DNA of 64,000 nucleotides from Pontibacter mucosus. GTDB lineage: Bacteria > Bacteroidota > Bacteroidia > Cytophagales > Hymenobacteraceae. The DNA is taken from contig NZ_QBKI01000001.1 of the NCBI RefSeq assembly GCF_003054055.1, positions 248,001 to 312,000 of the forward strand, written 5' to 3'. Position 1 is the stretch's first letter. Every line of letters starts with the position of its first letter. Under the pieces are notes generated by a model. It was not told the DNA's origin. It worked only from the letters and a program-made list of their open reading frames with translations, and searched no databases. Shown in pieces: positions 1 through 64,000 of the stretch. A program made the translations under genes and the position numbers.

Positions 1-1
1 C

Positions 2-583
2 ACCGAGGGGCGTATACTTTTAGACGGGGTAGACCTGCGCGAGTATGATTTGAATGACCTGCGTCACCAGGTGGGCATTATTTTCCAGGATTACGTGCGC
101 TTCCAGATGACGGCCTCCGACAACATCGCCATCGGGCAAATCAGCAACATCGGGGATAAAGAGCGGATACAGGGATCTGCCCAAAAGAGCCTGGCCGATT
201 TGGTTATTCAGCGCCTGCCGGACAAGTATGACCAGGTCCTGGGCAAGCGCTTTAACAAAGGCGTGGAGCTGTCGGGGGGCGAGTGGCAGAAGGTGGCCCT
301 GGCCCGCGCCTACATGCGCGACGCGCAGCTGCTCATCCTCGACGAGCCTACGTCCGCCCTGGATGCCCGCGCCGAGCATGAGGTGTTCCTGCGCTTCTCG
401 GAGCTGATAGAGGGCCGCACCGCCGTGCTCATCTCCCACCGCTTCTCCACCGTGCGCATGGCCGACCGCATTCTGTTTCTGGAGCAGGGGCAGCTAAAGG
501 AACTGGGCTCGCATGAGGAACTGCTGGCGCAGAACGGCAAGTATGCCGAGCTGTTCCACCTACAGGCGAAGGGGTATTTGTAA
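2..583 (+). CDS. ABC exporter ATP-binding domain, 3' end only (5' end outside window)
   Basis: This is the C-terminal nucleotide-binding domain of an ABC transporter, reading into the window from the left edge; the open frame continues upstream of the TTG at 50, so that TTG is not the real start. Visible in order are a Q-loop (IFQD), the signature LSGGE, Walker B LLILDEPTSALD and the switch histidine in LISHRF, ending at TAA 581-583. Walker A and any membrane domain lie outside. The arrangement fits a half-transporter of the MsbA/multidrug exporter class that hydrolyses ATP at the inner membrane; the substrate cannot be told. Its last 150 bp are repeated in diverged form at about 1655-1804, on the far side of the DUF1080 gene. 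Confidence 0.9.
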   Translation, partial: TEGRILLDGVDLREYDLNDLRHQVGIIFQDYVRFQMTASDNIAIGQISNIGDKERIQGSAQKSLADLVIQRLPDKYDQVLGKRFNKGVELSGGEWQKVALARAYMRDAQLLILDEPTSALDARAEHEVFLRFSELIEGRTAVLISHRFSTVRMADRILFLEQGQLKELGSHEELLAQNGKYAELFHLQAKGYL

Positions 584-643
584 GCCGGCTATACTTAGAA
601 CTATACGTCATTTGCTGCCTGCTTAGGGCTTTGCCTCGCCGGG

Positions 644-1483
644 CTAATCCAACTCCCTGATTTCTACCTTCCGGAAGTCGATGGCCTGGCCCTCGCTTTG
701 CAAGGCGATAAATCCTTCGCTGAGGAGTTTACCGTCCTGTTTTATGGCCGGGTCAAAGTTATTGACCACACCGCCGCCAATCTGCGGTTGGGTATACTGC
801 AGCACCGTATCGCCGTTGATGATGTGTTTCACCAGCGAATCCCCTAAAACGATAAGCTCCGCCCGTACCCACTCGTCTATGCCATAGGTTTTAGAGCTGG
901 AGTTGATGCAATGTACGGGGGCTATCTCTCCTTCAAACACCACTTCGGTGCCCGGCGAGCACATATTGCCCGTGGGGCGCGGCTTGCCGTCTTCCAAAGC
1001 TGCCAGAAACTGCATCTCCACCGATATAGGCCAGTCCTGCTCACGCGGCATTGTTCTCGGATCCTGGGAGTGGAACATGACGCCGCTGTTTCTCTTCGTA
1101 TACCCGGGAGCATCTTCCTGCCATTCATCCACAAAGCGGTACTCCACCACCAGATGGTAACGGGAAAACGGTTTTTTGTAATACAGGTGCCCAAACTGGT
1201 CGTTGAAGTCGCCATACTGGTCATAGCGCACTTTCAGGATTCCGTCCTCTACCCGGAACGTATTGCCGAAGTTTTCTCCCACCTCGTGGTGATGGATCTT
1301 CACAATCCAGTCGTCCATGTCCTTCCCGTTAAAAAGAGACACCCATTCCGCTTTCTTTTCTTTCTCTACGGTGTCAGTATTTGCCTGTTCCGGTGCTGAA
1401 GGTGTGCAGGCCAGCAGCATGAAAGGGAAAACCCACATTATCCGGTTAGCCGTGCGTTTCCAAAAGGTGATTTCTTTTGACAT
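644..1483 (-). CDS. DUF1080 (3-keto-disaccharide hydrolase domain) lipoprotein
   Basis: The 279-residue product begins with a hydrophobic stretch ending in a lipobox (LLAC, lipid-anchored Cys26). A single DUF1080 domain then starts at WVSLFNGKDMDDW and runs to the C-terminus. This concanavalin-like jelly-roll domain is common in Bacteroidota and Planctomycetota and some members hydrolyse 3-keto-glycosides, so an exported sugar-processing role is likely; the exact substrate is not shown. It is the only gene between the ABC transporter 3' end and the second, decayed copy of that end, and it faces the opposite way to both. This suggests it arrived with, or survived, a rearrangement of a tandem ABC locus. 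Confidence 0.85.
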   Translation of the reverse strand: MSKEITFWKRTANRIMWVFPFMLLACTPSAPEQANTDTVEKEKKAEWVSLFNGKDMDDWIVKIHHHEVGENFGNTFRVEDGILKVRYDQYGDFNDQFGHLYYKKPFSRYHLVVEYRFVDEWQEDAPGYTKRNSGVMFHSQDPRTMPREQDWPISVEMQFLAALEDGKPRPTGNMCSPGTEVVFEGEIAPVHCINSSSKTYGIDEWVRAELIVLGDSLVKHIINGDTVLQYTQPQIGGGVVNNFDPAIKQDGKLLSEGFIALQSEGQAIDFRKVEIRELD

Positions 1484-1648
1484 GATGTAAGCGTGAAAGA
1501 AAGTATGATGTAAACAATGGCTTGCTATTTACTCGCAGCAAAGGCCCTGAATCTGCTAATATAGGTAGCTTCTGTTAAATCAGCCCTATTATCTACACTT
1601 ACGTCTTTTGTAAGATTCTCTTTCAGAACGGAAAAAGTATGGAAAGTC

Positions 1649-1804
1649 CGCATCATCTCCCACCACTCCACCGCGCGCATGGCTGACCGGATTCTGTTTC
1701 TGGAGCAGGGGCAGCTAAAGGAACTGGGCTCGCATGAGGAACTGCTGGGGCAAAACGGCAAGTATACCGGGTTGTACCACCTGCAGGCGAAGAGGTACCT
1801 GTAA
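1649..1804 (+). pseudogene. Decayed remnant of a second ABC transporter gene (3' end)
   Basis: From 1655 the frame reads ISHHSTARMADR, then the same C-terminal tail as the ABC gene ending at 583, and stops with TAA at 1802-1804. The two copies are nearly identical over about 50 bp in the middle. Elsewhere they differ by scattered substitutions, several of them silent, and by one 3-bp in-frame deletion near the switch histidine. This is the pattern of an old paralogue that was once under selection, not of a recent exact duplication. No start, Walker A, signature or Walker B precedes it, so it cannot encode a working ATPase. Confidence 0.85.
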
Positions 1805-1808
1805 GGCG

Positions 1809-2633
1809 TTACTCTGCCGCGTCCGTCTCCTTTCTTCTCAGGTTGATTTTATGGCTGACGATCAGGCGAATGATGTCCCGGCTATAGAATTGGCTTCCGG
1901 AAGCCCGCTGCTGAAACCACTTTAAATACCCTGCTTCCAGGTTTATACTTTTATGAACGGGATAGCTCAGGCCCAGGTAAATACGGTTCTGGTCAAACCT
2001 GTTATTGGCCACTCGCTTTCCGGCGTTAATCATGATTTCATCGTTTACCCGAACCCTCAAAGCCTGCTGCCGGATGAGGAAGAGCGGGTACTCCAGCGTT
2101 AAACGGTACCGGAAGCGGTAGATGGCCTGGTAGCCCTCGGCCAGATCCCCATTGGCAGTGTTTCTAAAGTAGCGCCTTTCTGCGCGGTACCGGTGGGCAA
2201 TGGTCAGTTTGTTTAGCGCCTGCCTGTAATCGAGTTGGAGGTGTGGCCGAAGCTCCGGCACCACCAGGTTTTCGGCAGATGCCGGGTCTTGCGGGCTCTG
2301 CAGGAAGTAGGTAAAGCCAACGGAGGCATCCCAGCTGTTTCCCAGCGTACGCCGCAACTGGCTCCGGACAAGAAACTGGTGCTGCGCATCGGGGTTCATG
2401 AACCGCCGCTCCTCCACCTCGGTGTTTACCACCCATCTGGGGTGCAGTTCCAGCGTGTTGTGGTACCCATACCATATCAATTGCTGATGCGTCACCTGCT
2501 TGGCAGTGCCCTGAGAAAGAGCACAGGAAACAGCCAGCAAATACGCCATGACAAAGCAAAGGCCATATGCTAAGTATGAACACACCATCCTGTTTTCCGC
2601 TGTCCTGAGATTTTTTTGCTCTGTGGCAGGCAT
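1809..2633 (-). CDS. DUF2490 family protein, probable outer-membrane beta-barrel
   Basis: The 274-residue product has a hydrophobic export segment near residues 16-41, then many short alternating strands rich in Tyr, Arg and Leu (for example RYRLTLEYPLFL, KSINLEAGYLKWF). The length, signal and terminal strand pattern match DUF2490, a Bacteroidota family predicted to form small beta-barrels of unknown function. The annotated ATG overlaps the stop of the upstream flavoprotein by one base (TGATG), indicating translational coupling. An internal ATG at 2588 would give a cleaner signal peptide and is an alternative start. Confidence 0.75.
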   Translation of the reverse strand: MPATEQKNLRTAENRMVCSYLAYGLCFVMAYLLAVSCALSQGTAKQVTHQQLIWYGYHNTLELHPRWVVNTEVEERRFMNPDAQHQFLVRSQLRRTLGNSWDASVGFTYFLQSPQDPASAENLVVPELRPHLQLDYRQALNKLTIAHRYRAERRYFRNTANGDLAEGYQAIYRFRYRLTLEYPLFLIRQQALRVRVNDEIMINAGKRVANNRFDQNRIYLGLSYPVHKSINLEAGYLKWFQQRASGSQFYSRDIIRLIVSHKINLRRKETDAAE

Positions 2634-4054
2634 CAGATTGCCTGTTGCGCCTTCACCCAGGCACTATTACTGCGAGTGAGCTCTTGCGCCAGGTCATGCG
2701 CCTGCTGCCGTATCTCGCGCAGCGCGGTGGACTCATACAGCATACCTTTCCGGGAAGGGCCCAAAGTATACAAGCCGGCAATGGGCTTTCCCGCTTTGCC
2801 CAGCAGCGCGCCGCCAGGGGTGGTTACCAGGCCCAACTTCAGCTCGTCGGGCACTACCATGCCATCCGCCAGTAGTTGCCGGACCAGCGGAGCCTGTATT
2901 TTGGCAAAGTCAGATTGCGGGCCGGTGCAGTTAATGACCCGGGCTACTGTTAACTGTTCCTGGTGAGCATGCTTTCTTCGCTTCAGCGTAACGCAGGCCC
3001 CTTCCCCTAGCTGCTGTATATCCACAATACTTGCTGCGATTACTTCCAGCTGCCCCTCTGCCTGGAGCTGTTGCAGGAGCGCCGCCGAGCTGGCAGGCAT
3101 GCGGTGGCGGTGTGTCTCCCAGTAAGGCCGGAGGTGGCGAAGGAAAGCCTTTTTTTCCTGAAGAGAGAAAGCCTGCCAGATAACGGGGATGTCGTCGCGG
3201 AGCGCATCCAGCACGTCCCTCCAGGTATAGCCGTTTGCCTCAGCCCGGGTTATCTCTCTTCTGATGAAGCGGAAGGTTTCCAAGGCCGACAGCCCGGCAT
3301 GCAGCGGCAAACTGATTTTAAGAGGGTAAGGCGCCGTACCGACGTCGCACGGTTGGGGCAGCAATCCATGCCGCGACACTACGTAAATCGTCCCCTTATG
3401 CCCCTGCGCCTGCAGGCTACCCACCAGGTCTACCATGGTCAGGCTGGAGCCAATGAGCAGTACCGGGGCCTCTGCAGGCAGGTTTGCCAGCGCCTTCGCT
3501 GACCAGGGCGAGGCAACGTATAAGTCGCTTTGGTAAAACTCCGGATGCGGGATGGGCAGGCTGGCCGGCGGGAAATTCCCGAATGCCAGCACGACCTTAT
3601 CGGCTTGTATCGCCTCGCCACTTCCGAGCTCAATCCGAAAAGCAGCTTCTTCTCTTTTTACGGCAATAGCCTCGTCGTACGCCCGGCTAAACGTTACGCC
3701 CTTGCCTTTACGCGCCTCTGCCTCCAGCAAGCGCGCCTTCAGGTAATCGCCGAAAATATGCCGGGGTATAAAATCTGTCTCCCTTACGGGCAAGCTGAGG
3801 TGGCGGCTATACTTGTGTTGGTGTTCTGCCAGCCAGGTATAGAAGTCATCGGGTTTATCAGGAAAAAGGCTCATGGAGGCTGCAGGAACGTTCAAGGGTT
3901 GAAAGGGCAACTGGCTGGCGTAGGCTATGCCCCGGTGCATCCTGTACCTGTCTTGCTCTACAAGGCATATTGTGGTGCCGCCAGGGGCATTTTGTAGCAA
4001 ATGGATGGCTGTCAGCGTGCCGCTTAGCCCCCCTCCTATAATCCCAATCACCAT
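2633..4054 (-). CDS. FAD/NAD(P)-binding oxidoreductase (PF13454-type)
   Basis: The 473-residue protein opens with a Rossmann dinucleotide motif, GIIGGGLSGT at residues 4-13, followed by a typical FAD-binding strand with an acidic residue (CLVEQD). A second nucleotide-related motif, VLLIGSSLTMVDL, lies in the middle and RVINCTGPQSD near the C-terminus. This architecture matches the FAD-NAD(P)-binding family that includes E. coli YdhS; the substrate is unknown and the enzyme is expected in the cytoplasm. It forms a coupled pair with the DUF2490 gene through a one-base stop/start overlap. Such proteins resemble N-hydroxylating monooxygenases, but no siderophore genes are nearby, so I do not assign that role. 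Confidence 0.8.
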   Translation of the reverse strand: MVIGIIGGGLSGTLTAIHLLQNAPGGTTICLVEQDRYRMHRGIAYASQLPFQPLNVPAASMSLFPDKPDDFYTWLAEHQHKYSRHLSLPVRETDFIPRHIFGDYLKARLLEAEARKGKGVTFSRAYDEAIAVKREEAAFRIELGSGEAIQADKVVLAFGNFPPASLPIPHPEFYQSDLYVASPWSAKALANLPAEAPVLLIGSSLTMVDLVGSLQAQGHKGTIYVVSRHGLLPQPCDVGTAPYPLKISLPLHAGLSALETFRFIRREITRAEANGYTWRDVLDALRDDIPVIWQAFSLQEKKAFLRHLRPYWETHRHRMPASSAALLQQLQAEGQLEVIAASIVDIQQLGEGACVTLKRRKHAHQEQLTVARVINCTGPQSDFAKIQAPLVRQLLADGMVVPDELKLGLVTTPGGALLGKAGKPIAGLYTLGPSRKGMLYESTALREIRQQAHDLAQELTRSNSAWVKAQQAI

Positions 4055-4408
4055 GGTTGCTGTTGTTAATTGCCTGAAAATATTCTGAGCTGCCAGAAGA
4101 CCTGTTGCTTGGCGGCCTTCTGCTCCGGGGAATCTGGGAGGTAGCGCAGGTTTGCACCACTCACCCTAGCTAAAAAGTACCTTCGTTTTACGGGAGCCGT
4201 CTTTCAGGGTTGGTGCGCGGCCTTGTTCTGCCCGGCCAATTCAGGGGCAGGCCATGCAGCTATACTTGCGCTACAAAAGTGCCAGCTTCTTTGCGTTATC
4301 CACGTGGAACATCCTCAGCTACAAGGGAGAGGCAACTGTATGGGGTAAGCTTAGGGGAAGCTAGAACAGACCTGACAGCTATGCTTATACTTTTCTGTAC
4401 TTATACTT
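4055..4408. other. Non-coding spacer with motif pair, no gene seen
   Basis: There is no convincing reading frame in these 354 bases. They hold the upstream region of the flavoprotein gene, one TATACTT at 4261 and a close pair at about 4386 and 4401, just beyond the stop of the next leftward gene. Confidence 0.5.
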
Positions 4409-4840
4409 TTACTCCTGATCTAACCAGGCTACGGCCTCCTCGTAAGTGTCAAACCTTTTCGACAGCAGGTGGCTCTGCGACAGCGTTTCCTCTACCTGCA
4501 GCCTGGCAATGCGGTCGGTGGGGCACACAAAGGCGCTTTTGCTTAGCCCTGCTCCTTGCAGCAACTCGAAAGCCTCTATGTGCAGGCTCATAACAGCCTG
4601 CGGATGGGTAATGAGGGTGCTTAGATCCAGCAGTAGCTTAAAGCCCGGTTTCACGGCAGCCTTTGCCTTTTTGAGGTCCGGGAGGTAATCGGGCACCAGG
4701 GCCAGGTTCTTCCAAAAGCCTTTGATGATAAAGTGCAGGCTGTTTTTATGCGGAATGTACAGCAGCGTGTAGCACTGGTTTTGGGCAATCAGTGTGTGCG
4801 CGTTATCCTTAACTAGGTCCTTATCGTCGGTGCTGTACAT
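4409..4840 (-). CDS. Hypothetical protein, STAS/SpoIIAA-like fold suspected
   Basis: The protein is about 143 residues from the internal ATG at 4840 (MYSTDDKD); an ATG at 4864 would add eight unlikely residues (MLCVCYQS). The order of segments (FIIKGFWK, then FKLLLDLSTLITHPQ, then AFVCPTDRIARLQVE, ending EEAVAWLDQE) resembles the SpoIIAA-like/STAS proteins found singly in Cytophagales. No catalytic residues are evident and I cannot name a function. It stands alone between two motif-rich spacers. Confidence 0.55.
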   Translation of the reverse strand: MYSTDDKDLVKDNAHTLIAQNQCYTLLYIPHKNSLHFIIKGFWKNLALVPDYLPDLKKAKAAVKPGFKLLLDLSTLITHPQAVMSLHIEAFELLQGAGLSKSAFVCPTDRIARLQVEETLSQSHLLSKRFDTYEEAVAWLDQE

Positions 4841-4868
4841 GCTTTGATAACATACGCATAACACGCAT

Positions 4869-4972
4869 GCTATACTTTATACTTTCTAAGGTAAAGTATA
4901 AACTTAAGTGCTTTCTGATTGCACGGATAGTACGGCTCGAAATTCTTTATCAGATTGATAGGAAGTATACTT
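4869..4972. repeat. Cluster of five TATACTT/AAGTATA motifs
   Basis: Between two leftward genes there are two abutting TATACTT copies near 4871-4885, an AAGTATA at about 4894 and the fused palindrome AAGTATACTT at 4963-4972. The cluster is a local example of the window-wide motif described below. Confidence 0.8.
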
Positions 4973-4980
4973 ACAGATGG

Positions 4981-5445
4981 CTAGCTGCGCATCAGGCCGC
5001 CCAGCCCGTGCACCACACCGTTTTTAAGCCGGAGGTTGGGCTGCTCTACACGGATGCCGTTAGCGAGTACGCCGTCTTTTTGGCGGAAAAACTTGATGCT
5101 CGCAGTACCACATATCGATTTAAAAGGTTTGCCATCTTTCAGGTCCTGCTCCAGGTAAGCACCCCGCACAATGTGGCTGGAGAGTATGGCGCGCAGGCGC
5201 TCCGGCGACTCGTTACTTATACTTTGCAGGGCACTCTCCGGGGGGGCGAAAAAGGTAATCTGTTCATCGCCTGACAGCAGCGGCGAAAAACCGGCCTTGG
5301 TAACCAGGCCGGCTAGCACCGGACGCTCCCGCACCAGGTACTCCATTATCGTCTGGCTCTCCTGCGCCTGTGCAGCCGGAAACCAGGCTATATACAGTAC
5401 AATTAGCAGGATGCCAATAAATCGGTTCTTCAGTTTCAGCCTCAT
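4981..5445 (-). CDS. Secreted fasciclin (FAS1) domain protein
   Basis: The product has 154 residues: a signal peptide of about 27 residues ending AQA, then one FAS1 domain with the recognisable segments LAGLVTKAGF, ITFFAPPESAL, LRAILSSHIVRGAYL and a C-terminal NGVVHGLGGLM. FAS1 domains are extracellular adhesion modules; a single-domain secreted form is typical in Bacteroidota. The C-terminus ends soon after the domain, without a T9SS sorting domain. It precedes the rhomboid gene in map order with a 93-bp spacer and shares its direction, so co-transcription is possible but unproven. Confidence 0.85.
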   Translation of the reverse strand: MRLKLKNRFIGILLIVLYIAWFPAAQAQESQTIMEYLVRERPVLAGLVTKAGFSPLLSGDEQITFFAPPESALQSISNESPERLRAILSSHIVRGAYLEQDLKDGKPFKSICGTASIKFFRQKDGVLANGIRVEQPNLRLKNGVVHGLGGLMRS

Positions 5446-5538
5446 GGCGAATAGGGTTGTATCTGCTATGTTATACGTAGCAAACCTCCTAAACGCTGGC
5501 TTTACCTTATACTTGACTGCAGTTTATAGTGCAATTTC

Positions 5539-6168
5539 CTAGAAGATGCTCCACTGCCAGCCCGCTATCTGCCTGAAAAAGTTTGGCAGGGCTGCCGGCA
5601 CCAGCGCCAGGCTCAGCACAAAGCCGTATACCGCCCCATAGAAGTGGGCGTCGTGGTTGATGTTGTCGCCCATGCGCTTGCCGGAGTAGTAGGAGTAAAT
5701 CATGTACAGAATGCCGAAGATGAAGCCTGGCAGGCACAGGAAAGCGAAAAGGCAGATGTCCAGCGTCGGGAAGAAGAGGATGCTGGAGAACACAATACTG
5801 GCCACACCGCCCGAGGCACCCAGCGCGCGGTAAGGCGGGTCGTTGCGGTGCTTAAAGTAAGTTGGGATATCCGATATGATGATGCCGCCCAGGTAAACGA
5901 GCAAGTATAACAGCAGGCCAGTCGTAGAACCGTAAGCCGACTTAAACACATACTCCACTACATCGCCGAAGAAAAACAGCGTGAACATGTTGAACAGCAG
6001 GTGCATGAAATCGGCGTGCAGGAAGCCGGAGGTAATAAAGCGGTACCAGGAGTTGTCGCGCTGTATGGCATAGGGATGGAAGATCCATTTGTGCATCAGG
6101 CCCTGGTTTTGCCAGGCGTACAGCGAAATGCCAACAGTGATAATGATCAGGATAATGGTAACGCTCAT
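5539..6168 (-). CDS. Rhomboid family intramembrane serine protease
   Basis: The 209-residue protein is mostly transmembrane segments. The catalytic serine is in GASG (Ser119) and the partner histidine is His175 in HFYGAVYG, with the upstream HADFMHLLFN segment (His56, Asn60) that forms the oxyanion side in rhomboids. All required residues are present, so it should be active, cutting single-pass membrane proteins within the inner membrane. Its substrate is unknown. It is separated from the divergent HAD gene by about 210 bp containing one TATACTT. Confidence 0.92.
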   Translation of the reverse strand: MSVTIILIIITVGISLYAWQNQGLMHKWIFHPYAIQRDNSWYRFITSGFLHADFMHLLFNMFTLFFFGDVVEYVFKSAYGSTTGLLLYLLVYLGGIIISDIPTYFKHRNDPPYRALGASGGVASIVFSSILFFPTLDICLFAFLCLPGFIFGILYMIYSYYSGKRMGDNINHDAHFYGAVYGFVLSLALVPAALPNFFRQIAGWQWSIF

Positions 6169-6379
6169 GCTTTTCTTCTGAAGAGGTGGTGGAATGAATC
6201 AGAACAAAGATAAAAGACAAAGCCGAATGCTGCCTACTAAATATTGCCGCTTTCGCTGCGTTTATACTTTACAGGTCACCAAAACCGGCTCCGGAAGTAT
6301 GAAACCCGGTTGACGAAAATATTGCTTATCTTACCACAAACCCCTATTCATGCCTGCCGAAAGGCACTAACATCACCCT

Positions 6380-7051
6380 ATGGAAAAATTTGTAATCTTC
6401 GACATGGATGGCGTCCTCGTAGACAGCGAGCCCATCCACATGGAACTAGAGAAACTGCTTTTTAAGCAACTGAACATAGATGTATCCACCACCCTGCACC
6501 ATAGTTTCGTGGGCATGGCGCCTAAAAGAGTATGGGAAAAGCTGATCCAGGAGTTCAGCCTGACTCATAGCGTGGAGGAGCTTTTCCAGCTCGAAAAGGA
6601 GGTGAAGCACGCCGAGCTGCAGGCCAGGCAAATCCAATGCATCCCGGCCGTAGATACCCTGTTGGCTACCCTGAAGGAGAACGGCTACCGCCTCTCCGTG
6701 GCTTCCTCCTCCCCCCACCTCATCATCGACCTGGTTCTAGAGAAGCTGGACTTCAGGCATTACTTCGACTATGTGGTGAGCAGCGAGGACGTGCGCGACG
6801 GGAAACCCTCCCCGGACATCTTTCTGGAAGTGGCGCAGCGTTACCAAGTAGCACCGAGCCGGTTTATTGTGATAGAGGACAGCAGCAACGGTGTAAAAGC
6901 CGCCAGGGCCGCCGGCATGAAGTGCATCGGCTATAAATCCGCTAACTCCGGCAATCAGGACCTTTCCCTGGCCGATTTGGTAACAGAGGATTTTAGCCGA
7001 TTGCGCCTGGAGGATTTCGAAAGGCTACGCAAGGACGCTGCTAATGTATAA
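6380..7051 (+). CDS. HAD-superfamily phosphatase/beta-phosphoglucomutase-like
   Basis: The 223-residue enzyme starts with HAD motif I, FDMDGVLVDSE (nucleophile Asp8, acid/base Asp10), then a C1-type helical cap, motif II around SVASSSP (residues 106-112), motif III Lys142 in DGKPSPD and motif IV VIEDSSNG (Glu166, Asp167). This is the subfamily IA pattern shared by beta-phosphoglucomutase and small sugar-phosphate or phosphoglycolate phosphatases, acting in the cytoplasm with Mg2+. The sequence alone does not separate mutase from phosphatase. It is a lone rightward gene in a leftward neighbourhood, followed by 0.5 kb of repeat-bearing spacer. Confidence 0.9.
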   Translation: MEKFVIFDMDGVLVDSEPIHMELEKLLFKQLNIDVSTTLHHSFVGMAPKRVWEKLIQEFSLTHSVEELFQLEKEVKHAELQARQIQCIPAVDTLLATLKENGYRLSVASSSPHLIIDLVLEKLDFRHYFDYVVSSEDVRDGKPSPDIFLEVAQRYQVAPSRFIVIEDSSNGVKAARAAGMKCIGYKSANSGNQDLSLADLVTEDFSRLRLEDFERLRKDAANV

Positions 7052-7090
7052 ACCTCTCAAACTAGCAAGACCATTTCATTCTCTTTATTT

Positions 7091-7167
7091 TGTCATCCTG
7101 AAAGGATCTTGGTAGCGTGTAGTAGAGGCTTAACCTCCCTTCTACCAAGTTTCTTTACAGAATGACA
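7091..7167. repeat. 77-bp imperfect inverted-repeat (REP/MITE-like) element
   Basis: The left end reads TGTCATCCTGAAAGGATC then TTGGTAG; the right end, read on the other strand, is TGTCATTCTGTAAAGAAAC then TTGGTAG. The whole unit could fold as one long hairpin. The TGTCAT ends resemble those of the element at 59415-59520. Confidence 0.7.
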
Positions 7168-7508
7168 GATGGTTTGAAGGCAAGTATAAATTCCACAGTC
7201 TCTAAGCGGTGAAGCTTATACTTTTGCGATTATCCCCCGAGGAATGGAATCATATGACACATGTAGGAATTCCCCTCCTCCGGACTAACCAAAACGCGAG
7301 TTTTGAGTTAGCGAGCGTAGCTATCGGGGGAGGGTTTACACCTTCACTTTAGTAGCAAACCACGACACTTGAGTTTTATACTTGTTGTGGTCGCTACAAC
7401 AATATTTGCGGCGTAGTGCGGCGAGACGCCACGCGATACCGCACACTCGCCGGAGGCGAGCGAGGGCAAAAGCAAAACAACATACCCTCAAGTATAGCAG
7501 CCACAAAG

Positions 7509-7537
7509 AAAAAGCCCTCTTCAGCAGAGGGCTTTTT
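7509..7537. terminator. Bidirectional rho-independent terminator
   Basis: A perfect 12-bp stem (AAAAAGCCCTCT with AGAGGGCTTTTT) closes a 5-base loop. It sits just past the stop of the polyprenyl synthase gene and has U-runs in both directions. Confidence 0.88.
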
Positions 7538-7543
7538 TAATGA

Positions 7544-8518
7544 TTAGCTGTCACGCTCCATCAGCTGCAGGGCCAGGTTGCGGACCATACTTTTGCGCTC
7601 ATCAGGCAGTTGCACGGCATCCAGGTGGTGCAGGGCTCGCTGGAAGTATAAATCTATCTGCTGCTCGGTCTGCTGGCGGATGTGGAGTTGGTCGTAAACC
7701 TGGGTCACGGCCTTCACTTTCTCCCCGGCTATACTTTCGTCGGTTTTATCGCGCCAGCCGATGATGGTTTGCCGCTGCTGCGCGTTTGCCTGCTCCAGCG
7801 CCGTCAGCATCAGGAAAGTCTTTTTATCGGATAAAATATCGCCGCCCACCTGCTTGCCGAACTTGGCCTTGTCGCCATACACGTCCAGCAGGTCGTCGCG
7901 CAACTGGAAGGCAATGCCAACGTTATCGCCGAAGGCTTTCAGGTGCTCAGCGTCGGCCTGGGGCGCCCCTTGCAGGATGGCACCCAGCTCCAGGCTAAAG
8001 CCCACCAGCACGGCCGTTTTCAGTGTGATCATGTGGATGTACTCGGGTATGCTCACCTGCTCGCGGCGCTCAAAGGTCATGTCCAGTTGCTGGCCCTCGC
8101 ATACTTCCGAGGCGGTGCGGCTGAACAGGCGCAGCACCAGCGGCAGCTTCTCCGGCTCCACGTTCAGCAGCAGCTCGTAGGCACGCACCAGCATCACATC
8201 GCCGCTAAGTATGGCCGTGTTGGCATCCCATTTCTCGTGCACGGTTTGCTGGCCGCGGCGCAGTGGGGCCTTGTCCATGATGTCGTCGTGCATGAGCGTG
8301 AAGTTGTGGAAAACCTCCACTGCCGCTGCCGGCAAAAGTGCCTTCTCCACATCGTCATCGAACATTTTGGCGCCCAGCAGCACCAGCAACGGGCGAATGC
8401 GCTTGCCGCCCAGCGCCATGATGTAGCGGATCGGCTCGTAAAGCTCCTTCGGATTTTCGCCGTAGCGGAGCGTGGACAAGGTATGGTTTAACTTCTCGGA
8501 AAGGATGCTGATATCCAC
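7544..8518 (-). CDS. Polyprenyl diphosphate synthase (GGPP/FPP-type)
   Basis: The 324-residue enzyme condenses isopentenyl diphosphate onto an allylic diphosphate. The first Asp-rich motif is DDIMD (Asp78, Asp79, Asp82), the second is DDLLD (Asp208, Asp209, Asp212), and GGKRIRP (residues 37-43) binds the diphosphate. Length and motifs fit a short- to medium-chain trans-prenyltransferase feeding menaquinone, carotenoid or undecaprenyl pathways; chain length cannot be read with confidence. It starts 7 bp after the RNase R stop, so the two form an operon ending at the 7509-7537 terminator. Confidence 0.92.
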   Translation of the reverse strand: MDISILSEKLNHTLSTLRYGENPKELYEPIRYIMALGGKRIRPLLVLLGAKMFDDDVEKALLPAAAVEVFHNFTLMHDDIMDKAPLRRGQQTVHEKWDANTAILSGDVMLVRAYELLLNVEPEKLPLVLRLFSRTASEVCEGQQLDMTFERREQVSIPEYIHMITLKTAVLVGFSLELGAILQGAPQADAEHLKAFGDNVGIAFQLRDDLLDVYGDKAKFGKQVGGDILSDKKTFLMLTALEQANAQQRQTIIGWRDKTDESIAGEKVKAVTQVYDQLHIRQQTEQQIDLYFQRALHHLDAVQLPDERKSMVRNLALQLMERDS

Positions 8519-8525
8519 AGGATAT

Positions 8526-10775
8526 TTAGTGTTGTTTTAGTGTCTCGACTAGTTCCAGATCGATGGTACGGTCGGCCAGGTTGGCGCTTTTCACCTCCAC
8601 CAGCACTTCATCCCCGAACGAGATAATACGCTTGGTCTGCCGGCCGATGATGCGGTAGTTGTCGGCGTCCAGCTCGTAGTAATCGTCGTTGATGTCGGCC
8701 AGGCGCACCATGCCCTCGCACTTGTTCTCCTCGATCTCTACAAAGATACCCCATTCTGTGACACCGGACACAATTCCCTTGTACTGATTTCCGATGGTAT
8801 CCTTCATAAACTCCACCTGCTTGTACTTTATAGAGGCACGCTCGGCGTCGGCGGCGCGTTTCTCCATTTCGGAAGAGTGGCGGCAACGCTCCTCGTAGGC
8901 TTCCTTGTCCTCCGACTTGCCCCCGTCGAGGTAGTGCTGCAGCAGGCGGTGCGCCATCATGTCGGGGTAGCGGCGGATAGGCGAGGTAAAGTGCGAGTAA
9001 TGCGCAAAAGCCAGGCCGAAGTGGCCCTCCGGCTCGGTGCTATACTTGGCCTTGGCCATGGTACGGATGGCCAGGTTCTGCAGCACGCTCTGCTCCGGCT
9101 TGCCCTCTATCTCAGCGGTCAGGTGGTTCAGTTCTTCGGAGATATCGCCCTCCACATCTACCTTGTAGCCAAACTTGCGGGCAAATATAGAGAAGGTGCT
9201 GAGCTTGTCGGGATCGGGAGCACCGTGGGTGCGGTACACCATAGTCGGGCGCTTTTTACCTTTGCCCAAGCCGTGCACAAACTCAGCCACGCGCTTGTTG
9301 GCCAGCAGCATGAACTCTTCGATGAGCTTGTGGGCATCCTTGCGCTCCTTCACGTAAACCGACAGCGGCTTGCCGTTCTCATCGAGCTTAAACTTCACCT
9401 CCACTGTCTCAAAGGAGATGGCGCCGTTCTTAAAGCGCTTGGCCTGCAGCTTCTTGGCGATGTTGTTGAGGGTGTTGATCTCCTCGGCAAAGTCGCCCTC
9501 GCCGGTTTCGATGCGCTCCTGGGCTTCCTCATAGCTGAAGCGGCGGTCGGAGTAGATGATGGTGCGGCCGTACCAGGTATCGTATAGCTTGCCGTTGTCG
9601 TCTATCTCAAACACTACCGAGAAGGTCAGCTTCTCCTCCTGCGGGCGCAACGAGCAAAGCCCGTTGGAAAGGCGCTCGGGCAGCATCGGGATGGTTCTAT
9701 CCACAAGATACACCGAAGTGGCCCTGTGGAAAGCTTCTTTCTCCAGCACACTTCTCGGGTGCACGTAATGCGTTACATCGGCAATGTGCACGCCAATCTC
9801 CCAGTTGCCATTCTCCAGTTTCTGGATCGAAAGGGCGTCGTCGAAGTCTTTGGCGTCGGCAGGGTCAATGGTAAAGGTGGTCACGTCACGGAAGTCGCGG
9901 CGCTTGGCGATCTCACCGGCTGGTATATTTTCGGACATACTTTCTGCCTCTTCCTCCACTCCCTCCGGAAACTCGAAGGGCAGACCAAACTCTGCCATGA
10001 TGGAGTGGATCTCGGCCTCGTGCTCGCCGGCAGGGCCAAACACGCGGACTACCTCGCCGGTCGGGTTCTTGCCCGGTCTGTCGGGCCACTCCAGGATGCG
10101 CACCAGCACCTTGTCTCCGGACTCCGCGCCATTCAGGTGGCGCTCGCCCACAAAAATATCAAAGTATAAGCGTTTGAAATCGGGCACCACAAAGCCGAAG
10201 TTCTTCGACAGCTCCATCAGCCCCACCAGCTCGGTGCGGGAACGCTCCAGCACCTCCACCACCACACCCTCCTGGCGGCCGCCTCTTACTGAGGGCAGCA
10301 CCTCTACCTTTACCAGGTCGCCGTCCATGGCATACTGCAGGTGCTCCACGTGCACGCGGATGTCCTCCTCGCGCTCCTGAGACACAATGTAGGCATACTT
10401 GCTGTTGGCCAGGTCCACGCGCCCCGTTATGATCTCCACTTTCAGGTTCATCATGTACTTGTCCTCGTCCACGGCCAGCAGTTTGTTTTCCTGCACCAGG
10501 GCCTTTACCAGCTTCTGTACCTGCTCACGCCCGTGCTGGTCTGCCACGCCCAGGCGGCGGGTAACCTGACGCATGGTAAAAACGGTGTCGGGGCTGTTGG
10601 AGAACACCTCCAGCACAATGGCCTTGGCCGATTTGGGTGCTCCTTTGGGGCTGGATGGTTCTTTGCGTGCGTAGGCCTCTCTGGCTGTTTCTTTCCGGCT
10701 TCTCGGCGAGTCGCCGCCTCTTCTGCGGGAGCGGCTTTCGTCTCTGCCGCCTTTCTTGTCTCTCTTATTTTTCAT
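8526..10775 (-). CDS. rnr: Ribonuclease R, 3'-5' exoribonuclease
   Basis: The likely product is about 749 residues from the ATG at 10775 (MKNKRDKKGG). The frame extends to 10868, but the extra 31 residues do not look like RNase R. A basic low-complexity N-terminus (RSRRRGGDSPRSRKE) is followed by a winged-helix/cold-shock region and the RNB catalytic domain, with the metal-binding Asp cluster in DPADAKDFDDA. A C-terminal S1 domain begins near GNQYKGIVSGVTEWG. The enzyme degrades structured RNA in the cytoplasm. It is the promoter-proximal gene of a pair with the prenyl synthase. Confidence 0.93.
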   Translation of the reverse strand: MKNKRDKKGGRDESRSRRRGGDSPRSRKETAREAYARKEPSSPKGAPKSAKAIVLEVFSNSPDTVFTMRQVTRRLGVADQHGREQVQKLVKALVQENKLLAVDEDKYMMNLKVEIITGRVDLANSKYAYIVSQEREEDIRVHVEHLQYAMDGDLVKVEVLPSVRGGRQEGVVVEVLERSRTELVGLMELSKNFGFVVPDFKRLYFDIFVGERHLNGAESGDKVLVRILEWPDRPGKNPTGEVVRVFGPAGEHEAEIHSIMAEFGLPFEFPEGVEEEAESMSENIPAGEIAKRRDFRDVTTFTIDPADAKDFDDALSIQKLENGNWEIGVHIADVTHYVHPRSVLEKEAFHRATSVYLVDRTIPMLPERLSNGLCSLRPQEEKLTFSVVFEIDDNGKLYDTWYGRTIIYSDRRFSYEEAQERIETGEGDFAEEINTLNNIAKKLQAKRFKNGAISFETVEVKFKLDENGKPLSVYVKERKDAHKLIEEFMLLANKRVAEFVHGLGKGKKRPTMVYRTHGAPDPDKLSTFSIFARKFGYKVDVEGDISEELNHLTAEIEGKPEQSVLQNLAIRTMAKAKYSTEPEGHFGLAFAHYSHFTSPIRRYPDMMAHRLLQHYLDGGKSEDKEAYEERCRHSSEMEKRAADAERASIKYKQVEFMKDTIGNQYKGIVSGVTEWGIFVEIEENKCEGMVRLADINDDYYELDADNYRIIGRQTKRIISFGDEVLVEVKSANLADRTIDLELVETLKQH

Positions 10776-10968
10776 GAATGCTTTGTAGGTATGGGGCGGC
10801 TTGTGCAGCCGCCGCAGCCACTTGTATATCTTTAGCTCACTAGATGTAGATGTACTATACGCCACCAACGGCTCTTTGGCTAAAGCAGGCTGTAAATCGG
10901 AGTCAATTTATAGAGAATTTTCTATATAAGCGGGTTTGGCAGGCAATTAAGAAAGGAAGATGGCAGGT

Positions 10969-11733
10969 TTATACTTCGATGGAGGTCTCCCAGCCGTCGT
11001 AATCGCCGTTGTGCCGCTGTGCCAGCCGCCGCAGGTACATCACAGCTTTATCTATACTTTGATGATCCACTTTATCGGTGCGGCTGATGTGCAGCCGGTG
11101 CGGGTAATCCTCTGAGGAGGCCAGGTAGTCGCTAGTCACCAGGCTGTAGTTCTCCTTTGCTATGCTTTGCAGGAAAGCGGCCCGGTCGGCCTCGGTCTTG
11201 AAGTAGATCCAGTGGTCTACCTGGCGCGCCTTGCTCAGGTCATCGCCGTTACTCTCCAATTCCTCTACCACCTTTCGGTTCTGTATACTTTGCAGCTGCT
11301 CCGGCTCGGGGTACAGAAAATTAAAGTAGCGGTTCCAGTCCTTGTCCGGTATCAGCTTGAGGGTATAGGCGTGGCTGTTGTATTGCTGCATCACTTCCTG
11401 CACATGCTCGGCGTAGCCGTTGGGCTCACCAAGGTAGAAGTATACTTTGCGGTGCCCGCCACAGGTGAGACGGCCGGCGTAGGTGGCCCCGCATTTTTTC
11501 CCCAGGGCATCTTCCAGGTCGTCTTCTATGTTTTGCAGCAGGATAGTTTCCTGTAAGGAGGAGAGCCCGTCCGGCCGGGGGTTCGTCATTTTGATAGACA
11601 CCTTCAGGAGGTTGGGCTGGTGGGCGAGCGGCGCGACTTTGGCCAGGCCCAGGTCCACGGCTATAGACCCAGGCTTGTTATCGACGCTCCTGAAATGAAA
11701 CTCCCAATCCGGTTCATGCGCTGTTTGTTCCAT
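10969..11733 (-). CDS. DUF695 domain protein with C-terminal RraB-like domain
   Basis: The start is taken at MEQTAHEP (11733), giving 254 residues; an ATG at 11775 would add MARLVQSKKRRIRN. The first part (WEFHFRSVDNKPGSI through the middle) matches DUF695. The last 90 residues (LSKARQVDHWIYFKTEADRAAF to GDYDGWETSIEV) match the RraB/regulator of RNase E activity B fold. RraB proteins inhibit RNase E in proteobacteria; whether this fusion touches an RNase here is unproven. It sits between RNase R and a peptide ABC gene. Four motif copies fall inside it, most as AGT-ATA codons or the AAGTATACTT palindrome. Confidence 0.8.
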   Translation of the reverse strand: MEQTAHEPDWEFHFRSVDNKPGSIAVDLGLAKVAPLAHQPNLLKVSIKMTNPRPDGLSSLQETILLQNIEDDLEDALGKKCGATYAGRLTCGGHRKVYFYLGEPNGYAEHVQEVMQQYNSHAYTLKLIPDKDWNRYFNFLYPEPEQLQSIQNRKVVEELESNGDDLSKARQVDHWIYFKTEADRAAFLQSIAKENYSLVTSDYLASSEDYPHRLHISRTDKVDHQSIDKAVMYLRRLAQRHNGDYDGWETSIEV

Positions 11734-11791
11734 ATTCCTTATCCTACGTTTTTTTGATTGCACAAGTCGGGCCATGGTGCTGCGGGAGCCG

Positions 11792-13594
11792 CTACAGCAT
11801 GCCTGCCTTCAGGGCCGCTCGTTGCCGCTGTGCGGCCTTGATGTCTTCCGGCTCACCTTTCGGAATGGCATCAATCAGCATACGTGTATATGCGTGCCGG
11901 GGCTGCTCAAACAGCATGTCAGGCGTACCGCTTTCCACTATCCTGCCCTTGTTCATCACTAGTATACGGTCAGCCATATGTTTTGCTACGGCCAAGTCGT
12001 GGGTAATAAAAATGCAGGCTATTTGCAGCTCCTGCTTCAGGCTGTTGAGCAGGTTCAGCACCTGTGCCTGCACCGACACATCAAGCGATGACACGGACTC
12101 GTCGCAGATGAGGCACTTGGGCTTCAGAGCCAGGGCCCGGGCTATACTTATCCGCTGCCGCTGCCCACCCGAAAACTCATGTGGATAACGCTGAAAGCTT
12201 TCCTCCGGAAGTCCCACTTTACCAAGCAGTTCCATGGCTTTTCCACGGCGCTCTTTGTCGTTTTTGTAGAAGTTATGCACCTGCATCGGCTCCATGATAG
12301 CCTCCCCCACGGTGTGCATGGGGTTAAGCGAGGCATAAGGATCCTGGAAAACCATTTGGAAATGGCGACGGCTTTTGCGCAGTTCCTCCGGACTCAGGCA
12401 GGTAAGGTTCTGCCCATCGAAAAGGATGCGCCCCGCTGTTGGCTCCACCAGCCGCAACAGCGCCCGCCCCAGGGTCGTTTTCCCGCTTCCCGACTCACCG
12501 ACCAGCGCAAGTGTTTCGCCATACTTCACCTCAAAGCTCACGCCGTCTACAGCCTTCACATACTCCGCGGTACGGCTGAAAAAGCCCTTCTGCACCGGGA
12601 AGTATACTTTCAGATCCTGCGCCTGCAGCAGTACCGGTTTCTGGTGTTTCGCGGCATCAGCAGTGTAAGTGGAGCTAGTGGCAGTTACGCCTGCGGTGCG
12701 CGTTTTCTTTTCAGGTTCGCCAGTAGTATCGTTATACTTGCTTTCCGGCAGAAAATCCGAGATGGTAGGAAGTATGGCCTGCGGTGGAGTAGAGAGTTGG
12801 GGACGGCAAGCCAACAAGCCTTTGGTGTAGGGATGCTGCGGATTGGTGAAAATGCCCAGCACCTTGCCCTGCTCCACCACCTTACCTTGGTACATCACCA
12901 GCACCCGGTCAGCGATGCCGGCCACCACACCAAGGTCGTGAGAGATGAACAGCACAGCCGTGTTCTCCTGTACCCGTAGCTCGTCTATCAGTTGCAGCAC
13001 GCGCGCCTGCACCGTTACGTCCAGGGCCGTGGTGGGTTCATCGGCAATGAGCAGTGCCGGCCTGCAGGCCATGGCCATGGCAATCATTACGCGCTGCTTT
13101 TGCCCCCCTGAAAGCTCATGTGGATAAGCCTTGTAAATCCTTTCGGGTTGTGGCAGCTTTGCCTGCTCAAAAAGCTGTAATACCCGTTCTTTGGCCTCTT
13201 TTTTGGAAAGCTTCGTATGTAACAGCAGCACCTCCGCCACCTGTTTTCCACAAGTATAAACCGGGTTCAGCGACGACATGGGCTCCTGAAAAACCATGCT
13301 GATCTCACTGCCTCTTACCCGTTGCAACTGCTGCTCCCGTAGCTGCAGCAAATCAACCTCGCCATACTTTGTAGAGCTGAAAACGGCACTTCCCTCAGTT
13401 GTAACGTCATCAGCATGTAGCAGCCGCATCAGCGATAAGGCCGTTACCGACTTACCCGAACCTGACTCCCCGACAATGGCCACTACCTCGCCCGGATATA
13501 CGTCAAATGATATCCTATCCACCGCTTTGGTTGTGCCGCTACGTGTGGAGAAAACCGTCTCTAAGTCTCTGACCTGAAGTATGGGGTTTGGCAA
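11792..13594 (-). CDS. Oligopeptide/microcin-type ABC transporter, two fused ATPase domains
   Basis: The 600-residue protein carries two complete ATP-binding domains in tandem. Walker A GESGSGKS is near residue 39 and GESGSGKT in the second half; there are two LSGGQ/FSGGQ signatures and two Walker B motifs ([12 protein letters not shown] and [11 protein letters not shown]). Each half ends in an oligopeptide-type C-terminal extension. This matches the fused DppD-DppF architecture of YejF/GsiA proteins, which power uptake of peptides or glutathione with separate permeases; no permease lies next to it. The second Walker B reads DESVSSLD, a usual variant in DppF-type halves. TGTGGATAA 9-mers at 12180 and 13121 arise from conserved HE-codon contexts. 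Confidence 0.92.
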
Positions 13595-13701
13595 GGGTGA
13601 GGAAGATTTGGCTTCAGGTAAAAATAAGGTTTTTTAAGGACAAGGCATCACCGCCAACAGTGTTTATAACCTGATACCTTTTTATGAAGCTAATTACCGG
13701 T

Positions 13702-13709
13702 TACCTTTG
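13702..13709 (+). promoter_or_regulatory. Candidate -7 box TACCTTTG
   Basis: A perfect Bacteroidota TAnnTTTG element lies 15-22 bp before the HAD gene start at 13724. I see no good TTG -33 element at the usual spacing. Confidence 0.4.
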
Positions 13710-13723
13710 TCGGCTTACCCTTT

Positions 13724-14335
13724 ATGGCCATGATTAAAACGATCATCTTCGACCTCGGTGCTGTGTTGATTGACTGGAACCCGCACTACCTGTACCGTAA
13801 GCTGTTCGAGAAAGAAGAAGAGATGCTCTACTTCCTGGAGAACATCTGCACCCCGGCATGGAATGAAGAGCAGGACGCCGGACGTCCCCTGCAGGAAGCC
13901 ACCGACCTGCTGCTAGCCCAATTTCCAGAGCACCGCGAAAACATTGAAGCCTTTTATGGCCGCTGGGAGGAAATGTTGGGCGGAGCGATAGAAGGCACGG
14001 TGCAAATTCTGCGTGAGCTAAAGGAGGGTGGCCAGTATAACCTCTATGCCTTGACCAACTGGTCGGGTGAAACGTTTCCGGTGGCGCAGGAGCGCTTTGA
14101 ATTCCTGGGCTGGTTCGACGGCATTGTGGTGTCTGGCACGGAGAAAGACCGTAAACCTTCCAGTTCCTTCTACCACACCCTTCTCAACCGATACGAGATC
14201 CTTCCCTCCGACGCCCTCTTCATTGATGATAATCTGAATAATATCAACGCTGCGCAACAACTGGGCATCACGTCTATACATTTCACTTCTCCGGAAGCAT
14301 TGAGAAGGGCTTTGGAAGATCGAAAGGTTTTATAA
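13724..14335 (+). CDS. HAD-IA family phosphatase (YihX-like)
   Basis: The 203-residue protein has motif I FDLGAVLIDW, where the position two after the nucleophile Asp is Gly, as in YihX and dehalogenase-like members. Motif II is YALTNWSG, motif III Lys is in EKDRKPSSSFY and motif IV is LFIDDNLNN. The cap is the small helical type. YihX acts on glucose-1-phosphate, but substrate choice here is unknown. A second ATG two codons in (13730) is an equally good start. It runs divergently from the peptide ABC gene. Confidence 0.87.
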   Translation: MAMIKTIIFDLGAVLIDWNPHYLYRKLFEKEEEMLYFLENICTPAWNEEQDAGRPLQEATDLLLAQFPEHRENIEAFYGRWEEMLGGAIEGTVQILRELKEGGQYNLYALTNWSGETFPVAQERFEFLGWFDGIVVSGTEKDRKPSSSFYHTLLNRYEILPSDALFIDDNLNNINAAQQLGITSIHFTSPEALRRALEDRKVL

Positions 14336-14360
14336 TAGCTATCCCCTTGCTTTGCGCGAC

Positions 14361-14756
14361 TTACTGTTTATCCAGCCACATCAGTGAAGCAGGAACTACC
14401 ACTATTGTTACTATCGTGAGATAAAAAGCTAGTTTGTTGCCTCTGACATAATCTTCCGGATAAAGATCTATAGTTGACAAATCTTCGAAGGACAAAGTGA
14501 ATTTGTGAATGACAAAGCCGCTTAAGATCCAATGCCCATAGACAACACCTAGAAAGTATGGTTCATGAATGAATTCAGGGCGAGGTAACCCTATTAAGTA
14601 TAAGCTCCATTCGAATAAGCTCCAACTCCATACCATCGCAAGAAAACCAAAAAATAGCTTTGTCCAGAATGCGCTCAGCCAGTGGTCATCCCTACGCCTG
14701 TAACGCAAGTACAGCGCAGCAATCATCAGGTCGAGCTTGTTCAGGTCTTTTATCAT
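14361..14756 (-). CDS. Hypothetical membrane protein
   Basis: I do not recognise this 131-residue protein. It has a basic, cytoplasmic-looking N-terminus (YLRYRRRDDH), three probable membrane spans (around residues 32-55, 66-84 and 109-126) and an acidic linker LSTIDLYPEDYV between the last two. Its DNA is visibly more AT-rich than its neighbours, which may mean recent acquisition. It is convergent with the HAD gene, its stop only 25 bp away, and separated from lspA by the lspA terminator. Confidence 0.6.
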   Translation of the reverse strand: MIKDLNKLDLMIAALYLRYRRRDDHWLSAFWTKLFFGFLAMVWSWSLFEWSLYLIGLPRPEFIHEPYFLGVVYGHWILSGFVIHKFTLSFEDLSTIDLYPEDYVRGNKLAFYLTIVTIVVVPASLMWLDKQ

Positions 14757-14783
14757 CCTGTTAAAGATAACCAGCCCTAGCTA

Positions 14784-14823
14784 AAAGCAAAAGGCTGCTC
14801 CGGTTGGGGCAGCCTTTTGCTTT
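14784..14823 (-). terminator. Terminator of the lspA gene
   Basis: A 15-bp perfect stem (AAAGCAAAAGGCTGC with its complement) around a 10-base loop is followed immediately by two TATACTT motifs. It lies 17 bp beyond the lspA stop. Confidence 0.85.
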
Positions 14824-14839
14824 ATACTTTATACTTTTC

Positions 14840-15460
14840 TTACAGCCCCTGCTGCTCTACTGGTCTTTGCTTTTGCTCTTCGTGGTGCTCGCCGAAGAAA
14901 CGCTTCTGGTTGAACAGGATCAGCAGCACGCCAATGAAGATAGCCGAATCCGCTACGTTAAAGATTGGCCACAGCGACATAGGCTTGCCGCCAAGTATAG
15001 GCACCCAGTTGGGCACGATGCCTTCCCAGATATCGATGTAGAACATGTCGATTACCTGCCCATGAAACCACGGCGTGGAGGAGCCATACGGGGCGTTGTC
15101 GAACCACACCCCGTAGAACGTGCTGTCGATGAGGTTGCCGATGGCACCACCAAGTATAAGGGCAATGCACCAGATAAGACCGGTGGGCGCTTTGTGCTTT
15201 ACCAGGTAGTACAGGTAGTAACTTATGCCAAACATGGCTACCAGGCGGAACAGGGTCAGCATCAGTTTACCGTACTCCGAGCCCAGCTCCACGCCGAATG
15301 CCATCCCCGGGTTGAGCGTATAATGCAGCTTCAGCCAGTCCCCGATCAAATGAATCTCTCCCGGCATGCCCATCTCCATGTTGTAATGCACGATCAGTTT
15401 CACCACCTGATCGATAATGATCACGACAAGGGCAAGCAGGTAGTATTTTCCGTATTTCAT
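14840..15460 (-). CDS. lspA: Lipoprotein signal peptidase (signal peptidase II)
   Basis: From the ATG at 15460 (MKYGKYYLLA) the protein is 206 residues, longer than the usual 160-170 because of an insertion of about 35 residues between the catalytic motifs and a charged tail. It cleaves the signal peptide of lipidated prolipoproteins in the inner membrane, and several lipoprotein substrates are encoded in this window. The two catalytic aspartates are in GNLIDSTFYG and NVADSAIF. The insertion (roughly FDNAPYGSSTPWFHGQ) is a feature seen in Bacteroidota LspA. An upstream ATG at 15487 is less likely. Confidence 0.93.
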   Translation of the reverse strand: MKYGKYYLLALVVIIIDQVVKLIVHYNMEMGMPGEIHLIGDWLKLHYTLNPGMAFGVELGSEYGKLMLTLFRLVAMFGISYYLYYLVKHKAPTGLIWCIALILGGAIGNLIDSTFYGVWFDNAPYGSSTPWFHGQVIDMFYIDIWEGIVPNWVPILGGKPMSLWPIFNVADSAIFIGVLLILFNQKRFFGEHHEEQKQRPVEQQGL

Positions 15461-15543
15461 TATGTGTTCTTTAAGCAGCTTCTGCAAAGCCCGACTGCTA
15501 TGCTTTCCTCAATTTCGCTGCAATATACTTCTTGAAAGTATGA

Positions 15544-15577
15544 AAAGCACCAGGATACGCTTGGCCCCTGGTGCTTT
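15544..15577 (-). terminator. Terminator of ileS
   Basis: An 11-bp stem, AAAGCACCAGG with CCTGGTGCTTT, lies just past the ileS stop. On the transcribed strand it ends in a short U-run. Confidence 0.8.
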
Positions 15578-15583
15578 CCCTAT

Positions 15584-18500
15584 TTAGATAGTCGCCCGCT
15601 CTTCCGTCTGGATTTGGATAGGCACCTGATACTCGTCTATGTCGAGGATGGTGGCGCTTGCCAGCTGCGGTACCAACTCCAGCGACAGGGCCTGCGTTTC
15701 GGTGCGGATGTAGGCACCGTAGTTGGCCACGGCCGCGTTCACCTCGGGCGCCGACTCCTGCAGGGCGATGTGGATCTTGTCCTGCACCTCCAGGTTGGCG
15801 TCTTTGCGCAGGTTCTGGATACGATTCACCAGGTCGCGGGCGATGCCTTCCTGCTTCAATTCCTCGGTGATGGTGATGTCCAGGGCCACGGTCAGTTTGC
15901 CTTCGCTGGCTACGAGCCAACCCGGGATGTCTTCTGAGGAAATCTCCACGTCCTCCGGTGTCAGCACCGCCGACTCATCCTCTGAGAGCATCACCTTGAA
16001 GCCGCCTTCGCGCTCCAGTTCGGCAATGTCTTTCTGGTCCATCTGCTGTACAGCGGCAGCCACCAGCTTCATCTTCGGCCCGAAAACCTGGCCCAGCTTC
16101 TTGAAGTTTGGCTTTATCTTCTTCACCAGGATGCCGGACGTGTCATCGATGTACTCGATGGCCTTCACGTTCACCTCGCTCATGATCAGGTCGGCCACGG
16201 CCTCTACCTGCTGCCTCATCTTCGGGTTAAGCACCGGAATCAGGATGCGCTGCAGCGGCTGGCGTACCTTTATCATCTCTTTCTTGCGCAGCGAGTGCAC
16301 CAGAGACGAAATCGTCTGGGCCAGTTGCATGCGCTCCTCCAGATCCTTGTCGATATCCTCGTGGTTTACCTCCGGGTAGTACGCCAGATGCACCGACTCC
16401 TCCTGATGCCTGTTGCTCACGGCGTTCAGGTCGCGGTAGAGTTGCTCGGTGTAGAACGGTGCAATCGGGGCGGCCAGTATGGCAATCGTCTCCAGGCAAG
16501 TATAAAGTGTCTGATAGGCGGCAATCTTATCGGTGTTGTACTCGCCTTTCCAGAAACGCTTGCGGTTCAGGCGCACGTACCAGTTGCTCAGGTCGTCCAC
16601 CACAAAATCCTGGATGGCACGGGCGGCACGGGTCGGGTCGTAGTCGGCATAGTATGCGTCTACGTCCTGCACCAGCGTGTTCAGCTTAGAAATTACCCAG
16701 CGGTCTGACTCGGTGCGCTGCGCCATCGGCACATCCGCCTCAGCATAAGTAAAGTTGTCGAGGTTGGCGTAAAGCGCGAAGAACGAGTAGGTGTTCTGCA
16801 AGGTTCCGAAGAAGCGGCGTTGCGTCTCCACCACCCCATCCGGGTTAAACTTCAGGTTGTCCCAAGGCGGCGCGTTGGAGATCATGTACCAGCGCACGGC
16901 GTCCGGGCCATAAGTGCCGATCATCTCAAACGGATCGATGGCGTTGCCGAGGCGCTTGCTCATCTTGTTGCCGTTCTTGTCAAGCACCAGACCATTAGCG
17001 ATGACATTCTTGTAAGCCACGCTGTCCTCCAGCATCACTGCCAGCGCATGCAGCGTAAAGAACCAACCGCGCGTCTGGTCCACTCCTTCGGCAATGAAGT
17101 CAGCCGGGAAGTTCTGCTCGAAGATTTCCTTGTTCTCGATTGGGTAATGCCACTGTGCATAAGGCATCGCGCCTGAGTCGAACCACACGTCGATAAGGTC
17201 TGGTTCTCTGTACATTGGCTTACCCGAGTCGCTTACCAGCACGATGTTATCCACATACGGACGGTGCAGCTCTTTCACCTCCACAGAGGCATCCATCACC
17301 CCGGCACGCACGGCTTTTTCGATCTCCTCGTTCAGCTGCGCGATAGAGCCGATGCAGATTTCCTCCTCGCCGCCCTCTGTTCGCCAAATAGGCAGCGGGG
17401 TACCCCAGTAGCGCGATCGCGACAGGTTCCAGTCCACCAGGTTCTCGAGCCAGTTGCCGAAACGGCCCGTGCCTGTAGACTCCGGTTTCCAGTTAATGGT
17501 TTTGTTCAGCTCGATCAGGCGATCCTTTACGGCGGTGGTTTTGATGAACCAGCTATCCAGCGGGTAGTAGAGCACCGGCATATCGGTGCGCCAGCAGTGC
17601 GGGTAGGTGTGCTCATACTTCTCTACTTTAAAGGCCTTGCCTTCCTCCTTCAGCTTGATGGCGATCTTCACGTCGGTTGGCCTGTACTCCGGAGAGGACT
17701 CGTCTTCCTTGGCGTAGTTCTTCACGTACATGCCGGCAAAGTCGGTAATCTCCTTCACGAAGCGGCCCTGCCTGTCCACAATAGGGGACGGTTTGCCGTT
17801 CTCGTCGAGCACCAGCAGCGCCGGGATGTCGTTTTGGGCGGCCACGCGGGCGTCATCTGCACCAAAGGTCGGTGAGATGTGCACGATACCGGTACCGTCC
17901 TCTGTGGTCACGTAGTCGCCGATGATTACGCGGAAGGCGGGCTTGTCCGGCTGCACGTATGGCATCAGCTGGTGAAACTCCACTCCGGCCAGGTCAGCGC
18001 CATCAAACTCTTCCACTACTTTGTAAGGGATCAGTTTGTCGCCGGAGCTATACTCTGTCAGCGGAACATCAGCCGCTTTCGGGTTGAAGTAGCGGTTCAC
18101 CAGGTCCTTGGCCAGGATCACTGAGATAGGCTCGTACGTATACTGGTTGTAGGTTCTAACCTTTACATACTTGATGTACTTACCCACGGCCAGCGCCGTG
18201 TTGGCAGGAAGCGTCCAGGGCGTGGTGGTCCAGGCCAGGAAGTATACCTTCTCCTCCTCACTCTCGAAGAGGAACATGTTGCGGGTAATCTTCTTCACCT
18301 CGAACTGCGCCACAACGGTTGTATCCTTCACCATCTTGTAGCAGCCCGGCTGGTTAAGCTCGTGCGAGCTCAGGCCGGTGCCGGCGGCCGGCGAGAATGG
18401 CTGGATCGTATAGCCCTTGTAGAGGTAGCCTTTGTCGTATAGCCTTTTCAGCAGGGCCCAGCAAGACTCGATGTACTCATCCTCGAACGTGATGTAGGGA

Positions 18501-18937
18501 TTGTTCAGGTCCACCCAGTAGCCCATCTGCTCGGTCAGGGTGTCCCACTGGTTTTTAAAACGCATCACCGTTTCGCGGCAGCGCTGGTTATACTCCTCTA
18601 CCGAGATGGTCTTGCCGATATCCTCTTTCGTGATGCCCAGTTCTTTTTCTACCTGCAGCTCCACAGGCAGGCCGTGGGTATCCCATCCGCCTTTGCGGTT
18701 TACCTGAAAGCCTTTGATGGTTTTGTAGCGGCAGAAAATATCCTTTACGGCGCGGGCCATTACGTGGTGAATACCCGGCGTACCGTTGGCTGATGGTGGG
18801 CCCTCGTAGAACACGTAAGGCGCATTGCCCTCACGTGTGGCCACCGATTTCTCAAAGATGTTGTGCTGCTTCCAAAACGACAGCACCTCCTCGCCTACTT
18901 TGGCGTAATTAAGGTTCTTATACTCGTTGTACTTCAC
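15584..18937 (-). CDS. ileS: Isoleucyl-tRNA synthetase
   Basis: The 1117-residue class I synthetase charges tRNA-Ile with isoleucine. The HIGH-type motif is GIHH near residues 55-58, in the context GPPSANGTPGIHH; WDTHGLPVE follows, and the KMSKR loop is near residues 657-661. A CP1 editing domain lies between. The C-terminal part carries a DUF5915-type region (VKKIKPNFKKLGQVFGPK) instead of the zinc finger of E. coli IleRS, placing it with the eukaryote-like (type 2) enzymes. That class is often insensitive to mupirocin, which is an inference here. The gene stands alone, with its own terminator and 0.76 kb of upstream non-coding DNA. Confidence 0.96.
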   Translation of the reverse strand: MKYNEYKNLNYAKVGEEVLSFWKQHNIFEKSVATREGNAPYVFYEGPPSANGTPGIHHVMARAVKDIFCRYKTIKGFQVNRKGGWDTHGLPVELQVEKELGITKEDIGKTISVEEYNQRCRETVMRFKNQWDTLTEQMGYWVDLNNPYITFEDEYIESCWALLKRLYDKGYLYKGYTIQPFSPAAGTGLSSHELNQPGCYKMVKDTTVVAQFEVKKITRNMFLFESEEEKVYFLAWTTTPWTLPANTALAVGKYIKYVKVRTYNQYTYEPISVILAKDLVNRYFNPKAADVPLTEYSSGDKLIPYKVVEEFDGADLAGVEFHQLMPYVQPDKPAFRVIIGDYVTTEDGTGIVHISPTFGADDARVAAQNDIPALLVLDENGKPSPIVDRQGRFVKEITDFAGMYVKNYAKEDESSPEYRPTDVKIAIKLKEEGKAFKVEKYEHTYPHCWRTDMPVLYYPLDSWFIKTTAVKDRLIELNKTINWKPESTGTGRFGNWLENLVDWNLSRSRYWGTPLPIWRTEGGEEEICIGSIAQLNEEIEKAVRAGVMDASVEVKELHRPYVDNIVLVSDSGKPMYREPDLIDVWFDSGAMPYAQWHYPIENKEIFEQNFPADFIAEGVDQTRGWFFTLHALAVMLEDSVAYKNVIANGLVLDKNGNKMSKRLGNAIDPFEMIGTYGPDAVRWYMISNAPPWDNLKFNPDGVVETQRRFFGTLQNTYSFFALYANLDNFTYAEADVPMAQRTESDRWVISKLNTLVQDVDAYYADYDPTRAARAIQDFVVDDLSNWYVRLNRKRFWKGEYNTDKIAAYQTLYTCLETIAILAAPIAPFYTEQLYRDLNAVSNRHQEESVHLAYYPEVNHEDIDKDLEERMQLAQTISSLVHSLRKKEMIKVRQPLQRILIPVLNPKMRQQVEAVADLIMSEVNVKAIEYIDDTSGILVKKIKPNFKKLGQVFGPKMKLVAAAVQQMDQKDIAELEREGGFKVMLSEDESAVLTPEDVEISSEDIPGWLVASEGKLTVALDITITEELKQEGIARDLVNRIQNLRKDANLEVQDKIHIALQESAPEVNAAVANYGAYIRTETQALSLELVPQLASATILDIDEYQVPIQIQTEERATI

Positions 18938-19698
18938 CGTCTACAGGTTTTATGTCTTCCTCAAGCGTTATTTCTGTTTCTTGCTCTGCTGCCTTCAATG
19001 GCTTGTTATAGCCCCTTATAGCTTCTAAAACCACGGGTAGCAAGATGGCAATTTAATCAGGATTGGGCAGATTTCAATTAGGAAAACCAGCTTCCACTGC
19101 TATCCAACACGCTGATTCTGCTTTGGTTTGGTAAAGGTACAGATTTTTTGCGGCTCCCGGAGTCTGCAAACGCATAAAGCTGCATGTTTTCAGGCGATCT
19201 AAGTCCCTATGGTTCTGCAAGCTCTGACTGGAACCTTACTTTATTGCTCGTTCCATATACTTGATTTCCTGCTGTGGATAAAAGAAGTAAAATCTTCCTT
19301 TTTTATACTTCCAGGCCAGATTCCATACTTGTTTTTCACAGCTGCTCCCTTTGCAAGTATAAATGTGAGGCTTCAGCCAGGCACTGTGTATTTTCTCCTC
19401 TTGATTACATTCCACAGATGTGTATAACTCCTCCCATTTTTTTCTTACACACGCTAAGCACTCTTTTCTCCCCCTTGATTACACATGCAACTGTGTAGAA
19501 AACTCGAATTTATACTTTACATAACTTTTACACTTCAAGACACTTTTAAAATCGCTTCTGACTCCACTCTATACTTCGGTTTAGTCAAAGTATAAGAAAC
19601 GGCGCCGGATACCTTAAAAGAAATCGCCCCAATACAAGCTATGTATGGGGCGATGAACCTTGTCCCTACAGAGGGAATTTTTTATGTTATCTCGAGCT
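18938..19698. other. AT-rich non-coding region with two perfect DnaA-box 9-mers
   Basis: No reading frame looks real in this 0.76 kb. It includes TGTGGATAA at 19273-19281 and TGTGTATAA at 19419-19427 (both perfect DnaA-box forms), six TATACTT/AAGTATA motifs between 19255 and 19593, and the csbD terminator. It contains the ileS promoter region and may contain more. Confidence 0.6.
19623..19654 (-). terminator. Terminator of the CsbD-like gene
   Basis: ATCGCCCC pairs with GGGGCGAT, extended inward by ATAC/GTAT past one unpaired base, with a T-rich tail in the leftward direction. It lies 45 bp beyond the csbD-like stop. Confidence 0.75.
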
Positions 19699-19890
19699 TT
19701 AGAGACGGTCTATCCACTCTTTTAGCTCGTGCTTTCCTTTGCCGATCTTTTGCTGAAGCCTGCCCAGCCACTCATCCTGTTTTCCTTCTTCGTAGGTCAG
19801 GTCGTCATCGGTCAGGTCGCCATACTCTTTTTTGATCTTGCCCTTCAGCTCATTCCAGTTGCCGCGGGCTCTATATTCTTCTTCTCTCAT
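19699..19890 (-). CDS. CsbD family stress-response protein
   Basis: This 63-residue acidic/basic helical protein has the CsbD pattern: an N-terminal [16 protein letters not shown], the central [19 protein letters not shown] and a C-terminal amphipathic helix. CsbD proteins are small cytoplasmic proteins induced under general stress in many bacteria; their molecular role is unknown. It is a single-gene unit, with motif-rich sequence upstream and its own terminator downstream. Confidence 0.88.
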
Positions 19891-19989
19891 TTTTCTATAC
19901 TTGTTTATAGTTGATTATACTTTTATAAACGGTCTTGTAAATAAAAGAGTTAGGCAACGGTTGGCTTTTCATCGTTTTGGTGGGGCATG

Positions 19990-20026
19990 AAAAAAGCCGG
20001 AAGCGCTGCTGCACCCCGGCTTTTTT
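19990..20026 (-). terminator. Terminator of glyS
   Basis: AAAAAGCCGG pairs with CCGGCTTTTT around a 15-base loop. Three TATACTT motifs follow in tandem at about 20026-20046, between the hairpin and the glyS stop. Confidence 0.82.
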
Positions 20027-20043
20027 ATACTTATACTTTATAC

Positions 20044-21546
20044 TTAGGCCAGCTTCTGGAGAATGGTCTTGAAGCTAACGGCTTTGTCGATGTGGCTCTT
20101 CAGCTCGCTGATAGGCATGCGTACCTGCTCGCGCGTGTCGCGGTCGCGTACGGTCACGGTGTTGTCCTCCAGCGTCTGGTGGTCTACGGCAATACAGAAT
20201 GGCGTACCGATCAGGTCCTGGCGGGTATAGCGCTTGCCGATGCTGTCGCGGTCTTCGTAGATCAGGCTGAAATCAAACTTCAAGTCGTTGTAGATCTCTG
20301 TGGCTTTCTCCGGCAGGCCGTCTTTCTTGGTCAGCGGAAGGATGGCGGCTTTTACAGGGGCCAGCGCCGGGTGCAGCTTCAGGAAAGTACGGCTCTTGGT
20401 GCTATCGCCCTCCGTGATTTCCTCTTCGGTGTAGGCGCTGCAGAGCACCATCAGGAACAGGCGGTCGGCGCCTACGGATGTTTCCACCACGTAAGGCACG
20501 TAGTTACCATAAGGCTTGCCCTCCTCGTTCAGGTCGTTGTCGAAGTACTGCAGCTTTTTGCGGCTCAGCTCCTGGTGCTGTGTCAGGTCGAAGTCGGTGC
20601 GGGAGTGGATACCCTCTACTTCTTTAAAACCAAACGGAAATTCGAACTCAATGTCCAGGGCGGCGTTGGCGTAGTGGGCCAGTTTCTCGTGGTTGTGGAA
20701 ACGCAGCTTGTCGGTTGGCACACCGATGGCCTCGTGCCACTGGCGGCGCGTGTCTCTCCACTTCTCGTACCACTCCATCTCGGTGCCAGGGCGCACGAAA
20801 AACTGCATCTCCATCTGCTCGAACTCGCGCATGCGGAAGATGAACTGGCGCGCAACGATCTCGTTACGGAAAGCTTTACCGATCTGGGCGATACCGAATG
20901 GCACTTTCATGCGGCCGGTCTTCTGCACGTTCAGGAAGTTCACGAAGATACCCTGGGCTGTTTCGGGGCGCAGGTAAATCGTGCTCGCATCCTCGGCCAC
21001 GGAGCCCACCTGGGTAGAGAACATCAGGTTAAACTGACGCACCTCGGTCCAGTTGGTGGTGCCGGAAACCGGGCATTTGATATTTTCTTTGATGATAAGC
21101 TCGCGCACGCCGTCCAGATCCTCGGCTCCGAGCAGCTTGCCCATTTCTACCAGAAGCTCGCTGGCTTTCTCGTAGTGGCCGTCTTTCTCGTACTGGGCGG
21201 CTTTCTCTTCTATCAGCACATCGGCGCGGTAGCGTTTCTTCGAGTCCTTGTTGTCAATCATCGGGTCGTTGAAACTGTCCACGTGGCCGGAGGCTTTCCA
21301 AACCAGCGGGTGCATGAAGATGGACGCGTCCAGGCCAACCACGTTCTGGTTGAGCTGCGTCATACTTTTCCACCACAGTTGCTTGATGTTATTTTTCAGC
21401 TCCACGCCCATCTGGCCGTAGTCGTACACGGCTTGCAGGCCATCATAGATCTCGCTGGAGGGGAAGATGAAACCATACTCCTTCGCGTGCGAGATAATAT
21501 CTTTCAGCTGAGCGTTTTCTACAGGTGTTTTTTCTTGTGTCGCCAT
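20044..21546 (-). CDS. glyS: Glycyl-tRNA synthetase, class II dimeric type
   Basis: This 500-residue single-chain enzyme attaches glycine to tRNA-Gly. Typical segments are IISHAKEYGFIFPSSEIY at the N-terminus, the motif 2 region (RPETAQGIFVNF, then IGKAFRNEI), the motif 3-like GADRLFLMVL and a C-terminal anticodon-binding domain starting at APVKAAILPL. Its length matches the eukaryote-like dimeric form rather than the alpha2-beta2 GlyQS type. The 21551-21558 sequence reads TATATTTG on the coding strand, a -7-like box only 5 bp from the ATG, so a very short leader is possible. Confidence 0.96.
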   Translation of the reverse strand: MATQEKTPVENAQLKDIISHAKEYGFIFPSSEIYDGLQAVYDYGQMGVELKNNIKQLWWKSMTQLNQNVVGLDASIFMHPLVWKASGHVDSFNDPMIDNKDSKKRYRADVLIEEKAAQYEKDGHYEKASELLVEMGKLLGAEDLDGVRELIIKENIKCPVSGTTNWTEVRQFNLMFSTQVGSVAEDASTIYLRPETAQGIFVNFLNVQKTGRMKVPFGIAQIGKAFRNEIVARQFIFRMREFEQMEMQFFVRPGTEMEWYEKWRDTRRQWHEAIGVPTDKLRFHNHEKLAHYANAALDIEFEFPFGFKEVEGIHSRTDFDLTQHQELSRKKLQYFDNDLNEEGKPYGNYVPYVVETSVGADRLFLMVLCSAYTEEEITEGDSTKSRTFLKLHPALAPVKAAILPLTKKDGLPEKATEIYNDLKFDFSLIYEDRDSIGKRYTRQDLIGTPFCIAVDHQTLEDNTVTVRDRDTREQVRMPISELKSHIDKAVSFKTILQKLA

Positions 21547-21688
21547 AGCGCAAATATAGCTTTTAGTGTGTGATAATACTATTTGCCTGCCTATACTTTT
21601 AACCGCGTACCGCTCCCCCTTCCGCGCTGCTGCCCCCTATGTCTGCCTGTTCGTACTTTCTGGTTGGGCTCTCCCCTTCCGCCTGCGT

Positions 21689-21729
21689 GTTAACAATTTG
21701 TTAACATTGAGCAATAAAACTTAACATTG
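21689..21729. promoter_or_regulatory. Palindrome plus direct repeats upstream of PiT-like gene
   Basis: GTTAACAATTTGTTAAC at 21689-21705 is a perfect 17-base palindrome. TTAACATTG occurs at 21701-21709 and again at 21721-21729, exactly 20 bp (two helical turns) apart. This arrangement looks like an operator upstream of the transporter gene. Confidence 0.5.
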
Positions 21730-21737
21730 GTATAACC

Positions 21738-21745
21738 TACCTTTG
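21738..21745 (+). promoter_or_regulatory. Candidate -7 box TACCTTTG
   Basis: This is a perfect TAnnTTTG box 33 bp before the PiT-like start, directly downstream of the repeated TTAACATTG sites. The -33 element is not clear. Confidence 0.45.
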
Positions 21746-21777
21746 CACCGTTTTTATTTCTCACTCATACTTAAAAG

Positions 21778-22914
21778 ATGGCTAAGACTAAGAAAAAGCC
21801 AAGCCCCGTAGTGCTCGCCAAGCCGCACAAGTTCACAAAGCGTTACAGTCTGGCGGATGTTCTGCTACGTAAAGAAAAGAAGTTTTTATACTTCATTGCC
21901 TTCTCCCTGATTGCAGCAGGCCTGCTCTATCCCTATCCTTCCATTGCCATGTGGGTAGGCTTTGCCTTTGCTGGGTACTCTGCCATTGCTAACGACAGTA
22001 TCCAGACAATAGGTACATTCATTGGCTCTAACGAAGATAAGAAATGGTACTGGCAATGGCTGTTTATGGGCCTTATCTTCGTGTTCACGGTTACCTACAG
22101 TTGGGTTGTTTTTGAAGGCGATGTTTCTTACCAGCGCCTTGCCACCCCGGGCCTGGATAAAACACCAACCAATTTTGTATACCTGCAGCTGGCCTCCCCA
22201 ATCATCCTGCTGCTCCTGACAAGGTTCCGTATTCCGGTTTCCACCACGTTCATGCTGCTCAGCGTCTTCACGGCCACCTCGGGCACCATCCTGAGCATGA
22301 TAAACAAAAGTGTGGCCGGTTACTTCGTCGCCTTTTTCTCAGCTTTGGTTATTTACCTGGTCCTTACCAAGGTCATCAAACGGTTTATCAAAGGGGAGGC
22401 ACACGTATCCTGGACGGTTGCCCAGTGGGTAATCAGTGGCTTTCTTTGGTACACGTGGCTGGCGCAGGACCTGGCCAACATCGCGGTATACTTGCCACGC
22501 CAGCTAAACATTTACGAATTCCTCGTCTTCACAGGGTTTATCTTCTTTGGCCTTGGCTTCCTTTTCTATAAGAAGGGCGACAAAATCCAGAACATCATCA
22601 ACGAGAAGTCGGAGGTGCGCGATGTGCGCAGTGCCACCATTATCGACCTTGTGTATGCCATCATCCTATACTTCTTCAAGGAGGTGAACAACATCCCGAT
22701 GAGCACGACCTGGGTTTTCGTTGGTCTTCTGGCCGGCCGCGAGCTCGGTATGCGCCTGCGCGCCCACGACTCTTCTATTAAGTTTGCCAAGACGTTTAAC
22801 CTGATTGGTAAGGATATCCTCTCTGTTGCCATCGGCCTTATCATCTCGGTTATACTTGCCATCGCCATCAACCCGGTTATACAGCAGGAGCTCCTTAACT
22901 TCTTTTTTGAGTAG
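21778..22914 (+). CDS. PiT-like (Pho-4 family) inorganic phosphate transporter homologue
   Basis: The 378-residue membrane protein shows the two inverted PiT signatures: GYSAIANDSIQTIGTFIG early and VNNIPMSTTWVFVGLLAGREL late, each around a conserved Asn-Asp/Asn-Asn. A charged N-terminal tail precedes about ten membrane spans. PiT proteins move phosphate with H+ or Na+ across the inner membrane; this shorter Bacteroidota branch is less studied, so substrate is inferred. It is one of few rightward genes in the left half and has its own promoter region and terminator. Four TATACTT copies fall in the gene, including in GTT-ATA-CTT-GCC. Confidence 0.8.
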   Translation: MAKTKKKPSPVVLAKPHKFTKRYSLADVLLRKEKKFLYFIAFSLIAAGLLYPYPSIAMWVGFAFAGYSAIANDSIQTIGTFIGSNEDKKWYWQWLFMGLIFVFTVTYSWVVFEGDVSYQRLATPGLDKTPTNFVYLQLASPIILLLLTRFRIPVSTTFMLLSVFTATSGTILSMINKSVAGYFVAFFSALVIYLVLTKVIKRFIKGEAHVSWTVAQWVISGFLWYTWLAQDLANIAVYLPRQLNIYEFLVFTGFIFFGLGFLFYKKGDKIQNIINEKSEVRDVRSATIIDLVYAIILYFFKEVNNIPMSTTWVFVGLLAGRELGMRLRAHDSSIKFAKTFNLIGKDILSVAIGLIISVILAIAINPVIQQELLNFFFE

Positions 22915-22932
22915 GCTTCGGTTTACTGCCTT

Positions 22933-22961
22933 AAAAGCCCGGTCTAGGCCGGGCTTTTTTT
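22933..22961 (+). terminator. Terminator of the PiT-like gene
   Basis: AAAAGCCCGG pairs with CCGGGCTTTT and is followed by a T-run; it starts 19 bp after the stop codon. Confidence 0.88.
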
Positions 22962-23078
22962 ATGTGCGGGGGCTGTAGATTTCAGCGATTCGCGTACCTA
23001 AAAATTCCTCCATACTTGCTGCAAAGCCACATTTGCGTATACTTATCCACGCGGGCATTTATACTTTGTGGTTCATAA

Positions 23079-23113
23079 AAAAGCCCCGGCTATAAAGTAT
23101 AGCCGGGGCTTTC
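23079..23113. terminator. Terminator whose loop is the AAGTATA motif
   Basis: A perfect 13-bp stem, AGCCCCGGCTATA with its complement, closes a 3-base AAG loop, so the AAGTATA heptamer (23095-23101) spans loop and stem. It is downstream of the leftward 23141-23605 gene. Confidence 0.88.
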
Positions 23114-23140
23114 CTGAATGAATTTATACTCTTGTCTGGC

Positions 23141-23605
23141 TTATTTCTCAGGCCAAATCACTTCCAGGTCATCGTTAATGAACACGCCGAAATTTATGGC
23201 GATCAGCTGATCCTCGTCAAAGTATAAATCGATCATCTCTTTCTCGAAGGAGAGGCGGTTCTCGCCTGTTTCGGTTTCATCCTCCTCGTAGTTGGTGATG
23301 TCGTGGTCGGCGAAGAGGCGGATGATCTGGTCGCGGCTCATTTCAAACACGCGCTCCCCGAAAATCTGCACTTCGCGGTTGGCGGTCTCGATGCAGCTGA
23401 GGCGGTAATCGTCCTCTTTGTCGAAGTATAAGGAGTAGCCCTCCTCCCAGTAGTTCCAGGCCTGATGCTCGAACTCATCCTCCTCATCAGACTCTTCAAC
23501 CTCCTCCGGTTCGCCAATCAATTCCTCAACTTCGTCCATTGTCAGGCCAAACTTGATCTTACCAAGCCCCTTGCCTAACCTGATGTCTTTATTGATCATG
23601 TTCAA
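23141..23605 (-). CDS. Hypothetical acidic protein with SmpA/BamE-like N-terminus
   Basis: I cannot name a function for this 154-residue protein. It opens with DIRLGKGLGKIKFGLTMDEVEELIGEPEE, shortened here to its key part GLTMDEVEELIGEP, which is the turn-helix pattern seen in BamE/SmpA-like and similar small domains. A very acidic linker (EESDEEDEFE) follows, then a beta-rich region (YSLYFDKEDDYRLSCIE) and a C-terminal DLYFDEDQLIAINFG. No signal peptide is visible, so it is probably cytoplasmic. A TATCTTTG -7-like box lies at 23625-23632 on its strand. Confidence 0.7.
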   Translation of the reverse strand: MNMINKDIRLGKGLGKIKFGLTMDEVEELIGEPEEVEESDEEDEFEHQAWNYWEEGYSLYFDKEDDYRLSCIETANREVQIFGERVFEMSRDQIIRLFADHDITNYEEDETETGENRLSFEKEMIDLYFDEDQLIAINFGVFINDDLEVIWPEK

Positions 23606-23624
23606 TTAAGTGATTTTATATTTG

Positions 23625-23632
23625 CAAAGATA
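23625..23632 (-). promoter_or_regulatory. Candidate -7 box TATCTTTG
   Basis: TAnnTTTG on the coding strand, 20-27 bp upstream of the ATG at 23605. Confidence 0.4.
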
Positions 23633-23662
23633 CGGTTTTTACCTTCTGTAAGGTTTTTCTTT

Positions 23663-24030
23663 TTATTTTGATACTGCGTCTTGGTGCAGGATCCTAAAGC
23701 TGTAAGTATAAACTTTGGCGTCTTTGTAGAGCTTCAGGTACGTAGCGTATGCCGGTTTGCTGATGCTGTCGCCCCTGGTGGCAAATGCTGAAAACCGCTC
23801 TTTTTGGTTACCAGATACGGGTTTCGGGATAAACATATATTTTGCCTCGCTGTTCTCCACCTCAAAGTATACTGCTCCTACGTTTGAAGATAGATAGGTT
23901 ATTTTACCGTTGATAGCAGAAGTATAGAATAGCTCCGAATCCTGCCTCCCCCTTTCCTTTACAGAGTTTTGGTACCAAGCATGAACATAAAAACCAGCAG
24001 CACAGCGGCCACAAGGTAGGGCTTCTTCAT
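23663..24030 (-). pseudogene. Small exported/membrane protein gene with apparent frameshift
   Basis: An ATG at 24030 overlaps the stop of the upstream DUF4385 gene as ATGA, the usual coupled start. It reads MKKPYLVAAVLLVFMFML, an excellent membrane or signal segment, but hits TAA at 23959-23961. The -1 frame then continues without a stop from about SVKERGRQDSELFYTS to 23663, giving a plausible exported domain (ITYLSSNVGAVYFEVEN, then TYLKLYKDAKVYTYSF). A one-base loss between about 23962 and 24010 (4- and 5-base A and T runs are present) would explain it. Mutation, sequencing error and programmed frameshift remain possible. The longer alternative frame to 24049 has an implausible N-terminus. 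Confidence 0.65.
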
Positions 24031-24536
24031 ACTTTATACGTTGCCTCAAACGCGGCTTTCATGCTTTTATACTTTTCATGCTGCCTGGCCTGCTCCCATT
24101 TCTCCTTAAATATGGCTGCGGACGCTGCTTTTACGGGATCGGGGTCCAGGGGTAGTTGCGGGCGCCCGTGTGCCCCGCTCTGGCCTTTCTTGTCGTCGGG
24201 CACGGCCCCTTTATACTTCTGGCCGCTGCGGTGGTTGGCATAGCGCCGGCTGCGGGTGTAGCCCATCTGCAGAAACTTCCGGGCCATGTCCGCCCCCACA
24301 AAGTCGTCTTGCTGCAGGTACTCCAGAAACAAGGTATAAATTTTCTCGCTCGACTCGCGGGCCACCTCGGGGGTTTTAAACCGCCAGTAAGGCAGTATCT
24401 CCGATTTGTAAGGCTCTACCAGCAGCACGCCCTGCTCGCCCTTGCCCACCCGGTACAATTCCGGCTGCTGCCGGAAATCTATACTTTTAAAGTCGAGGCC
24501 GTAGTTAAATGATTCCTTCTTCCCTGTCGGAGCCAT
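24027..24536 (-). CDS. DUF4385 domain protein
   Basis: The 169-residue protein matches DUF4385 closely: NYGLDFKSIDFRQQPELYR at the N-terminus (key part LDFKSIDFR), VGKGEQGVLLVEPYKSEI, the ARKFLQMGYTRSRRYANH helix and the KKGQSGAHGR loop. The family is widespread in bacteria and of unknown function; the conserved basic loop suggests nucleic-acid or phosphate contact, which is only a guess. Its ATG lies 32 bp inside the end of the antiporter gene, and its stop overlaps the next start (ATGA), so the three genes are translationally linked. Confidence 0.85.
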   Translation of the reverse strand: MAPTGKKESFNYGLDFKSIDFRQQPELYRVGKGEQGVLLVEPYKSEILPYWRFKTPEVARESSEKIYTLFLEYLQQDDFVGADMARKFLQMGYTRSRRYANHRSGQKYKGAVPDDKKGQSGAHGRPQLPLDPDPVKAASAAIFKEKWEQARQHEKYKSMKAAFEATYKV

Positions 24537-26583
24537 AAAGCGCGGGTATTCCGGTTACCGGGTTCTCTTCGACAAACGGATACTGCTCCGGGTAGATAAT
24601 GATAAAGCTGTTATCCTTGTAATTTTTGGCAAGTATACGCGGCACGTTGTCCATGTTACTGCTGTAGGAGATCGTTTCCATGCGGGCTGATATCACGATT
24701 ACCATGTCATCCGGGCTCAGCTCGCTGTGCATTCCGTCAAACTCCCTGAAGTTCTTATAGGGCAGGTATTCCGCATCGATGGCTGGCTTGGTTTGCTGCA
24801 CCGCCTGCTTCAGGGTCTCCACCGTGCTCTCATGGTTTCTGAACACTACCCTGGCCCCGAGTTGCTGGGCCAATATCTTAATTGCCCTAATCCATCTCAG
24901 GAATCCCCTCTCCAGTTCTGCGTTATTAGGTACCACCACCACCAGGCGGCTCGTGGTATTTATCGGTTTGATGATTTTACATACCAGGATCATCTGCTCG
25001 GTGTTCTCCAGCAGGTTATCCAGCACCGTTCCGAAGATGCGGCCGCTGGTCGTGATCTTCGCGTTCCAGCCTATAATCACTTCTGTGATCATCAGTTCTT
25101 TGATGGCGCGCAGTATGCCGCTGGCGATATTAATGTCTATTTTGGCTACCAGCTGTACGTCGCTGTCGGTGGCGGAAGCATGCTTTATAGCCTCCTGCAG
25201 CATTTTGTTCTTCTTGTAGATTTCCTCCTCGGCGCGCTCATCGTCTATCACCACAGCCAGTGGGTAGATGGGCTCGTTGTAGTCCGGGTTCTTCATCATG
25301 ATGGCCAGGTCCACCAGGCTTTCGATGTTCTTCGGGTTGGCGATTGGCACCAGTATTCTGTCCGGCTTTTGGCTCAGGTCCGGTTTCTTCTGGCTCTCCA
25401 CTATTGCCAGCGCCCTGCCCGATTTCTCCGTTACAAAGGAGCTCACCAAACACGTAACCAGGATAAGTACAATCGTGCCGTTCAGGGCCTCTTCGTTTAT
25501 CATGCCCAGGTTATAGCCCACCAGTATCACCGCCAAGGTAGCTGCAGCGTGCGCGCTGCTCAGGCCAAAGATCAGGTTCCGCTGGATGCTGGTGTAACCA
25601 TAAATCTTCTGCGTTGCCCAGGCTGCCAGGTACTTTGTTGTCAGGGCCACCACTACGATGGTGCCTGCAATAATCAGTGCCTCCGGCCCCCTCAGCAGCA
25701 CCCTTACATCCACCAGCATGCCCACGCTTATCAGGAAGAACGGGATGAACAGGTTGTTGCCCACAAACTCGATGCGGTTCATCAGCGGCGAGGTGTGCGG
25801 GATAAGCTGGTTTAGCGCCAGCCCCGCCAGGAACGCACCAATGATTGCCTCCACGCCCGCCAGCTCCGCTAAAAAGGCCGCCGCAAATACCATCGTCAGC
25901 ACAAAGATGTAGTGGGCTCCTTTCTCACTCTCCAGCTGCTTGAAAAACCACTTGGCTATGATGGGGAATATGTAGGTGACAATGGCCGTAAAAATGGCCA
26001 GCGAGATACTCAGCCTGATCCAATACGCCATATCCAGATCGCCTTCCGCAGAACCTGCCACCACCGCCAGCACCAGCAGTACCGCCGTGTCTGTGATAAT
26101 GGTGCCGCCAATGGTTACCGTCACCGCCTCGTTTTTACTAATGCCCAGCTTGCTGGCTATAGGGTAGGCGATGAGGGTATGAGTGGAGAACATACTTGAC
26201 AGCAGTATGGCCGGGGCTAAATCGTAATTAAAGATGTAGTAAAATATGGCAGTGCCTACGGTTATGGGTATTAAAAAGGTGAGAGCTCCGAAGCCAAGAC
26301 TTTTGTTCTTGTTCTTCTTGAACTCGATCATATCGACCTCCAGCCCCGCCAGGAACATGATGTAGAGCAGGCCCACCGTTCCGAACAGTTCAATGCTGGC
26401 GTCTCTTTCCAGTATACCAAATCCATAGGGTCCGATGATCACCCCCGCCAGAATCATCCCCACTATGCCCGGTATCTTGAACTTGTTTAGAACAATGGGC
26501 GCGATCAGGATGATGAGTAGTACGAGCGTGAAGATGAGCACCGGTGCCTCGAACGGGAGTGTCAGGTCAATTTTTAAAAGCAT
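24505..26583 (-). CDS. CPA2-family cation:proton antiporter with C-terminal USP-like region
   Basis: The 692-residue protein has an N-terminal Na+/H+ exchanger domain of about 12 spans (residues 15-385), including GMILAGVIIGPYGFG and the conserved core AELAGVEAIIGAFLAGLAL. A cytoplasmic half of about 300 residues follows, with universal-stress-protein-like segments (RILVPIANPKN, and RLVVVVPNNAELE). This architecture is shared by Kef-like and NhaS-type exchangers of Bacteroidota, which use the proton gradient to expel Na+ or K+. The ion is not shown by the sequence. It leads a small operon with DUF4385 and the frameshifted gene. Confidence 0.9.
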   Translation of the reverse strand: MLLKIDLTLPFEAPVLIFTLVLLIILIAPIVLNKFKIPGIVGMILAGVIIGPYGFGILERDASIELFGTVGLLYIMFLAGLEVDMIEFKKNKNKSLGFGALTFLIPITVGTAIFYYIFNYDLAPAILLSSMFSTHTLIAYPIASKLGISKNEAVTVTIGGTIITDTAVLLVLAVVAGSAEGDLDMAYWIRLSISLAIFTAIVTYIFPIIAKWFFKQLESEKGAHYIFVLTMVFAAAFLAELAGVEAIIGAFLAGLALNQLIPHTSPLMNRIEFVGNNLFIPFFLISVGMLVDVRVLLRGPEALIIAGTIVVVALTTKYLAAWATQKIYGYTSIQRNLIFGLSSAHAAATLAVILVGYNLGMINEEALNGTIVLILVTCLVSSFVTEKSGRALAIVESQKKPDLSQKPDRILVPIANPKNIESLVDLAIMMKNPDYNEPIYPLAVVIDDERAEEEIYKKNKMLQEAIKHASATDSDVQLVAKIDINIASGILRAIKELMITEVIIGWNAKITTSGRIFGTVLDNLLENTEQMILVCKIIKPINTTSRLVVVVPNNAELERGFLRWIRAIKILAQQLGARVVFRNHESTVETLKQAVQQTKPAIDAEYLPYKNFREFDGMHSELSPDDMVIVISARMETISYSSNMDNVPRILAKNYKDNSFIIIYPEQYPFVEENPVTGIPALYGSDREEGII

Positions 26584-27493
26584 TTCTTATTCTCTTGTGT
26601 AGCTTTCCGTTTTTTGGAGTTTCAATATACACATTTTTCTTCTGTGTCTCCTGCTTGTGTAAGTCCCCTGCCCTGTTTCACAGGCCCCTTTTTCCAAGCT
26701 TTCCACACTTTACGACACCTAATAACTTTTATAAAATGATTTTTTAAAAAGAATCATCTTTTGTTTTTAGGGCTGTTTATAAGTGGACAACTCTACTCAA
26801 GTTTGCGTACTGCCCATAACTTGTGTACTGCAGCTTTACTTATCACCAGTTTCCGGGTTACACTGTGAATTTTATTTCTCTAAGCTAGAATACCTTAGTT
26901 GTGTTTTCCACTTTTTGCCCGTTTGTGTGTATTTCTTTATAAACACGAAACAGAAACGTGGAAAAGGTCTGAAAGGGTGGCTGGTTATACACTGGTATCC
27001 ACTTTTTACCCTCTGTGTAAGCCTTTGTTTGGGTGTGTAAGATATGTGCGTGTAAGTTGTCCCTACCCTTACCCACCTTTATCCACACATTTAAACACAT
27101 CTTTGTGGATTAACAAAAAATTTTTCCCATCCGCATTTTTCCTTCGGCTCACGGACACTTTTAGCCGCCTCTACTCATTGATTTATACTTTTTGATACTC
27201 CCTAACTGTTACCGTTTCCTGGGTTGTTATACTTGTGGTGTTGTTTGAATTTATTACGCATGTGTTCCCTAGCGGGCGCATTACACAGTGCTTTATTTTT
27301 TTAGGAAGTATACTTTGTGACTGGGGGGAAGTTGAATCGCCCATTCGTTGTCTGGTTCAAGCCTTACTTAACGAATATGCTTTTTGTGTAGGGCGCAGGA
27401 ATGCATGGGCACAAAAAAAGGAGAGGTGAAAGCCTCTCCTTCGTGGTTTATACTTTGCTGTTTTTATACTTGACGGGCTATACTCCGAGGACC
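26584..27493. other. AT-rich non-coding region with DnaA boxes; candidate replication origin
   Basis: This is the second longest gene-free stretch in the window. It has a perfect DnaA box TTATCCACA at 27079-27087 and a one-mismatch box at 27104-27112 facing it 16 bp away. Further one-mismatch boxes are at 26625-26633 (ATATACACA) and 26985-26993 (TTATACACT). C exceeds G on the + strand (32 to 18 over 26581-26700 by hand). T-rich tracts, six motif copies from 27184 on and a terminator at the right end complete it. The short open frames here look random. Confidence 0.5.
27411..27441 (-). terminator. Terminator of the Ig-like lipoprotein gene
   Basis: AAGGAGAGG pairs with CCTCTCCTT around TGAAAG, followed by a run of U on the leftward transcript. 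Confidence 0.85.
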
Positions 27494-29107
27494 TTAGAAT
27501 TCAATGTCCAGATCTTCCAGTTCCCAGTTGGCCCGCACTTCGATCAGGTTGGGGTATAGGAACACGGGCTCAGGCTCCCGCTCCAACTTAGGATCGGCGT
27601 CATCCCACTTGCCGTTGTTATTTTCATCTACCAGAATGCGGAGGTAATAGGTGCCGGGTGCAATGTTCCTAAACCGATACGTTTTGCCCGGGCCGCGCTC
27701 CTCTACCACTTTATAGTCATTGGTGAGTAGCTGCAAAGTATAGGATTTATACTCCGTTGTGATAGAACCGCTGAAACTTCCCGTCGATCCTTTTCCTTCT
27801 GCTATACTTAGCTGCAGTGGCGGGAACGAGATCGGATCGCCTTGTAGCGGAAGTATGGCAGTGCTATCGAGCAGCAGGGTCAGCTGCCTGATGTTGTTGC
27901 TGAGGCTGGGCAGCGTAAAGCTTAGTTCGGTGTTGGTGCGGTCGAGTCTTACTTCCTCCGGGTACTGTAGTTCTTCTACCACAATACTGTCGGCCATCAG
28001 TGTGACTGGGGTTTTACCTGCAATGCGTACGGGCGCCTGAAGTTCTACGGTTACCTCCTGTCCTGCCCGGTATCCTTCGTTCTTTCCGGTGTTCATAACC
28101 TTAAGCGCTGCCCCTCTCACACGTGTGGATGGTTTTCCCTCAAACGCTATTTGCAGTGAGTCTGACGTGATATTTCCCGCAGAATCCACAGCTGCAAGTA
28201 TAGCCCTTCCACCGCTGAAAGCATCTGTTTTAAACAGCTCTATCGTTTTCCCATCCGGCAGTGCTTTGGAGAGAAGCGTGTCTTTCTTATCCGCGGACAC
28301 CGCCGTGAATTGCTGAATCCCCTCGTTGTACCCTGCCACAAATCGATCGGTAAACCTGCCCCTGTTCATCAGGATAGGCTTCTTGGTATCGATTCTTACT
28401 GTCTGCAGCAGCACGCTGTCTGTGGTGGAGGTAATGGTGATGGGTTTGGCCAGGTAGGCGATGCGCTCTTCCTCGGAGTCGTAGAAGCTGTTGTTGTTCT
28501 TATCGAGGAGGGCGTAGATGCGGTAGCTGCCTTCCTTGACATTGCGCAGGCTAAAGTTGCCCTGGTCGTCGGCATTGGTCAGGTAATAGGGGCGGTTTTT
28601 TCTTACGCTCATGGTATCCCCGGCCTGGTATAATAGCACCATGGCTCCCTTCTCCGGGGTCTGCTTCATCAGGTTGACAACATTGCCTGCTACGCGTGCC
28701 GAGTCTATATAAGATCCAGTACTGAAGGAGAGGATAAGGTCCTGCGCTTTGTTCTTTTCCGTAATATCGGTTACTCCTTCTCTAAAGTTGAACGTGAAGG
28801 TGGTGCTATCCTGCAAGGGCTTTTCGAACTCCAGTACAAGCTGGGTTTTGTTTATCACTACCTTGTAGGGATTGTTGATATTTGGTGTAATCAGAAGTTC
28901 GCGGTTTAACGTATTTTGCTGAACCTCTTCATCAAACTCCAACGTGACGGTGCGGGTATCCACATTTAGTTGCTGGTCTGTTGGGTTACTTCTCAACAGC
29001 TTTGGTGGTTCCTCATCCCGTGGTCCGCCCTGCGGGGCGCTTTGAGTGGCGCAGGCTACCACCCCGGTTGTAATGCCTGCCGCTATCAGTGCTCTAAGTA
29101 GCTTCAT
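27494..29107 (-). CDS. Ig-like domain surface lipoprotein
   Basis: From the ATG at 29107 (MKLLRALIAAG) the protein is 537 residues with a lipobox VVAC about 19 residues in; the frame extends to 29167 but the added residues spoil the signal peptide. An N-terminal SbsA-type Ig-like domain follows (PPKLLRSNPTDQQLNVDTR, key NPTDQQLNV; then VTLEFDEEV). Next are carboxypeptidase-regulatory-like repeats with NVKEGSYRIYALLDKNNN and a C-terminal APGTYYLRILVDENNNGKWD. Such lipoproteins are common on Bacteroidota outer membranes; function is unknown. It is followed in map order by a methyltransferase gene on the same strand with a 75-bp gap. Confidence 0.85.
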   Translation of the reverse strand: MKLLRALIAAGITTGVVACATQSAPQGGPRDEEPPKLLRSNPTDQQLNVDTRTVTLEFDEEVQQNTLNRELLITPNINNPYKVVINKTQLVLEFEKPLQDSTTFTFNFREGVTDITEKNKAQDLILSFSTGSYIDSARVAGNVVNLMKQTPEKGAMVLLYQAGDTMSVRKNRPYYLTNADDQGNFSLRNVKEGSYRIYALLDKNNNSFYDSEEERIAYLAKPITITSTTDSVLLQTVRIDTKKPILMNRGRFTDRFVAGYNEGIQQFTAVSADKKDTLLSKALPDGKTIELFKTDAFSGGRAILAAVDSAGNITSDSLQIAFEGKPSTRVRGAALKVMNTGKNEGYRAGQEVTVELQAPVRIAGKTPVTLMADSIVVEELQYPEEVRLDRTNTELSFTLPSLSNNIRQLTLLLDSTAILPLQGDPISFPPLQLSIAEGKGSTGSFSGSITTEYKSYTLQLLTNDYKVVEERGPGKTYRFRNIAPGTYYLRILVDENNNGKWDDADPKLEREPEPVFLYPNLIEVRANWELEDLDIEF

Positions 29108-29182
29108 TGGCTGTGTTGTCTTTAAATCAAAATAGGCAAACTTCCGCTTGCCTATCTTATCTTTCACGCAAATTTGGCGCTA

Positions 29183-30070
29183 TTATTTTCTTTTTGCTAC
29201 AAAAATCAAACTCGAGTAATCGTTGCCGTTCTTCTCGGCGTAGCTGTTGGATCGGTAGCCGTTCATTACACTACTGAGCATGCTTGTTTTGCCCTGCTTG
29301 TGCTTCTCGCTTAGCATACTGACGTAGTAGGCATCAAACTTCATGGGCAGCACCTCCTCCAACTGCATTTTATGTTTTTTCAGAAAGCGCTTCATCGTTG
29401 GCTGCGTGAAATGGTACAGGTGGCGTGGCACGTCGTAGGCAGCCCAGTTTTCCTTGTACTCCTGTGCGTCGTGCGAGTCAGCGTTGGGCACGGCTATCAC
29501 CATGGTACCATCCTCCTGCAGGTGGTCCAGCAATTGCTCCATCGTTTCGTTTAAGGTATGGATATGCTCCAGCACATGCCAAAGCGTTATTACCTCGAAC
29601 TTTTCGCCTTCTATATCTTCCAGGTTGGCAGCTACTATCTCCCCTGTTTCTTCGGCTGCTTTCTGGCGTGCTTTGGCGTTTGGCTCAATGCCTCTTATCT
29701 CCCAGCCATCTTTTTTACAGGCCGCCAGGAATACGCCGGTGCCGCATCCATAGTCCAGGATACTTCCTTTCACGGGTGCATACCTGTTGATAAGTTCTAC
29801 TTTCTGCTTGGTGGTAATGGACCGCACTACATGGTAGGCCCTGTTGATAATTCCACTTTTCGTATCTGAATGCGAGACGTATTCATCTGATTCATAGTAC
29901 TGGCCAATGCTCGCGGCATCTGGTCTTGGATTGGTGAATTTGAACGAGCAGTTCTCGCATTCCACAATCACAAAACTCTCTTTTGACACGGAGTTGTCTT
30001 TAACGACTAAAAAGTTCTTAAAGGCTTCTTTGCCACAGATGGGGCATTGTTCCAGTCTTTCGTAGCTCAT
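29183..30070 (-). CDS. Class I SAM methyltransferase with N-terminal zinc ribbon
   Basis: The 295-residue protein starts with two CxxC pairs (CPICG and CENC) forming a probable zinc ribbon. The methyltransferase core follows: motif I ILDYGCGTGVFL, an acidic loop after IRGIEPN and the post-motif LWHVLEHI. This is the methyltransf_23 type often seen acting on lipids, sugars or small molecules; its acceptor is not predictable. The gene starts directly after the mnmG stop (30070 against 30071), so the two are almost certainly co-transcribed. Confidence 0.88.
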   Translation of the reverse strand: MSYERLEQCPICGKEAFKNFLVVKDNSVSKESFVIVECENCSFKFTNPRPDAASIGQYYESDEYVSHSDTKSGIINRAYHVVRSITTKQKVELINRYAPVKGSILDYGCGTGVFLAACKKDGWEIRGIEPNAKARQKAAEETGEIVAANLEDIEGEKFEVITLWHVLEHIHTLNETMEQLLDHLQEDGTMVIAVPNADSHDAQEYKENWAAYDVPRHLYHFTQPTMKRFLKKHKMQLEEVLPMKFDAYYVSMLSEKHKQGKTSMLSSVMNGYRSNSYAEKNGNDYSSLIFVAKRK

Positions 30071-31933
30071 TTATTTTCCGAGGTATACCATTAACACCGA
30101 TATGTCTGCCGGTGACACACCACTGATTCTGGAGGCCTGGCCTATTGTTTCAGGCTGTACCTTCAGCAGCTTTTCCTTTGCCTCTTTCGACAAGGCAGGT
30201 ATGTCGCGGTAATTGATTTTACCTTTGATATTGTAGTTCTCAAGCTCGCTTACCTTAGCGGCCATCGCATGCTCCTTCTCAATATAGGTTTCATACTTTA
30301 CCTGAATGCCTGCCTGCTCCACGCTTTCTTTCCCGTACTTGCTCAAGAATTCCGCTACTGCCGGCACTGCTTTGGCGATATGTTCTATCTCTACATTCGG
30401 CCGCTTGATGAGCTGCCCTGCACGCTGCTTTTCTGCTATCGGAGCAGACCCTAATTCCTCTAAAAGTCTGTTGATATCTCCTGGCTCAACTGGCTTGCTG
30501 TTCAAGTAGGAGATGATTTCTGCTGTTTCCGCTATCTTCTTATCCACAGCTTTCAGGCGATTTTCATCGGCCAGCCCCAGCTCATAACCCATCCTGGTCA
30601 GGCGGATATCGGCGTTGTCCTGACGCAGTAGAATGCGGTGTTCTGCACGCGAGGTGAACATGCGGTAAGGTTCGTCGGTCCCTTTGTTTACCAGGTCATC
30701 AATCAATACGCCGATGTACGCTTCCGAACGTTTCAAGATAAACGGTTCTTTGTCGTTTATCTTGTTGTGCGCATTTATGGCTGCCATCAATCCCTGGCAG
30801 GCGGCTTCTTCGTATCCGGTAGTTCCGTTTATCTGGCCGGCAAAGTATAAGTTCTGTACCTGCTTTGTCTCCAGCGTCAGGTTAAGCTGCGTCGGCGGGA
30901 AGAAGTCATACTCTATCGCATAACCCGGGCGAAACATCTTGGCATTCTCAAATCCTTCGATTTTGCGCAGTGCCTCGTACTGTACGTTTTCTGGCAAAGA
31001 GCTGGAGAATCCGTTCACGTATACTTCCACGGTATTCCATCCTTCCGGTTCTACGAAAATCTGGTGGCGATCGCGCTCCGAGAAGCGGTTAATTTTATCT
31101 TCTATACTTGGGCAGTAGCGTGGCCCTAATCCCTGGATACGTCCCTGGAACATCGGCGATTTTTCAAAGCCTGTTTTCAGGATCTCATGTACCTCCGGGT
31201 TGGTATAGGTGATGTAGCAGCTGCGCTGTTGTTTCAGTGGCTCGGTGTCGGTGTAGGAGAATTTGCTTGGGTTCTCGTCACCAAACTGCTCCTCCATGCG
31301 GCTGTAGTCCAGCGAGCGTCCATCCACCCGTGGAGGGGTTCCTGTCTTCATGCGGCCTGCCTCAAAGCCCAGTTCTTTCAGCTGCTCGGTTATGCCTTTT
31401 GCTGATTTTTCTGCGGCGCGGCCACCACCCAATTGCTTCTCTCCGATGTGGATAATGCCATTCAAAAACGTGCCGTTCGTTAAGATAACGGCCTTTCCGC
31501 GGATAGTTATCCCCAGGCTGGTGCGAACGCCCACAGCCCTGCCCTGCTCTACTTCGATGCCCGTTACCATCTCCTGCCAGAAGTCCACGTTCTCCGTTTG
31601 CTCCAAGCTCAGGCGCCAGGCTTCGGCAAACCGCATGCGGTCGCTTTGCGCGCGCGGGCTCCACATGGCTGGCCCTTTCGATTTGTTGAGCATGCGGAAC
31701 TGTATCATGGTTTGGTCTGTGATGATACCGCTCATGCCACCTAAGGCGTCCACCTCACGAACAATCTGGCCTTTTGCCACGCCACCCATCGCCGGGTTAC
31801 ACGACATCTGCGCGATGGTATTCATGTTCATGGTGGCCAGCAAAACCTTCGAGCCCATCTTTGCCGCCGCCGCCGCGGCTTCACAGCCTGCGTGCCCAGC
31901 ACCAACAACTATAATATCGTATTCTGGAAACAT
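30071..31933 (-). CDS. mnmG: tRNA U34 5-carboxymethylaminomethyl modification enzyme
   Basis: The start at 31933 (MFPEYDIIVVGAGHAG) gives 620 residues, the usual MnmG/GidA length; the open frame to 32080 only exists because it reads through the parS palindrome and spacer. The FAD Rossmann motif GAGHAG is at residues 11-16, followed by NPAMGGVAKG, the GidA signature region GTPPRVDGRSLD and the C-terminal helical domain ending ADISVLMVYLGK. With MnmE it modifies the wobble uridine of several tRNAs. mnmG is often origin-proximal in bacteria, which agrees with the parS site 18 bp upstream of its start. Confidence 0.96.
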   Translation of the reverse strand: MFPEYDIIVVGAGHAGCEAAAAAAKMGSKVLLATMNMNTIAQMSCNPAMGGVAKGQIVREVDALGGMSGIITDQTMIQFRMLNKSKGPAMWSPRAQSDRMRFAEAWRLSLEQTENVDFWQEMVTGIEVEQGRAVGVRTSLGITIRGKAVILTNGTFLNGIIHIGEKQLGGGRAAEKSAKGITEQLKELGFEAGRMKTGTPPRVDGRSLDYSRMEEQFGDENPSKFSYTDTEPLKQQRSCYITYTNPEVHEILKTGFEKSPMFQGRIQGLGPRYCPSIEDKINRFSERDRHQIFVEPEGWNTVEVYVNGFSSSLPENVQYEALRKIEGFENAKMFRPGYAIEYDFFPPTQLNLTLETKQVQNLYFAGQINGTTGYEEAACQGLMAAINAHNKINDKEPFILKRSEAYIGVLIDDLVNKGTDEPYRMFTSRAEHRILLRQDNADIRLTRMGYELGLADENRLKAVDKKIAETAEIISYLNSKPVEPGDINRLLEELGSAPIAEKQRAGQLIKRPNVEIEHIAKAVPAVAEFLSKYGKESVEQAGIQVKYETYIEKEHAMAAKVSELENYNIKGKINYRDIPALSKEAKEKLLKVQPETIGQASRISGVSPADISVLMVYLGK

Positions 31934-31949
31934 GTATTCTGAATTTTGA

Positions 31950-31969
31950 GATGTTTCACGTGAAACATC
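31950..31969. other. parS centromere site (ParB-binding palindrome)
   Basis: The 16-mer TGTTTCACGTGAAACA at 31952-31967 is an exact match to the widely conserved chromosomal parS consensus, and the perfect palindrome extends to 20 bp at 31950-31969. ParB/Spo0J loads here and spreads to organise and segregate the origin region. It lies in the short spacer between ybeY and mnmG. I found no second copy in the window. Confidence 0.92.
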
Positions 31970-31997
31970 AGCAGCGGATAGGTAATTCCTTTTAAGA

Positions 31998-32426
31998 CTA
32001 AAATTTGCGCAAAGATAAGGAAGAATCTTCTTCTTTACGCATAAGGGCCTCCTGCTCTTGGGTCTTATCTCTGAAGCCAAGCAGGTGAAGCACGCCGTGA
32101 ATCAAAACACGGTGCAGTTCATCCTCAAACGGAAGGCCTAAGTCTTTGGCATTATCGCGGACACGGTCTATGCTAATAAAGACATCACCTTCAATAATGC
32201 CTTCCTCGTCGGCATTGTTGAAGGTGATAACATCAGTGAGTGTGTCGTGGTCGAGGTACTCAACGTTAATCTCGTGCAGGTAATCGTCGGAGCAGAAAAT
32301 ATAGGTAAGGCCGCCCAACTCCTGGCCATGGTGCAGTATGACGTCTGAAATCCACTCCGATACCTGAGCCGGGTTGCTCAGTTCAAAATCAATGTCCTCG
32401 CTAAAGAACTCAATTGGGTGATCCAT
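31998..32426 (-). CDS. ybeY: Endoribonuclease YbeY, rRNA maturation factor
   Basis: The 142-residue protein has the UPF0054 signature: DVITFNNADEEGIIEGDVFIS (key EGDVFIS) and the zinc motif HGVLHLLGFRD (His110, His114; the third ligand position is Asp120-like rather than the His of E. coli). YbeY processes 16S rRNA 3' ends and takes part in ribosome quality control. Its ATG at 32426 overlaps the end of the anti-sigma-like gene (stop at 32410) by 17 bp. A TATCTTTG promoter-like box for mnmG lies in its last codons. Confidence 0.92.
   Translation of the reverse strand: MDHPIEFFSEDIDFELSNPAQVSEWISDVILHHGQELGGLTYIFCSDDYLHEINVEYLDHDTLTDVITFNNADEEGIIEGDVFISIDRVRDNAKDLGLPFEDELHRVLIHGVLHLLGFRDKTQEQEALMRKEEDSSLSLRKF
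32009..32016 (-). promoter_or_regulatory. Candidate -7 box for mnmG
   Basis: TATCTTTG on the leftward strand, inside the 3' end of ybeY. A start site here would place parS within the mnmG leader. Confidence 0.35.
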
Positions 32427-32835
32427 TCTCCAGGTTAGGGATGTTAAAAATCAACTGTACTCTTTTACCCTCATCGAGGAAGTTAACCTCATCGCAAAGG
32501 TTACGCATCAGAAAGATGCCCCTGCCGCCGGGGTTCTCCAGGTTTTCAGGCGCGGTAGGGTCTGGCAGGTTTTCGTAGTCGAAGCCAGGGCCCTCATCGG
32601 CCACCTCAAAGAGCAGCTTGTTTTCCTCTACCTGAAGTGTCAGGTAGACGTTCTTGTCCTTGTCAAATTTGTTGCCGTGGCGAATGGCGTTGTTTACAGA
32701 TTCCGTAACAGCAACCATGATGTTGCCATAGATGTCGTCTTCAAACTCAAATTCGTCTTTAGAGTTATCAATGAAGCTCTCAATAACTCTAATGTTTTCA
32801 ATTAGGGAAGGAATCTGAATTTTAACCTGATTCAT
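32410..32835 (-). CDS. RsbW-like ATP-binding protein (HATPase_c_2)
   Basis: The 141-residue protein is a stand-alone GHKL ATPase domain. The N box is VAVTESVNNAIRHGN, the G1 box is VADEGPGFD and a glycine loop GGRGIFLMRNLCDEV follows. These match anti-sigma factor/serine kinases such as RsbW and SpoIIAB, which act on anti-sigma-factor antagonists. No antagonist or sigma gene is adjacent, so its partner is unknown. It overlaps ybeY and follows the DUF4175 gene at 30 bp, forming one leftward unit. Confidence 0.87.
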   Translation of the reverse strand: MNQVKIQIPSLIENIRVIESFIDNSKDEFEFEDDIYGNIMVAVTESVNNAIRHGNKFDKDKNVYLTLQVEENKLLFEVADEGPGFDYENLPDPTAPENLENPGGRGIFLMRNLCDEVNFLDEGKRVQLIFNIPNLENGSPN

Positions 32836-32865
32836 ATTAATCGCTAAGTGTAAATAAGTGCTTTA

Positions 32866-35800
32866 TTACTTGCTTATGTTGTTGAAGTACTCGTTTACCT
32901 TCTGCTTATAGTATGGTGTAAGCGCAGGAGGTATGGTTTTGAGCAGTTCGGTTTGCTTCTCTTTTGCTTTTATATACTTTTCAAACGAAGGGGGGACTTT
33001 GCGTGCAATATCCTGTGCGGTCTTTGCCTCCCGTTTATTGTCCAATTCCCGTTCCCTTGCGGATTTCTCTGCTTCCAGTAAACGTGTCAGGATTTCGCGC
33101 TGCCGCTGAATGGTCTGCTCGGTCAAACGTTTATTAACGAGATCAGTTTCGGATTGTTCCATCATCTTGCTAATATTTCCGAGATTGCCATTCTGCCCTT
33201 TTTCGCCCGGTTTGGCACCCTGCTTCTCCAATTCTTTCAAGGCATTACGAAGAGCCTCCTGCTCCGCAGCCAATTTAGCTAATTCTTCAGAAAGAGCCTT
33301 GCCCGACTTGCCTCCTTTTTTCAAATCGTCTATTTTTTTGTTCAATTGCTGCTGCAATTCTCCCAAATTTCCGGGCATGGGCTTGTTGCCCTTCTGTTTG
33401 CCGGCCATACCGCCCTGCATTTGCTGCATCGCCTGCTGCATTTGCTTCAGGGCATCGTTGAGCATCAGGGCCAGGTTGTTCATGCTGGTCATAGCAAGCT
33501 GCTGCTGTGCGGTGGCCCTGCCCACGTTGCGGTCGCGGAGCTGCTGCATGCTGTTATCCATGCTTTGGTTCATGGCAGCCACCTCGCGCGTCACAAACGA
33601 CTCTATCTGAAATACCTTTTTTGCCAGGGCGAACAGGCTGTCTTCTATCACCTGGGCATTGTCGCGCAGGCTGAGCTGGCGCTGGGATAGCTCCACAAAC
33701 CGCGGGTCGCTCTGGTGCACGCTGCGGAACTGCTTCATCAGGTCCTCCTGGTCAAAGGAGAGCGTGATGAGGTTCTCCAGGATGTCGCGCAGGTTGTCCA
33801 GGTTCTGCTGCATACCTGCCATGCCCATGCTGCTCTTCATTTCCTCCATCTGCTTGGCCATCTGCTGCATCTTCTGCCCTGCCTTTTGCTGCGACTCACT
33901 GGCTTTCTTATTTTGGTTCTTCTGCAGCTGCTCCTGGCTCTGCTGCATGTCCTGCTCTATACTTTGCTGGTCCTGCTGTTGTTGCTCCTCATTCAGCTGG
34001 TTGGGGTTGCTCAGCTTTTCGTTCAGGTCATTCAGTTCATCCAACTGCTGCTTCACATCCTCAAACTCCTGCTGCAGCTGCTTTTGCTGCTCCTGCAGCT
34101 GTTCATTGCTCTCCTGTTTCTGCTCCGTTTTCTGGGCCAGTTCCTGCTCCTTCTCCCCCATCTCCTGCAGCTTGCTGGCCACGTTCTCCAGCTTTTGCTC
34201 AAACTGCAGCTGCTTAAACAGCTCCAGCGCCCGCTCCAGCTCGCGCTCCAGGTTCTTCTCCCGGTTATCGAGTTTGCTCAGTAGTTGGCGCAGCTCGGCA
34301 TCGTTTGGCTGCTGCTCCTGCAGGAGTTTCTCCAGTTCTTCGTAAAGCTTCTTCGTTTCCGGGTCGAGAAGGTCGTTCATGAGCTTCTGCAGCTCCTGCG
34401 CTTTTTCGGCCAGCTGCTGGCTCGGTTCGTTGAGCATGTTCTGCTTCTTGTTCAGCTCCTCAAAAAGCTCCTTCATCGAGTTGATGTCCTGCTCCAACTG
34501 GCGCTTCTTGGCAGCCAGATCCTCGAGCTGCTTGCGGTCCTGCCAGTTCATGTCGCGGCGGGTTTTCATTTTCTCCTCAGATCGCGATATTTCCTGCTCC
34601 AGCTGGGTGGCGCGTTCCAAAGTCTTGCTCATCTGACTGGCCACCGACTGCGAGTTGCTGTCCAGCTCTTTCTGCAGCTCGCGCTTATCCGGCACCTTGA
34701 ACTCAAAGCTGCGGGTGCGGGCGCTCTTGGGGCCGCGAATGCCGTCGTTGTCCCACACCTGCACAAAGTACTCCAGCCTGTCGCCGGGCTGCAGGTTCAG
34801 GGCAGCGGTGTTCCATTGGTAGTAATACGTTTGGCTGAGCTGCTGCTTGCTCAGGGGCAGGTTTATACTTTTATACTTTGCCTGCGGATTTTGGTCGTTG
34901 CTGATGCGGTAGAGGAGCGATAGCCGGGTTAGGCCGTAGTCATCCGATACATCACCGCCAAGCACCATGTACGAGAACAGAGCCGTGTCCTGAAACTGCT
35001 CCAGGCTGATCTGCGGGTTGCGGTCCGGGATGGCGGTGATTTGGTAGCTGATCTGCTCTTTGTTGGCGCTATGCTCGTTGCGCAGGCTTATACTATAGTT
35101 CTGGCTCTGCTTGATGTCTTTGCTGGCGGTAAAGCTGTTGCCGTCCTTCTGCGCGGTTATACTTTCGGTTGGCTCCTCGAAGGCCAGTTTTATACTATCT
35201 GTTTCGGAGGTAGCGAAGTTCCAGGTAATGGTGCTGCCCTCGGGCACGGAGGCGTTACCAGTGTTCTGCACCTCTTCCGGCTTACGGTTAAGGTATTTGG
35301 GGAACTGCACCAGCATCCGGAAATCCTTCAGGTTGGGGCGGGAGAGCAGGTTTAACGTATAGCTGTCGGAGAAGAAGCCTGAGCCTTCGAGCTGGAAATT
35401 CACGGGGCGCTGCAGCTGCTTGAACGTATAGGTATAGCCTCCGCCCCTGGCGTTTGGCGTCAGTCGCTGCCGCCGGCCGTTATAGTTAATGTATACTTCG
35501 CTGGGCACTGACTTTCCCTCCACCGCCACATCCAGCGTAAAGTCCTCGCCCCGGTAGGTTTGCAGCGCCTGGTTCTGCACCACAAAATCAAAAGGGGCCT
35601 GGGGCGTGTAGTGTGTTTTATAGTTGATGATGCGCTCGGTGCCCTGCACAAAAATGGTAGGGTACACCAGCAGAATGAGCAGCGCAACAAGGGTGGGCAG
35701 GGCAATGTACTTGAGCAGCGGCTTGTTCTCGCGGTACGATACGGCCTCCTTGAACTTGAAGGAGAGCAGTTGCTGGCTCCGCTGGGCTATACTGGCACGG

Positions 35801-36180
35801 ATAAGTTCGTTGCTGCGGTCCTGCTGCTGCAGCTGTATGGCGTTAAGCAGCTTGTCGCGTATCTCCGGGAAGTGCATTCCCACCTGCTGTGCCGCCTGCT
35901 CGTCGGAAAGAATGCGCCGTAACCGCACCAGCGCCGAGGCCGGCAGGGCAATCCAGCGCACAAACACATAGATAACCGCCGCCACAAACGAAAACAGCAA
36001 GAAAGCCCGCACATACTCCGGGAAATAGAACATGTACTCCAGCAGGCTGTAGACGATATAAACAGAAAGCAGGAGCCCAGCCGCGAAAATCCCGCCCCGC
36101 AACAGCATGTTGAGGTAGAATTTCTGCTTGAACTCCTGCAATTGATGCAGCAACTGATCGAGTGCATCGGTATGTTTCAT
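32866..36180 (-). CDS. DUF4175 family giant membrane/coiled-coil protein
   Basis: The 1104-residue protein has two N-terminal membrane spans (about residues 27-47 and 57-76) and a third near 155-170. A beta-rich extracytoplasmic region of Ig-like character follows to about 490. Then comes a very long Gln/Glu/Lys-rich coiled coil (about 500-1000), with repeats such as LQEQQKQLQQEFEDVKQQ and QQMQQAMQQMQGGM. DUF4175 proteins of Bacteroidota have this layout; function is unknown, and an envelope or structural role is only inferred. The low-complexity Gln tract makes database matches to other coiled coils unreliable. Confidence 0.87.
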   Translation of the reverse strand: MKHTDALDQLLHQLQEFKQKFYLNMLLRGGIFAAGLLLSVYIVYSLLEYMFYFPEYVRAFLLFSFVAAVIYVFVRWIALPASALVRLRRILSDEQAAQQVGMHFPEIRDKLLNAIQLQQQDRSNELIRASIAQRSQQLLSFKFKEAVSYRENKPLLKYIALPTLVALLILLVYPTIFVQGTERIINYKTHYTPQAPFDFVVQNQALQTYRGEDFTLDVAVEGKSVPSEVYINYNGRRQRLTPNARGGGYTYTFKQLQRPVNFQLEGSGFFSDSYTLNLLSRPNLKDFRMLVQFPKYLNRKPEEVQNTGNASVPEGSTITWNFATSETDSIKLAFEEPTESITAQKDGNSFTASKDIKQSQNYSISLRNEHSANKEQISYQITAIPDRNPQISLEQFQDTALFSYMVLGGDVSDDYGLTRLSLLYRISNDQNPQAKYKSINLPLSKQQLSQTYYYQWNTAALNLQPGDRLEYFVQVWDNDGIRGPKSARTRSFEFKVPDKRELQKELDSNSQSVASQMSKTLERATQLEQEISRSEEKMKTRRDMNWQDRKQLEDLAAKKRQLEQDINSMKELFEELNKKQNMLNEPSQQLAEKAQELQKLMNDLLDPETKKLYEELEKLLQEQQPNDAELRQLLSKLDNREKNLERELERALELFKQLQFEQKLENVASKLQEMGEKEQELAQKTEQKQESNEQLQEQQKQLQQEFEDVKQQLDELNDLNEKLSNPNQLNEEQQQQDQQSIEQDMQQSQEQLQKNQNKKASESQQKAGQKMQQMAKQMEEMKSSMGMAGMQQNLDNLRDILENLITLSFDQEDLMKQFRSVHQSDPRFVELSQRQLSLRDNAQVIEDSLFALAKKVFQIESFVTREVAAMNQSMDNSMQQLRDRNVGRATAQQQLAMTSMNNLALMLNDALKQMQQAMQQMQGGMAGKQKGNKPMPGNLGELQQQLNKKIDDLKKGGKSGKALSEELAKLAAEQEALRNALKELEKQGAKPGEKGQNGNLGNISKMMEQSETDLVNKRLTEQTIQRQREILTRLLEAEKSARERELDNKREAKTAQDIARKVPPSFEKYIKAKEKQTELLKTIPPALTPYYKQKVNEYFNNISK

Positions 36181-36246
36181 GTCTCTCTGTTACTAAACTA
36201 AGGCATGGCGGCTATAGTTGTAAGTTAAGCAAATCCCTCTAACGCA

Positions 36247-36290
36247 TTATACTTCAGGTAGTAAAAAAGTATAAATACCTGAAAGTATAA
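36247..36290 (-). terminator. Hairpin built from inverted TATACTT/AAGTATA motifs
   Basis: TTATACTTCAGGTA at 36247-36260 pairs with TACCTGAAAGTATAA at 36276-36290, with one bulged base; the 15-base loop holds a third AAGTATA. It lies just past the exonuclease III stop and looks like its terminator. Confidence 0.7.
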
Positions 36291-36323
36291 CTGTGTTCGG
36301 GTGCATTTTAGTATACTCCTGCC

Positions 36324-37085
36324 CTACTCCAGCTCCAGCAACACCGGGCAATGGTCTGAGTGCCTGGCCTCGGTAAGTATGGCGGAGCGCTTCAGGCGGT
36401 CGCGCAGGTTTTCGGTGGCCATGTTATAATCAATACGCCAGCCCAGATTTTTGTTGCGTGCCCCGGCGCGGTAACTCCACCAGGTATAGTTGTGCGGCTC
36501 CTGGTTAAAGTGGCGGAACGTGTCGATAAAGCCGCTGTCCACCAATTTACCCATCCATTCGCGCTCCTCCGGCAAAAAGCCCGAGCTGTTCGCATTCGAC
36601 TTCGGGTTGTGGATGTCGATGGGTTTGTGGCAGATGTTGTAGTCGCCGCTCACCACCAGCCCCGGCAATGTTTGTTTCAGGTCGCCGATGTAGCCGTGGA
36701 AGTCGTCCATCCACTGGAACTTGAACTTCTGCCGCTCCTCGCCGCTGGAGCCCGAAGGCATGTATACGCTCATCACGGAAACATCGCCGTAATCGGCGCG
36801 CAAAACGCGGCCCTCAAAGTCATAACATTCTATGCCACAGCCCACTTCCACGTGCTGCGGTTTCTCTTTGGAAAGGATGGCTACGCCGCTGTAGCCTTTC
36901 TTTACCGCCGGGTGCAGGTACACATGGTAGCCCATGTCCTCAAAGCGGGTTCTGTCGAATTTCGTTTCATCAGCCTTTATCTCCTGCAGGCACAGCACGT
37001 CGGGGTTGGCGGCCTGAAGCCAGGTGTCAAAGCCTTTGGTAAGGGCGGCACGGATGCCGTTTACGTTATAGGTAATAATTTTCAT
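36324..37085 (-). CDS. xth: Exodeoxyribonuclease III / AP endonuclease
   Basis: This 253-residue enzyme of the endonuclease/exonuclease/phosphatase fold repairs abasic sites. Key residues are in order: MKIITYNVNGIRA (Asn), LQEIKADE (metal-binding Glu), the catalytic GDYNICH segment and the C-terminal SDHCPV (Asp-His pair). Length and order match ExoIII/XthA of bacteria. It is a single-gene unit with the motif-based hairpin downstream and three TATACTT copies between its start and the next leftward gene. Confidence 0.93.
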   Translation of the reverse strand: MKIITYNVNGIRAALTKGFDTWLQAANPDVLCLQEIKADETKFDRTRFEDMGYHVYLHPAVKKGYSGVAILSKEKPQHVEVGCGIECYDFEGRVLRADYGDVSVMSVYMPSGSSGEERQKFKFQWMDDFHGYIGDLKQTLPGLVVSGDYNICHKPIDIHNPKSNANSSGFLPEEREWMGKLVDSGFIDTFRHFNQEPHNYTWWSYRAGARNKNLGWRIDYNMATENLRDRLKRSAILTEARHSDHCPVLLELE

Positions 37086-37271
37086 GGGTGAATTGTGTGG
37101 CGTAGCACGTACTTCGTATCAAGTATCACGACTTTTCCTCTTACCAGAGTCGTTAGTAAGGAGTAAGAGTGATGAAACAAGTATGAACCGAAGGATTTTA
37201 TACTTCTTCATGGGCTTATACTTTAAGTTTATACTTTGCCGAAGGTCGGGCTACCTGATACGATCGTGGCG

Positions 37272-37637
37272 TTACGGATTAGGTTTACGGATATCGTCGG
37301 CACGGTTAAAGTACTCGATCACGTGCCATTTAAGCATCTGCTCCTGCTCTTTCAGGTTGGCAAAGGGAATGGGTTTGGCAGCCTTAAAGTGCGGCCAGCC
37401 CTCTTCGTCGCGGCCGGTAAACTCGTAGTAGCCCGATTCGGCGAAGACGCGGCAGGTGGCGATATGCATCAAATCCTGCTTCTCCTCCTTGGTAAACTCC
37501 CGTACGCCCATGCCCAGTTCCTGAATTCCGATCAGGAAAAGGATGGCATTCAGGTCCGGTTTTTTACCGAAGCGCTTCATCAGGTCGGCCCGCAGCTGTG
37601 TCCAGTTATGGTCTAAGTTTTCGCTGTCGTATATCAT
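37272..37637 (-). CDS. Conserved hypothetical protein
   Basis: I cannot assign a function to this 121-residue protein. It is soluble, mostly helical, and contains LNAILFLIGIQELGMG, then FTKEEKQDLMHIATCRVFAESGYYEF (key HIATCRVF) and a C-terminal MLKWHVIEYFNR. Proteins of this size and pattern are carried singly by many Cytophagales. It is unlinked by spacing to either neighbour. Confidence 0.7.
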   Translation of the reverse strand: MIYDSENLDHNWTQLRADLMKRFGKKPDLNAILFLIGIQELGMGVREFTKEEKQDLMHIATCRVFAESGYYEFTGRDEEGWPHFKAAKPIPFANLKEQEQMLKWHVIEYFNRADDIRKPNP

Positions 37638-37742
37638 TCGATTAGCTTAAATGTAAAAATGGCTGTATGGTTAAACCCATCAAAGTATAAACGAGCAAGT
37701 TAAGATCCAGCTAAATAACCATGCAGCCATTTAATTAACAGT

Positions 37743-38096
37743 TTACTCGGCAGAGCCGCGCTCCTTCAGCTCTTCCCAATACTCCACGGCGCGGCGGAAG
37801 TGCGGGATCACGATGGAGCCGCCCACCAGGTTGGCGATGGAGAACACCTCCATGATTTCGTCGTCGGTCAGGCCCTCCTCGTAGCACTTGCCTACGTGGT
37901 ACTTGATGCAGTCGTCGCAGCGCAGCACCATCGAGGCCACCAGCCCCAGCATCTCCTTTGTTTTTACGTCCAAAGCGCCGGCCGCGTAGGTGTTGGTGTC
38001 GAGGTTAAAAAAACGCTTGATTACTTTATTGTCGTAAGACATGATGCGCTCGTTCATGCGCGTACGGTAGTCGTTGAATTCTTCTACTAAGCTCAT
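37743..38096 (-). CDS. Carboxymuconolactone decarboxylase (AhpD-like) family protein
   Basis: The 117-residue protein contains the CMD/AhpD core helix with a redox CxxC and histidine (Cys60, Cys63, His67 in RCDDCIKYH), plus the GLTDDEIMEVFSIA helix. This cysteine-histidine arrangement suggests a peroxidase or disulphide role rather than true decarboxylation. It is transcribed away from comF with only a 96-bp divergent spacer to the ComF start, so their promoters sit close together. Confidence 0.87.
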   Translation of the reverse strand: MSLVEEFNDYRTRMNERIMSYDNKVIKRFFNLDTNTYAAGALDVKTKEMLGLVASMVLRCDDCIKYHVGKCYEEGLTDDEIMEVFSIANLVGGSIVIPHFRRAVEYWEELKERGSAE

Positions 38097-38192
38097 TGTT
38101 AGGTTATTCTTATGAAGGATGACTGTGTAAGGAGTCCAAGTATAAAGTTACGGCAAAATCATCAGAATACCTTAAACCATACTTGCCAACCC

Positions 38193-38879
38193 ATGTTCGA
38201 AGACCTGCTGAGTCTGCTGTTCCCGGAAACCTGCTATGCCTGCAGCGGCAGCCTGGCGCGCGGCGAAAAGTATATCTGCACCAACTGCAGCGTAAAGTTG
38301 CCTTACACCGATTTTCATGTGCACGGTGCCACTGAGCTCAATCTGTTGCAGCGCAGGTTCTGGGGCAAGGTGCCGGTGCGCTTTGCCTTTTCCTATCTAT
38401 ACTTCAGGCCGAAGGGCCGGGTGCAGCGGCTGTTGCACCAGCTAAAGTATAAAGGCGCCAAGGAACTGGGCGAGCACCTGGGGCAGCGCTACGGCTCCCT
38501 CCTCTCCGATTTCCAGTACAACAGCCATTTTGATGTGATAGTGCCAGTGCCGCTGCACAAGTATAAGTTGCGCCGAAGGGGGTACAACCAGGCGGAGTGG
38601 TTCGCCAAAGGCCTTTCCAAGAGTATGCGCCTGCCCTACCACGGCAAGGTTATACTGCGCACTACCCACACTGGCACCCAAACCCGCAAAAGCCGCCTCG
38701 ACCGCTGGCACAACGTGGAGCAGGTGTTTGAGGTAGACCGGCCGGAGCAGGTGCAAGGCCGGCATGTGCTGCTGGTGGATGATGTGCTGACGACCGGCGC
38801 TACTCTGGAGGCCTGTGCCCGCGCCCTTTTGGCGGCAGGCGCCACAGAGGTAAGTATAGCCACCATTGCCGCGGCATAG
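38193..38879 (+). CDS. ComF family amidophosphoribosyltransferase-like competence protein
   Basis: From the ATG at 38193 the product has 228 residues; the frame is open to 38112 but the leading residues are not ComF-like. An N-terminal zinc finger uses Cys14, Cys17, Cys29 and Cys32 (CYAC, CTNC), and the C-terminal phosphoribosyltransferase domain has the PRPP motif VLLVDDVLTTGAT. ComF is needed for transformation in several bacteria, where it acts on incoming single-stranded DNA. Five AAGTATA/TATACTT copies fall in this 0.7-kb gene and another directly after its stop, the densest coding example in the window. Confidence 0.88.
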   Translation: MFEDLLSLLFPETCYACSGSLARGEKYICTNCSVKLPYTDFHVHGATELNLLQRRFWGKVPVRFAFSYLYFRPKGRVQRLLHQLKYKGAKELGEHLGQRYGSLLSDFQYNSHFDVIVPVPLHKYKLRRRGYNQAEWFAKGLSKSMRLPYHGKVILRTTHTGTQTRKSRLDRWHNVEQVFEVDRPEQVQGRHVLLVDDVLTTGATLEACARALLAAGATEVSIATIAAA

Positions 38880-38999
38880 CTATACTTTGCAGCAACAAAG
38901 GCGGACCGGATGCCGTTGGTTTTTCGCCCTGTGCGGTTATTTTTTCGTAGTCAGAGAAGCTGCTTCAGAGGCAGTTTTTAAGAAAACGGATGAATGACT

Positions 39000-40520
39000 A
39001 TGGTGATGAACAACAACACTGCTGAAAATAATGGTACAGATGTGGTACTGATTGGGGCAGGCATTATGAGTGCCACCTTGGGCATGATGCTGAAAGAGCT
39101 GAACCCGGACCTGAAAATTGAAGTGCTGGAACGGCTGGACGGGGCCGCCGCCGAGAGCTCCGATGCCTGGAACAATGCCGGAACGGGCCACTCCGCTTTC
39201 TGCGAGCTCAACTACACGCCCGAAAAACCCGACGGCTCCATCGACATTTCCAAGGCGGTGCGCATTGCCGAGTCGTTCGAGATCTCCAAGCAGTTCTGGG
39301 CCTATCTCATCAAGAACAACATCATCGAGCTGCCCAATTCCTTTATCCGGAATATCCCGCACATCAGCTTTGTGTGGGGCAACGACAACGTGGATTTCCT
39401 GCGCAAGCGCTACGAGGCTATGGTACAGTGCCACTTGTTCGATGAGATGGTGTATACGGAGGACCGCGAGCAACTGAAGGAGTGGATTCCGTTGGTGATG
39501 GAGGGCCGGGATACCTCGGAGCCCGTGGCCGCCACCCGCATGGACCTGGGCACAGACGTGAACTTTGGCGCTTTGACGCGCAGCATGTTCGACTATTTAC
39601 AGAAGAAATGCGGCGTGGAGACGCACTTCGGCCATGAGGTGCGGAAGTTAAAACAGATGGGGGACGGCCGCTGGCGCATCACCGTGAAGGATCTGCAGAC
39701 GGGTGAGAAACGCAAAATGTATACCCGCTATGTATTTATCGGAGCCGGAGGCGGCGCCTTGCCACTGCTGGAAAAATCGAAAATACCCGAGGGAAAGGGC
39801 TACGGAGGTTTCCCGGTGAGTGGGCAGTGGTTGCGCTGCATCAACCGCTCGGTCATTGAAAAACACGAAGCCAAAGTCTACGGAAAGGCAGCCGTGGGCT
39901 CGCCGCCCATGTCGGTGCCGCACCTGGATACGCGGTACATCAACGGGAAGCGCGAGCTGCTGTTCGGGCCATATGCGGGTTTCTCCACCAAATTCCTGAA
40001 GCGTGGCTCGTTCATGGACCTTCCCAAATCAATTAAGCCTACCAACCTGCGGCCCATGATTTCGGCTGGTTTGCAGAACATGTCCCTCACCAAATACCTT
40101 ATAGACCAGGTACGCCAATCGCCGCTGGACCGGATTGAGGCGCTGAAGGATTTTTACCCGGATGCCCGCCCGGAGGACTGGAAACTGGAGGTGGCCGGGC
40201 AGCGGGTGCAGATCATCAAAAAGGATGCTGACAAGGGCGGAGTGCTGGAGTTCGGCACAGAGGTGGTAAGCGGTGCTAACTGTACCATGGCGGCGCTTTT
40301 GGGGGCTTCTCCGGGGGCCTCTACGGCTGTTTCCATTATGCTGAGCCTGTTAGAGCGCTGCTTCATGCACCGTATTAACACCGAGGAGTGGCAGGTAAAG
40401 CTAAAGGAGATGATCCCATCGTATGGCCAGTCACTTGCCGGGAACCCTGCCCTGCTGGACCAGGTGCGTTCTTATACCAGCGAGGTATTAGGGCTGGTGC
40501 CTGCTACAGCGAAGCGATAG
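39000..40520 (+). CDS. mqo: Malate:quinone oxidoreductase
   Basis: The protein is about 506 residues (ATGs at 38994, 39000 and 39006 are all possible). It opens with the FAD motif DVVLIGAGIMSATLG, followed by the Mqo signatures WNNAGTGHSAFCELNYTP (key NAGTGHSA) and, later, FPVSGQWLRC and EFGTEVVSGANCTMAALLGASPGAS (key LLGASPGAS). It is a peripheral inner-membrane flavoenzyme that oxidises malate to oxaloacetate and reduces menaquinone, so it feeds the TCA cycle together with the fumarase at 57.5 kb. It is followed by a hairpin at 40535-40584. Confidence 0.95.
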   Translation: MVMNNNTAENNGTDVVLIGAGIMSATLGMMLKELNPDLKIEVLERLDGAAAESSDAWNNAGTGHSAFCELNYTPEKPDGSIDISKAVRIAESFEISKQFWAYLIKNNIIELPNSFIRNIPHISFVWGNDNVDFLRKRYEAMVQCHLFDEMVYTEDREQLKEWIPLVMEGRDTSEPVAATRMDLGTDVNFGALTRSMFDYLQKKCGVETHFGHEVRKLKQMGDGRWRITVKDLQTGEKRKMYTRYVFIGAGGGALPLLEKSKIPEGKGYGGFPVSGQWLRCINRSVIEKHEAKVYGKAAVGSPPMSVPHLDTRYINGKRELLFGPYAGFSTKFLKRGSFMDLPKSIKPTNLRPMISAGLQNMSLTKYLIDQVRQSPLDRIEALKDFYPDARPEDWKLEVAGQRVQIIKKDADKGGVLEFGTEVVSGANCTMAALLGASPGASTAVSIMLSLLERCFMHRINTEEWQVKLKEMIPSYGQSLAGNPALLDQVRSYTSEVLGLVPATAKR

Positions 40521-40534
40521 AGCCTATAATAAAG

Positions 40535-40584
40535 TATACCCCATAGCAGGAGATGAAGTATAAGCATCCACCGCTATGGGGTAT
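40535..40584 (+). terminator. Terminator-like hairpin with motif copies
   Basis: ATACCCCATAGC (40536-40547) pairs perfectly with GCTATGGGGTAT (40573-40584). AAGTATA copies lie in the loop and across the left edge, and AAGTATG follows the right arm. It sits 15 bp after mqo. Confidence 0.7.
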
Positions 40585-40640
40585 GAAGTATGGCTTGCAG
40601 CTGACTACAAAAGTATAAGGACAGTGTCAGGCAGAAGTAT

Positions 40641-40697
40641 AAAAGACAGAGATCCATTAGCCAAACGGATTTATACTTGGAGAGCCGTTTGTCTTTT
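40641..40697 (-). terminator. Nested hairpin downstream of DUF4265 gene
   Basis: AAAAGACA (40641-40648) pairs with TGTCTTTT (40690-40697), and inside it CAAACGG pairs with CCGTTTG; a TATACTT lies in the loop. It is 23 bp past the DUF4265 stop on the leftward strand. Confidence 0.55.
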
Positions 40698-40719
40698 GTC
40701 TAAAAATCCTTTGTCCTTC

Positions 40720-41196
40720 TCAGCTGCTTGTCTGCTCCCGGTGCACATCCGATAAGGAAGGCTCCGCATACTCTATTTCCTCTGCCGCTTCCAGATCATC
40801 CAGCAGTTCCTTTACGACAGCGTAGTTAATGTTGAGCGGCACTTCCAGCACAAAGAAATCCTCGTTCACCTCCACCGACACGCAGCCCAGCTCGGCAAAC
40901 TTCCGGCGGATGTCCAGCAGGGGTGTTTCCTCATTCTGGCGGATAACCTGTATGGTGGAGTTGCCCGATGGCTGCACCGTTTCCTTATACAGCAATCCCT
41001 CCTCCATCGCGTTGTAGGTGGCCCGCACCACATCCTCCGTGGCAATTAGCGGCACATAGTACGGGATGCTGTCAATCCGGTAGAGATCTTGTGCCTCGTC
41101 CACCTTTTGTGCCCATAGGGTTTCTGTCATCTCGCGCTCAAAAACATCGCTGTAGAAACGGAAGATGATCTTATAGCCTTGCTCCTTCTCGTTCAT
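40720..41196 (-). CDS. DUF4265 domain protein
   Basis: The ATG at 41196 (MNEKEQGYKIIF) gives 158 residues; the longer frame to 41310 reads through the upstream terminator. The DUF4265 pattern is present: FEREMTETLWAQ, YRIDSIPYYVPLIATEDVV (key IPYYVPLIA) and IQVIRQNEETPLLDIRRKFAELG (key LLDIRRKF). These proteins are cytoplasmic and their function is unknown. Two overlapping AAGTATA copies lie just before the start. Confidence 0.8.
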   Translation of the reverse strand: MNEKEQGYKIIFRFYSDVFEREMTETLWAQKVDEAQDLYRIDSIPYYVPLIATEDVVRATYNAMEEGLLYKETVQPSGNSTIQVIRQNEETPLLDIRRKFAELGCVSVEVNEDFFVLEVPLNINYAVVKELLDDLEAAEEIEYAEPSLSDVHREQTSS

Positions 41197-41220
41197 CTGA
41201 AGTATAAAGTATAAAAAAGT

Positions 41221-41248
41221 AAAAGCCCGAACCTTAGCCCGGGCTTTT
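41221..41248 (-). terminator. Terminator of the GldJ/GldK-like gene
   Basis: AAAAGCCCG pairs with CGGGCTTTT around a 10-base loop, followed by T-rich sequence leftward. It lies 29 bp beyond the stop at 41277 and shows that no gldL/M/N genes follow. Confidence 0.85.
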
Positions 41249-41276
41249 ACTTTTACTATGTGTAACTGATATTGTT

Positions 41277-42503
41277 CTATCTGTTTGAACCAGCGTTGAT
41301 CATGGCGCAACGGAAGCCGATGGTAGCTGTAGAAGAATCCTGAGCCATGAAGCGGCGTGTGCCAGGAGACAACCAGTAAGCTACGTCTTTCCAGGAACCG
41401 CCCTTGTAAACGCGAACCTCATCGCTCACCAGTGAGTGGTATCCTTCGCTAGAGTCATAGTTGGTAGACTCATCCAGGAAGCCGTCACGACGGAACGGGT
41501 TCAGGTCTTCCACATCCTGGAAAGAAAGCGGACGGTATACGTCCTGCACCCACTCGTTTACGTTACCAGCCATGTTGTACAGGCCGAAGTCGTTTGGCGG
41601 ATAAGCGTAGATGTAGTCAGTGATCATGGCGCCGTCGTTCAGGGAGCCTGCAATACCGGCATAGTCACCACGGCCGCGCTTGAAGTTAGCCATGAATTTA
41701 CCCATCTGCTTGCCATACGGGTTACGTACCTGGTGGCCGTCCCATGGGTAAATACGGCGGTTATTCTGGTTTTCGTCTTCTGTGTACTGGGTACCGATCA
41801 TAGCCTGCGCTGCATACTCCCACTCAGCCTCTGTGGGCAGGCGGTAGTTCGGCAGCACGTAGCCAGATTCGATAGATGGCTTCTCGCCTTCAGTAGTCTC
41901 GCCACCTCTGTTACGACCAAACAGACCTCTTCTGCCACCGCCAGTTGCCTGCTGTGCCAGAATCTGGTTTACCTTATTGGTACGCCAGATAGCGAAGTCG
42001 TTTGCCTGCAGCCAGCTTACACCCACCACCGGGAAGAAGCGGAAGCCTGGGTAGCGCAGGTAATACGTTACATACGGGTCGTTGAAGGAAAGCTGCTGAG
42101 ACCAAACAGTCGTGTCCGGCAGGGCAGCCTGGTATACTTCCGGCAGCGAGTCACGCTTCAGGTCGTGCAGGTACTCCAGCCAGTGTATGTTGGCCACTTC
42201 GGTTTCATCCATATAGAAAGAAGCCACAGTCACGGTACGCTCCACGTTGTCGCGCGTCATGGCGATGTCCTCCTCCATTGAGCCAAGTACGGTACGTCCA
42301 CCCTCAATAAAGACCAATCCTGGGCCTTGCGGGAACTCGGCGTAATCAGCCACGTCGAAAGCATTCTCGTCTTCGCCGTACTCAGCGCCAGTGGCAGAAC
42401 TGTAAGCGCCAGGGTTTGTGCTGGTTGGCTGGCCGCCCTTACCACAGGCAGTGAGCAGCATACCTCCTACAACCGCAGCCGATAAATACTTGATTAACTT
42501 CAT
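41277..42503 (-). CDS. GldJ/GldK-like gliding/T9SS lipoprotein (SUMF1 fold)
   Basis: The 408-residue lipoprotein has a signal ending LLTAC (Cys20), a low-complexity linker and a formylglycine-generating-enzyme (SUMF1) fold from GPGLVFIEGGRTVLGS to the end, with YRLPTEAEWEYAA, GLYNMAGNVNEWV and RVYKGGSWKD. In GldJ/GldK/PorK proteins this fold is structural, forming the periplasmic ring of the type IX secretion and gliding machinery. The upstream gene is PorP/SprF-like, which supports a T9SS role. Canonical gldL, gldM and gldN do not follow, so whether this is GldJ, GldK or an accessory copy is open. Confidence 0.82.
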   Translation of the reverse strand: MKLIKYLSAAVVGGMLLTACGKGGQPTSTNPGAYSSATGAEYGEDENAFDVADYAEFPQGPGLVFIEGGRTVLGSMEEDIAMTRDNVERTVTVASFYMDETEVANIHWLEYLHDLKRDSLPEVYQAALPDTTVWSQQLSFNDPYVTYYLRYPGFRFFPVVGVSWLQANDFAIWRTNKVNQILAQQATGGGRRGLFGRNRGGETTEGEKPSIESGYVLPNYRLPTEAEWEYAAQAMIGTQYTEDENQNNRRIYPWDGHQVRNPYGKQMGKFMANFKRGRGDYAGIAGSLNDGAMITDYIYAYPPNDFGLYNMAGNVNEWVQDVYRPLSFQDVEDLNPFRRDGFLDESTNYDSSEGYHSLVSDEVRVYKGGSWKDVAYWLSPGTRRFMAQDSSTATIGFRCAMINAGSNR

Positions 42504-42566
42504 AAAATAGTACCTAATTTAGATAAGGTTCTTGTAACGTAAATTAATGTGCAATTATAAATAATA

Positions 42567-43586
42567 TTAGAATGCCGGACAAACAATGCCTCTGTTAATT
42601 TTGCGGTTTAAACGGCTCCTAAACAAATTGTTAAAATCAGCCCCTTCAAAAACCAGCGAAACCTCGTTTGTGCCGCCCATTTCCCTGCTAATTCCCTTCA
42701 GCCCCACATCGTGGCTGAAGCCTGCCCTTAGCTGCTTTAGCTGCAGGCCCGCCATAAGGGACAAGGATTGGTCCTGGTTAGTTCCACCTACGGCAGGTAC
42801 TCCTTTGTATATTATCCCTAACGTCAGGGGTGTGTATTTAGTATAGAGCCCTAAATCTAATCTTTTAGAACTTTGCTGATGTATAAATGTGGCTGCCGGC
42901 GTAAAGCTCAGCTCAAATAACTGGCCGCGCTCTTCATACGATCTGGCGTAAAATTTATACCCGGCAACCGCCGTAAAGCGCAGGGGCAGTTTTGTCGACT
43001 GGCTCAGCTCATACGTGGGCTGGTTAAGGTGGGCGGCGGTAAGTCCTACCCAGGCCTGGGCAGCGTATAGCAGACCCCCTACGGTAAAATCTGCATAGGT
43101 ATTGGGATTAAATTCAAGCACTTCCGCCGATCTCACGGCTACCATGCCGTTGTCCGACAACTGGTCGCCGAAGACCAGGTTGTCATAGTCGAGGTTGAGG
43201 CGGTTTATACTTGCCTGCAGCCCCGCCGAAAGGGCCCAATTGTCGCTCAGGTTGGTGTGGTAGGCATAGCCTAGCCCGGCCTGTAGTTTTTTGAGCCCCC
43301 CTACCCCGGCGCGGTCCTGCTGGAGTATCAAGCTAATTGCACTTTTCGAATCGGGTATACGGAAGGCAGCAGCCAGGGAGTTGGTAATAAAGGAGCCGTT
43401 GAGCGTAGGCCACTGCTTGCGGTGCGACACCCCGACGCTCCAGCTGTGGTCGAGGCCGGCAAAGGCCGGGTTGAGGAACAGGCGGTTGGCGTACTGCTGC
43501 GTGTGCTGCACATCCTGGGCCGCGGAAGTATACATCCACAGGCAGGCCATGCTTAGCAGCAATATCTTTTTTAAACCAGCACCCAT
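42567..43586 (-). CDS. Type IX secretion membrane protein, PorP/SprF family
   Basis: The 339-residue protein has a signal peptide (cleavage near SAAQD) followed by the PorP/SprF signature start, QHTQQYANRLFLNPAFAGLD (key NPAFAGL), and a series of beta-strands ending in RAGFSHDVGL. The family forms 14-stranded outer-membrane barrels that link cargo or adhesins to the T9SS translocon. It precedes the GldJ/GldK-like gene on the same strand with a 63-bp gap, so the pair is probably one operon. Confidence 0.88.
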   Translation of the reverse strand: MGAGLKKILLLSMACLWMYTSAAQDVQHTQQYANRLFLNPAFAGLDHSWSVGVSHRKQWPTLNGSFITNSLAAAFRIPDSKSAISLILQQDRAGVGGLKKLQAGLGYAYHTNLSDNWALSAGLQASINRLNLDYDNLVFGDQLSDNGMVAVRSAEVLEFNPNTYADFTVGGLLYAAQAWVGLTAAHLNQPTYELSQSTKLPLRFTAVAGYKFYARSYEERGQLFELSFTPAATFIHQQSSKRLDLGLYTKYTPLTLGIIYKGVPAVGGTNQDQSLSLMAGLQLKQLRAGFSHDVGLKGISREMGGTNEVSLVFEGADFNNLFRSRLNRKINRGIVCPAF

Positions 43587-43729
43587 GCCTTACAATTTTC
43601 GCCCAATGCGGCAGTTAAGTTATTCATTAGGTTACCTGTGCCCCAACCAAAGTATAAAGTAGCACGATTTTAGCTATAATTGCTATAGTTTAGCTTTTAC
43701 ATTCCGTACATACTCCAAAACTACTACTC

Positions 43730-46700
43730 ATGAAAAAAATTGCCATTGGCTTTGGTATCTTTCTGGTCCTGTTGCTGATAGCGGCGGCGCTGGTGCCAGT
43801 GTTGTTTAAAGATAAAATCAAACTCGCCCTCGACCAGCAGATAGCAGAGAACATAAACGCGCAGGTGATCTATAAAACTGACGACGTGAGCCTCTCGCTC
43901 TTCCGCGATTTCCCCAACCTGTCGCTGGGCGTGGAGAACCTCTCTGTGGTAGGCGTGGACTCCTTTGCCACCGATACCCTGGCCCGTGTCCCCTCCTTCC
44001 GGTTGGGCATGAACCTGCTGAGCGTTTTCGGGGACGAGCTGAAAGTGAACTCTATCACGCTGGATGAGCCGGTGATTCGCTTGCTGGTGCTCAAGAGCGG
44101 CAAGGCCAACTGGGACATCATGAAGGAGGACACCACCGTGACCGAACCTACCGATACCACCGCCTCCGACTTTAACATGGCCATCAAGGGCTGGAAAGTG
44201 AACAATGGCACCATCTACTACGACGACCTGAGCATTCCGTTTGGCTTTGCGGCCTACAACGTGCAGCACAGCGGCAGCGGCGACTTCGAGAAAGACGTCT
44301 TCGACATGGACTCCAAAACCACGGCCGACCGCTTCGTCATGACCTATGATGGCGTGAACTACCTGGAAAACGCGCGCCTGGACGCTGACGTGACCATGGC
44401 CATGGATCTGAACCAGTCGCTGTATACTTTCAAAGACAATAACATCCGCATCAACGAGTTTCCGTTTAAGTTTGCCGGCTCTATCCTGATGCCCGATGAG
44501 GCGATTGACTTCGACCTGACCTTCAGCGCCACCGAAACCGACTTCCGTAACGTGCTGTCGGTGGTGCCGGGCATGTACAGCGAGGAGTTCGAAAACATCA
44601 AGACAGAGGGTAAGCTGAGCTTTGACGGCTACTTCAAGGGCCGCATGATCGATACCCTGATGCCGGGCTATGGCGTGGACCTGAAAGTAATGGAAGGTTT
44701 TTTCAAGTATCCGGACCTGCCGGAGGCTGCCCGCAACATCAACGTGGATATGAGCGTGGCCAGCAAGGACGGCACCCCGCAGAACACCAACATCAACATC
44801 CGCCAGTTCCACATGGATTTGGGCAAGAACCCGATTGACGCCAAGGTAGTGATCAACGGCCTGGAGACAATGCAGGTGGATGGCAACGTGAAGGCAAACG
44901 TGGACCTGGCCGAGCTGACCAAAGTATACCCGGTGGAGGGAATGACCCTGCGCGGCCTGCTGAAAGTAGACGCCGACGCCAAGGGCACCTACTCCAAAAC
45001 CAGCATGCCGGTGATAGACGCCGACCTGAACCTGACCAACGGCTACATCAAGTCCAAAGACTTCCCGGCGCCCATCCAGAACCTGAACATGGTGACCAAC
45101 GTGCGCAACACCACCGGCAACACCGACGACACCCGCATCAACATCGAGCGCTTTAACATGACCCTGGACGGCGAGCCGCTGGAAGGTCGCATGCTGATCA
45201 CGGGGATCGACAAGCCCGCTTTCGACGGCCGCATCAAAGGCATCCTGGACCTGGAGAAGCTGACGAAGATCTTCCCGCAGGAAGGCATGACCGTGGCCGG
45301 CCGCATCAATGCGGACGTGACAGCCAAGGGCAAGCTCAGCGACATCGAGGCCGAGAAGTATAACAACGTGGTGGCAAACGGCACCATGGCCATCAGTAAC
45401 CTGAACTTTGTGAGCACCGACCTGCCGCAGGGCTTTAAAATCGCGAAGGCCAATGCTACCTTCAACAACGAGCGCGTGAACCTGCAGAACATGAGCGGGC
45501 ACCTGGGCAAGAGCGACTTCCAGGCAAACGGTTCGGTATCCAACTACATTGGCTATGCGCTGGCCGACGACCAGCCGCTGCGCGGCAGCTTCAACCTGAC
45601 CTCTAACGTGTTCGACGTGAACGAGTGGATGGTGGATGAGACCTCGGGGCAGCCGGTGGAAGAAGCAGAGGAAGGCGTGGTGGAAGTGCCTGCCAACCTT
45701 GACCTGGCCCTGAACATTGATGCCAAGCAGGTGCTCTACTCTAACCTGAAACTGAGTAACGTGAATGGCCAGGTGCAGGTAAAGGACCAGGTGGCCAGGC
45801 TAAACAAAGTTACTTTCAACACCCTGGGCGGCACTTTTGCGGCTAGCGGTAGCTATAATACCAAGAGCCTGCAGAAACCGCTCTTCGATATGAAGCTCGA
45901 CATCCAGGATTTGGGATTCAAGGAGGCTTTCAACGCATTTAACACCGTGCAGGTCTTTGCCCCTATCGCCAAGCTGCTGGAGGGTAAGTTTAACACCAGC
46001 TTTGCCTTTGCCGGGGAGCTGGGCCAGGACATGGTGCCGGTTTTCCAGACGCTGGATGGCAAAGGCGTGATCAACGTGCTGCACGCCGCCGTGCGCGACG
46101 TGCCGATAGTGGACAAAATCAGCAGCCTGACCCACTTTGAGGAATTGCGCAGCTTTGTAATTGAGAACAAGAAGATAGATGCCCAGATTATTGATGGCAA
46201 ACTCGTGGTGAAACCGTTCCACCTGAAGATCGGCGATATCGACATGTCGGTGGGAGGCAGCACGGCCGCAACCGGTAACATGGATTTCACCACGGCCCTG
46301 AACGTGCCAACCGGCAAAGTAGGCCAGCAACTTGGCTCCAGACTTACCAATTTACTAGGCGCGAACCAGAACCTGGTGAACACCGAGCGCGTGACCCTCA
46401 ACCTGAGTGTGGGCGGCACCTTCAGCGACCCGAAAGTAGCGCTGGCGGGAGGCTCTGTAAAAGAGAAGGCCGCCGACATTGTAGAGAACGTGGTGCAGGA
46501 GAAACTGAATATCGTGAAACAGGAAGCCGATGCCCGCAAGCAGCAGCTGCAGGACAGCGTAAACGCGGAGGTAGACCGCCGCAAGCAAGAGCTGGAGCGC
46601 AAGGCCCAGGAAGAGCTGGCGAAGAAACGGCAGGAGGCTGAGCAGCAGATTAAAAAGCAGGCTACCGACAAGGTGGGCGGCTTCCTGAAAGGGCTCACCA

Positions 46701-46738
46701 AACCGGCGCAGCAGGACACCACCAAGAACCAGCAGTAA
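43730..46738 (+). CDS. AsmA-like inner-membrane-anchored protein
   Basis: The 1002-residue protein has one N-terminal membrane anchor (residues 3-27) and a long repetitive beta-rich region typical of AsmA/TamB-type lipid-transfer grooves: RVPSFRLGMNLLSVFGDELKV (key FRLGMNLLSV) at the start and an AsmA C-terminal domain around FNLTSNVFDVNEWM to GKGVINVLHAAVRDVPI (key GKGVINVLHA). A charged coiled coil (about 905-975) ends the protein. AsmA-like proteins bridge the envelope and move phospholipids; that role here is by family. The gene is GC-rich with strong codon bias, suggesting good expression. Confidence 0.88.
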   Translation: MKKIAIGFGIFLVLLLIAAALVPVLFKDKIKLALDQQIAENINAQVIYKTDDVSLSLFRDFPNLSLGVENLSVVGVDSFATDTLARVPSFRLGMNLLSVFGDELKVNSITLDEPVIRLLVLKSGKANWDIMKEDTTVTEPTDTTASDFNMAIKGWKVNNGTIYYDDLSIPFGFAAYNVQHSGSGDFEKDVFDMDSKTTADRFVMTYDGVNYLENARLDADVTMAMDLNQSLYTFKDNNIRINEFPFKFAGSILMPDEAIDFDLTFSATETDFRNVLSVVPGMYSEEFENIKTEGKLSFDGYFKGRMIDTLMPGYGVDLKVMEGFFKYPDLPEAARNINVDMSVASKDGTPQNTNINIRQFHMDLGKNPIDAKVVINGLETMQVDGNVKANVDLAELTKVYPVEGMTLRGLLKVDADAKGTYSKTSMPVIDADLNLTNGYIKSKDFPAPIQNLNMVTNVRNTTGNTDDTRINIERFNMTLDGEPLEGRMLITGIDKPAFDGRIKGILDLEKLTKIFPQEGMTVAGRINADVTAKGKLSDIEAEKYNNVVANGTMAISNLNFVSTDLPQGFKIAKANATFNNERVNLQNMSGHLGKSDFQANGSVSNYIGYALADDQPLRGSFNLTSNVFDVNEWMVDETSGQPVEEAEEGVVEVPANLDLALNIDAKQVLYSNLKLSNVNGQVQVKDQVARLNKVTFNTLGGTFAASGSYNTKSLQKPLFDMKLDIQDLGFKEAFNAFNTVQVFAPIAKLLEGKFNTSFAFAGELGQDMVPVFQTLDGKGVINVLHAAVRDVPIVDKISSLTHFEELRSFVIENKKIDAQIIDGKLVVKPFHLKIGDIDMSVGGSTAATGNMDFTTALNVPTGKVGQQLGSRLTNLLGANQNLVNTERVTLNLSVGGTFSDPKVALAGGSVKEKAADIVENVVQEKLNIVKQEADARKQQLQDSVNAEVDRRKQELERKAQEELAKKRQEAEQQIKKQATDKVGGFLKGLTKPAQQDTTKNQQ

Positions 46739-46916
46739 GTTGTAAAGTATAAGCGCTGGGGAATCAGCGAAATAGCATAATTCCGGCAAGAGTAGCTGCT
46801 CCTGCCGGAATTTATTTTTTTAGCGCTATATATAGGAGTGCAACTTTTCCCCGTTATAGAATGTAAAAGGGGCTTTCCCCAAAGCATAGTGTTATTAACC
46901 AATGCAATTTTACATG

Positions 46917-47711
46917 ATGAAAAAGAAATTTTTTCTCCCTCTGATGCTGAGCGGCCTGGTATGGTTTAGCTCATGCGACAGCAACGACGACAACGGCACG
47001 GGCACCGCCCGCATGGAAGTGCGCATGACCGACGCACCCGGCGATTACGAGGAGGTGAACGTGGAGATCAAATCGGTGCAGATTCACAGGGAGGATGGAG
47101 ACACGGAAAGCGGCTGGATTACGCTGGACGAGATTCACCCGGGCATTTACAACCTGCTGGACTTCGCCAATGGCCGCGATACCTTGCTGGCTAGTGCCGA
47201 GCTGCCGGTGGGGCACATTTCCCAAATCAGGCTTGTGCTTGGCGACAACAACTCCGTGAAATTGAAAAACGGAGACGAAATAGCCTTGAAAACCCCGAGT
47301 GGACAGACATCTGGCGTAAAGCTGAAAATCGATGCCCACCTGGAGGATGACGTGACCTACATGGTGCTGCTCGACTTCGACGCAGCCAGGTCGGTGGTGC
47401 CGAAAGGCAACGGTGGCTATAACCTGAAACCGGTAATCCGCACCATCACGCAGGCCATTGCCGGCGGCATAAAAGGAAAGGTGACACCGGCAGAGTATAA
47501 ACCGGGCATCTACGTTATCTCCGCTGCCAACGATACTATTGGCGGTTTTGCCAACGAGAGCGGCGACTTCCTGATCAAAGGTGTTCCGGCCGGAACTTAC
47601 CGGGTGGAGTTCATCACGCAGTACGGCCAGCACAACAAAACGATCGAAAACGTGAGCGTATCGCAGAACCAGATCAAAGACCTGGGGGTGGTAATGCTGC
47701 CGCAGGAGTAA
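46917..47711 (+). CDS. DUF4382 lipoprotein
   Basis: The start is taken at 46917 (MKKKFFLPLML), with ATGs at 46902 and 46914 as alternatives. A lipobox ends at Cys20 (FSSC). The DUF4382 domain follows: MEVRMTDAPGDYEEVNVEI (key MTDAPGDYEEV), IHPGIYNLLDFANG and an LPVGHISQIRLVLGDNN turn. A short carboxypeptidase-regulatory-like domain is at the end (GVPAGTYRVEF). It is an outer-membrane lipoprotein of unknown function, lying 178 bp after the AsmA gene. Confidence 0.87.
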   Translation: MKKKFFLPLMLSGLVWFSSCDSNDDNGTGTARMEVRMTDAPGDYEEVNVEIKSVQIHREDGDTESGWITLDEIHPGIYNLLDFANGRDTLLASAELPVGHISQIRLVLGDNNSVKLKNGDEIALKTPSGQTSGVKLKIDAHLEDDVTYMVLLDFDAARSVVPKGNGGYNLKPVIRTITQAIAGGIKGKVTPAEYKPGIYVISAANDTIGGFANESGDFLIKGVPAGTYRVEFITQYGQHNKTIENVSVSQNQIKDLGVVMLPQE

Positions 47712-47757
47712 TCTTTGGATAAAGGACTGTCTGACAAAAGACTGTTAGACAAAAGAC

Positions 47758-47797
47758 AAAAAAGGAGCCTCTCTATTCGGGAGGCTCCTTTTCTTTT
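47758..47797 (+). terminator. Terminator of the DUF4382 gene
   Basis: AAAAGGAGCCTC pairs with GAGGCTCCTTTT and is followed by T-rich sequence. Confidence 0.87.
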
Positions 47798-47877
47798 ATA
47801 CCAAGTATAAATCCTCCCTGGAGGGAGACTTTATACTTGCTCTATTATCCTTTGTCTAAAGATCCTTTGTCAAAAAC

Positions 47878-48354
47878 CTAATACACTTGCCCCATCAGCT
47901 CGCGCACGTAGGTTACGTAGTCGGTGTTGGGTGGGGTATGGCCGTTTTTGCGCAGGTCGGTGGCTACCTGGGCGCGGTGGTAAGTAGCGTGGTTGAAGGC
48001 GTGCGTCAGAATGTCGAGTACGCGCGTGCTATACTTATGGCCCTGGCTGTTGGTGTAGTCAATCAGGCGGTTAAACTCGGCCTCATCCGCGTTCTCCACC
48101 AGTTCCTTAATCTTATAAGAAGCATATTCGTGCAGGTTCTTCAGCTCCTCCAGCGTGTGCTCCTGCCATACTTTAACAGGGCTTTCGGTGCCGGTGATGC
48201 GGGCAATCCAGATAGCTTGTGCGTTCAGGGCGTGGCTGAACAGGCGGGCTGCGTTGGCAGGCACCTCCGGCAGGTCGCTGAACACGTCCAGCATGGTTTT
48301 GTTGGCCCAGATATTATAATCTGCGAGATTTTTCAGTACGTCGTTTCCGGTCAT
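47878..48354 (-). CDS. DinB family protein (putative metal-dependent thiol S-transferase fold)
   Basis: The 158-residue four-helix-bundle protein has the DinB pattern: an N-terminal LADYNIWANKTML, a central LFSHALNAQAIWIARITG and the C-terminal LTHAFNHATYHRAQV, whose histidines with the central His form the metal site. DinB/YfiT proteins include bacillithiol or mycothiol transferases and many of unknown role. It is a single leftward gene flanked by repeats of TTTGTC. Confidence 0.9.
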   Translation of the reverse strand: MTGNDVLKNLADYNIWANKTMLDVFSDLPEVPANAARLFSHALNAQAIWIARITGTESPVKVWQEHTLEELKNLHEYASYKIKELVENADEAEFNRLIDYTNSQGHKYSTRVLDILTHAFNHATYHRAQVATDLRKNGHTPPNTDYVTYVRELMGQVY

Positions 48355-48596
48355 GGTTAATCTAAACTTGCTCTAATGTTTTCTGATATCAAGAGGTGCT
48401 GACACCTCCCCTGCTATACTTAACGCTTTACCTTTAACTATGGCTACAGCAACTAAGTAGTTGTGCCGGTTGCCTCTGGTACAGCTATACTTTTATAGCA
48501 GCCGCAAGTTAAGGATTTTAGCTGTAGCAAGCATGTTGCGACATTGTTTTTGAGTACAAGCGCTTTACAGGAGGCTTTTATACTTTCCGTGAGCCT

Positions 48597-48977
48597 TTAG
48601 AAGTCTGCGCCGGCAAACGCCAGCAGGTAGGGCAGAAAGATGATGGTACCCACCACTGCGGCCGTGGCGGCGGCGATAAGTACAGCGCCCGCAGCCAGGT
48701 CCTTCGCTTTGCCAGCCAAAGGGTTATACTCCGGCGATACCAGGTTCACCACCGTCTCAATGGCTGTGTTCATGATCTCGGCCGTTACCACCAGCCCTAT
48801 ACTTGCCGCCAGCAGGCACCACTCTGTTTTGGTCACGTCAAAGGCAAAGCCCAGCACCACCACTACTATGGCCGACAGCACGTGCAGGCGCATGTGCGGC
48901 TCCGACCTGACGGCTGCGTTGATGCCCTTGAAGGCAAAGCGGAAGCTGTTGTAGCGTTTTTTGAAGTAGGCGCGCAA
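48597..48977 (-). CDS. Diacylglycerol/undecaprenol kinase family (DagK)
   Basis: The 126-residue membrane protein has the prokaryotic DAGK layout: an N-terminal amphipathic helix (FRFAFKGINAAVRSEPHMRLH, key RSEPHMRLH), three membrane helices and the signature AEIMNTAIETVVNLV with the catalytic Glu and following acid. It phosphorylates diacylglycerol or undecaprenol at the inner membrane. Gram-negative DgkA and Gram-positive UdpK cannot be separated here. A motif copy lies inside the start region (48976). Confidence 0.92.
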   Translation of the reverse strand: MRAYFKKRYNSFRFAFKGINAAVRSEPHMRLHVLSAIVVVVLGFAFDVTKTEWCLLAASIGLVVTAEIMNTAIETVVNLVSPEYNPLAGKAKDLAAGAVLIAAATAAVVGTIIFLPYLLAFAGADF

Positions 48978-49054
48978 GTATAAAGCTGTTTTATAGGCCG
49001 AAGTATAAATTCAGGGTAAGGTACGGTTTATACTTTAAAATTCTAAGGTACGAC

Positions 49055-49115
49055 TAACCCACCCCTAACCCCTCCAGGGAGGGGAATTTTAGTAAACCCA
49101 TAGGCGGGGGTGGAT
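49055..49115. repeat. C-rich intergenic repeat (CCACCCCTAACCCCTCC type)
   Basis: CCACCCCTAACCCCTCC is followed by a CCCCTCC/GGAGGGG hairpin and closes with GGGGGTGG, so the whole unit is an inverted repeat. A related copy starts at about 59172. Confidence 0.65.
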
Positions 49116-49171
49116 TTTCACCTTTACACCAAAATCGTAAACCGCAACTTAATAAGCTATATAATTGGCGG

Positions 49172-49489
49172 TTACGATGGCTGCTCCGGGTCTAAGTTAA
49201 TCGCAGTGGCATTAATGCAGTAGCGCACGCCGGTGGGGGTGCGGCTGTCTTCAAACAAATGCCCTAGGTGCTGGCGGCAGCGGCTGCACAACAGCTGCAC
49301 CCGATGGCGACCATATGTGTCCAGTGAGCAATGTACCACGCTTTCACCTACCTGCTGCCAGAAGCTCGGAAAGCCGGAACCCACCTCGAATTTATACTTT
49401 GCCCGGAACAGCACTTGCCCACAGCCGGAGCAAGTATAAGCACCTTGTTCCTGCTGGGCCTCCCCTACCTTGCCCCTGTGCCTGAACAT
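49172..49489 (-). CDS. Short methionine-R-sulfoxide reductase (MsrB) paralogue
   Basis: The 105-residue protein has the MsrB core: zinc cysteines Cys20, Cys23, Cys68 and Cys71, the SGFPSFW substrate loop (GWPSF in the neighbour), HLGHLFED and the catalytic Cys91 in GVRYCINA. It lacks the N-terminal extension of the second copy. It should reduce methionine-R-sulfoxide in proteins. It starts 7 bp after the other MsrB stop, giving a tandem operon of diverged paralogues. Confidence 0.87.
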   Translation of the reverse strand: MFRHRGKVGEAQQEQGAYTCSGCGQVLFRAKYKFEVGSGFPSFWQQVGESVVHCSLDTYGRHRVQLLCSRCRQHLGHLFEDSRTPTGVRYCINATAINLDPEQPS

Positions 49490-49496
49490 CGGGCGG

Positions 49497-49898
49497 CTAT
49501 CCCTCCTTCTCCAGTTCCTCTACCGGCACAAACTTCATGGAGAGGGAGTTAACGCAGTGGCGGATGTTTTTAGGCGTCAGGTACTCGCCCTCGAACACGT
49601 GACCCAGGTGGGCGCCGCAGTTGGCGCAGACAATCTCGGTGCGGTGGCCGTCGGGGTCAGGCAGACGCTTTACGGCTCCGGTTATCTCGTCGTCGAAACT
49701 AGGCCAGCCGCAGTGCGACTCGAACTTATACTCCGAAGTATACAGCGGCGCATTGCAGCGGCGGCACAGGTACACGCCCTCGGCTTTAAAGTTGTTATAC
49801 TTGCCGGTGCCCGGGTACTCAGTGCCTTTGTGCACGATAATGCGCTCCTCCTCCGGGGTAAGCTTGTTATACTCTGATGGGTCTTTCGCTATTTTCAT
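49497..49898 (-). CDS. msrB: Peptide-methionine (R)-S-oxide reductase
   Basis: This full-length MsrB of 133 residues has zinc cysteines Cys45, Cys48, Cys91 and Cys94, the HCGWPSFDD substrate loop, CGAHLGHVF and the catalytic Cys115 in RHCVNSLS. It repairs oxidised methionine using thioredoxin. It is the first gene of the pair with the short paralogue. Two TATACTT copies lie within 30 bp upstream of its start. Confidence 0.94.
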
Positions 49899-50000
49899 GG
49901 GTTATACTTGGCTTAATGGTGATGTATACTTGGCTTAACAAATAACGCACCGCAAGGGTTTTGGAGTGACAGGATGGCTGGCTTTATACATTATACATTC

Positions 50001-50777
50001 CTATGCCCCCTGCCCCACGTGCTGCGACAGGCCGCCATCCATAAAGTAGCTGGAGCCGGTTACGTAGTCTGCGTCTGAGGAGGCCAGGAACAAGGCCACC
50101 TTGGCAATCTCCTCGGGCTTTCCGGCGCGTTTCATCGGGATGTTCTGCTCGCTCTCCTCGCGGGCCTCCTTGTCATCGATGGCCTTCTGGTTCATGGGTG
50201 TCAGGATCATGCCGGGGCAGATGTTGTTTACGTTGATGCCGTCCTCGGCCAGTTCCAGTGCCAGCGTACGGGTCAGGTTGCGCACAGCGGCCTTGGAGGC
50301 GCAGTAGTCTGCCGTGCCCGCCGACACGATCTCCTCGTGCACCGACGACACGTTGACAATCTTGCCCTTGCCGCCTTTTTGCAGACGGTGGCGGATAAAG
50401 GCGCGGGAGCAGAAAAAGGTGCCGTAGAGGTTGGTGCGGATGGTGCGGTCAAACACCTCGGTGTCCATGTCGGCCACGTTGATGCCCGAGCCGTTTACCG
50501 CCGCGTTGTTGACGAGTATATCCAGGGTGCCGAACTCCTTCAGGGCCTGCTCAAAGAGCTGATCCACCTTCTGCTCATCGGTGATATCCACCTGCAGCAC
50601 GATGCCTTTGCGGTTGTGTTTTTGTACCTCCTGCAGCGTTTCCTCAGCGCCTTCTTTGTCCGAACGGTAGCAGATCACCACGTCTGCCCCTTCTTTTGCG
50701 AATTCAATGGCCGTGGCCCGCCCAATGCCGGAATCGGAGCCCGTAATCAAGGCGATTTTACCTTTAAGTTTGTCCAT
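50001..50777 (-). CDS. SDR family oxidoreductase (glucose 1-dehydrogenase-like)
   Basis: The start at 50777 (MDKLKGKIALITGS) gives 258 residues, the standard SDR length; the frame to 50828 adds a poor N-terminus. The cofactor motif is TGSDSGIGRA, the structural NNAA motif is present, and the catalytic Ser and Tyr-x-x-x-Lys are in NVSSVHEE and YCASK. The C-terminus ends SYFMDGGLSQHVGQGA. The family fits the glucose or general alcohol dehydrogenases that use NADP; the substrate is not determined. Confidence 0.9.
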   Translation of the reverse strand: MDKLKGKIALITGSDSGIGRATAIEFAKEGADVVICYRSDKEGAEETLQEVQKHNRKGIVLQVDITDEQKVDQLFEQALKEFGTLDILVNNAAVNGSGINVADMDTEVFDRTIRTNLYGTFFCSRAFIRHRLQKGGKGKIVNVSSVHEEIVSAGTADYCASKAAVRNLTRTLALELAEDGINVNNICPGMILTPMNQKAIDDKEAREESEQNIPMKRAGKPEEIAKVALFLASSDADYVTGSSYFMDGGLSQHVGQGA

Positions 50778-50888
50778 AGTAGTATGTTTAGGTTTTGGCC
50801 GCCTTACGCTGAAGGCGCTTGTAATCATACTTATGGTTTAGGCGGATGGTTATGGTTGCCTCGGAAAGTAGTTTATGAATAGCAGGAA

Positions 50889-51434
50889 TCAGGTTGTTGC
50901 GGGGCTGGTGTGCAGCCGGTAAATGAGCGGGTGCCGCGTGTTCACAAAGTGCGCCACAGCCTCAGGGGTGAGAGGCTCAGGGAAGGACATGAGCAGCAAC
51001 GTGAGCGGCTGCAGGCCGGGGTGGTAGGGCGGTTGCTGGTAAAAGTGGTGGTTTAAGGTAAAGCCGCCCTGCTCATAAAACCGGATGCGGCGCTGCTGGA
51101 TTTCCTCACGGGGCGGCTCCACCTCTAAAAGTATGGGGCGTGCATCACGGTTAGTGAAGCTTTCCAGGATGCGTTTGCCATAGCCCCTGCCCCGTTGCGC
51201 CGGAGCAGTAGCCAGGTGCTCTATGTAGCGCACCTCCTCAAAGCCCCACCACAAAAGTATACCTACCAGGGCCTCTTCCTGAAGTATAAGCTCGAAGTGG
51301 TAAGGGGCATGTGGCATAATGTCGCGCTGCCATGCGAGCGGGCGGCGTTCCTCCAGCGGAAAAGCCTGCTCATACAAGGCCCAGGCCTGCCCGAAATGGC
51401 TATGTGAGGTATCTGTAAGTCTTAAGAAATTCAT
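50889..51434 (-). CDS. GNAT family N-acetyltransferase
   Basis: The 181-residue protein carries the acetyl-CoA-binding motif A, LATAPAQRGRGYGKRIL, in the middle, preceded by the beta-strand VGILLWWGFEEVRYIEHL (key VRYIEHL) and followed by RIRFYEQGGFTLN. These define a GNAT enzyme; the acceptor amine is unknown. A TACCTTTG -7-like box is at 51461-51468 on its strand. Confidence 0.87.
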   Translation of the reverse strand: MNFLRLTDTSHSHFGQAWALYEQAFPLEERRPLAWQRDIMPHAPYHFELILQEEALVGILLWWGFEEVRYIEHLATAPAQRGRGYGKRILESFTNRDARPILLEVEPPREEIQQRRIRFYEQGGFTLNHHFYQQPPYHPGLQPLTLLLMSFPEPLTPEAVAHFVNTRHPLIYRLHTSPATT

Positions 51435-51460
51435 ACCGGGATGCGGTTTGTAAAGAGATG

Positions 51461-51468
51461 CAAAGGTA
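51461..51468 (-). promoter_or_regulatory. Candidate -7 box TACCTTTG for the GNAT gene
   Basis: TAnnTTTG on the leftward strand, about 27-34 bp before the ATG at 51434; no clear -33 element is seen. Confidence 0.35.
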
Positions 51469-51486
51469 AGGCTTATGGCTATACTT

Positions 51487-51960
51487 TTAAGGCAGCTTTT
51501 GCTTGGTAAGCAGCTTATTTATTGTCTGCACGATGCGCTCCACCTTGGTCTCGTCGGTTTTGGCTGCGTAAATCCAGTCAACCACGGCCTTCTGCTCCCG
51601 GTCAGAGCACTTCCGGAATTCCGCGTAGGCAGCCGGTTCGTCCTGCAGGCACAGCAGCAGTTCTTCGGGCACTTCCTGCGGGGTGCTGTCGGCATAAAGT
51701 ATAACCTGCACCCAATCACCGGCCTGCTTCTTTAGCCTCTTCCGAATCTCGGCTTTTACCGGCAGAAACAGCTGCCCGTTGCCCATCGGCATCAGGTGGA
51801 TGCCCTTTAGCTCGTAGCCGTCTATACTTCCCTTTACCCGCACCCACCCGAAATAGGCGTGCTTGTCTGGCAGAATCTCAGGTATGGCCGCGTAGGTCCA
51901 GCCTCCTTTGCCCGGGAATTTCTCCAGTAGGTAGGTTTTGTCTGTCAGGGAATGAGCCAT
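51487..51960 (-). CDS. YdeI/OmpD-associated family protein (DUF1905)
   Basis: From the ATG at 51960 (MAHSLTDKTYLL) the protein has 157 residues. The N-terminal half is DUF1905 (FPGKGGWTYAAIPEI, key GGWTYAAIP; RVKGSIDGYELKGIHLMPMGNG, key LMPMGNG). The C-terminal half is the YdeI helical region (CSDREQKAVVDWIYAAKTDETKVERI, key WIYAAKTDETK). YdeI-like proteins have been linked to polymyxin or stress resistance in enterobacteria; the role here is unknown. Four motif copies lie in or just before the gene. Confidence 0.83.
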   Translation of the reverse strand: MAHSLTDKTYLLEKFPGKGGWTYAAIPEILPDKHAYFGWVRVKGSIDGYELKGIHLMPMGNGQLFLPVKAEIRKRLKKQAGDWVQVILYADSTPQEVPEELLLCLQDEPAAYAEFRKCSDREQKAVVDWIYAAKTDETKVERIVQTINKLLTKQKLP

Positions 51961-52017
51961 GTTGTTTGAGTTAATGATTCCTAAAAGTATAAGGCGCCGG
52001 TCACAAAACAACTGCAA

Positions 52018-52373
52018 AGTATAACTGCCGCTTGTGCGATGTGTCCCCTGCAGAACCTATACCCGTGACTGTCTTCTCCATAAGTATAGTATTGCCCCGG
52101 CTTAAAAGCAACAGCAAGCGATCGCTACAACACCTGCTGCCCGTGTCATTTAACTGCATAAAGACAAGAAATGGGCAGTGGCGGATCACTTTTGGATTAT
52201 ATCAAACGTATAATTTTTATGCATAATTCGAGAACAAGAGCAGCGGCAGACTCGTTTTCTACAATAGAAGCAATAAATCAATATAGATGAGTTGGTGAAT
52301 GAAATGGGCACTCCGCGGACTGCCTGAGAGGATGATCCTTTTATATTATTTATTCATATCAAATTTTAATACT
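52018..52373. other. AT-rich spacer, no gene seen
   Basis: This divergent spacer holds an AAGTATA at about 52080 and a strongly AT-rich stretch before the next start. I see no reliable -33/-7 pair. Confidence 0.45.
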
Positions 52374-52814
52374 ATGAGCTCTTTCACTTCTTTTTTCAAC
52401 AATTTATTTGGCCTTAAGGATCAACCTTCAGGATCCAGAGACCCACGGCGGGTAGTGGTAACTTCCTCCTCGCAGCCAGAGGTGCTGCAGAAAGTGATGC
52501 GGGAAGAAAAGCTATCTCACGGAGAGACAGTGATGGCAAACTTATCCCCGGTGCGCTTAGAGAAAAGCCGCGGCAAGATGGTGCTGTACTTTTGCCCCAT
52601 GAAATCGATGGAAGTACTCGAAACACTTTCTGCCGGTGACGGAGGAAGCATTCCTAACCAGGTGATAGTAGAGGACTTAGCTATACCCAGAGAGCTGAAA
52701 GAGGGACTCTACATGTTGAAAAACGTTAAAGTGACCTCTAACGGTACCATGCAGGTAAGAGCGACAGAGCAGACCGAATGGAAGGTCGTGCACTCCGACC
52801 TCTACAGTTGGTAA
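52374..52814 (+). CDS. Hypothetical protein
   Basis: The start at 52374 (MSSFTSFFNNLFG) gives 146 residues; the frame runs back to 52299 without a convincing N-terminus. I do not recognise it. It has a hydrophobic amphipathic N-terminal helix, a flexible Ser/Arg stretch, then a beta-rich core (KMVLYFCPMKSMEVLE) and a C-terminal GTMQVRATEQTEWKVV. No signal peptide, so probably cytoplasmic. It converges on the 52953-53975 lipoprotein gene with a shared terminator between them. Confidence 0.65.
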   Translation: MSSFTSFFNNLFGLKDQPSGSRDPRRVVVTSSSQPEVLQKVMREEKLSHGETVMANLSPVRLEKSRGKMVLYFCPMKSMEVLETLSAGDGGSIPNQVIVEDLAIPRELKEGLYMLKNVKVTSNGTMQVRATEQTEWKVVHSDLYSW

Positions 52815-52899
52815 ACGGGATTTAATCAGGTTCAGAAACAGAAGTAAAAAACACAGGCATGCCCTGGGTATAACTATATTTAACACAACTTACAAAAGA

Positions 52900-52930
52900 G
52901 GAAAGCAGCCCCAAACGGAGCTGCTTTTCC
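52900..52930. terminator. Shared bidirectional terminator
   Basis: AAAGCAGC pairs with GCTGCTTT around CCCCAAACGGA-type loop sequence. It lies between convergent genes and is nearly identical to the terminator at 57381-57410. Confidence 0.8.
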
Positions 52931-52952
52931 AGTATACGTTAAATGACAGTTC

Positions 52953-53975
52953 TTACTCCTCCAGTTTCAGAGGATAAAAGCCATCACGGGCTCCTACAAT
53001 CCTAAAGTTGCCATACTGTTTCTTAAGCGGATTAGTATGGTCTCCGTTCATAGGTATAACCTGTTTTTCTTTGCGGTTGGTTGTAATCTCAAGCTCTTCA
53101 CCCAATGATACTTCGCCTGAAGAAGCCAGCTTAAACACGGTACCGGGCTTCATGCCTTTTGCTGAGTATATCGCCTTACCGGAGTTGCCGCTCTTAGCCG
53201 TGATATCGACATTGGCAGGCTGTGAGCCGGTATATTCCAGCCATAAGGAGTGTACATTATAGCTTCGTGCGTAATCGTTGTATCCCTCTCCTTCTTTACA
53301 AAGCTGCAGGCGGGCAATGGAACCCGAGCCTACATTCTTGCGCTCGGCACCAAATGTCACTACTGCTTTCACTACACCGGGAACGTTGTCAAACGAGACA
53401 AAGATGGACTCGTTCTTACCCCTGACCGGAATCTCCTGTTGATACAGCAGGTACCCGGAAGCGCTGTACAGCTCCACCTTAGAGCCCCTGTCTTCTTCCG
53501 CGATGTCGGTGAAGAGCATTTGTTTCATTGTAACGGAGCCTACGGGTGAGAAATCGAGCGTCACGCGTCCGCCTGCGCGGTTCGCCTTCGTGCCTGTTTC
53601 ATCCGGCACGGTCAGGATTCCGCCGAACATGCCCAGCATCTGCCGGTCAAACGGGTTGGTGAGGTCTGTCGCTGGGTCGGTTGGATCGAGCAGCAAACCC
53701 TTGGTCTCCTCGAGGTACTTGCCGTTATGCCCTCTTCGCTGGGCGGTTACAGTCATCACCGCACGATTCTCTTCTATCATGCTTACGTGGCGCGGAAGTT
53801 CCCCGGAGCCGAACGTCTGCACCAGGTTGCAGGTGGTAGGGTCGTAGCCCACGAGCTTCTCTTCCTGCGATACTTTCATGGGCTCTACTGGATCCTGCTC
53901 GTTGATTTGCTCACAGGAAAATAGGAAAACAGATGCGATGGCAACTGCGAACGTTTTTGTACTTGTTGTTTTCAT
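52953..53975 (-). CDS. Hypothetical lipoprotein
   Basis: The 340-residue product has a signal peptide with lipobox FLFSC (Cys21). The rest is beta-rich with no motif that I can name: GYDPTTCNLVQTFGSGELPRH near the N-terminus (key CNLVQTFGSG), a carbohydrate-binding-like middle (VTLDFSPVGSVTMKQMLFTDI, key LDFSPVGSV) and GNFRIVGARDGFYPL at the end. The middle segment resembles hyalin-type or PEP-motif ligand-binding repeats, but I do not assign a family. It is probably exposed on the outer membrane. Confidence 0.7.
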   Translation of the reverse strand: MKTTSTKTFAVAIASVFLFSCEQINEQDPVEPMKVSQEEKLVGYDPTTCNLVQTFGSGELPRHVSMIEENRAVMTVTAQRRGHNGKYLEETKGLLLDPTDPATDLTNPFDRQMLGMFGGILTVPDETGTKANRAGGRVTLDFSPVGSVTMKQMLFTDIAEEDRGSKVELYSASGYLLYQQEIPVRGKNESIFVSFDNVPGVVKAVVTFGAERKNVGSGSIARLQLCKEGEGYNDYARSYNVHSLWLEYTGSQPANVDITAKSGNSGKAIYSAKGMKPGTVFKLASSGEVSLGEELEITTNRKEKQVIPMNGDHTNPLKKQYGNFRIVGARDGFYPLKLEE

Positions 53976-54390
53976 TGGAACGTAATTAGGGTATATAAAA
54001 AAGATAAGAGTACCGCGTGGTAATTAGCATATTCCCGATGAGGTGGCGGAGTTATACTTGCAGCATAGATTGGAAAATAATTATAAAATACGTTGCGAAC
54101 TCAGATTTGAGGCTTTTTTGAACGAGCGTAATAACAGGGTGTTCATGGGTAAAAGTATAAAATTAGATAGATGACTCAGCTGATGTGTAGATACGGCGGA
54201 TGCTTAGGATTAGTTGAAAAATTTGTACTTAAAATGAGTGCTATTTTAAAAACTGGTGAAATTGCCCTTCAGAAGTACGTCCTGGGTTCGGTGAAAAGAG
54301 TGCAAAAGAAGAAGCAGCACCGGCAGGAGCTGCTCTTAAAGTATAAGTTTACCGCTTAGGGCAATCAACCAAACTCTTTGGGGCTTAAGA
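53976..54390. other. Spacer with possible small ORF
   Basis: Apart from the small frame at 54171-54359 this region is AT-rich and unremarkable. It contains three TATACTT/AAGTATA copies (about 54054, 54153, 54338). Confidence 0.45.
54171..54359 (+). CDS. Possible small basic protein
   Basis: This 62-residue frame (or 41 residues from a second ATG at MSAILKTGEIAL) ends in a strongly basic helix, VKRVQKKKQHRQELLLKYKF. It has no family match that I know. The composition is protein-like, but no ribosome-binding or promoter signal supports it, and its last codons are supplied by an AAGTATA motif. Confidence 0.22.
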   Translation: MTQLMCRYGGCLGLVEKFVLKMSAILKTGEIALQKYVLGSVKRVQKKKQHRQELLLKYKFTA

Positions 54391-55182
54391 TTAAGGGTTT
54401 CCATACATGTTGGACTCGCCCCCGTCGATGGCGATTGTCTGGCCGTTTACGTAGGAAGCCGCTTCACTCAGCAGGAAGGCCACTACCCTGACCACCTCTT
54501 CGGGCAGGCCCAGGCGCCGGGTGGGGTTTCGCTGGGCATACGCAGCTTCTGCGGCTTTTGGGTCATTTGGGTTCACTTCCCTGAAAGCCTCGGCCACCAT
54601 AGGCGTAAGGATGGCTCCCGGCGCAATGGCATTCGTAATGATGCCATCCTTGCCATACTCCAGCGCCGCGTTCTTCGTCATGCCCGAGACGGCGTGCTTG
54701 CTGGCCACGTAGGCTACCTGGTGCAGCACGCCCCGGATGCCTCCCACAGAGGCCACGTTTACAATGCGCCCATACTTTTGCCTTTGCATCACCGGAATCA
54801 CATAGCGCATGCCGTAGTATACCCCCATCAGGTTAATGTCGATTACCTTCTTAAAAACATGGATGTCGTATTCAATCAGAGGCGCCTGGCGACCTTCGAT
54901 GCCGGCGTTGTTGTACAAGCCGTCTATGCGGCCAAATGCTTTTTCAGTTTCGGAGACATACTTTTTAACGTCTTCCTCGTTCGAGGCATCGCCCACAACG
55001 GTGATGATTTTAACGGACGGGAATTCTTTGGTTAAGTTATCGGCGGCATCAGACAGCTGGGCTTCATTGAAATCCATCAAGGTAAGGTTTGCTCCCTGAC
55101 TCGCCAACTCCTTCGCCGCCGCCAGCCCCAGGCCCATGGCAGCCCCCGTGATAATGATGGATTTCTGATCGAATGCTTTCAT
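54391..55182 (-). CDS. SDR family oxidoreductase
   Basis: This 263-residue classical SDR has the cofactor motif TGAAMGLGLA (residues 12-21), an acidic residue after the second strand (LMDFNEA, suggesting NAD preference), NNAG, catalytic Ser in NVASVGG and YVASK. The C-terminus reads TIAIDGGESNMYGNP. The substrate is unknown. It is not closely related to the SDR at 50 kb. It diverges from the NmrA-type gene at 55484. Confidence 0.9.
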   Translation of the reverse strand: MKAFDQKSIIITGAAMGLGLAAAKELASQGANLTLMDFNEAQLSDAADNLTKEFPSVKIITVVGDASNEEDVKKYVSETEKAFGRIDGLYNNAGIEGRQAPLIEYDIHVFKKVIDINLMGVYYGMRYVIPVMQRQKYGRIVNVASVGGIRGVLHQVAYVASKHAVSGMTKNAALEYGKDGIITNAIAPGAILTPMVAEAFREVNPNDPKAAEAAYAQRNPTRRLGLPEEVVRVVAFLLSEAASYVNGQTIAIDGGESNMYGNP

Positions 55183-55483
55183 AATGGCTATTGTAAAGTA
55201 TAAAACTCAGGATGACAGCAGGCTCACGGTAGCTCTGATCTGCCTTTTAGTGTCCGGTGTCGGAGCCAAGGCAAAGGCTTGGAGGGTGAGCCAAGAAGTA
55301 TAAAACTACTTGGTTATACGATGGGGCCGGATTTCCGGCAAAGCCGAGCTAAACACGGCTACGAAGTATGGGGGCAAGATAAGTTGCCGCTAAAAAGGCA
55401 AGGTGCCTGTGGCCTGATAACTTTCCCCACCCTCCCCGGTTGTATAAGTACCGTTCAATCGAGAAACTAAATTAGTAAGTGAT
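55183..55483. other. Divergent promoter region, no gene seen
   Basis: This 301-bp spacer between divergent oxidoreductase genes carries two AAGTATA copies and one AAGTATG. No regulator gene or clear operator is visible. Confidence 0.45.
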
Positions 55484-56347
55484 ATGAAAATTGAAATAAC
55501 CGGAGCCACAGGGCAGCTTGGCCGCCTTGTAGTTGGCAAACTTAAAAGTAAAGTATCCCCCGACAGCCTGGTGGCGCTTGTCCGTTCGCCAGAAAAAGGC
55601 GCTGACTTGGGCGTGGAAACCCGCGAAGCTGATTATGCCAAACCAGAGACGCTGGAAGCCGCCCTGAAAGGAATTGATACGCTGTTGCTGATCTCCTCAA
55701 GCGAGGTTGGCCAACGTGCCGCGCAGCACCATAACATCATTGAGGCAGCGAAGAAAGGCGGCGTAAAATGGATCGTTTACACCAGCCTGCTGCACGCTGA
55801 TACCTCCACGCTGAGCCTGGCAGACGAACACCGCGCTACAGAGGCAGAGCTGAAGCAATCCGGTATTCCGCACACCATCCTGCGAAACGGTTGGTATACC
55901 GAAAACTATACAGGCTCTATCCAGGGGGCGCTTGCCGGTGGTGCTTTTATAGGTAGTGCAGGCGAGGGCAAAATCTCCTCGGCCTCCCGTGCCGACTTTG
56001 CCGATGCGGCGGTGGCTGTTTTAACCGGAGAAGGACACGAAGGCAAAGTATACGAACTGGCCGGAGACGAGGCCTACACGCTCAGCGACCTGGCTGCAGA
56101 AATCTCCCGCCAAACAGGGAAAGATATCCCCTACAAAAACCTACCCGAGGCTGATTATGCTGCCGCGCTTGCCAGCTTCGGTTTGCCGGAGGGCCTGGCC
56201 CAGGCCATTGCCAGCTGGGACACAGCCGCGTCAAAAGGCGACCTGTACGACGACAGCCGCCAGCTTTCCGCCCTTATCGGCCACCCTACTACGCCTCTGA
56301 AACAGACAGTGGCCGAGGCACTGAAAGGAGCTTCCAAAACAGCGTAG
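55484..56347 (+). CDS. NmrA-like NAD(P)H-binding protein, quinone oxidoreductase 2 type
   Basis: The 287-residue extended/atypical SDR begins with ITGATGQLGRLVV and continues with the QOR2-like segments LVRSPEKGADL, DTLLLISSSEVGQRAAQH (key LLLISSSEVG), HTILRNGWYTENY and FADAAVAVL. Similar proteins (E. coli YtfG) reduce quinones with NADPH. It is probably cytoplasmic and protective against electrophiles. It is followed by a hairpin-and-motif array rather than an ordinary terminator. Confidence 0.9.
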   Translation: MKIEITGATGQLGRLVVGKLKSKVSPDSLVALVRSPEKGADLGVETREADYAKPETLEAALKGIDTLLLISSSEVGQRAAQHHNIIEAAKKGGVKWIVYTSLLHADTSTLSLADEHRATEAELKQSGIPHTILRNGWYTENYTGSIQGALAGGAFIGSAGEGKISSASRADFADAAVAVLTGEGHEGKVYELAGDEAYTLSDLAAEISRQTGKDIPYKNLPEADYAAALASFGLPEGLAQAIASWDTAASKGDLYDDSRQLSALIGHPTTPLKQTVAEALKGASKTA

Positions 56348-56409
56348 TTTATACTTTGCTGCCACACCATGTTTACAAAAGCTACTTCGGTAGCTTTTGT
56401 TGTTTTATA

Positions 56410-56660
56410 GCTGATGGGAAAGTATAGATTTTGGGAACTGCCGGTGACTGAGAAGTATAACTGTAGGTCGTGGTGGTGTCCGGTTGCCACAGCTTGCTGG
56501 CGCGGGCGATATATTTATCCCGCAAGTTTGAGCGAAGCGGTAACTTGTGGGAAAGTATGGCCGCAAGTTTTCAACTTGCGGAAGTATAAACCTGGAGAAA
56601 AGCCAGTTACAAACTGGCCGCAAAGTATAACCACAAGTTGCGCGGTCGCTAAACTTGCGG
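56410..56660. repeat. Array of small hairpins alternating with AAGTATA/AAGTATG
   Basis: At least three stem-loops follow one another. CCCGCAAGTT pairs with AACTTGTGGG (56519-56551); CCGCAAGTT-TTC-AACTTGCGG is at 56561-56581; CCAGTT-ACA-AACTGG is at 56603-56617. A further CCACAAGTT/AACTTGCGG pair starts near 56631. AAGTATA or AAGTATG units sit between them (about 56420, 56453, 56553, 56582, 56622). No gene is present. Confidence 0.75.
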
Positions 56661-56683
56661 GATTGGAGTTGTGGTATAGAGAA

Positions 56684-57286
56684 TTATTTTCTGTTTGTAA
56701 TCAGATAAAAGTTTAGCCCTGCGCTTACAAGTAACAAAGTGATCAAGGCAATGGTAAGGGTTCTGGACGAAGCACTAGCTTCTTCAAGCTGATTAATTTT
56801 GTTAACCATATCGTGATATTTGGGAACAAGCATCCTAACTATTCCAATATCACGGGAGTTGCCTGTATAGTTAGCCGAGATAGCTTCAAGCCTTTGCAAA
56901 TTAGCTGCATCAAATCTCTCTAAAAGCTTAGTTCTGGTACATTGGTCAGTTAAATGGACACCAGTGTAGTCACTATAAGCAAAAACAACGTAAGTATGAC
57001 CTTCTTCGAAACCAAAGCTACAAGAGGAGCCAACCTGTTCTATGACAGATATAGGCCCTTTTCCAGCTTCCGAACTTTTAAGGCCCTGTATTACATCAAA
57101 TATCACAACTTGGATTCCTTCTCCCTGTCCTAAATAGAACTTATCATCTACTACTTCCTTCACTTTGCCAATGAAGACTGTAGAAGCGCGCTTATATGCT
57201 GAATCTATTGGCTCTGGACTCAAACAAATACAAGCCATTGCTTGTGTAGTGCTCATTATAAAAGCCAGAGCTAATATTATCTTCAT
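56684..57286 (-). CDS. Secreted/membrane protein with possible NTR/TIMP-like domain
   Basis: The 200-residue product starts with a signal peptide ending at ACIC, so the mature protein would begin with a Cys-x-Cys as in TIMP/netrin-like (NTR) domains. The order fits that fold: ASTVFIGKVKEV, VIFDVIQGLKS, a CSFGFEEGHTYVVFAYS core and TDQCTRT. A C-terminal membrane helix (TLTIALITLLLVSAGLNF) follows a coiled linker. The DNA is clearly more AT-rich than its neighbours and contains no AAGTATA heptamer, only one AAGTATG, suggesting recent acquisition. The NTR assignment is moderate. Confidence 0.6.
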   Translation of the reverse strand: MKIILALAFIMSTTQAMACICLSPEPIDSAYKRASTVFIGKVKEVVDDKFYLGQGEGIQVVIFDVIQGLKSSEAGKGPISVIEQVGSSCSFGFEEGHTYVVFAYSDYTGVHLTDQCTRTKLLERFDAANLQRLEAISANYTGNSRDIGIVRMLVPKYHDMVNKINQLEEASASSRTLTIALITLLLVSAGLNFYLITNRK

Positions 57287-57380
57287 AGTCTCTATTCTGA
57301 AACATAGTTAGATGAGGGTAATTGTTGCTATACCCACGTAAGTACAAGATATCAGAAATTACACTAAGTTCTATAAAACA

Positions 57381-57410
57381 AAAAAGCAGCCCCAACCGGA
57401 GCTGCTTTTC
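57381..57410 (-). terminator. Terminator of fumC
   Basis: AAAAGCAGC pairs with GCTGCTTTT. The hairpin matches the one at 52900-52930 almost base for base. Confidence 0.82.
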
Positions 57411-57458
57411 CTTTATCTATAACACAGGTATAAAGTCTTGTGTCTAAATTCTAACACC

Positions 57459-58856
57459 TTACTTCTTCAAGCTGCCGATCATGTCTTCGGGGCGCACCCA
57501 CTCGTCGTACTGCTCGTTGGTGAGCAGGCCAAGAGAGATAGCTGCCTGGCGAAGGGTGGTGCCTTCTTTGTGGGCTTTCTTCGCGATTTTGGCGGCGTTG
57601 TCGTAACCGATGTGCGGGTTAAGGGCCGTTACCAGCATCAGCGAGTTCTCCAGGTTCTCTTTAATGCGGGCTGTGTTTGGCTCGATACCCACCGCGCAGT
57701 GCTTGTCGAACGAGTCGCAGGCATCACCGATCAGCTGGGCGCTCATCAGCAGGTTGTAGATCATCACTGGCTTAAACACGTTCAGCTCGAAATGGCCGTT
57801 CATGCCGCCCACCGAGATAGCCACGTCGTTACCGATCACCTGGGCGCAAACCATGGTCATGGCCTCAGCCTGCGTTGGGTTAACCTTACCTGGCATGATA
57901 GAAGAACCTGGCTCGTTTTCCGGGATCAGGATCTCCGCTATACCGGAGCGAGGGCCGGAAGCCAGCAGACGGATGTCGTTGGCAATCTTCATCAGCGCCA
58001 CGGCCAGTTGCTTCAGCGCGCCAGACGTCTCCACGATAGCATCGTGCGCGGCAAGGGCCTCAAACTTGTTAGGGGCCGTGATAAACTCATGGCCGGCATA
58101 CTTGGAAATTTTCTCAGCAACCAGCACGTCGTAACCAGCCGGTGTGTTCAGGCCGGTACCTACCGCAGAACCACCAAGCGCCAATGTGCTCAGGTGCGGA
58201 AGCGTGTTGCGAAGCGCCTTCATGCCATAGTCCAGTTGGGCTACGTAACCAGAAAGCTCCTGGCCCAGTGTCAGCGGCGTGGCGTCCATCAGGTGCGTGC
58301 GGCCGATCTTCACCACATCCATAAACTGCTCTGCCTTGCTGTTGAGCGTGTCGCGTAGTTTCTGCACGAGCGGCAGCGTGTGCTCCACCACTTTCTTGTA
58401 GGCGGCAATGTGCATGGCCGTCGGGAAGGTGTCGTTTGAGGACTGCGACTTGTTCACGTCGTCGTTCGGGTGGATCTTCTTTTTCTCGTCCAGCAGGTTG
58501 CCGCCCAGCAGTACGTGCGCACGGTTAGCCACCACCTCGTTCACGTTCATGTTCGACTGTGTGCCCGAGCCGGTCTGCCACACTACCAGCGGGAACTCGT
58601 CGGCCAGTTTGCCTTCCAGGATCTCGTCGCACACCTGCGAGATGATGTCAGCCTTGTCCTGCGCTAATACACCCAACTGTGCGTTGGCCTGGGCCGCCGA
58701 TTTCTTAAGGATAGCAAAAGCTTCGATTACTTCCTTCGGCATCTGCTGGCCACCGATGGTAAAGTTTTCCTTGGAGCGCTGTGTCTGAGCACCCCAGTAC
58801 TTGTCTGCAGGCACCTCGATCGGGCCCATCGTGTCTTTCTCTACGCGAACTTGCAT
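57459..58856 (-). CDS. fumC: Class II fumarate hydratase
   Basis: The 465-residue enzyme interconverts fumarate and malate in the TCA cycle. Key segments are [13 protein letters not shown] (substrate binding), [27 protein letters not shown] (catalytic His) and the family signature [11 protein letters not shown] containing the catalytic Ser. Length and motifs are typical of the iron-independent tetrameric type. Its product is the substrate of the Mqo encoded 18 kb away. No AAGTATA copy lies in its 1.4 kb, a rare gap for this window. Confidence 0.96.
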
Positions 58857-59171
58857 ATCGATTTATGTTTTATTTAAAGGATCTAACTAACTGCGGTAAA
58901 ACTACTAAAAAATATACTCCTGCGCTGCGCATACTTTCGGGCCGGCAAGCTTATACGATGCTACTTATGAACAGCAAACGGGGCGTAAGGTTACGGTGTG
59001 CGGGAAGTATGGATTTTCGGGGAAGTCTGTGCTAATGCGTAACTGCGCTGCTTTCTTTCGAAAACAGGTTGAGTATACTTGGCCACCCTTACAAGCTTCG
59101 AGCCCGCGTTATCTTAACCTAAAGACCTCGCGGTGTCCGCAGGTCCCGCGAGCGTCTGGCTGCAGTGCCGG

Positions 59172-59230
59172 GGCCAACCACCCCTGACCCCTCCTGGGGG
59201 TAGGGGCCCTCGACAAAGGCTATGGAGGGG
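59172..59230. repeat. C-rich intergenic repeat, second copy
   Basis: CCACCCCTGACCCCTCC here matches the 49055 element at all but one base in the first 17, then diverges. It ends with GGAGGGG sequence. Confidence 0.55.
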
Positions 59231-59414
59231 AGCCTGTTACTGCTTTTGCTGAAGTATAAGCTTCGTCGCCGCTATTCCCGCGCGGACAGGTCGCGACCTG
59301 TCCCTACAAGTATAAACCTAGCAGGCTATTACACCCCTAATGAGCGATGCTCGCAAGCTTCGAACTCTCGTTCTCGCTTGTCCTCAAGGGGACAGTTTAT
59401 ACTTGCCACATTCC

Positions 59415-59520
59415 CTGTCATCTCGAGTACTCTCGAGGCGGGAGCCGAAGAGAGCCAGCGTAGCTGTGAGAGATCTATTTGGAATTCTAATCAGATCTCT
59501 CCCGAAGGTCGAGATGACAG
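59415..59520. mobile_element. MITE/REP-like palindromic element with 12-bp terminal inverted repeats
   Basis: The ends CTGTCATCTCGA (59415-59426) and TCGAGATGACAG (59509-59520) are perfect inverted repeats. An inner pair, GAGAGATCT and AGATCTCTC, extends the symmetry. There is no coding capacity, so it would depend on a transposase elsewhere. Confidence 0.7.
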
Positions 59521-59638
59521 TAAGGGCAGGGGCTATCGATTCTGTTCCCAGTCCTTGGGTTGAGCGCCTTCTAGATTTCCGGTGCCGCTGTGGCGGCATT
59601 GCGACCGAAGGGTAGCAAAGGAAATGTAGACAGCGCGA

Positions 59639-59670
59639 TGCCCTCCTAGGCCTCCCGGCCTAGGAGGGCA
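59639..59670. repeat. Perfect 14-bp stem with 4-base loop
   Basis: TGCCCTCCTAGGCC and GGCCTAGGAGGGCA flank the loop TCCC. No T-run follows, so it is not a standard terminator and belongs to no visible gene. Confidence 0.75.
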
Positions 59671-59765
59671 CTAAAGCCAGAGGTGCAACTGTAGGTATGT
59701 AAGTCTGGAAGATGAACGGCAGCTAGTAAGGATAGCTTGGTTCCAGTGGAAGGAAGCGGTGGCTA

Positions 59766-59981
59766 AAGGAAGTATAAACTGGCAAGTATAACTATGGCTT
59801 ACGCGGATTAGGAAGTCCGGAACAGCGGCAATACAGCAAGGATAAAAGTATAGCCAACGTATAAAATTATAGCTGAAGCAAGTATGGCTTTTCAAGCCAG
59901 TTGAGTTACAAACTCGCGCCAGCGGGTATAAAGTATAGCAGCAAGTATAAAGTATGGCTTTGCGAGCCCAAGACAAGTATA
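59766..59981 (+). repeat. Dense cluster of AAGTATA/AAGTATG motifs
   Basis: Six AAGTATA and two AAGTATG copies fall in about 215 bp, all in the same orientation. They are interspersed with short palindromes such as TGGCTTTTCAAGCCA. The phrase AGTTACAAACT is shared with the array at 56410-56660. Confidence 0.8.
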
Positions 59982-59990
59982 AACCCTGCC

Positions 59991-60707
59991 CTACCGTACA
60001 ACCCGGTGCCCCGACCGCTCCGACATCAGCGCAATCAGTTCAAACTGAACCTGTTTGAGGTAAGTTGTATTTAACTGGGTGCCATCGCGAAACGCTATCA
60101 GGTACTCCCCTTCCGTTCCCAGGTAATGGATACTTGAGATCTCCTTCATGTTATAGGTGCGGTTCTCCTGCAGCAGGTTCGTGATTTCTATCCTGTCTGC
60201 ATCGATGTTTACGTGCCAGCGCATGGCGTACCAGTTCACCACCACCGAAACGACAAGCATCACGGCAAACAGCAGCTTGTAGACGTGGAGTGTATTTTGG
60301 CCCTCTACCTGCGTTAGGTACTTCCTGTACAGCTCATAGTCCTGCCCAAGCAGCGAGCTCTGGATCATGTATAGCGGTATAAGGGCCAGCGTAAGGCCTA
60401 GCAGCAGGCCGGGCGCGAAAAAGGCCCTGAAGTTGGGCGTAAGCACATGCAGGTGCTCGCCGGAGGCATGTATGATGCTGGAGACCAAAGCAAGCGCGCC
60501 GGAAAAGAAAACAGAGAACACGCAGGCAAAGAAGAAGTAAGCCAACATCAGCTTCAGCTCCTGTTTCTGCATATACTTCTCCTCGTCGGCGGTTAAGCGC
60601 TCCAGGTTTACGGCCGGCGAAAGGCGGCGCAGCGCGTAACGTATTACCGGTAGCAGAACGGCTACTGCCAGTAAGGCAATCAACAGGCTCTCAAGAATCT
60701 CAAACAT
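59991..60707 (-). CDS. Hypothetical membrane protein with C-terminal PH-like region
   Basis: The 238-residue protein has four likely membrane spans (about residues 5-25, 52-75, 90-115 and 144-163). A soluble C-terminal region follows, whose pattern (WHVNIDADRIEITNLLQE, key IDADRIEI; SSIHYLGTEGEYLIAFRDG, key GEYLIAFRDG) resembles bacterial PH-like domains. I do not know the family. It stands alone between the repeat-rich spacer and the divergent histidine kinase gene. A CAAAGGTA (TACCTTTG) -7-like box is at 60731-60738. Confidence 0.65.
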   Translation of the reverse strand: MFEILESLLIALLAVAVLLPVIRYALRRLSPAVNLERLTADEEKYMQKQELKLMLAYFFFACVFSVFFSGALALVSSIIHASGEHLHVLTPNFRAFFAPGLLLGLTLALIPLYMIQSSLLGQDYELYRKYLTQVEGQNTLHVYKLLFAVMLVVSVVVNWYAMRWHVNIDADRIEITNLLQENRTYNMKEISSIHYLGTEGEYLIAFRDGTQLNTTYLKQVQFELIALMSERSGHRVVR

Positions 60708-60730
60708 AGGTAAAAAGGGTAATGCTGCAG

Positions 60731-60738
60731 CAAAGGTA
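60731..60738 (-). promoter_or_regulatory. Candidate -7 box for the 59991-60707 gene
   Basis: TACCTTTG on the leftward strand, 24-31 bp before its ATG. Confidence 0.4.
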
Positions 60739-61030
60739 ACACCCTATTCCTCATTTTCCGACTGTATAACAGGATAACCAAACTGCCAGGTAGCTTGTTG
60801 GATCCAAAATACAACAAAATTGCAGCAAAATAACGTTCCACAGGCAGGGGCCGTTCACCTAACCCATGCGGCGTTCGGGCAGGCGTGCAGGCCGAAAGCC
60901 TGTTTAGGTTGGCGGAGGCGGCAGGGGTATTAAAAAAATAATATAAAGCTATACTGCAGCCACAGGTACAAAAATAACGCCGTTTGTACTATATTCTGAA
61001 GTTTTAAGGCATGCCGTTGAACTTTTTGAG

Positions 61031-61061
61031 TTGGCTGAAGGCTTAGAATTTTATACATTTG
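61031..61061 (+). promoter_or_regulatory. Bacteroidota-type promoter, TTG-N20-TACATTTG
   Basis: A TTG -33 element at 61031-61033 and a TAnnTTTG -7 box at 61054-61061 are spaced by 20 bp, close to the family consensus. They lie about 75 bp before the histidine kinase start. This is the best complete promoter that I see in the window. Confidence 0.6.
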
Positions 61062-61136
61062 AAAAGGAATACCATAGCCGGAGCAGCGGTTTACTAGAGA
61101 CTATGTCTGCCACCTGCCGGCTTTAACCTAAACCAC

Positions 61137-64000
61137 ATGAAACTTGCCAAGTTGGCTTCTTTTATAAGGGATTACTTCATTGCAATCTTCTCTTTCCTGC
61201 TTATTTTCCTGCTTACCCTTTTTACTTACTCAGAAACCAGGAAGAAATCAGAAGAGCGGAATGCGAAGTTGTTCGCCATGCGTACCGAGCAGGTAACCGA
61301 TGCCCTAGACAAGCGCATGAAGGACTATATCCAGATTCTGATTGGGGGCAAGGCCATGTTCACCTCCTCGGACTCGGTAACCCGCCAGGATTGGGCCCGC
61401 TATTACGAAGCCCTGAAGCTGGAGAAGAACTACCCCGGCATGCAGGGCTTTGGTTATACCCATGTGGTAAGGCCGCATGAGAAAGAAAAGCACGAGCAGC
61501 AGATTCGGAGCGAGGGCTTTGAAAACTACCGCATCACCCCCGAGACCCCGCGCGACCTCTATACCGCCATCATTTTCCTGGAGCCCTTCTCTGACCGTAA
61601 CCTGCGCGCCTTCGGCTACGACATGTACAGCGAGCCGGTGCGGCAGTCGGCCATGCGCATCGCCCGCGACACCAGGCAACCCACCATGTCGGGTAAGGTG
61701 CGGCTGGTGCAGGAAACAGGCCAGGACGAGCAATTAGGCTTCCTGATTTACCTGCCCGTGTACCAGGATAACGTGGAGCCGGAGTCTATACAGGAGCGGC
61801 AGCGCCTGATAAAGGGCTTTGTGTACAGCCCCTTCCGGGTGAAGGACCTGATGAAGGCCGTGCTGGCAGACGAGTTTGAAGACATTGACGTCGAGATCTA
61901 CGATGGGGCCGAGCCTTCGAAAGAGAACCTGCTCTACAGCACCAGCCCCCAGTTATACTATGGCAGCAAGGCCAGAGAGTACGGCAGCCTGAGTACCATC
62001 ACCATCGGCAACCATACCTGGCGGCTCTATATAACAGCAAAGGAAGGTTTCGGGCGCACCACCGAGTCCGAGCTACCATACTACATACTTTTAGGCGGCA
62101 GCATCATCAGCCTGCTGATGTTCTTCATTATCTGGTCGCTGTCTAACACACGGCGCTCCAACAGCCTCAAGCAAACCATCACCGACAACGCCACCGCGGC
62201 TCTGTTTATACTTGACTCGAAGGGGTACTGCACGTTTATGAACCCCGCCGCAGAGGAGATGACAGGCTATACGCTGGAGGAAATGCGCAAAAAGCCGCTG
62301 CACGACATGGTGCACTACAAGCACCTGGACGGCTCGCCTTTCCCGGCAGAGGAGTGCCCCATGCACAATGCCCTGACCAACATAAAGCCCCTGAGGGGCT
62401 ACGAGGACACCTTCGTCCGCAAAGATGGCACCTTCTTTAACGTGTCGTGCTCGGTGCAGCCCATGGTGGAGAGCGGCAGCGATAACTATACCATTATAGA
62501 AGTGCGCGACATTACCGACGAGAAGCAGGCACAGCAGGCTATCATCGAAAGCGAGGCCCGCTTCCGCACCATGGCCGACAACGCCCCGGTGATGATCAAG
62601 ATCATGGACGACGCCACCAACTTCATGTATGTAAACAAGCAGTGGCTCGACTTCACGGGCCATACCTTTGAGCAGACCATCAACATGAGTTGGAAGGAGC
62701 TGGTGCACCCCGACGATATAGACCGCAAGGAGCAGGTAACCCTGCAGGCCATAGAAGACCACAGCCCCTTCCGGCTGGAGTACAGGATGCGGCGCTTCGA
62801 CGGGGAGTACCGCTGGGTGGTGGCCTCCAACACGCCACGCTTCGGTGCCAACGGGGAGTTTCAGGGCTACATCGGCTCCATCATCGATATCACGGAGATA
62901 AAAGAGGCGGAGCGCAAGGTAAAGCAGAACGCCGAGCTGTTGCAGAAGCTGTTCCTGGAGGTGCCGGCTGTAGTAGGCCTGGTGCGCGCCCAGGATTACC
63001 AGTATGTGCTGGCCAACCCGGGCTACCGCAAACTCTACGGCAACCGCCCGCTGGTGGGCAGAACAGTTTTCGAGGTTCATTCGGAGGAGGAAGGCCGCGA
63101 GCTTATTAACCGTCTGGATGAGGTGTTCCGGACAGCGAAACCATTTGTGGGCAACGAGATTCCGATACCTGCTGTAGAGCGCGGCAACAACGGAGAGCTT
63201 GCTCATGGCTATTTTAACCTGGTGTACCAGCCGCTGGTAGACGCCAACGGAGCGGTAGAGGCCGTGCTAATATTTGCCGTAGAGGTAACCGAGCTGGTAA
63301 ATGCCAGAAAGGCCCTGCTGCACACCAACGAGGAACTGAGCGGCAAAAACGACGAGCTGCAGCGCATCAACAACGACCTGGACAACTTCGTGTATACGGC
63401 TTCCCACGACCTCAAGTCGCCGATAGCCAACATGGAGGGCCTGGTAACGCTGCTGCGCGACATCCTGCAGGGCAAGCTGGAGGCTGAGGACATGCAGGTG
63501 CTGGACATGGTGCAGAGCTCTATCAACAAGCTAAAAGGCACCATCGCCGACCTGGCCGAGATTACCAAAGTGCAGAAGGAGCTGCAGTCGGCCGCCGAGC
63601 CGCTCTCATTTGAAAGCATGCTGCAGGATATCGGCGCTGACCTGGAAGAGCCCATGAAAGAAACCGGCGCCGTGCTGAAGACAGACCTGCAGGTAGGAAG
63701 CATCGTGTATGCCCGCAAGAACCTGCGCAGCATCATCTACAACCTGGTCAGCAACGCCATCAAGTATAAATCCCCGAACCGCCCACCCGTTATCCACCTG
63801 AAAACCTACGAGCAGGGAGAGTATGTGGTGCTGGAGGTGCAGGACAATGGCCTTGGTATTAAGAAAGAGCAGCAGCACAAGCTGTTCACCATGTTCAAGC
63901 GCCTTCACACGCACGTGGAGGGCACCGGCATCGGCCTGTATATCGTCAAGCGCATTATAGAGAACAACGGCGGCAGGATAGAGGTAGATAGCGTGCACGG
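61137..64000 (+). CDS. CHASE-PAS hybrid-type sensor histidine kinase, 3' end outside window
   Basis: About 954 codons are present from the ATG at 61137; the frame is open at the right edge. A first membrane span (residues 12-32) and a second (near 62074-62145) enclose a CHASE sensory domain (LEKNYPGMQGFGY, then RQPTMSGKVRLVQE). Three PAS domains follow (first starting FILDSKGYCTFMNPAAEEM, key FMNPAAEE; second ending IGSIIDITEIKEAE; third from LFLEVPAVVGLVRA). The HisKA phospho-acceptor is His757 in SHDLKSPIANM, with the ATPase N box NLVSNAIKYKSP and DNGLGI and GTGIGLYIVKR. It should sense an extracytoplasmic ligand and signal to an unseen regulator. Confidence 0.93.
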   Translation, partial: MKLAKLASFIRDYFIAIFSFLLIFLLTLFTYSETRKKSEERNAKLFAMRTEQVTDALDKRMKDYIQILIGGKAMFTSSDSVTRQDWARYYEALKLEKNYPGMQGFGYTHVVRPHEKEKHEQQIRSEGFENYRITPETPRDLYTAIIFLEPFSDRNLRAFGYDMYSEPVRQSAMRIARDTRQPTMSGKVRLVQETGQDEQLGFLIYLPVYQDNVEPESIQERQRLIKGFVYSPFRVKDLMKAVLADEFEDIDVEIYDGAEPSKENLLYSTSPQLYYGSKAREYGSLSTITIGNHTWRLYITAKEGFGRTTESELPYYILLGGSIISLLMFFIIWSLSNTRRSNSLKQTITDNATAALFILDSKGYCTFMNPAAEEMTGYTLEEMRKKPLHDMVHYKHLDGSPFPAEECPMHNALTNIKPLRGYEDTFVRKDGTFFNVSCSVQPMVESGSDNYTIIEVRDITDEKQAQQAIIESEARFRTMADNAPVMIKIMDDATNFMYVNKQWLDFTGHTFEQTINMSWKELVHPDDIDRKEQVTLQAIEDHSPFRLEYRMRRFDGEYRWVVASNTPRFGANGEFQGYIGSIIDITEIKEAERKVKQNAELLQKLFLEVPAVVGLVRAQDYQYVLANPGYRKLYGNRPLVGRTVFEVHSEEEGRELINRLDEVFRTAKPFVGNEIPIPAVERGNNGELAHGYFNLVYQPLVDANGAVEAVLIFAVEVTELVNARKALLHTNEELSGKNDELQRINNDLDNFVYTASHDLKSPIANMEGLVTLLRDILQGKLEAEDMQVLDMVQSSINKLKGTIADLAEITKVQKELQSAAEPLSFESMLQDIGADLEEPMKETGAVLKTDLQVGSIVYARKNLRSIIYNLVSNAIKYKSPNRPPVIHLKTYEQGEYVVLEVQDNGLGIKKEQQHKLFTMFKRLHTHVEGTGIGLYIVKRIIENNGGRIEVDSVH

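Follow-up and report, generated by a model that had tools for sequence, protein, structure and literature searches.

We analysed a window of 64,000 nucleotides, corresponding to positions 248001-312000 of contig C1 (806,823 bp) of a Pontibacter genome (5.23 Mb in 23 contigs), and predict with high confidence that the chromosomal replication origin, oriC, of this Pontibacter lies in the gap between two genes at 26584-27493, with its core at 26584-27129. This prediction is based on the position of the gap, its DnaA-box array, the conservation of the array, a turn of the GC skew nearby and the presence of a parS site. The first-pass annotation had proposed the gap as a candidate oriC; the skew turn, the parS and the box arrays found at the same syntenic place in other genomes (see below) support the proposal. 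The origin would thereby be placed for Pontibacter, with uses in assembly orientation, growth estimates from read coverage and plasmid building. The MnmG protein encoded in the window shares 94% identity with its Pontibacter mangrovi counterpart.

DnaA boxes and AT-rich element of the gap

The gap is flanked by a Na+/H+ exchanger (antiporter) gene on the left (24505-26583, negative strand) and by an Ig-like-domain gene on the right (27494-29107, negative strand). The gene order continues rightward with a methyltransferase-like gene, the syntenic marker mnmG (gidA; 30071-31933, negative strand), parS and ybeY. As described in the first-pass annotation, the 0.9-kb stretch is AT-rich and contains no convincing gene: its G+C content is 0.40 versus 0.526 for the window, and the 500 bp starting at 26700 are the AT-richest of the whole window. 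A 98-codon ORF (26899-27195) reported by a crude ORF caller overlaps the conserved boxes and was taken as spurious, and scanning the window for Rfam families and tRNAs gave no matches. The proposed core (26584-27129; G+C 0.377) is conserved, non-coding and holds the array of boxes. The rest of the gap (27130-27493) shows little DNA conservation: the alignments of relatives mostly end by position 563 of the gap query, with just short matches beyond it, at 823-897.

A perfect DnaA box, TTATCCACA, is located at 27079-27087 in the positive strand and is faced, 16 bp away, by the one-mismatch box TAATCCACA at 27104-27112 in the negative strand; this pair had been correctly reported in the first-pass annotation. 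The two further one-mismatch boxes that it listed are absent, as just these two sites of the gap are within one mismatch of TTATCCACA; the remaining ones are weaker, e.g., TTTTCCACT, TTTTCCACG, GTATCCACT and CTTTCCACA. In an alignment with 29 relatives, box-like sites were found at 26698-26708 (GCTTTCCACAC, positive strand, 0.99 conserved), 26781-26791 (GTTGTCCACTT, negative, 0.85), 26903-26913 (GTTTTCCACTT, positive, 0.95), 26956-26966 (CTTTTCCACGT, negative, 0.93) and 27068-27078 (CTTACCCACCT, positive, 0.84). Two tandem weak sites, TTATACACT and GGTATCCACTT (the latter 0.90 conserved), could be read at 26985-27004 in the positive strand. The genus alignment also delimited a conserved AT-rich element at 26718-26769, a candidate duplex-unwinding element; the 60 bp starting at 26721 rank fourth among the least stable of the window. 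DnaA-trio motifs in the gap were not above chance, an ad hoc score being reached or exceeded in 86 of 200 shuffles.

The two boxes within one mismatch compare with about 0.16 expected in the gap at the shuffle rate of the window. Over the whole window such boxes number 28, versus 10.95 expected and a count that none of 100 shuffles reached, and they are spread throughout. Degenerate TTWTMCAC sites are concentrated in the core, with four in 26584-27129 against a base-shuffle mean of 0.10 and a maximum of 1 (200 shuffles). Two perfect boxes lie within mnmG (30540 and 31447); the one at 31447-31455 recurs in all four named Pontibacter loci (locus 10479) and that at 30540-30548 in two of the four (locus 11386).

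Conservation in Pontibacter and other Bacteroidota

A search of 50 genus genomes (our own and 49 others) matched the gap DNA in 40, our own included. The strongest matches span about positions 1-546 of the query, ending near 530-563, and many weak ones cover just about 105-209. For one of the ten genomes that did not match, the contig stops short of the locus; the other nine retain the gap ahead of the antiporter gene, and it bears 0.87 to 4.36 one-mismatch boxes per kb versus 0.47 to 0.57 locally. The count of degenerate boxes exceeded the shuffle maximum in 6 of these nine and in 25 of the 29 aligned relatives, which are those of the 39 matching genomes with locus sequence. Conserved boxes in relatives, suggested as a check in the first-pass annotation, were indeed present: eight of the nine CCAC/GTGG cores were at least 0.82 conserved across the 29 relatives, and the mean core conservation was 0.90 versus 0.62 for all tetramers, a value that none of 20,000 random draws equalled. 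Pontibacter seems to have kept its sites, while most of them drifted to TTTTCCAC-like forms. In P. oryzae (L042:14435-17097) the gap is 2.7 kb long, and the extra DNA resembles by eye a transposase-type insertion.

For a wider comparison, 80 loci were chosen by MnmG (four of them from Pontibacter), of which 62 were usable and 18 had no Ig match or too little sequence. The kilobase following the Ig-domain gene was enriched in boxes in 56 of the 62 Bacteroidota loci; one-mismatch boxes averaged 6.4 per kb there versus 0.43 elsewhere in the 62 loci, and in 47 the densest kilobase began no more than 1.2 kb from the stop codon of the Ig-domain gene. The six loci without enrichment are, by title, from two Chitinophagales or Chitinophaga, a Mucilaginibacter, a Sphingobacteriaceae member, an unplaced Bacteroidetes and Flammeovirga. 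As an origin, the locus would be of an ordinary kind, sharing its gene address with many relatives and lying far from dnaA (see below). This address, downstream of mnmG, the methyltransferase-like gene and the Ig-domain gene, would guide the search for origins across Cytophagales, for which dnaA is no guide. Our literature search, whose scope left out most subscription journals and DoriC, found neither a published Pontibacter origin nor a description of the shared address after mnmG; DoriC may list the locus.

Eight loci, seven from Hymenobacter and one from Solirubrum (L048-L053, L064 and L073), have another pair of facing boxes, separated by 26 bp, at about 16.5-17.3 kb, past a DUF4385 gene and ~1.5-2 kb from the main cluster. 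The second box of the pair has one mismatch in some loci. These could perhaps be two-part origins.

GC skew, parS, dnaA and the placement of the predicted origin

The parS site TGTTTCACGTGAAACA is located at 31952-31967, just upstream of mnmG and 4.5 kb from the gap, the distance given in the first-pass annotation, and it is the sole match with zero or one mismatch in the 5.23-Mb genome. A perfect parS occurs exactly once per genome in 48 of the 50 genus genomes, ours included, and the remaining two (G007 and G040) have a match to a shorter parS core at that place. Genes with a ParB_N domain are on contig C11.

The sole dnaA gene, whose product has all three Pfam domains, is on contig C4. There the skew follows a steady slope over 200 kb with no minimum, and the check named beforehand, for a skew minimum elsewhere such as beside dnaA, did not refute the proposal. 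The distance between dnaA and the gap or parS is about 0.7-1.05 Mb in all seven Pontibacter genomes assembled into one or two contigs (their contig C1 was taken as circular in three of them). In B. subtilis dnaA adjoins oriC, whereas the Pontibacter dnaA is not adjacent to the gap. The lack of proximity to dnaA is not decisive against an oriC here, since such distances are said to be usual in Bacteroidetes, according to a report on Prevotella intermedia OMA14 (PMC4755523). In that report the oriC of OMA14 is predicted away from dnaA and this distance is called common in the phylum (PMC4755523). Bacteroidetes origins far from dnaA are in that sense already known, and the Pontibacter gap adds to that kind. 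Both loci present, away from dnaA, a cluster of DnaA boxes where the skew turns; they belong to different lineages, and the OMA14 prediction, as described there, used skew and boxes whereas ours also draws on conservation, synteny and parS (PMC4755523).

Along the full 806,823 bp of C1, the cumulative GC skew describes a V whose minimum is at window position 34,785, 7-8 kb from the gap. The skew change invoked in the first-pass annotation is real and its C:G counts (32:18 and 19:30) are exact. Its ratio of 26 leftward to 4 rightward genes to the left of the gap was not reproduced: a crude ORF call gives 16 and 5, and 17:4 is likelier because one of the five rightward ORFs overlaps a leftward tRNA-synthetase-domain gene (20044-21546). 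A step model of the C1 skew placed the break at 35 kb with a bootstrap 95% interval of 22-49 kb, which includes the gap. When the coding strand was added as a covariate, 35 kb was preferred over 27 kb (support at 32-46 or 34-38 kb depending on the range).

The GC-skew minimum lies on the parS side of the gap in each of the four Pontibacter genomes compared, at ~8 kb in our own and, taken within 80-kb stretches, at 10 kb in G026, 12 kb in G007 and 17 kb in G040. The single-contig Pontibacter genome G026 (5.46 Mb) was sampled as 20 segments of 20 kb: the skew was negative in all seven samples starting before 1.49 Mb and in all three beyond 4.13 Mb, and positive in nine of the ten starting from 1.49 to 4.13 Mb, the exception at 3.85 Mb being -0.002. 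The skew of G026 consequently turns in the neighbourhood of the gap homologue, at 1.51 Mb, and roughly opposite to it; dnaA is at 2.27 Mb. Four-fold degenerate sites were numerous enough for analysis in 17 of the 84 sequences. At these sites, skew was higher in the genes left of the gap than in those to the right in 8 of 8 Pontibacter, mainly owing to the antiporter and ileS genes, and the opposite held in 8 of the 9 loci from outside the genus. In the gene-level four-fold likelihood the local optimum at 26-28 kb was shallow and the best value fell at 68 kb, with 13-110 kb within 6 log units. The skew of Hymenobacter BT18 was noisy, with a minimum 91 kb away, and no clear turn was seen at the box cluster in Roseivirga or Litoribacter; none of the three was informative. 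Skew leaves the last 10 kb unsettled and by itself puts the turn slightly to the right, at 35 kb.

These results bear on a first alternative, in which replication would start closer to the skew minimum, at 34-38 kb, and the boxes at 27 kb would have a regulatory or assembly role. In its favour are the 35-kb break, which persists with the coding strand modelled, and the displacement of the minima to the same side in G026, G007 and G040. However, the 34-38 kb region is nearly all coding, containing a DUF4175 gene, a carboxymuconolactone decarboxylase-family gene, a small ORF and a gene that reads as exonuclease III-like, and its lone site at the one-mismatch level (36521) is inside a gene. The stretch 37086-38111, a gap close to the skew minimum, has matches in all 50 genus genomes, ours included, without any box within one mismatch; it was ruled out as an origin, being coding. 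Furthermore, related loci also have box arrays at the address that the 27-kb array occupies, and all the genes of 27.5-37 kb are leftward, a block that can drag the skew and to which we would ascribe the shift of the minimum from the gap. We thus consider initiation at 34-38 kb improbable.

Motif polarity (AAGTATA/TATACTT) was rejected as an origin locator: the cumulative minimum fell at 37,230, but its bootstrap interval, at least as wide as -5 to 77 kb, was too broad to locate the origin. In the 807 kb of C1, AAGTATA occurs 1051 times and TATACTT 1005 times, ~25 times the rate estimated by hand from base composition, with a leading-strand bias of 1192:864.

A second alternative is that the array is a mere DnaA-regulated promoter or titration cluster and not oriC. 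A box profile trained on 368 sites from loci of other genera (non-Pontibacter) gave the top summed score of C1, 78.4 (mean 4.4, sd 5.3), to the 540 bp starting at window position 26579, followed by clusters at about 595 kb and about 376 kb. The gap also leads C1 in site counts at cut-offs of 4, 6 and 8 bits. At 10 bits or more, the clusters at about 595 kb and about 376 kb, the latter beside nrd-like genes, have five sites each and the gap four, level with a third cluster, as such a reading would allow. The summed score nonetheless favours the gap, which alone among these clusters lies both where the skew turns and close to parS; we regard this second alternative as very unlikely.

The weakest candidate, the gap at 18938-19986 upstream of ileS taken as the origin or its second half, has a perfect box at 19273 with TTTTTCACA and TTATACACA within 160 bp and a summed profile score ranked fourth on C1 (tied), but it was rejected, and is hardly credible, because its boxes are conserved in close relatives alone: among 49 relatives, a full-length match was found just in G016 and G021 and one of 38 bp in G026, other genus matches hit the query end (about 758-982), an apparent small ORF and not the boxes, and the skew model disfavours 19 kb more than 27 kb.

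Proposed initiation and a distant box array

If the gap is oriC as predicted, then by analogy with other oriC regions DnaA, encoded elsewhere, would bind the facing strong boxes (27079 and 27104) and extend over the conserved but weaker CCAC boxes in the direction of the AT-rich element (26718-26769), whose melting would allow helicase loading and the departure of two forks from the gap. The single parS nearby would let a ParB protein segregate the new origins. In the oriC regions of E. coli and B. subtilis, as in the gap, DnaA boxes of both strong and weak kinds adjoin an AT-rich element. Cytophaga hutchinsonii also belongs to Cytophagales. Its oriC has reportedly been used in replicative plasmids, by the title of a 2012 paper of Xu et al. 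(cited in PMC5891637). The gap differs from the B. subtilis unwinding system, as outlined in one account of it (PMC8287927), in presenting no DnaA-trio above chance.

Outside the window, about 300 kb from the gap, another DnaA-box array is located at C1:595370-595800 (L029:15370-15800). Its DNA has matches in 35 of the 50 genus genomes, our own included, and its opposed box pair keeps a start-to-start spacing of 28 bp in our genome and in the 20 relatives aligned, a selection from the 34 that match. In all 24 genomes with both elements on one contig, the array is 246-375 kb from oriC (20 genomes) or parS (4 genomes); in the other 11 they are on different contigs. The adjacent gene reads as coding for a protein resembling histone deacetylases. 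We tentatively suggest, as a possibility of rather low probability, a two-site control of initiation in which oriC is accompanied by the array at C1:595.4-595.7 kb, titrating or resetting DnaA as a functional counterpart, in Bacteroidota, of datA/DARS of E. coli. The models for such a role are datA and DARS2 of E. coli and the box clusters of B. subtilis (PMC13036160, PMC5295017). Conserved gene order alone could account for the steady distance to oriC, as by eye the nrd-side locus (see below) also keeps its place in many genomes; alternatively, the array may serve promoter control of the neighbouring gene. The exact pattern of the array was matched in 7 of 291 genomes order-wide and, within the genus, in our own genome and one of five others drawn, where the match was no obvious relative of the array. 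A conserved distant array would make DnaA control testable beyond the two model species.

The nrd-side cluster of DnaA boxes, likewise outside the window (C1:375880-376440), is upstream of genes that, judging by the starts of their proteins, appear to be nrdB and nrdA. This stretch has matches in all 50 genus genomes, counting our own, and most of them cover the first 150-250 bases and not the whole cluster.
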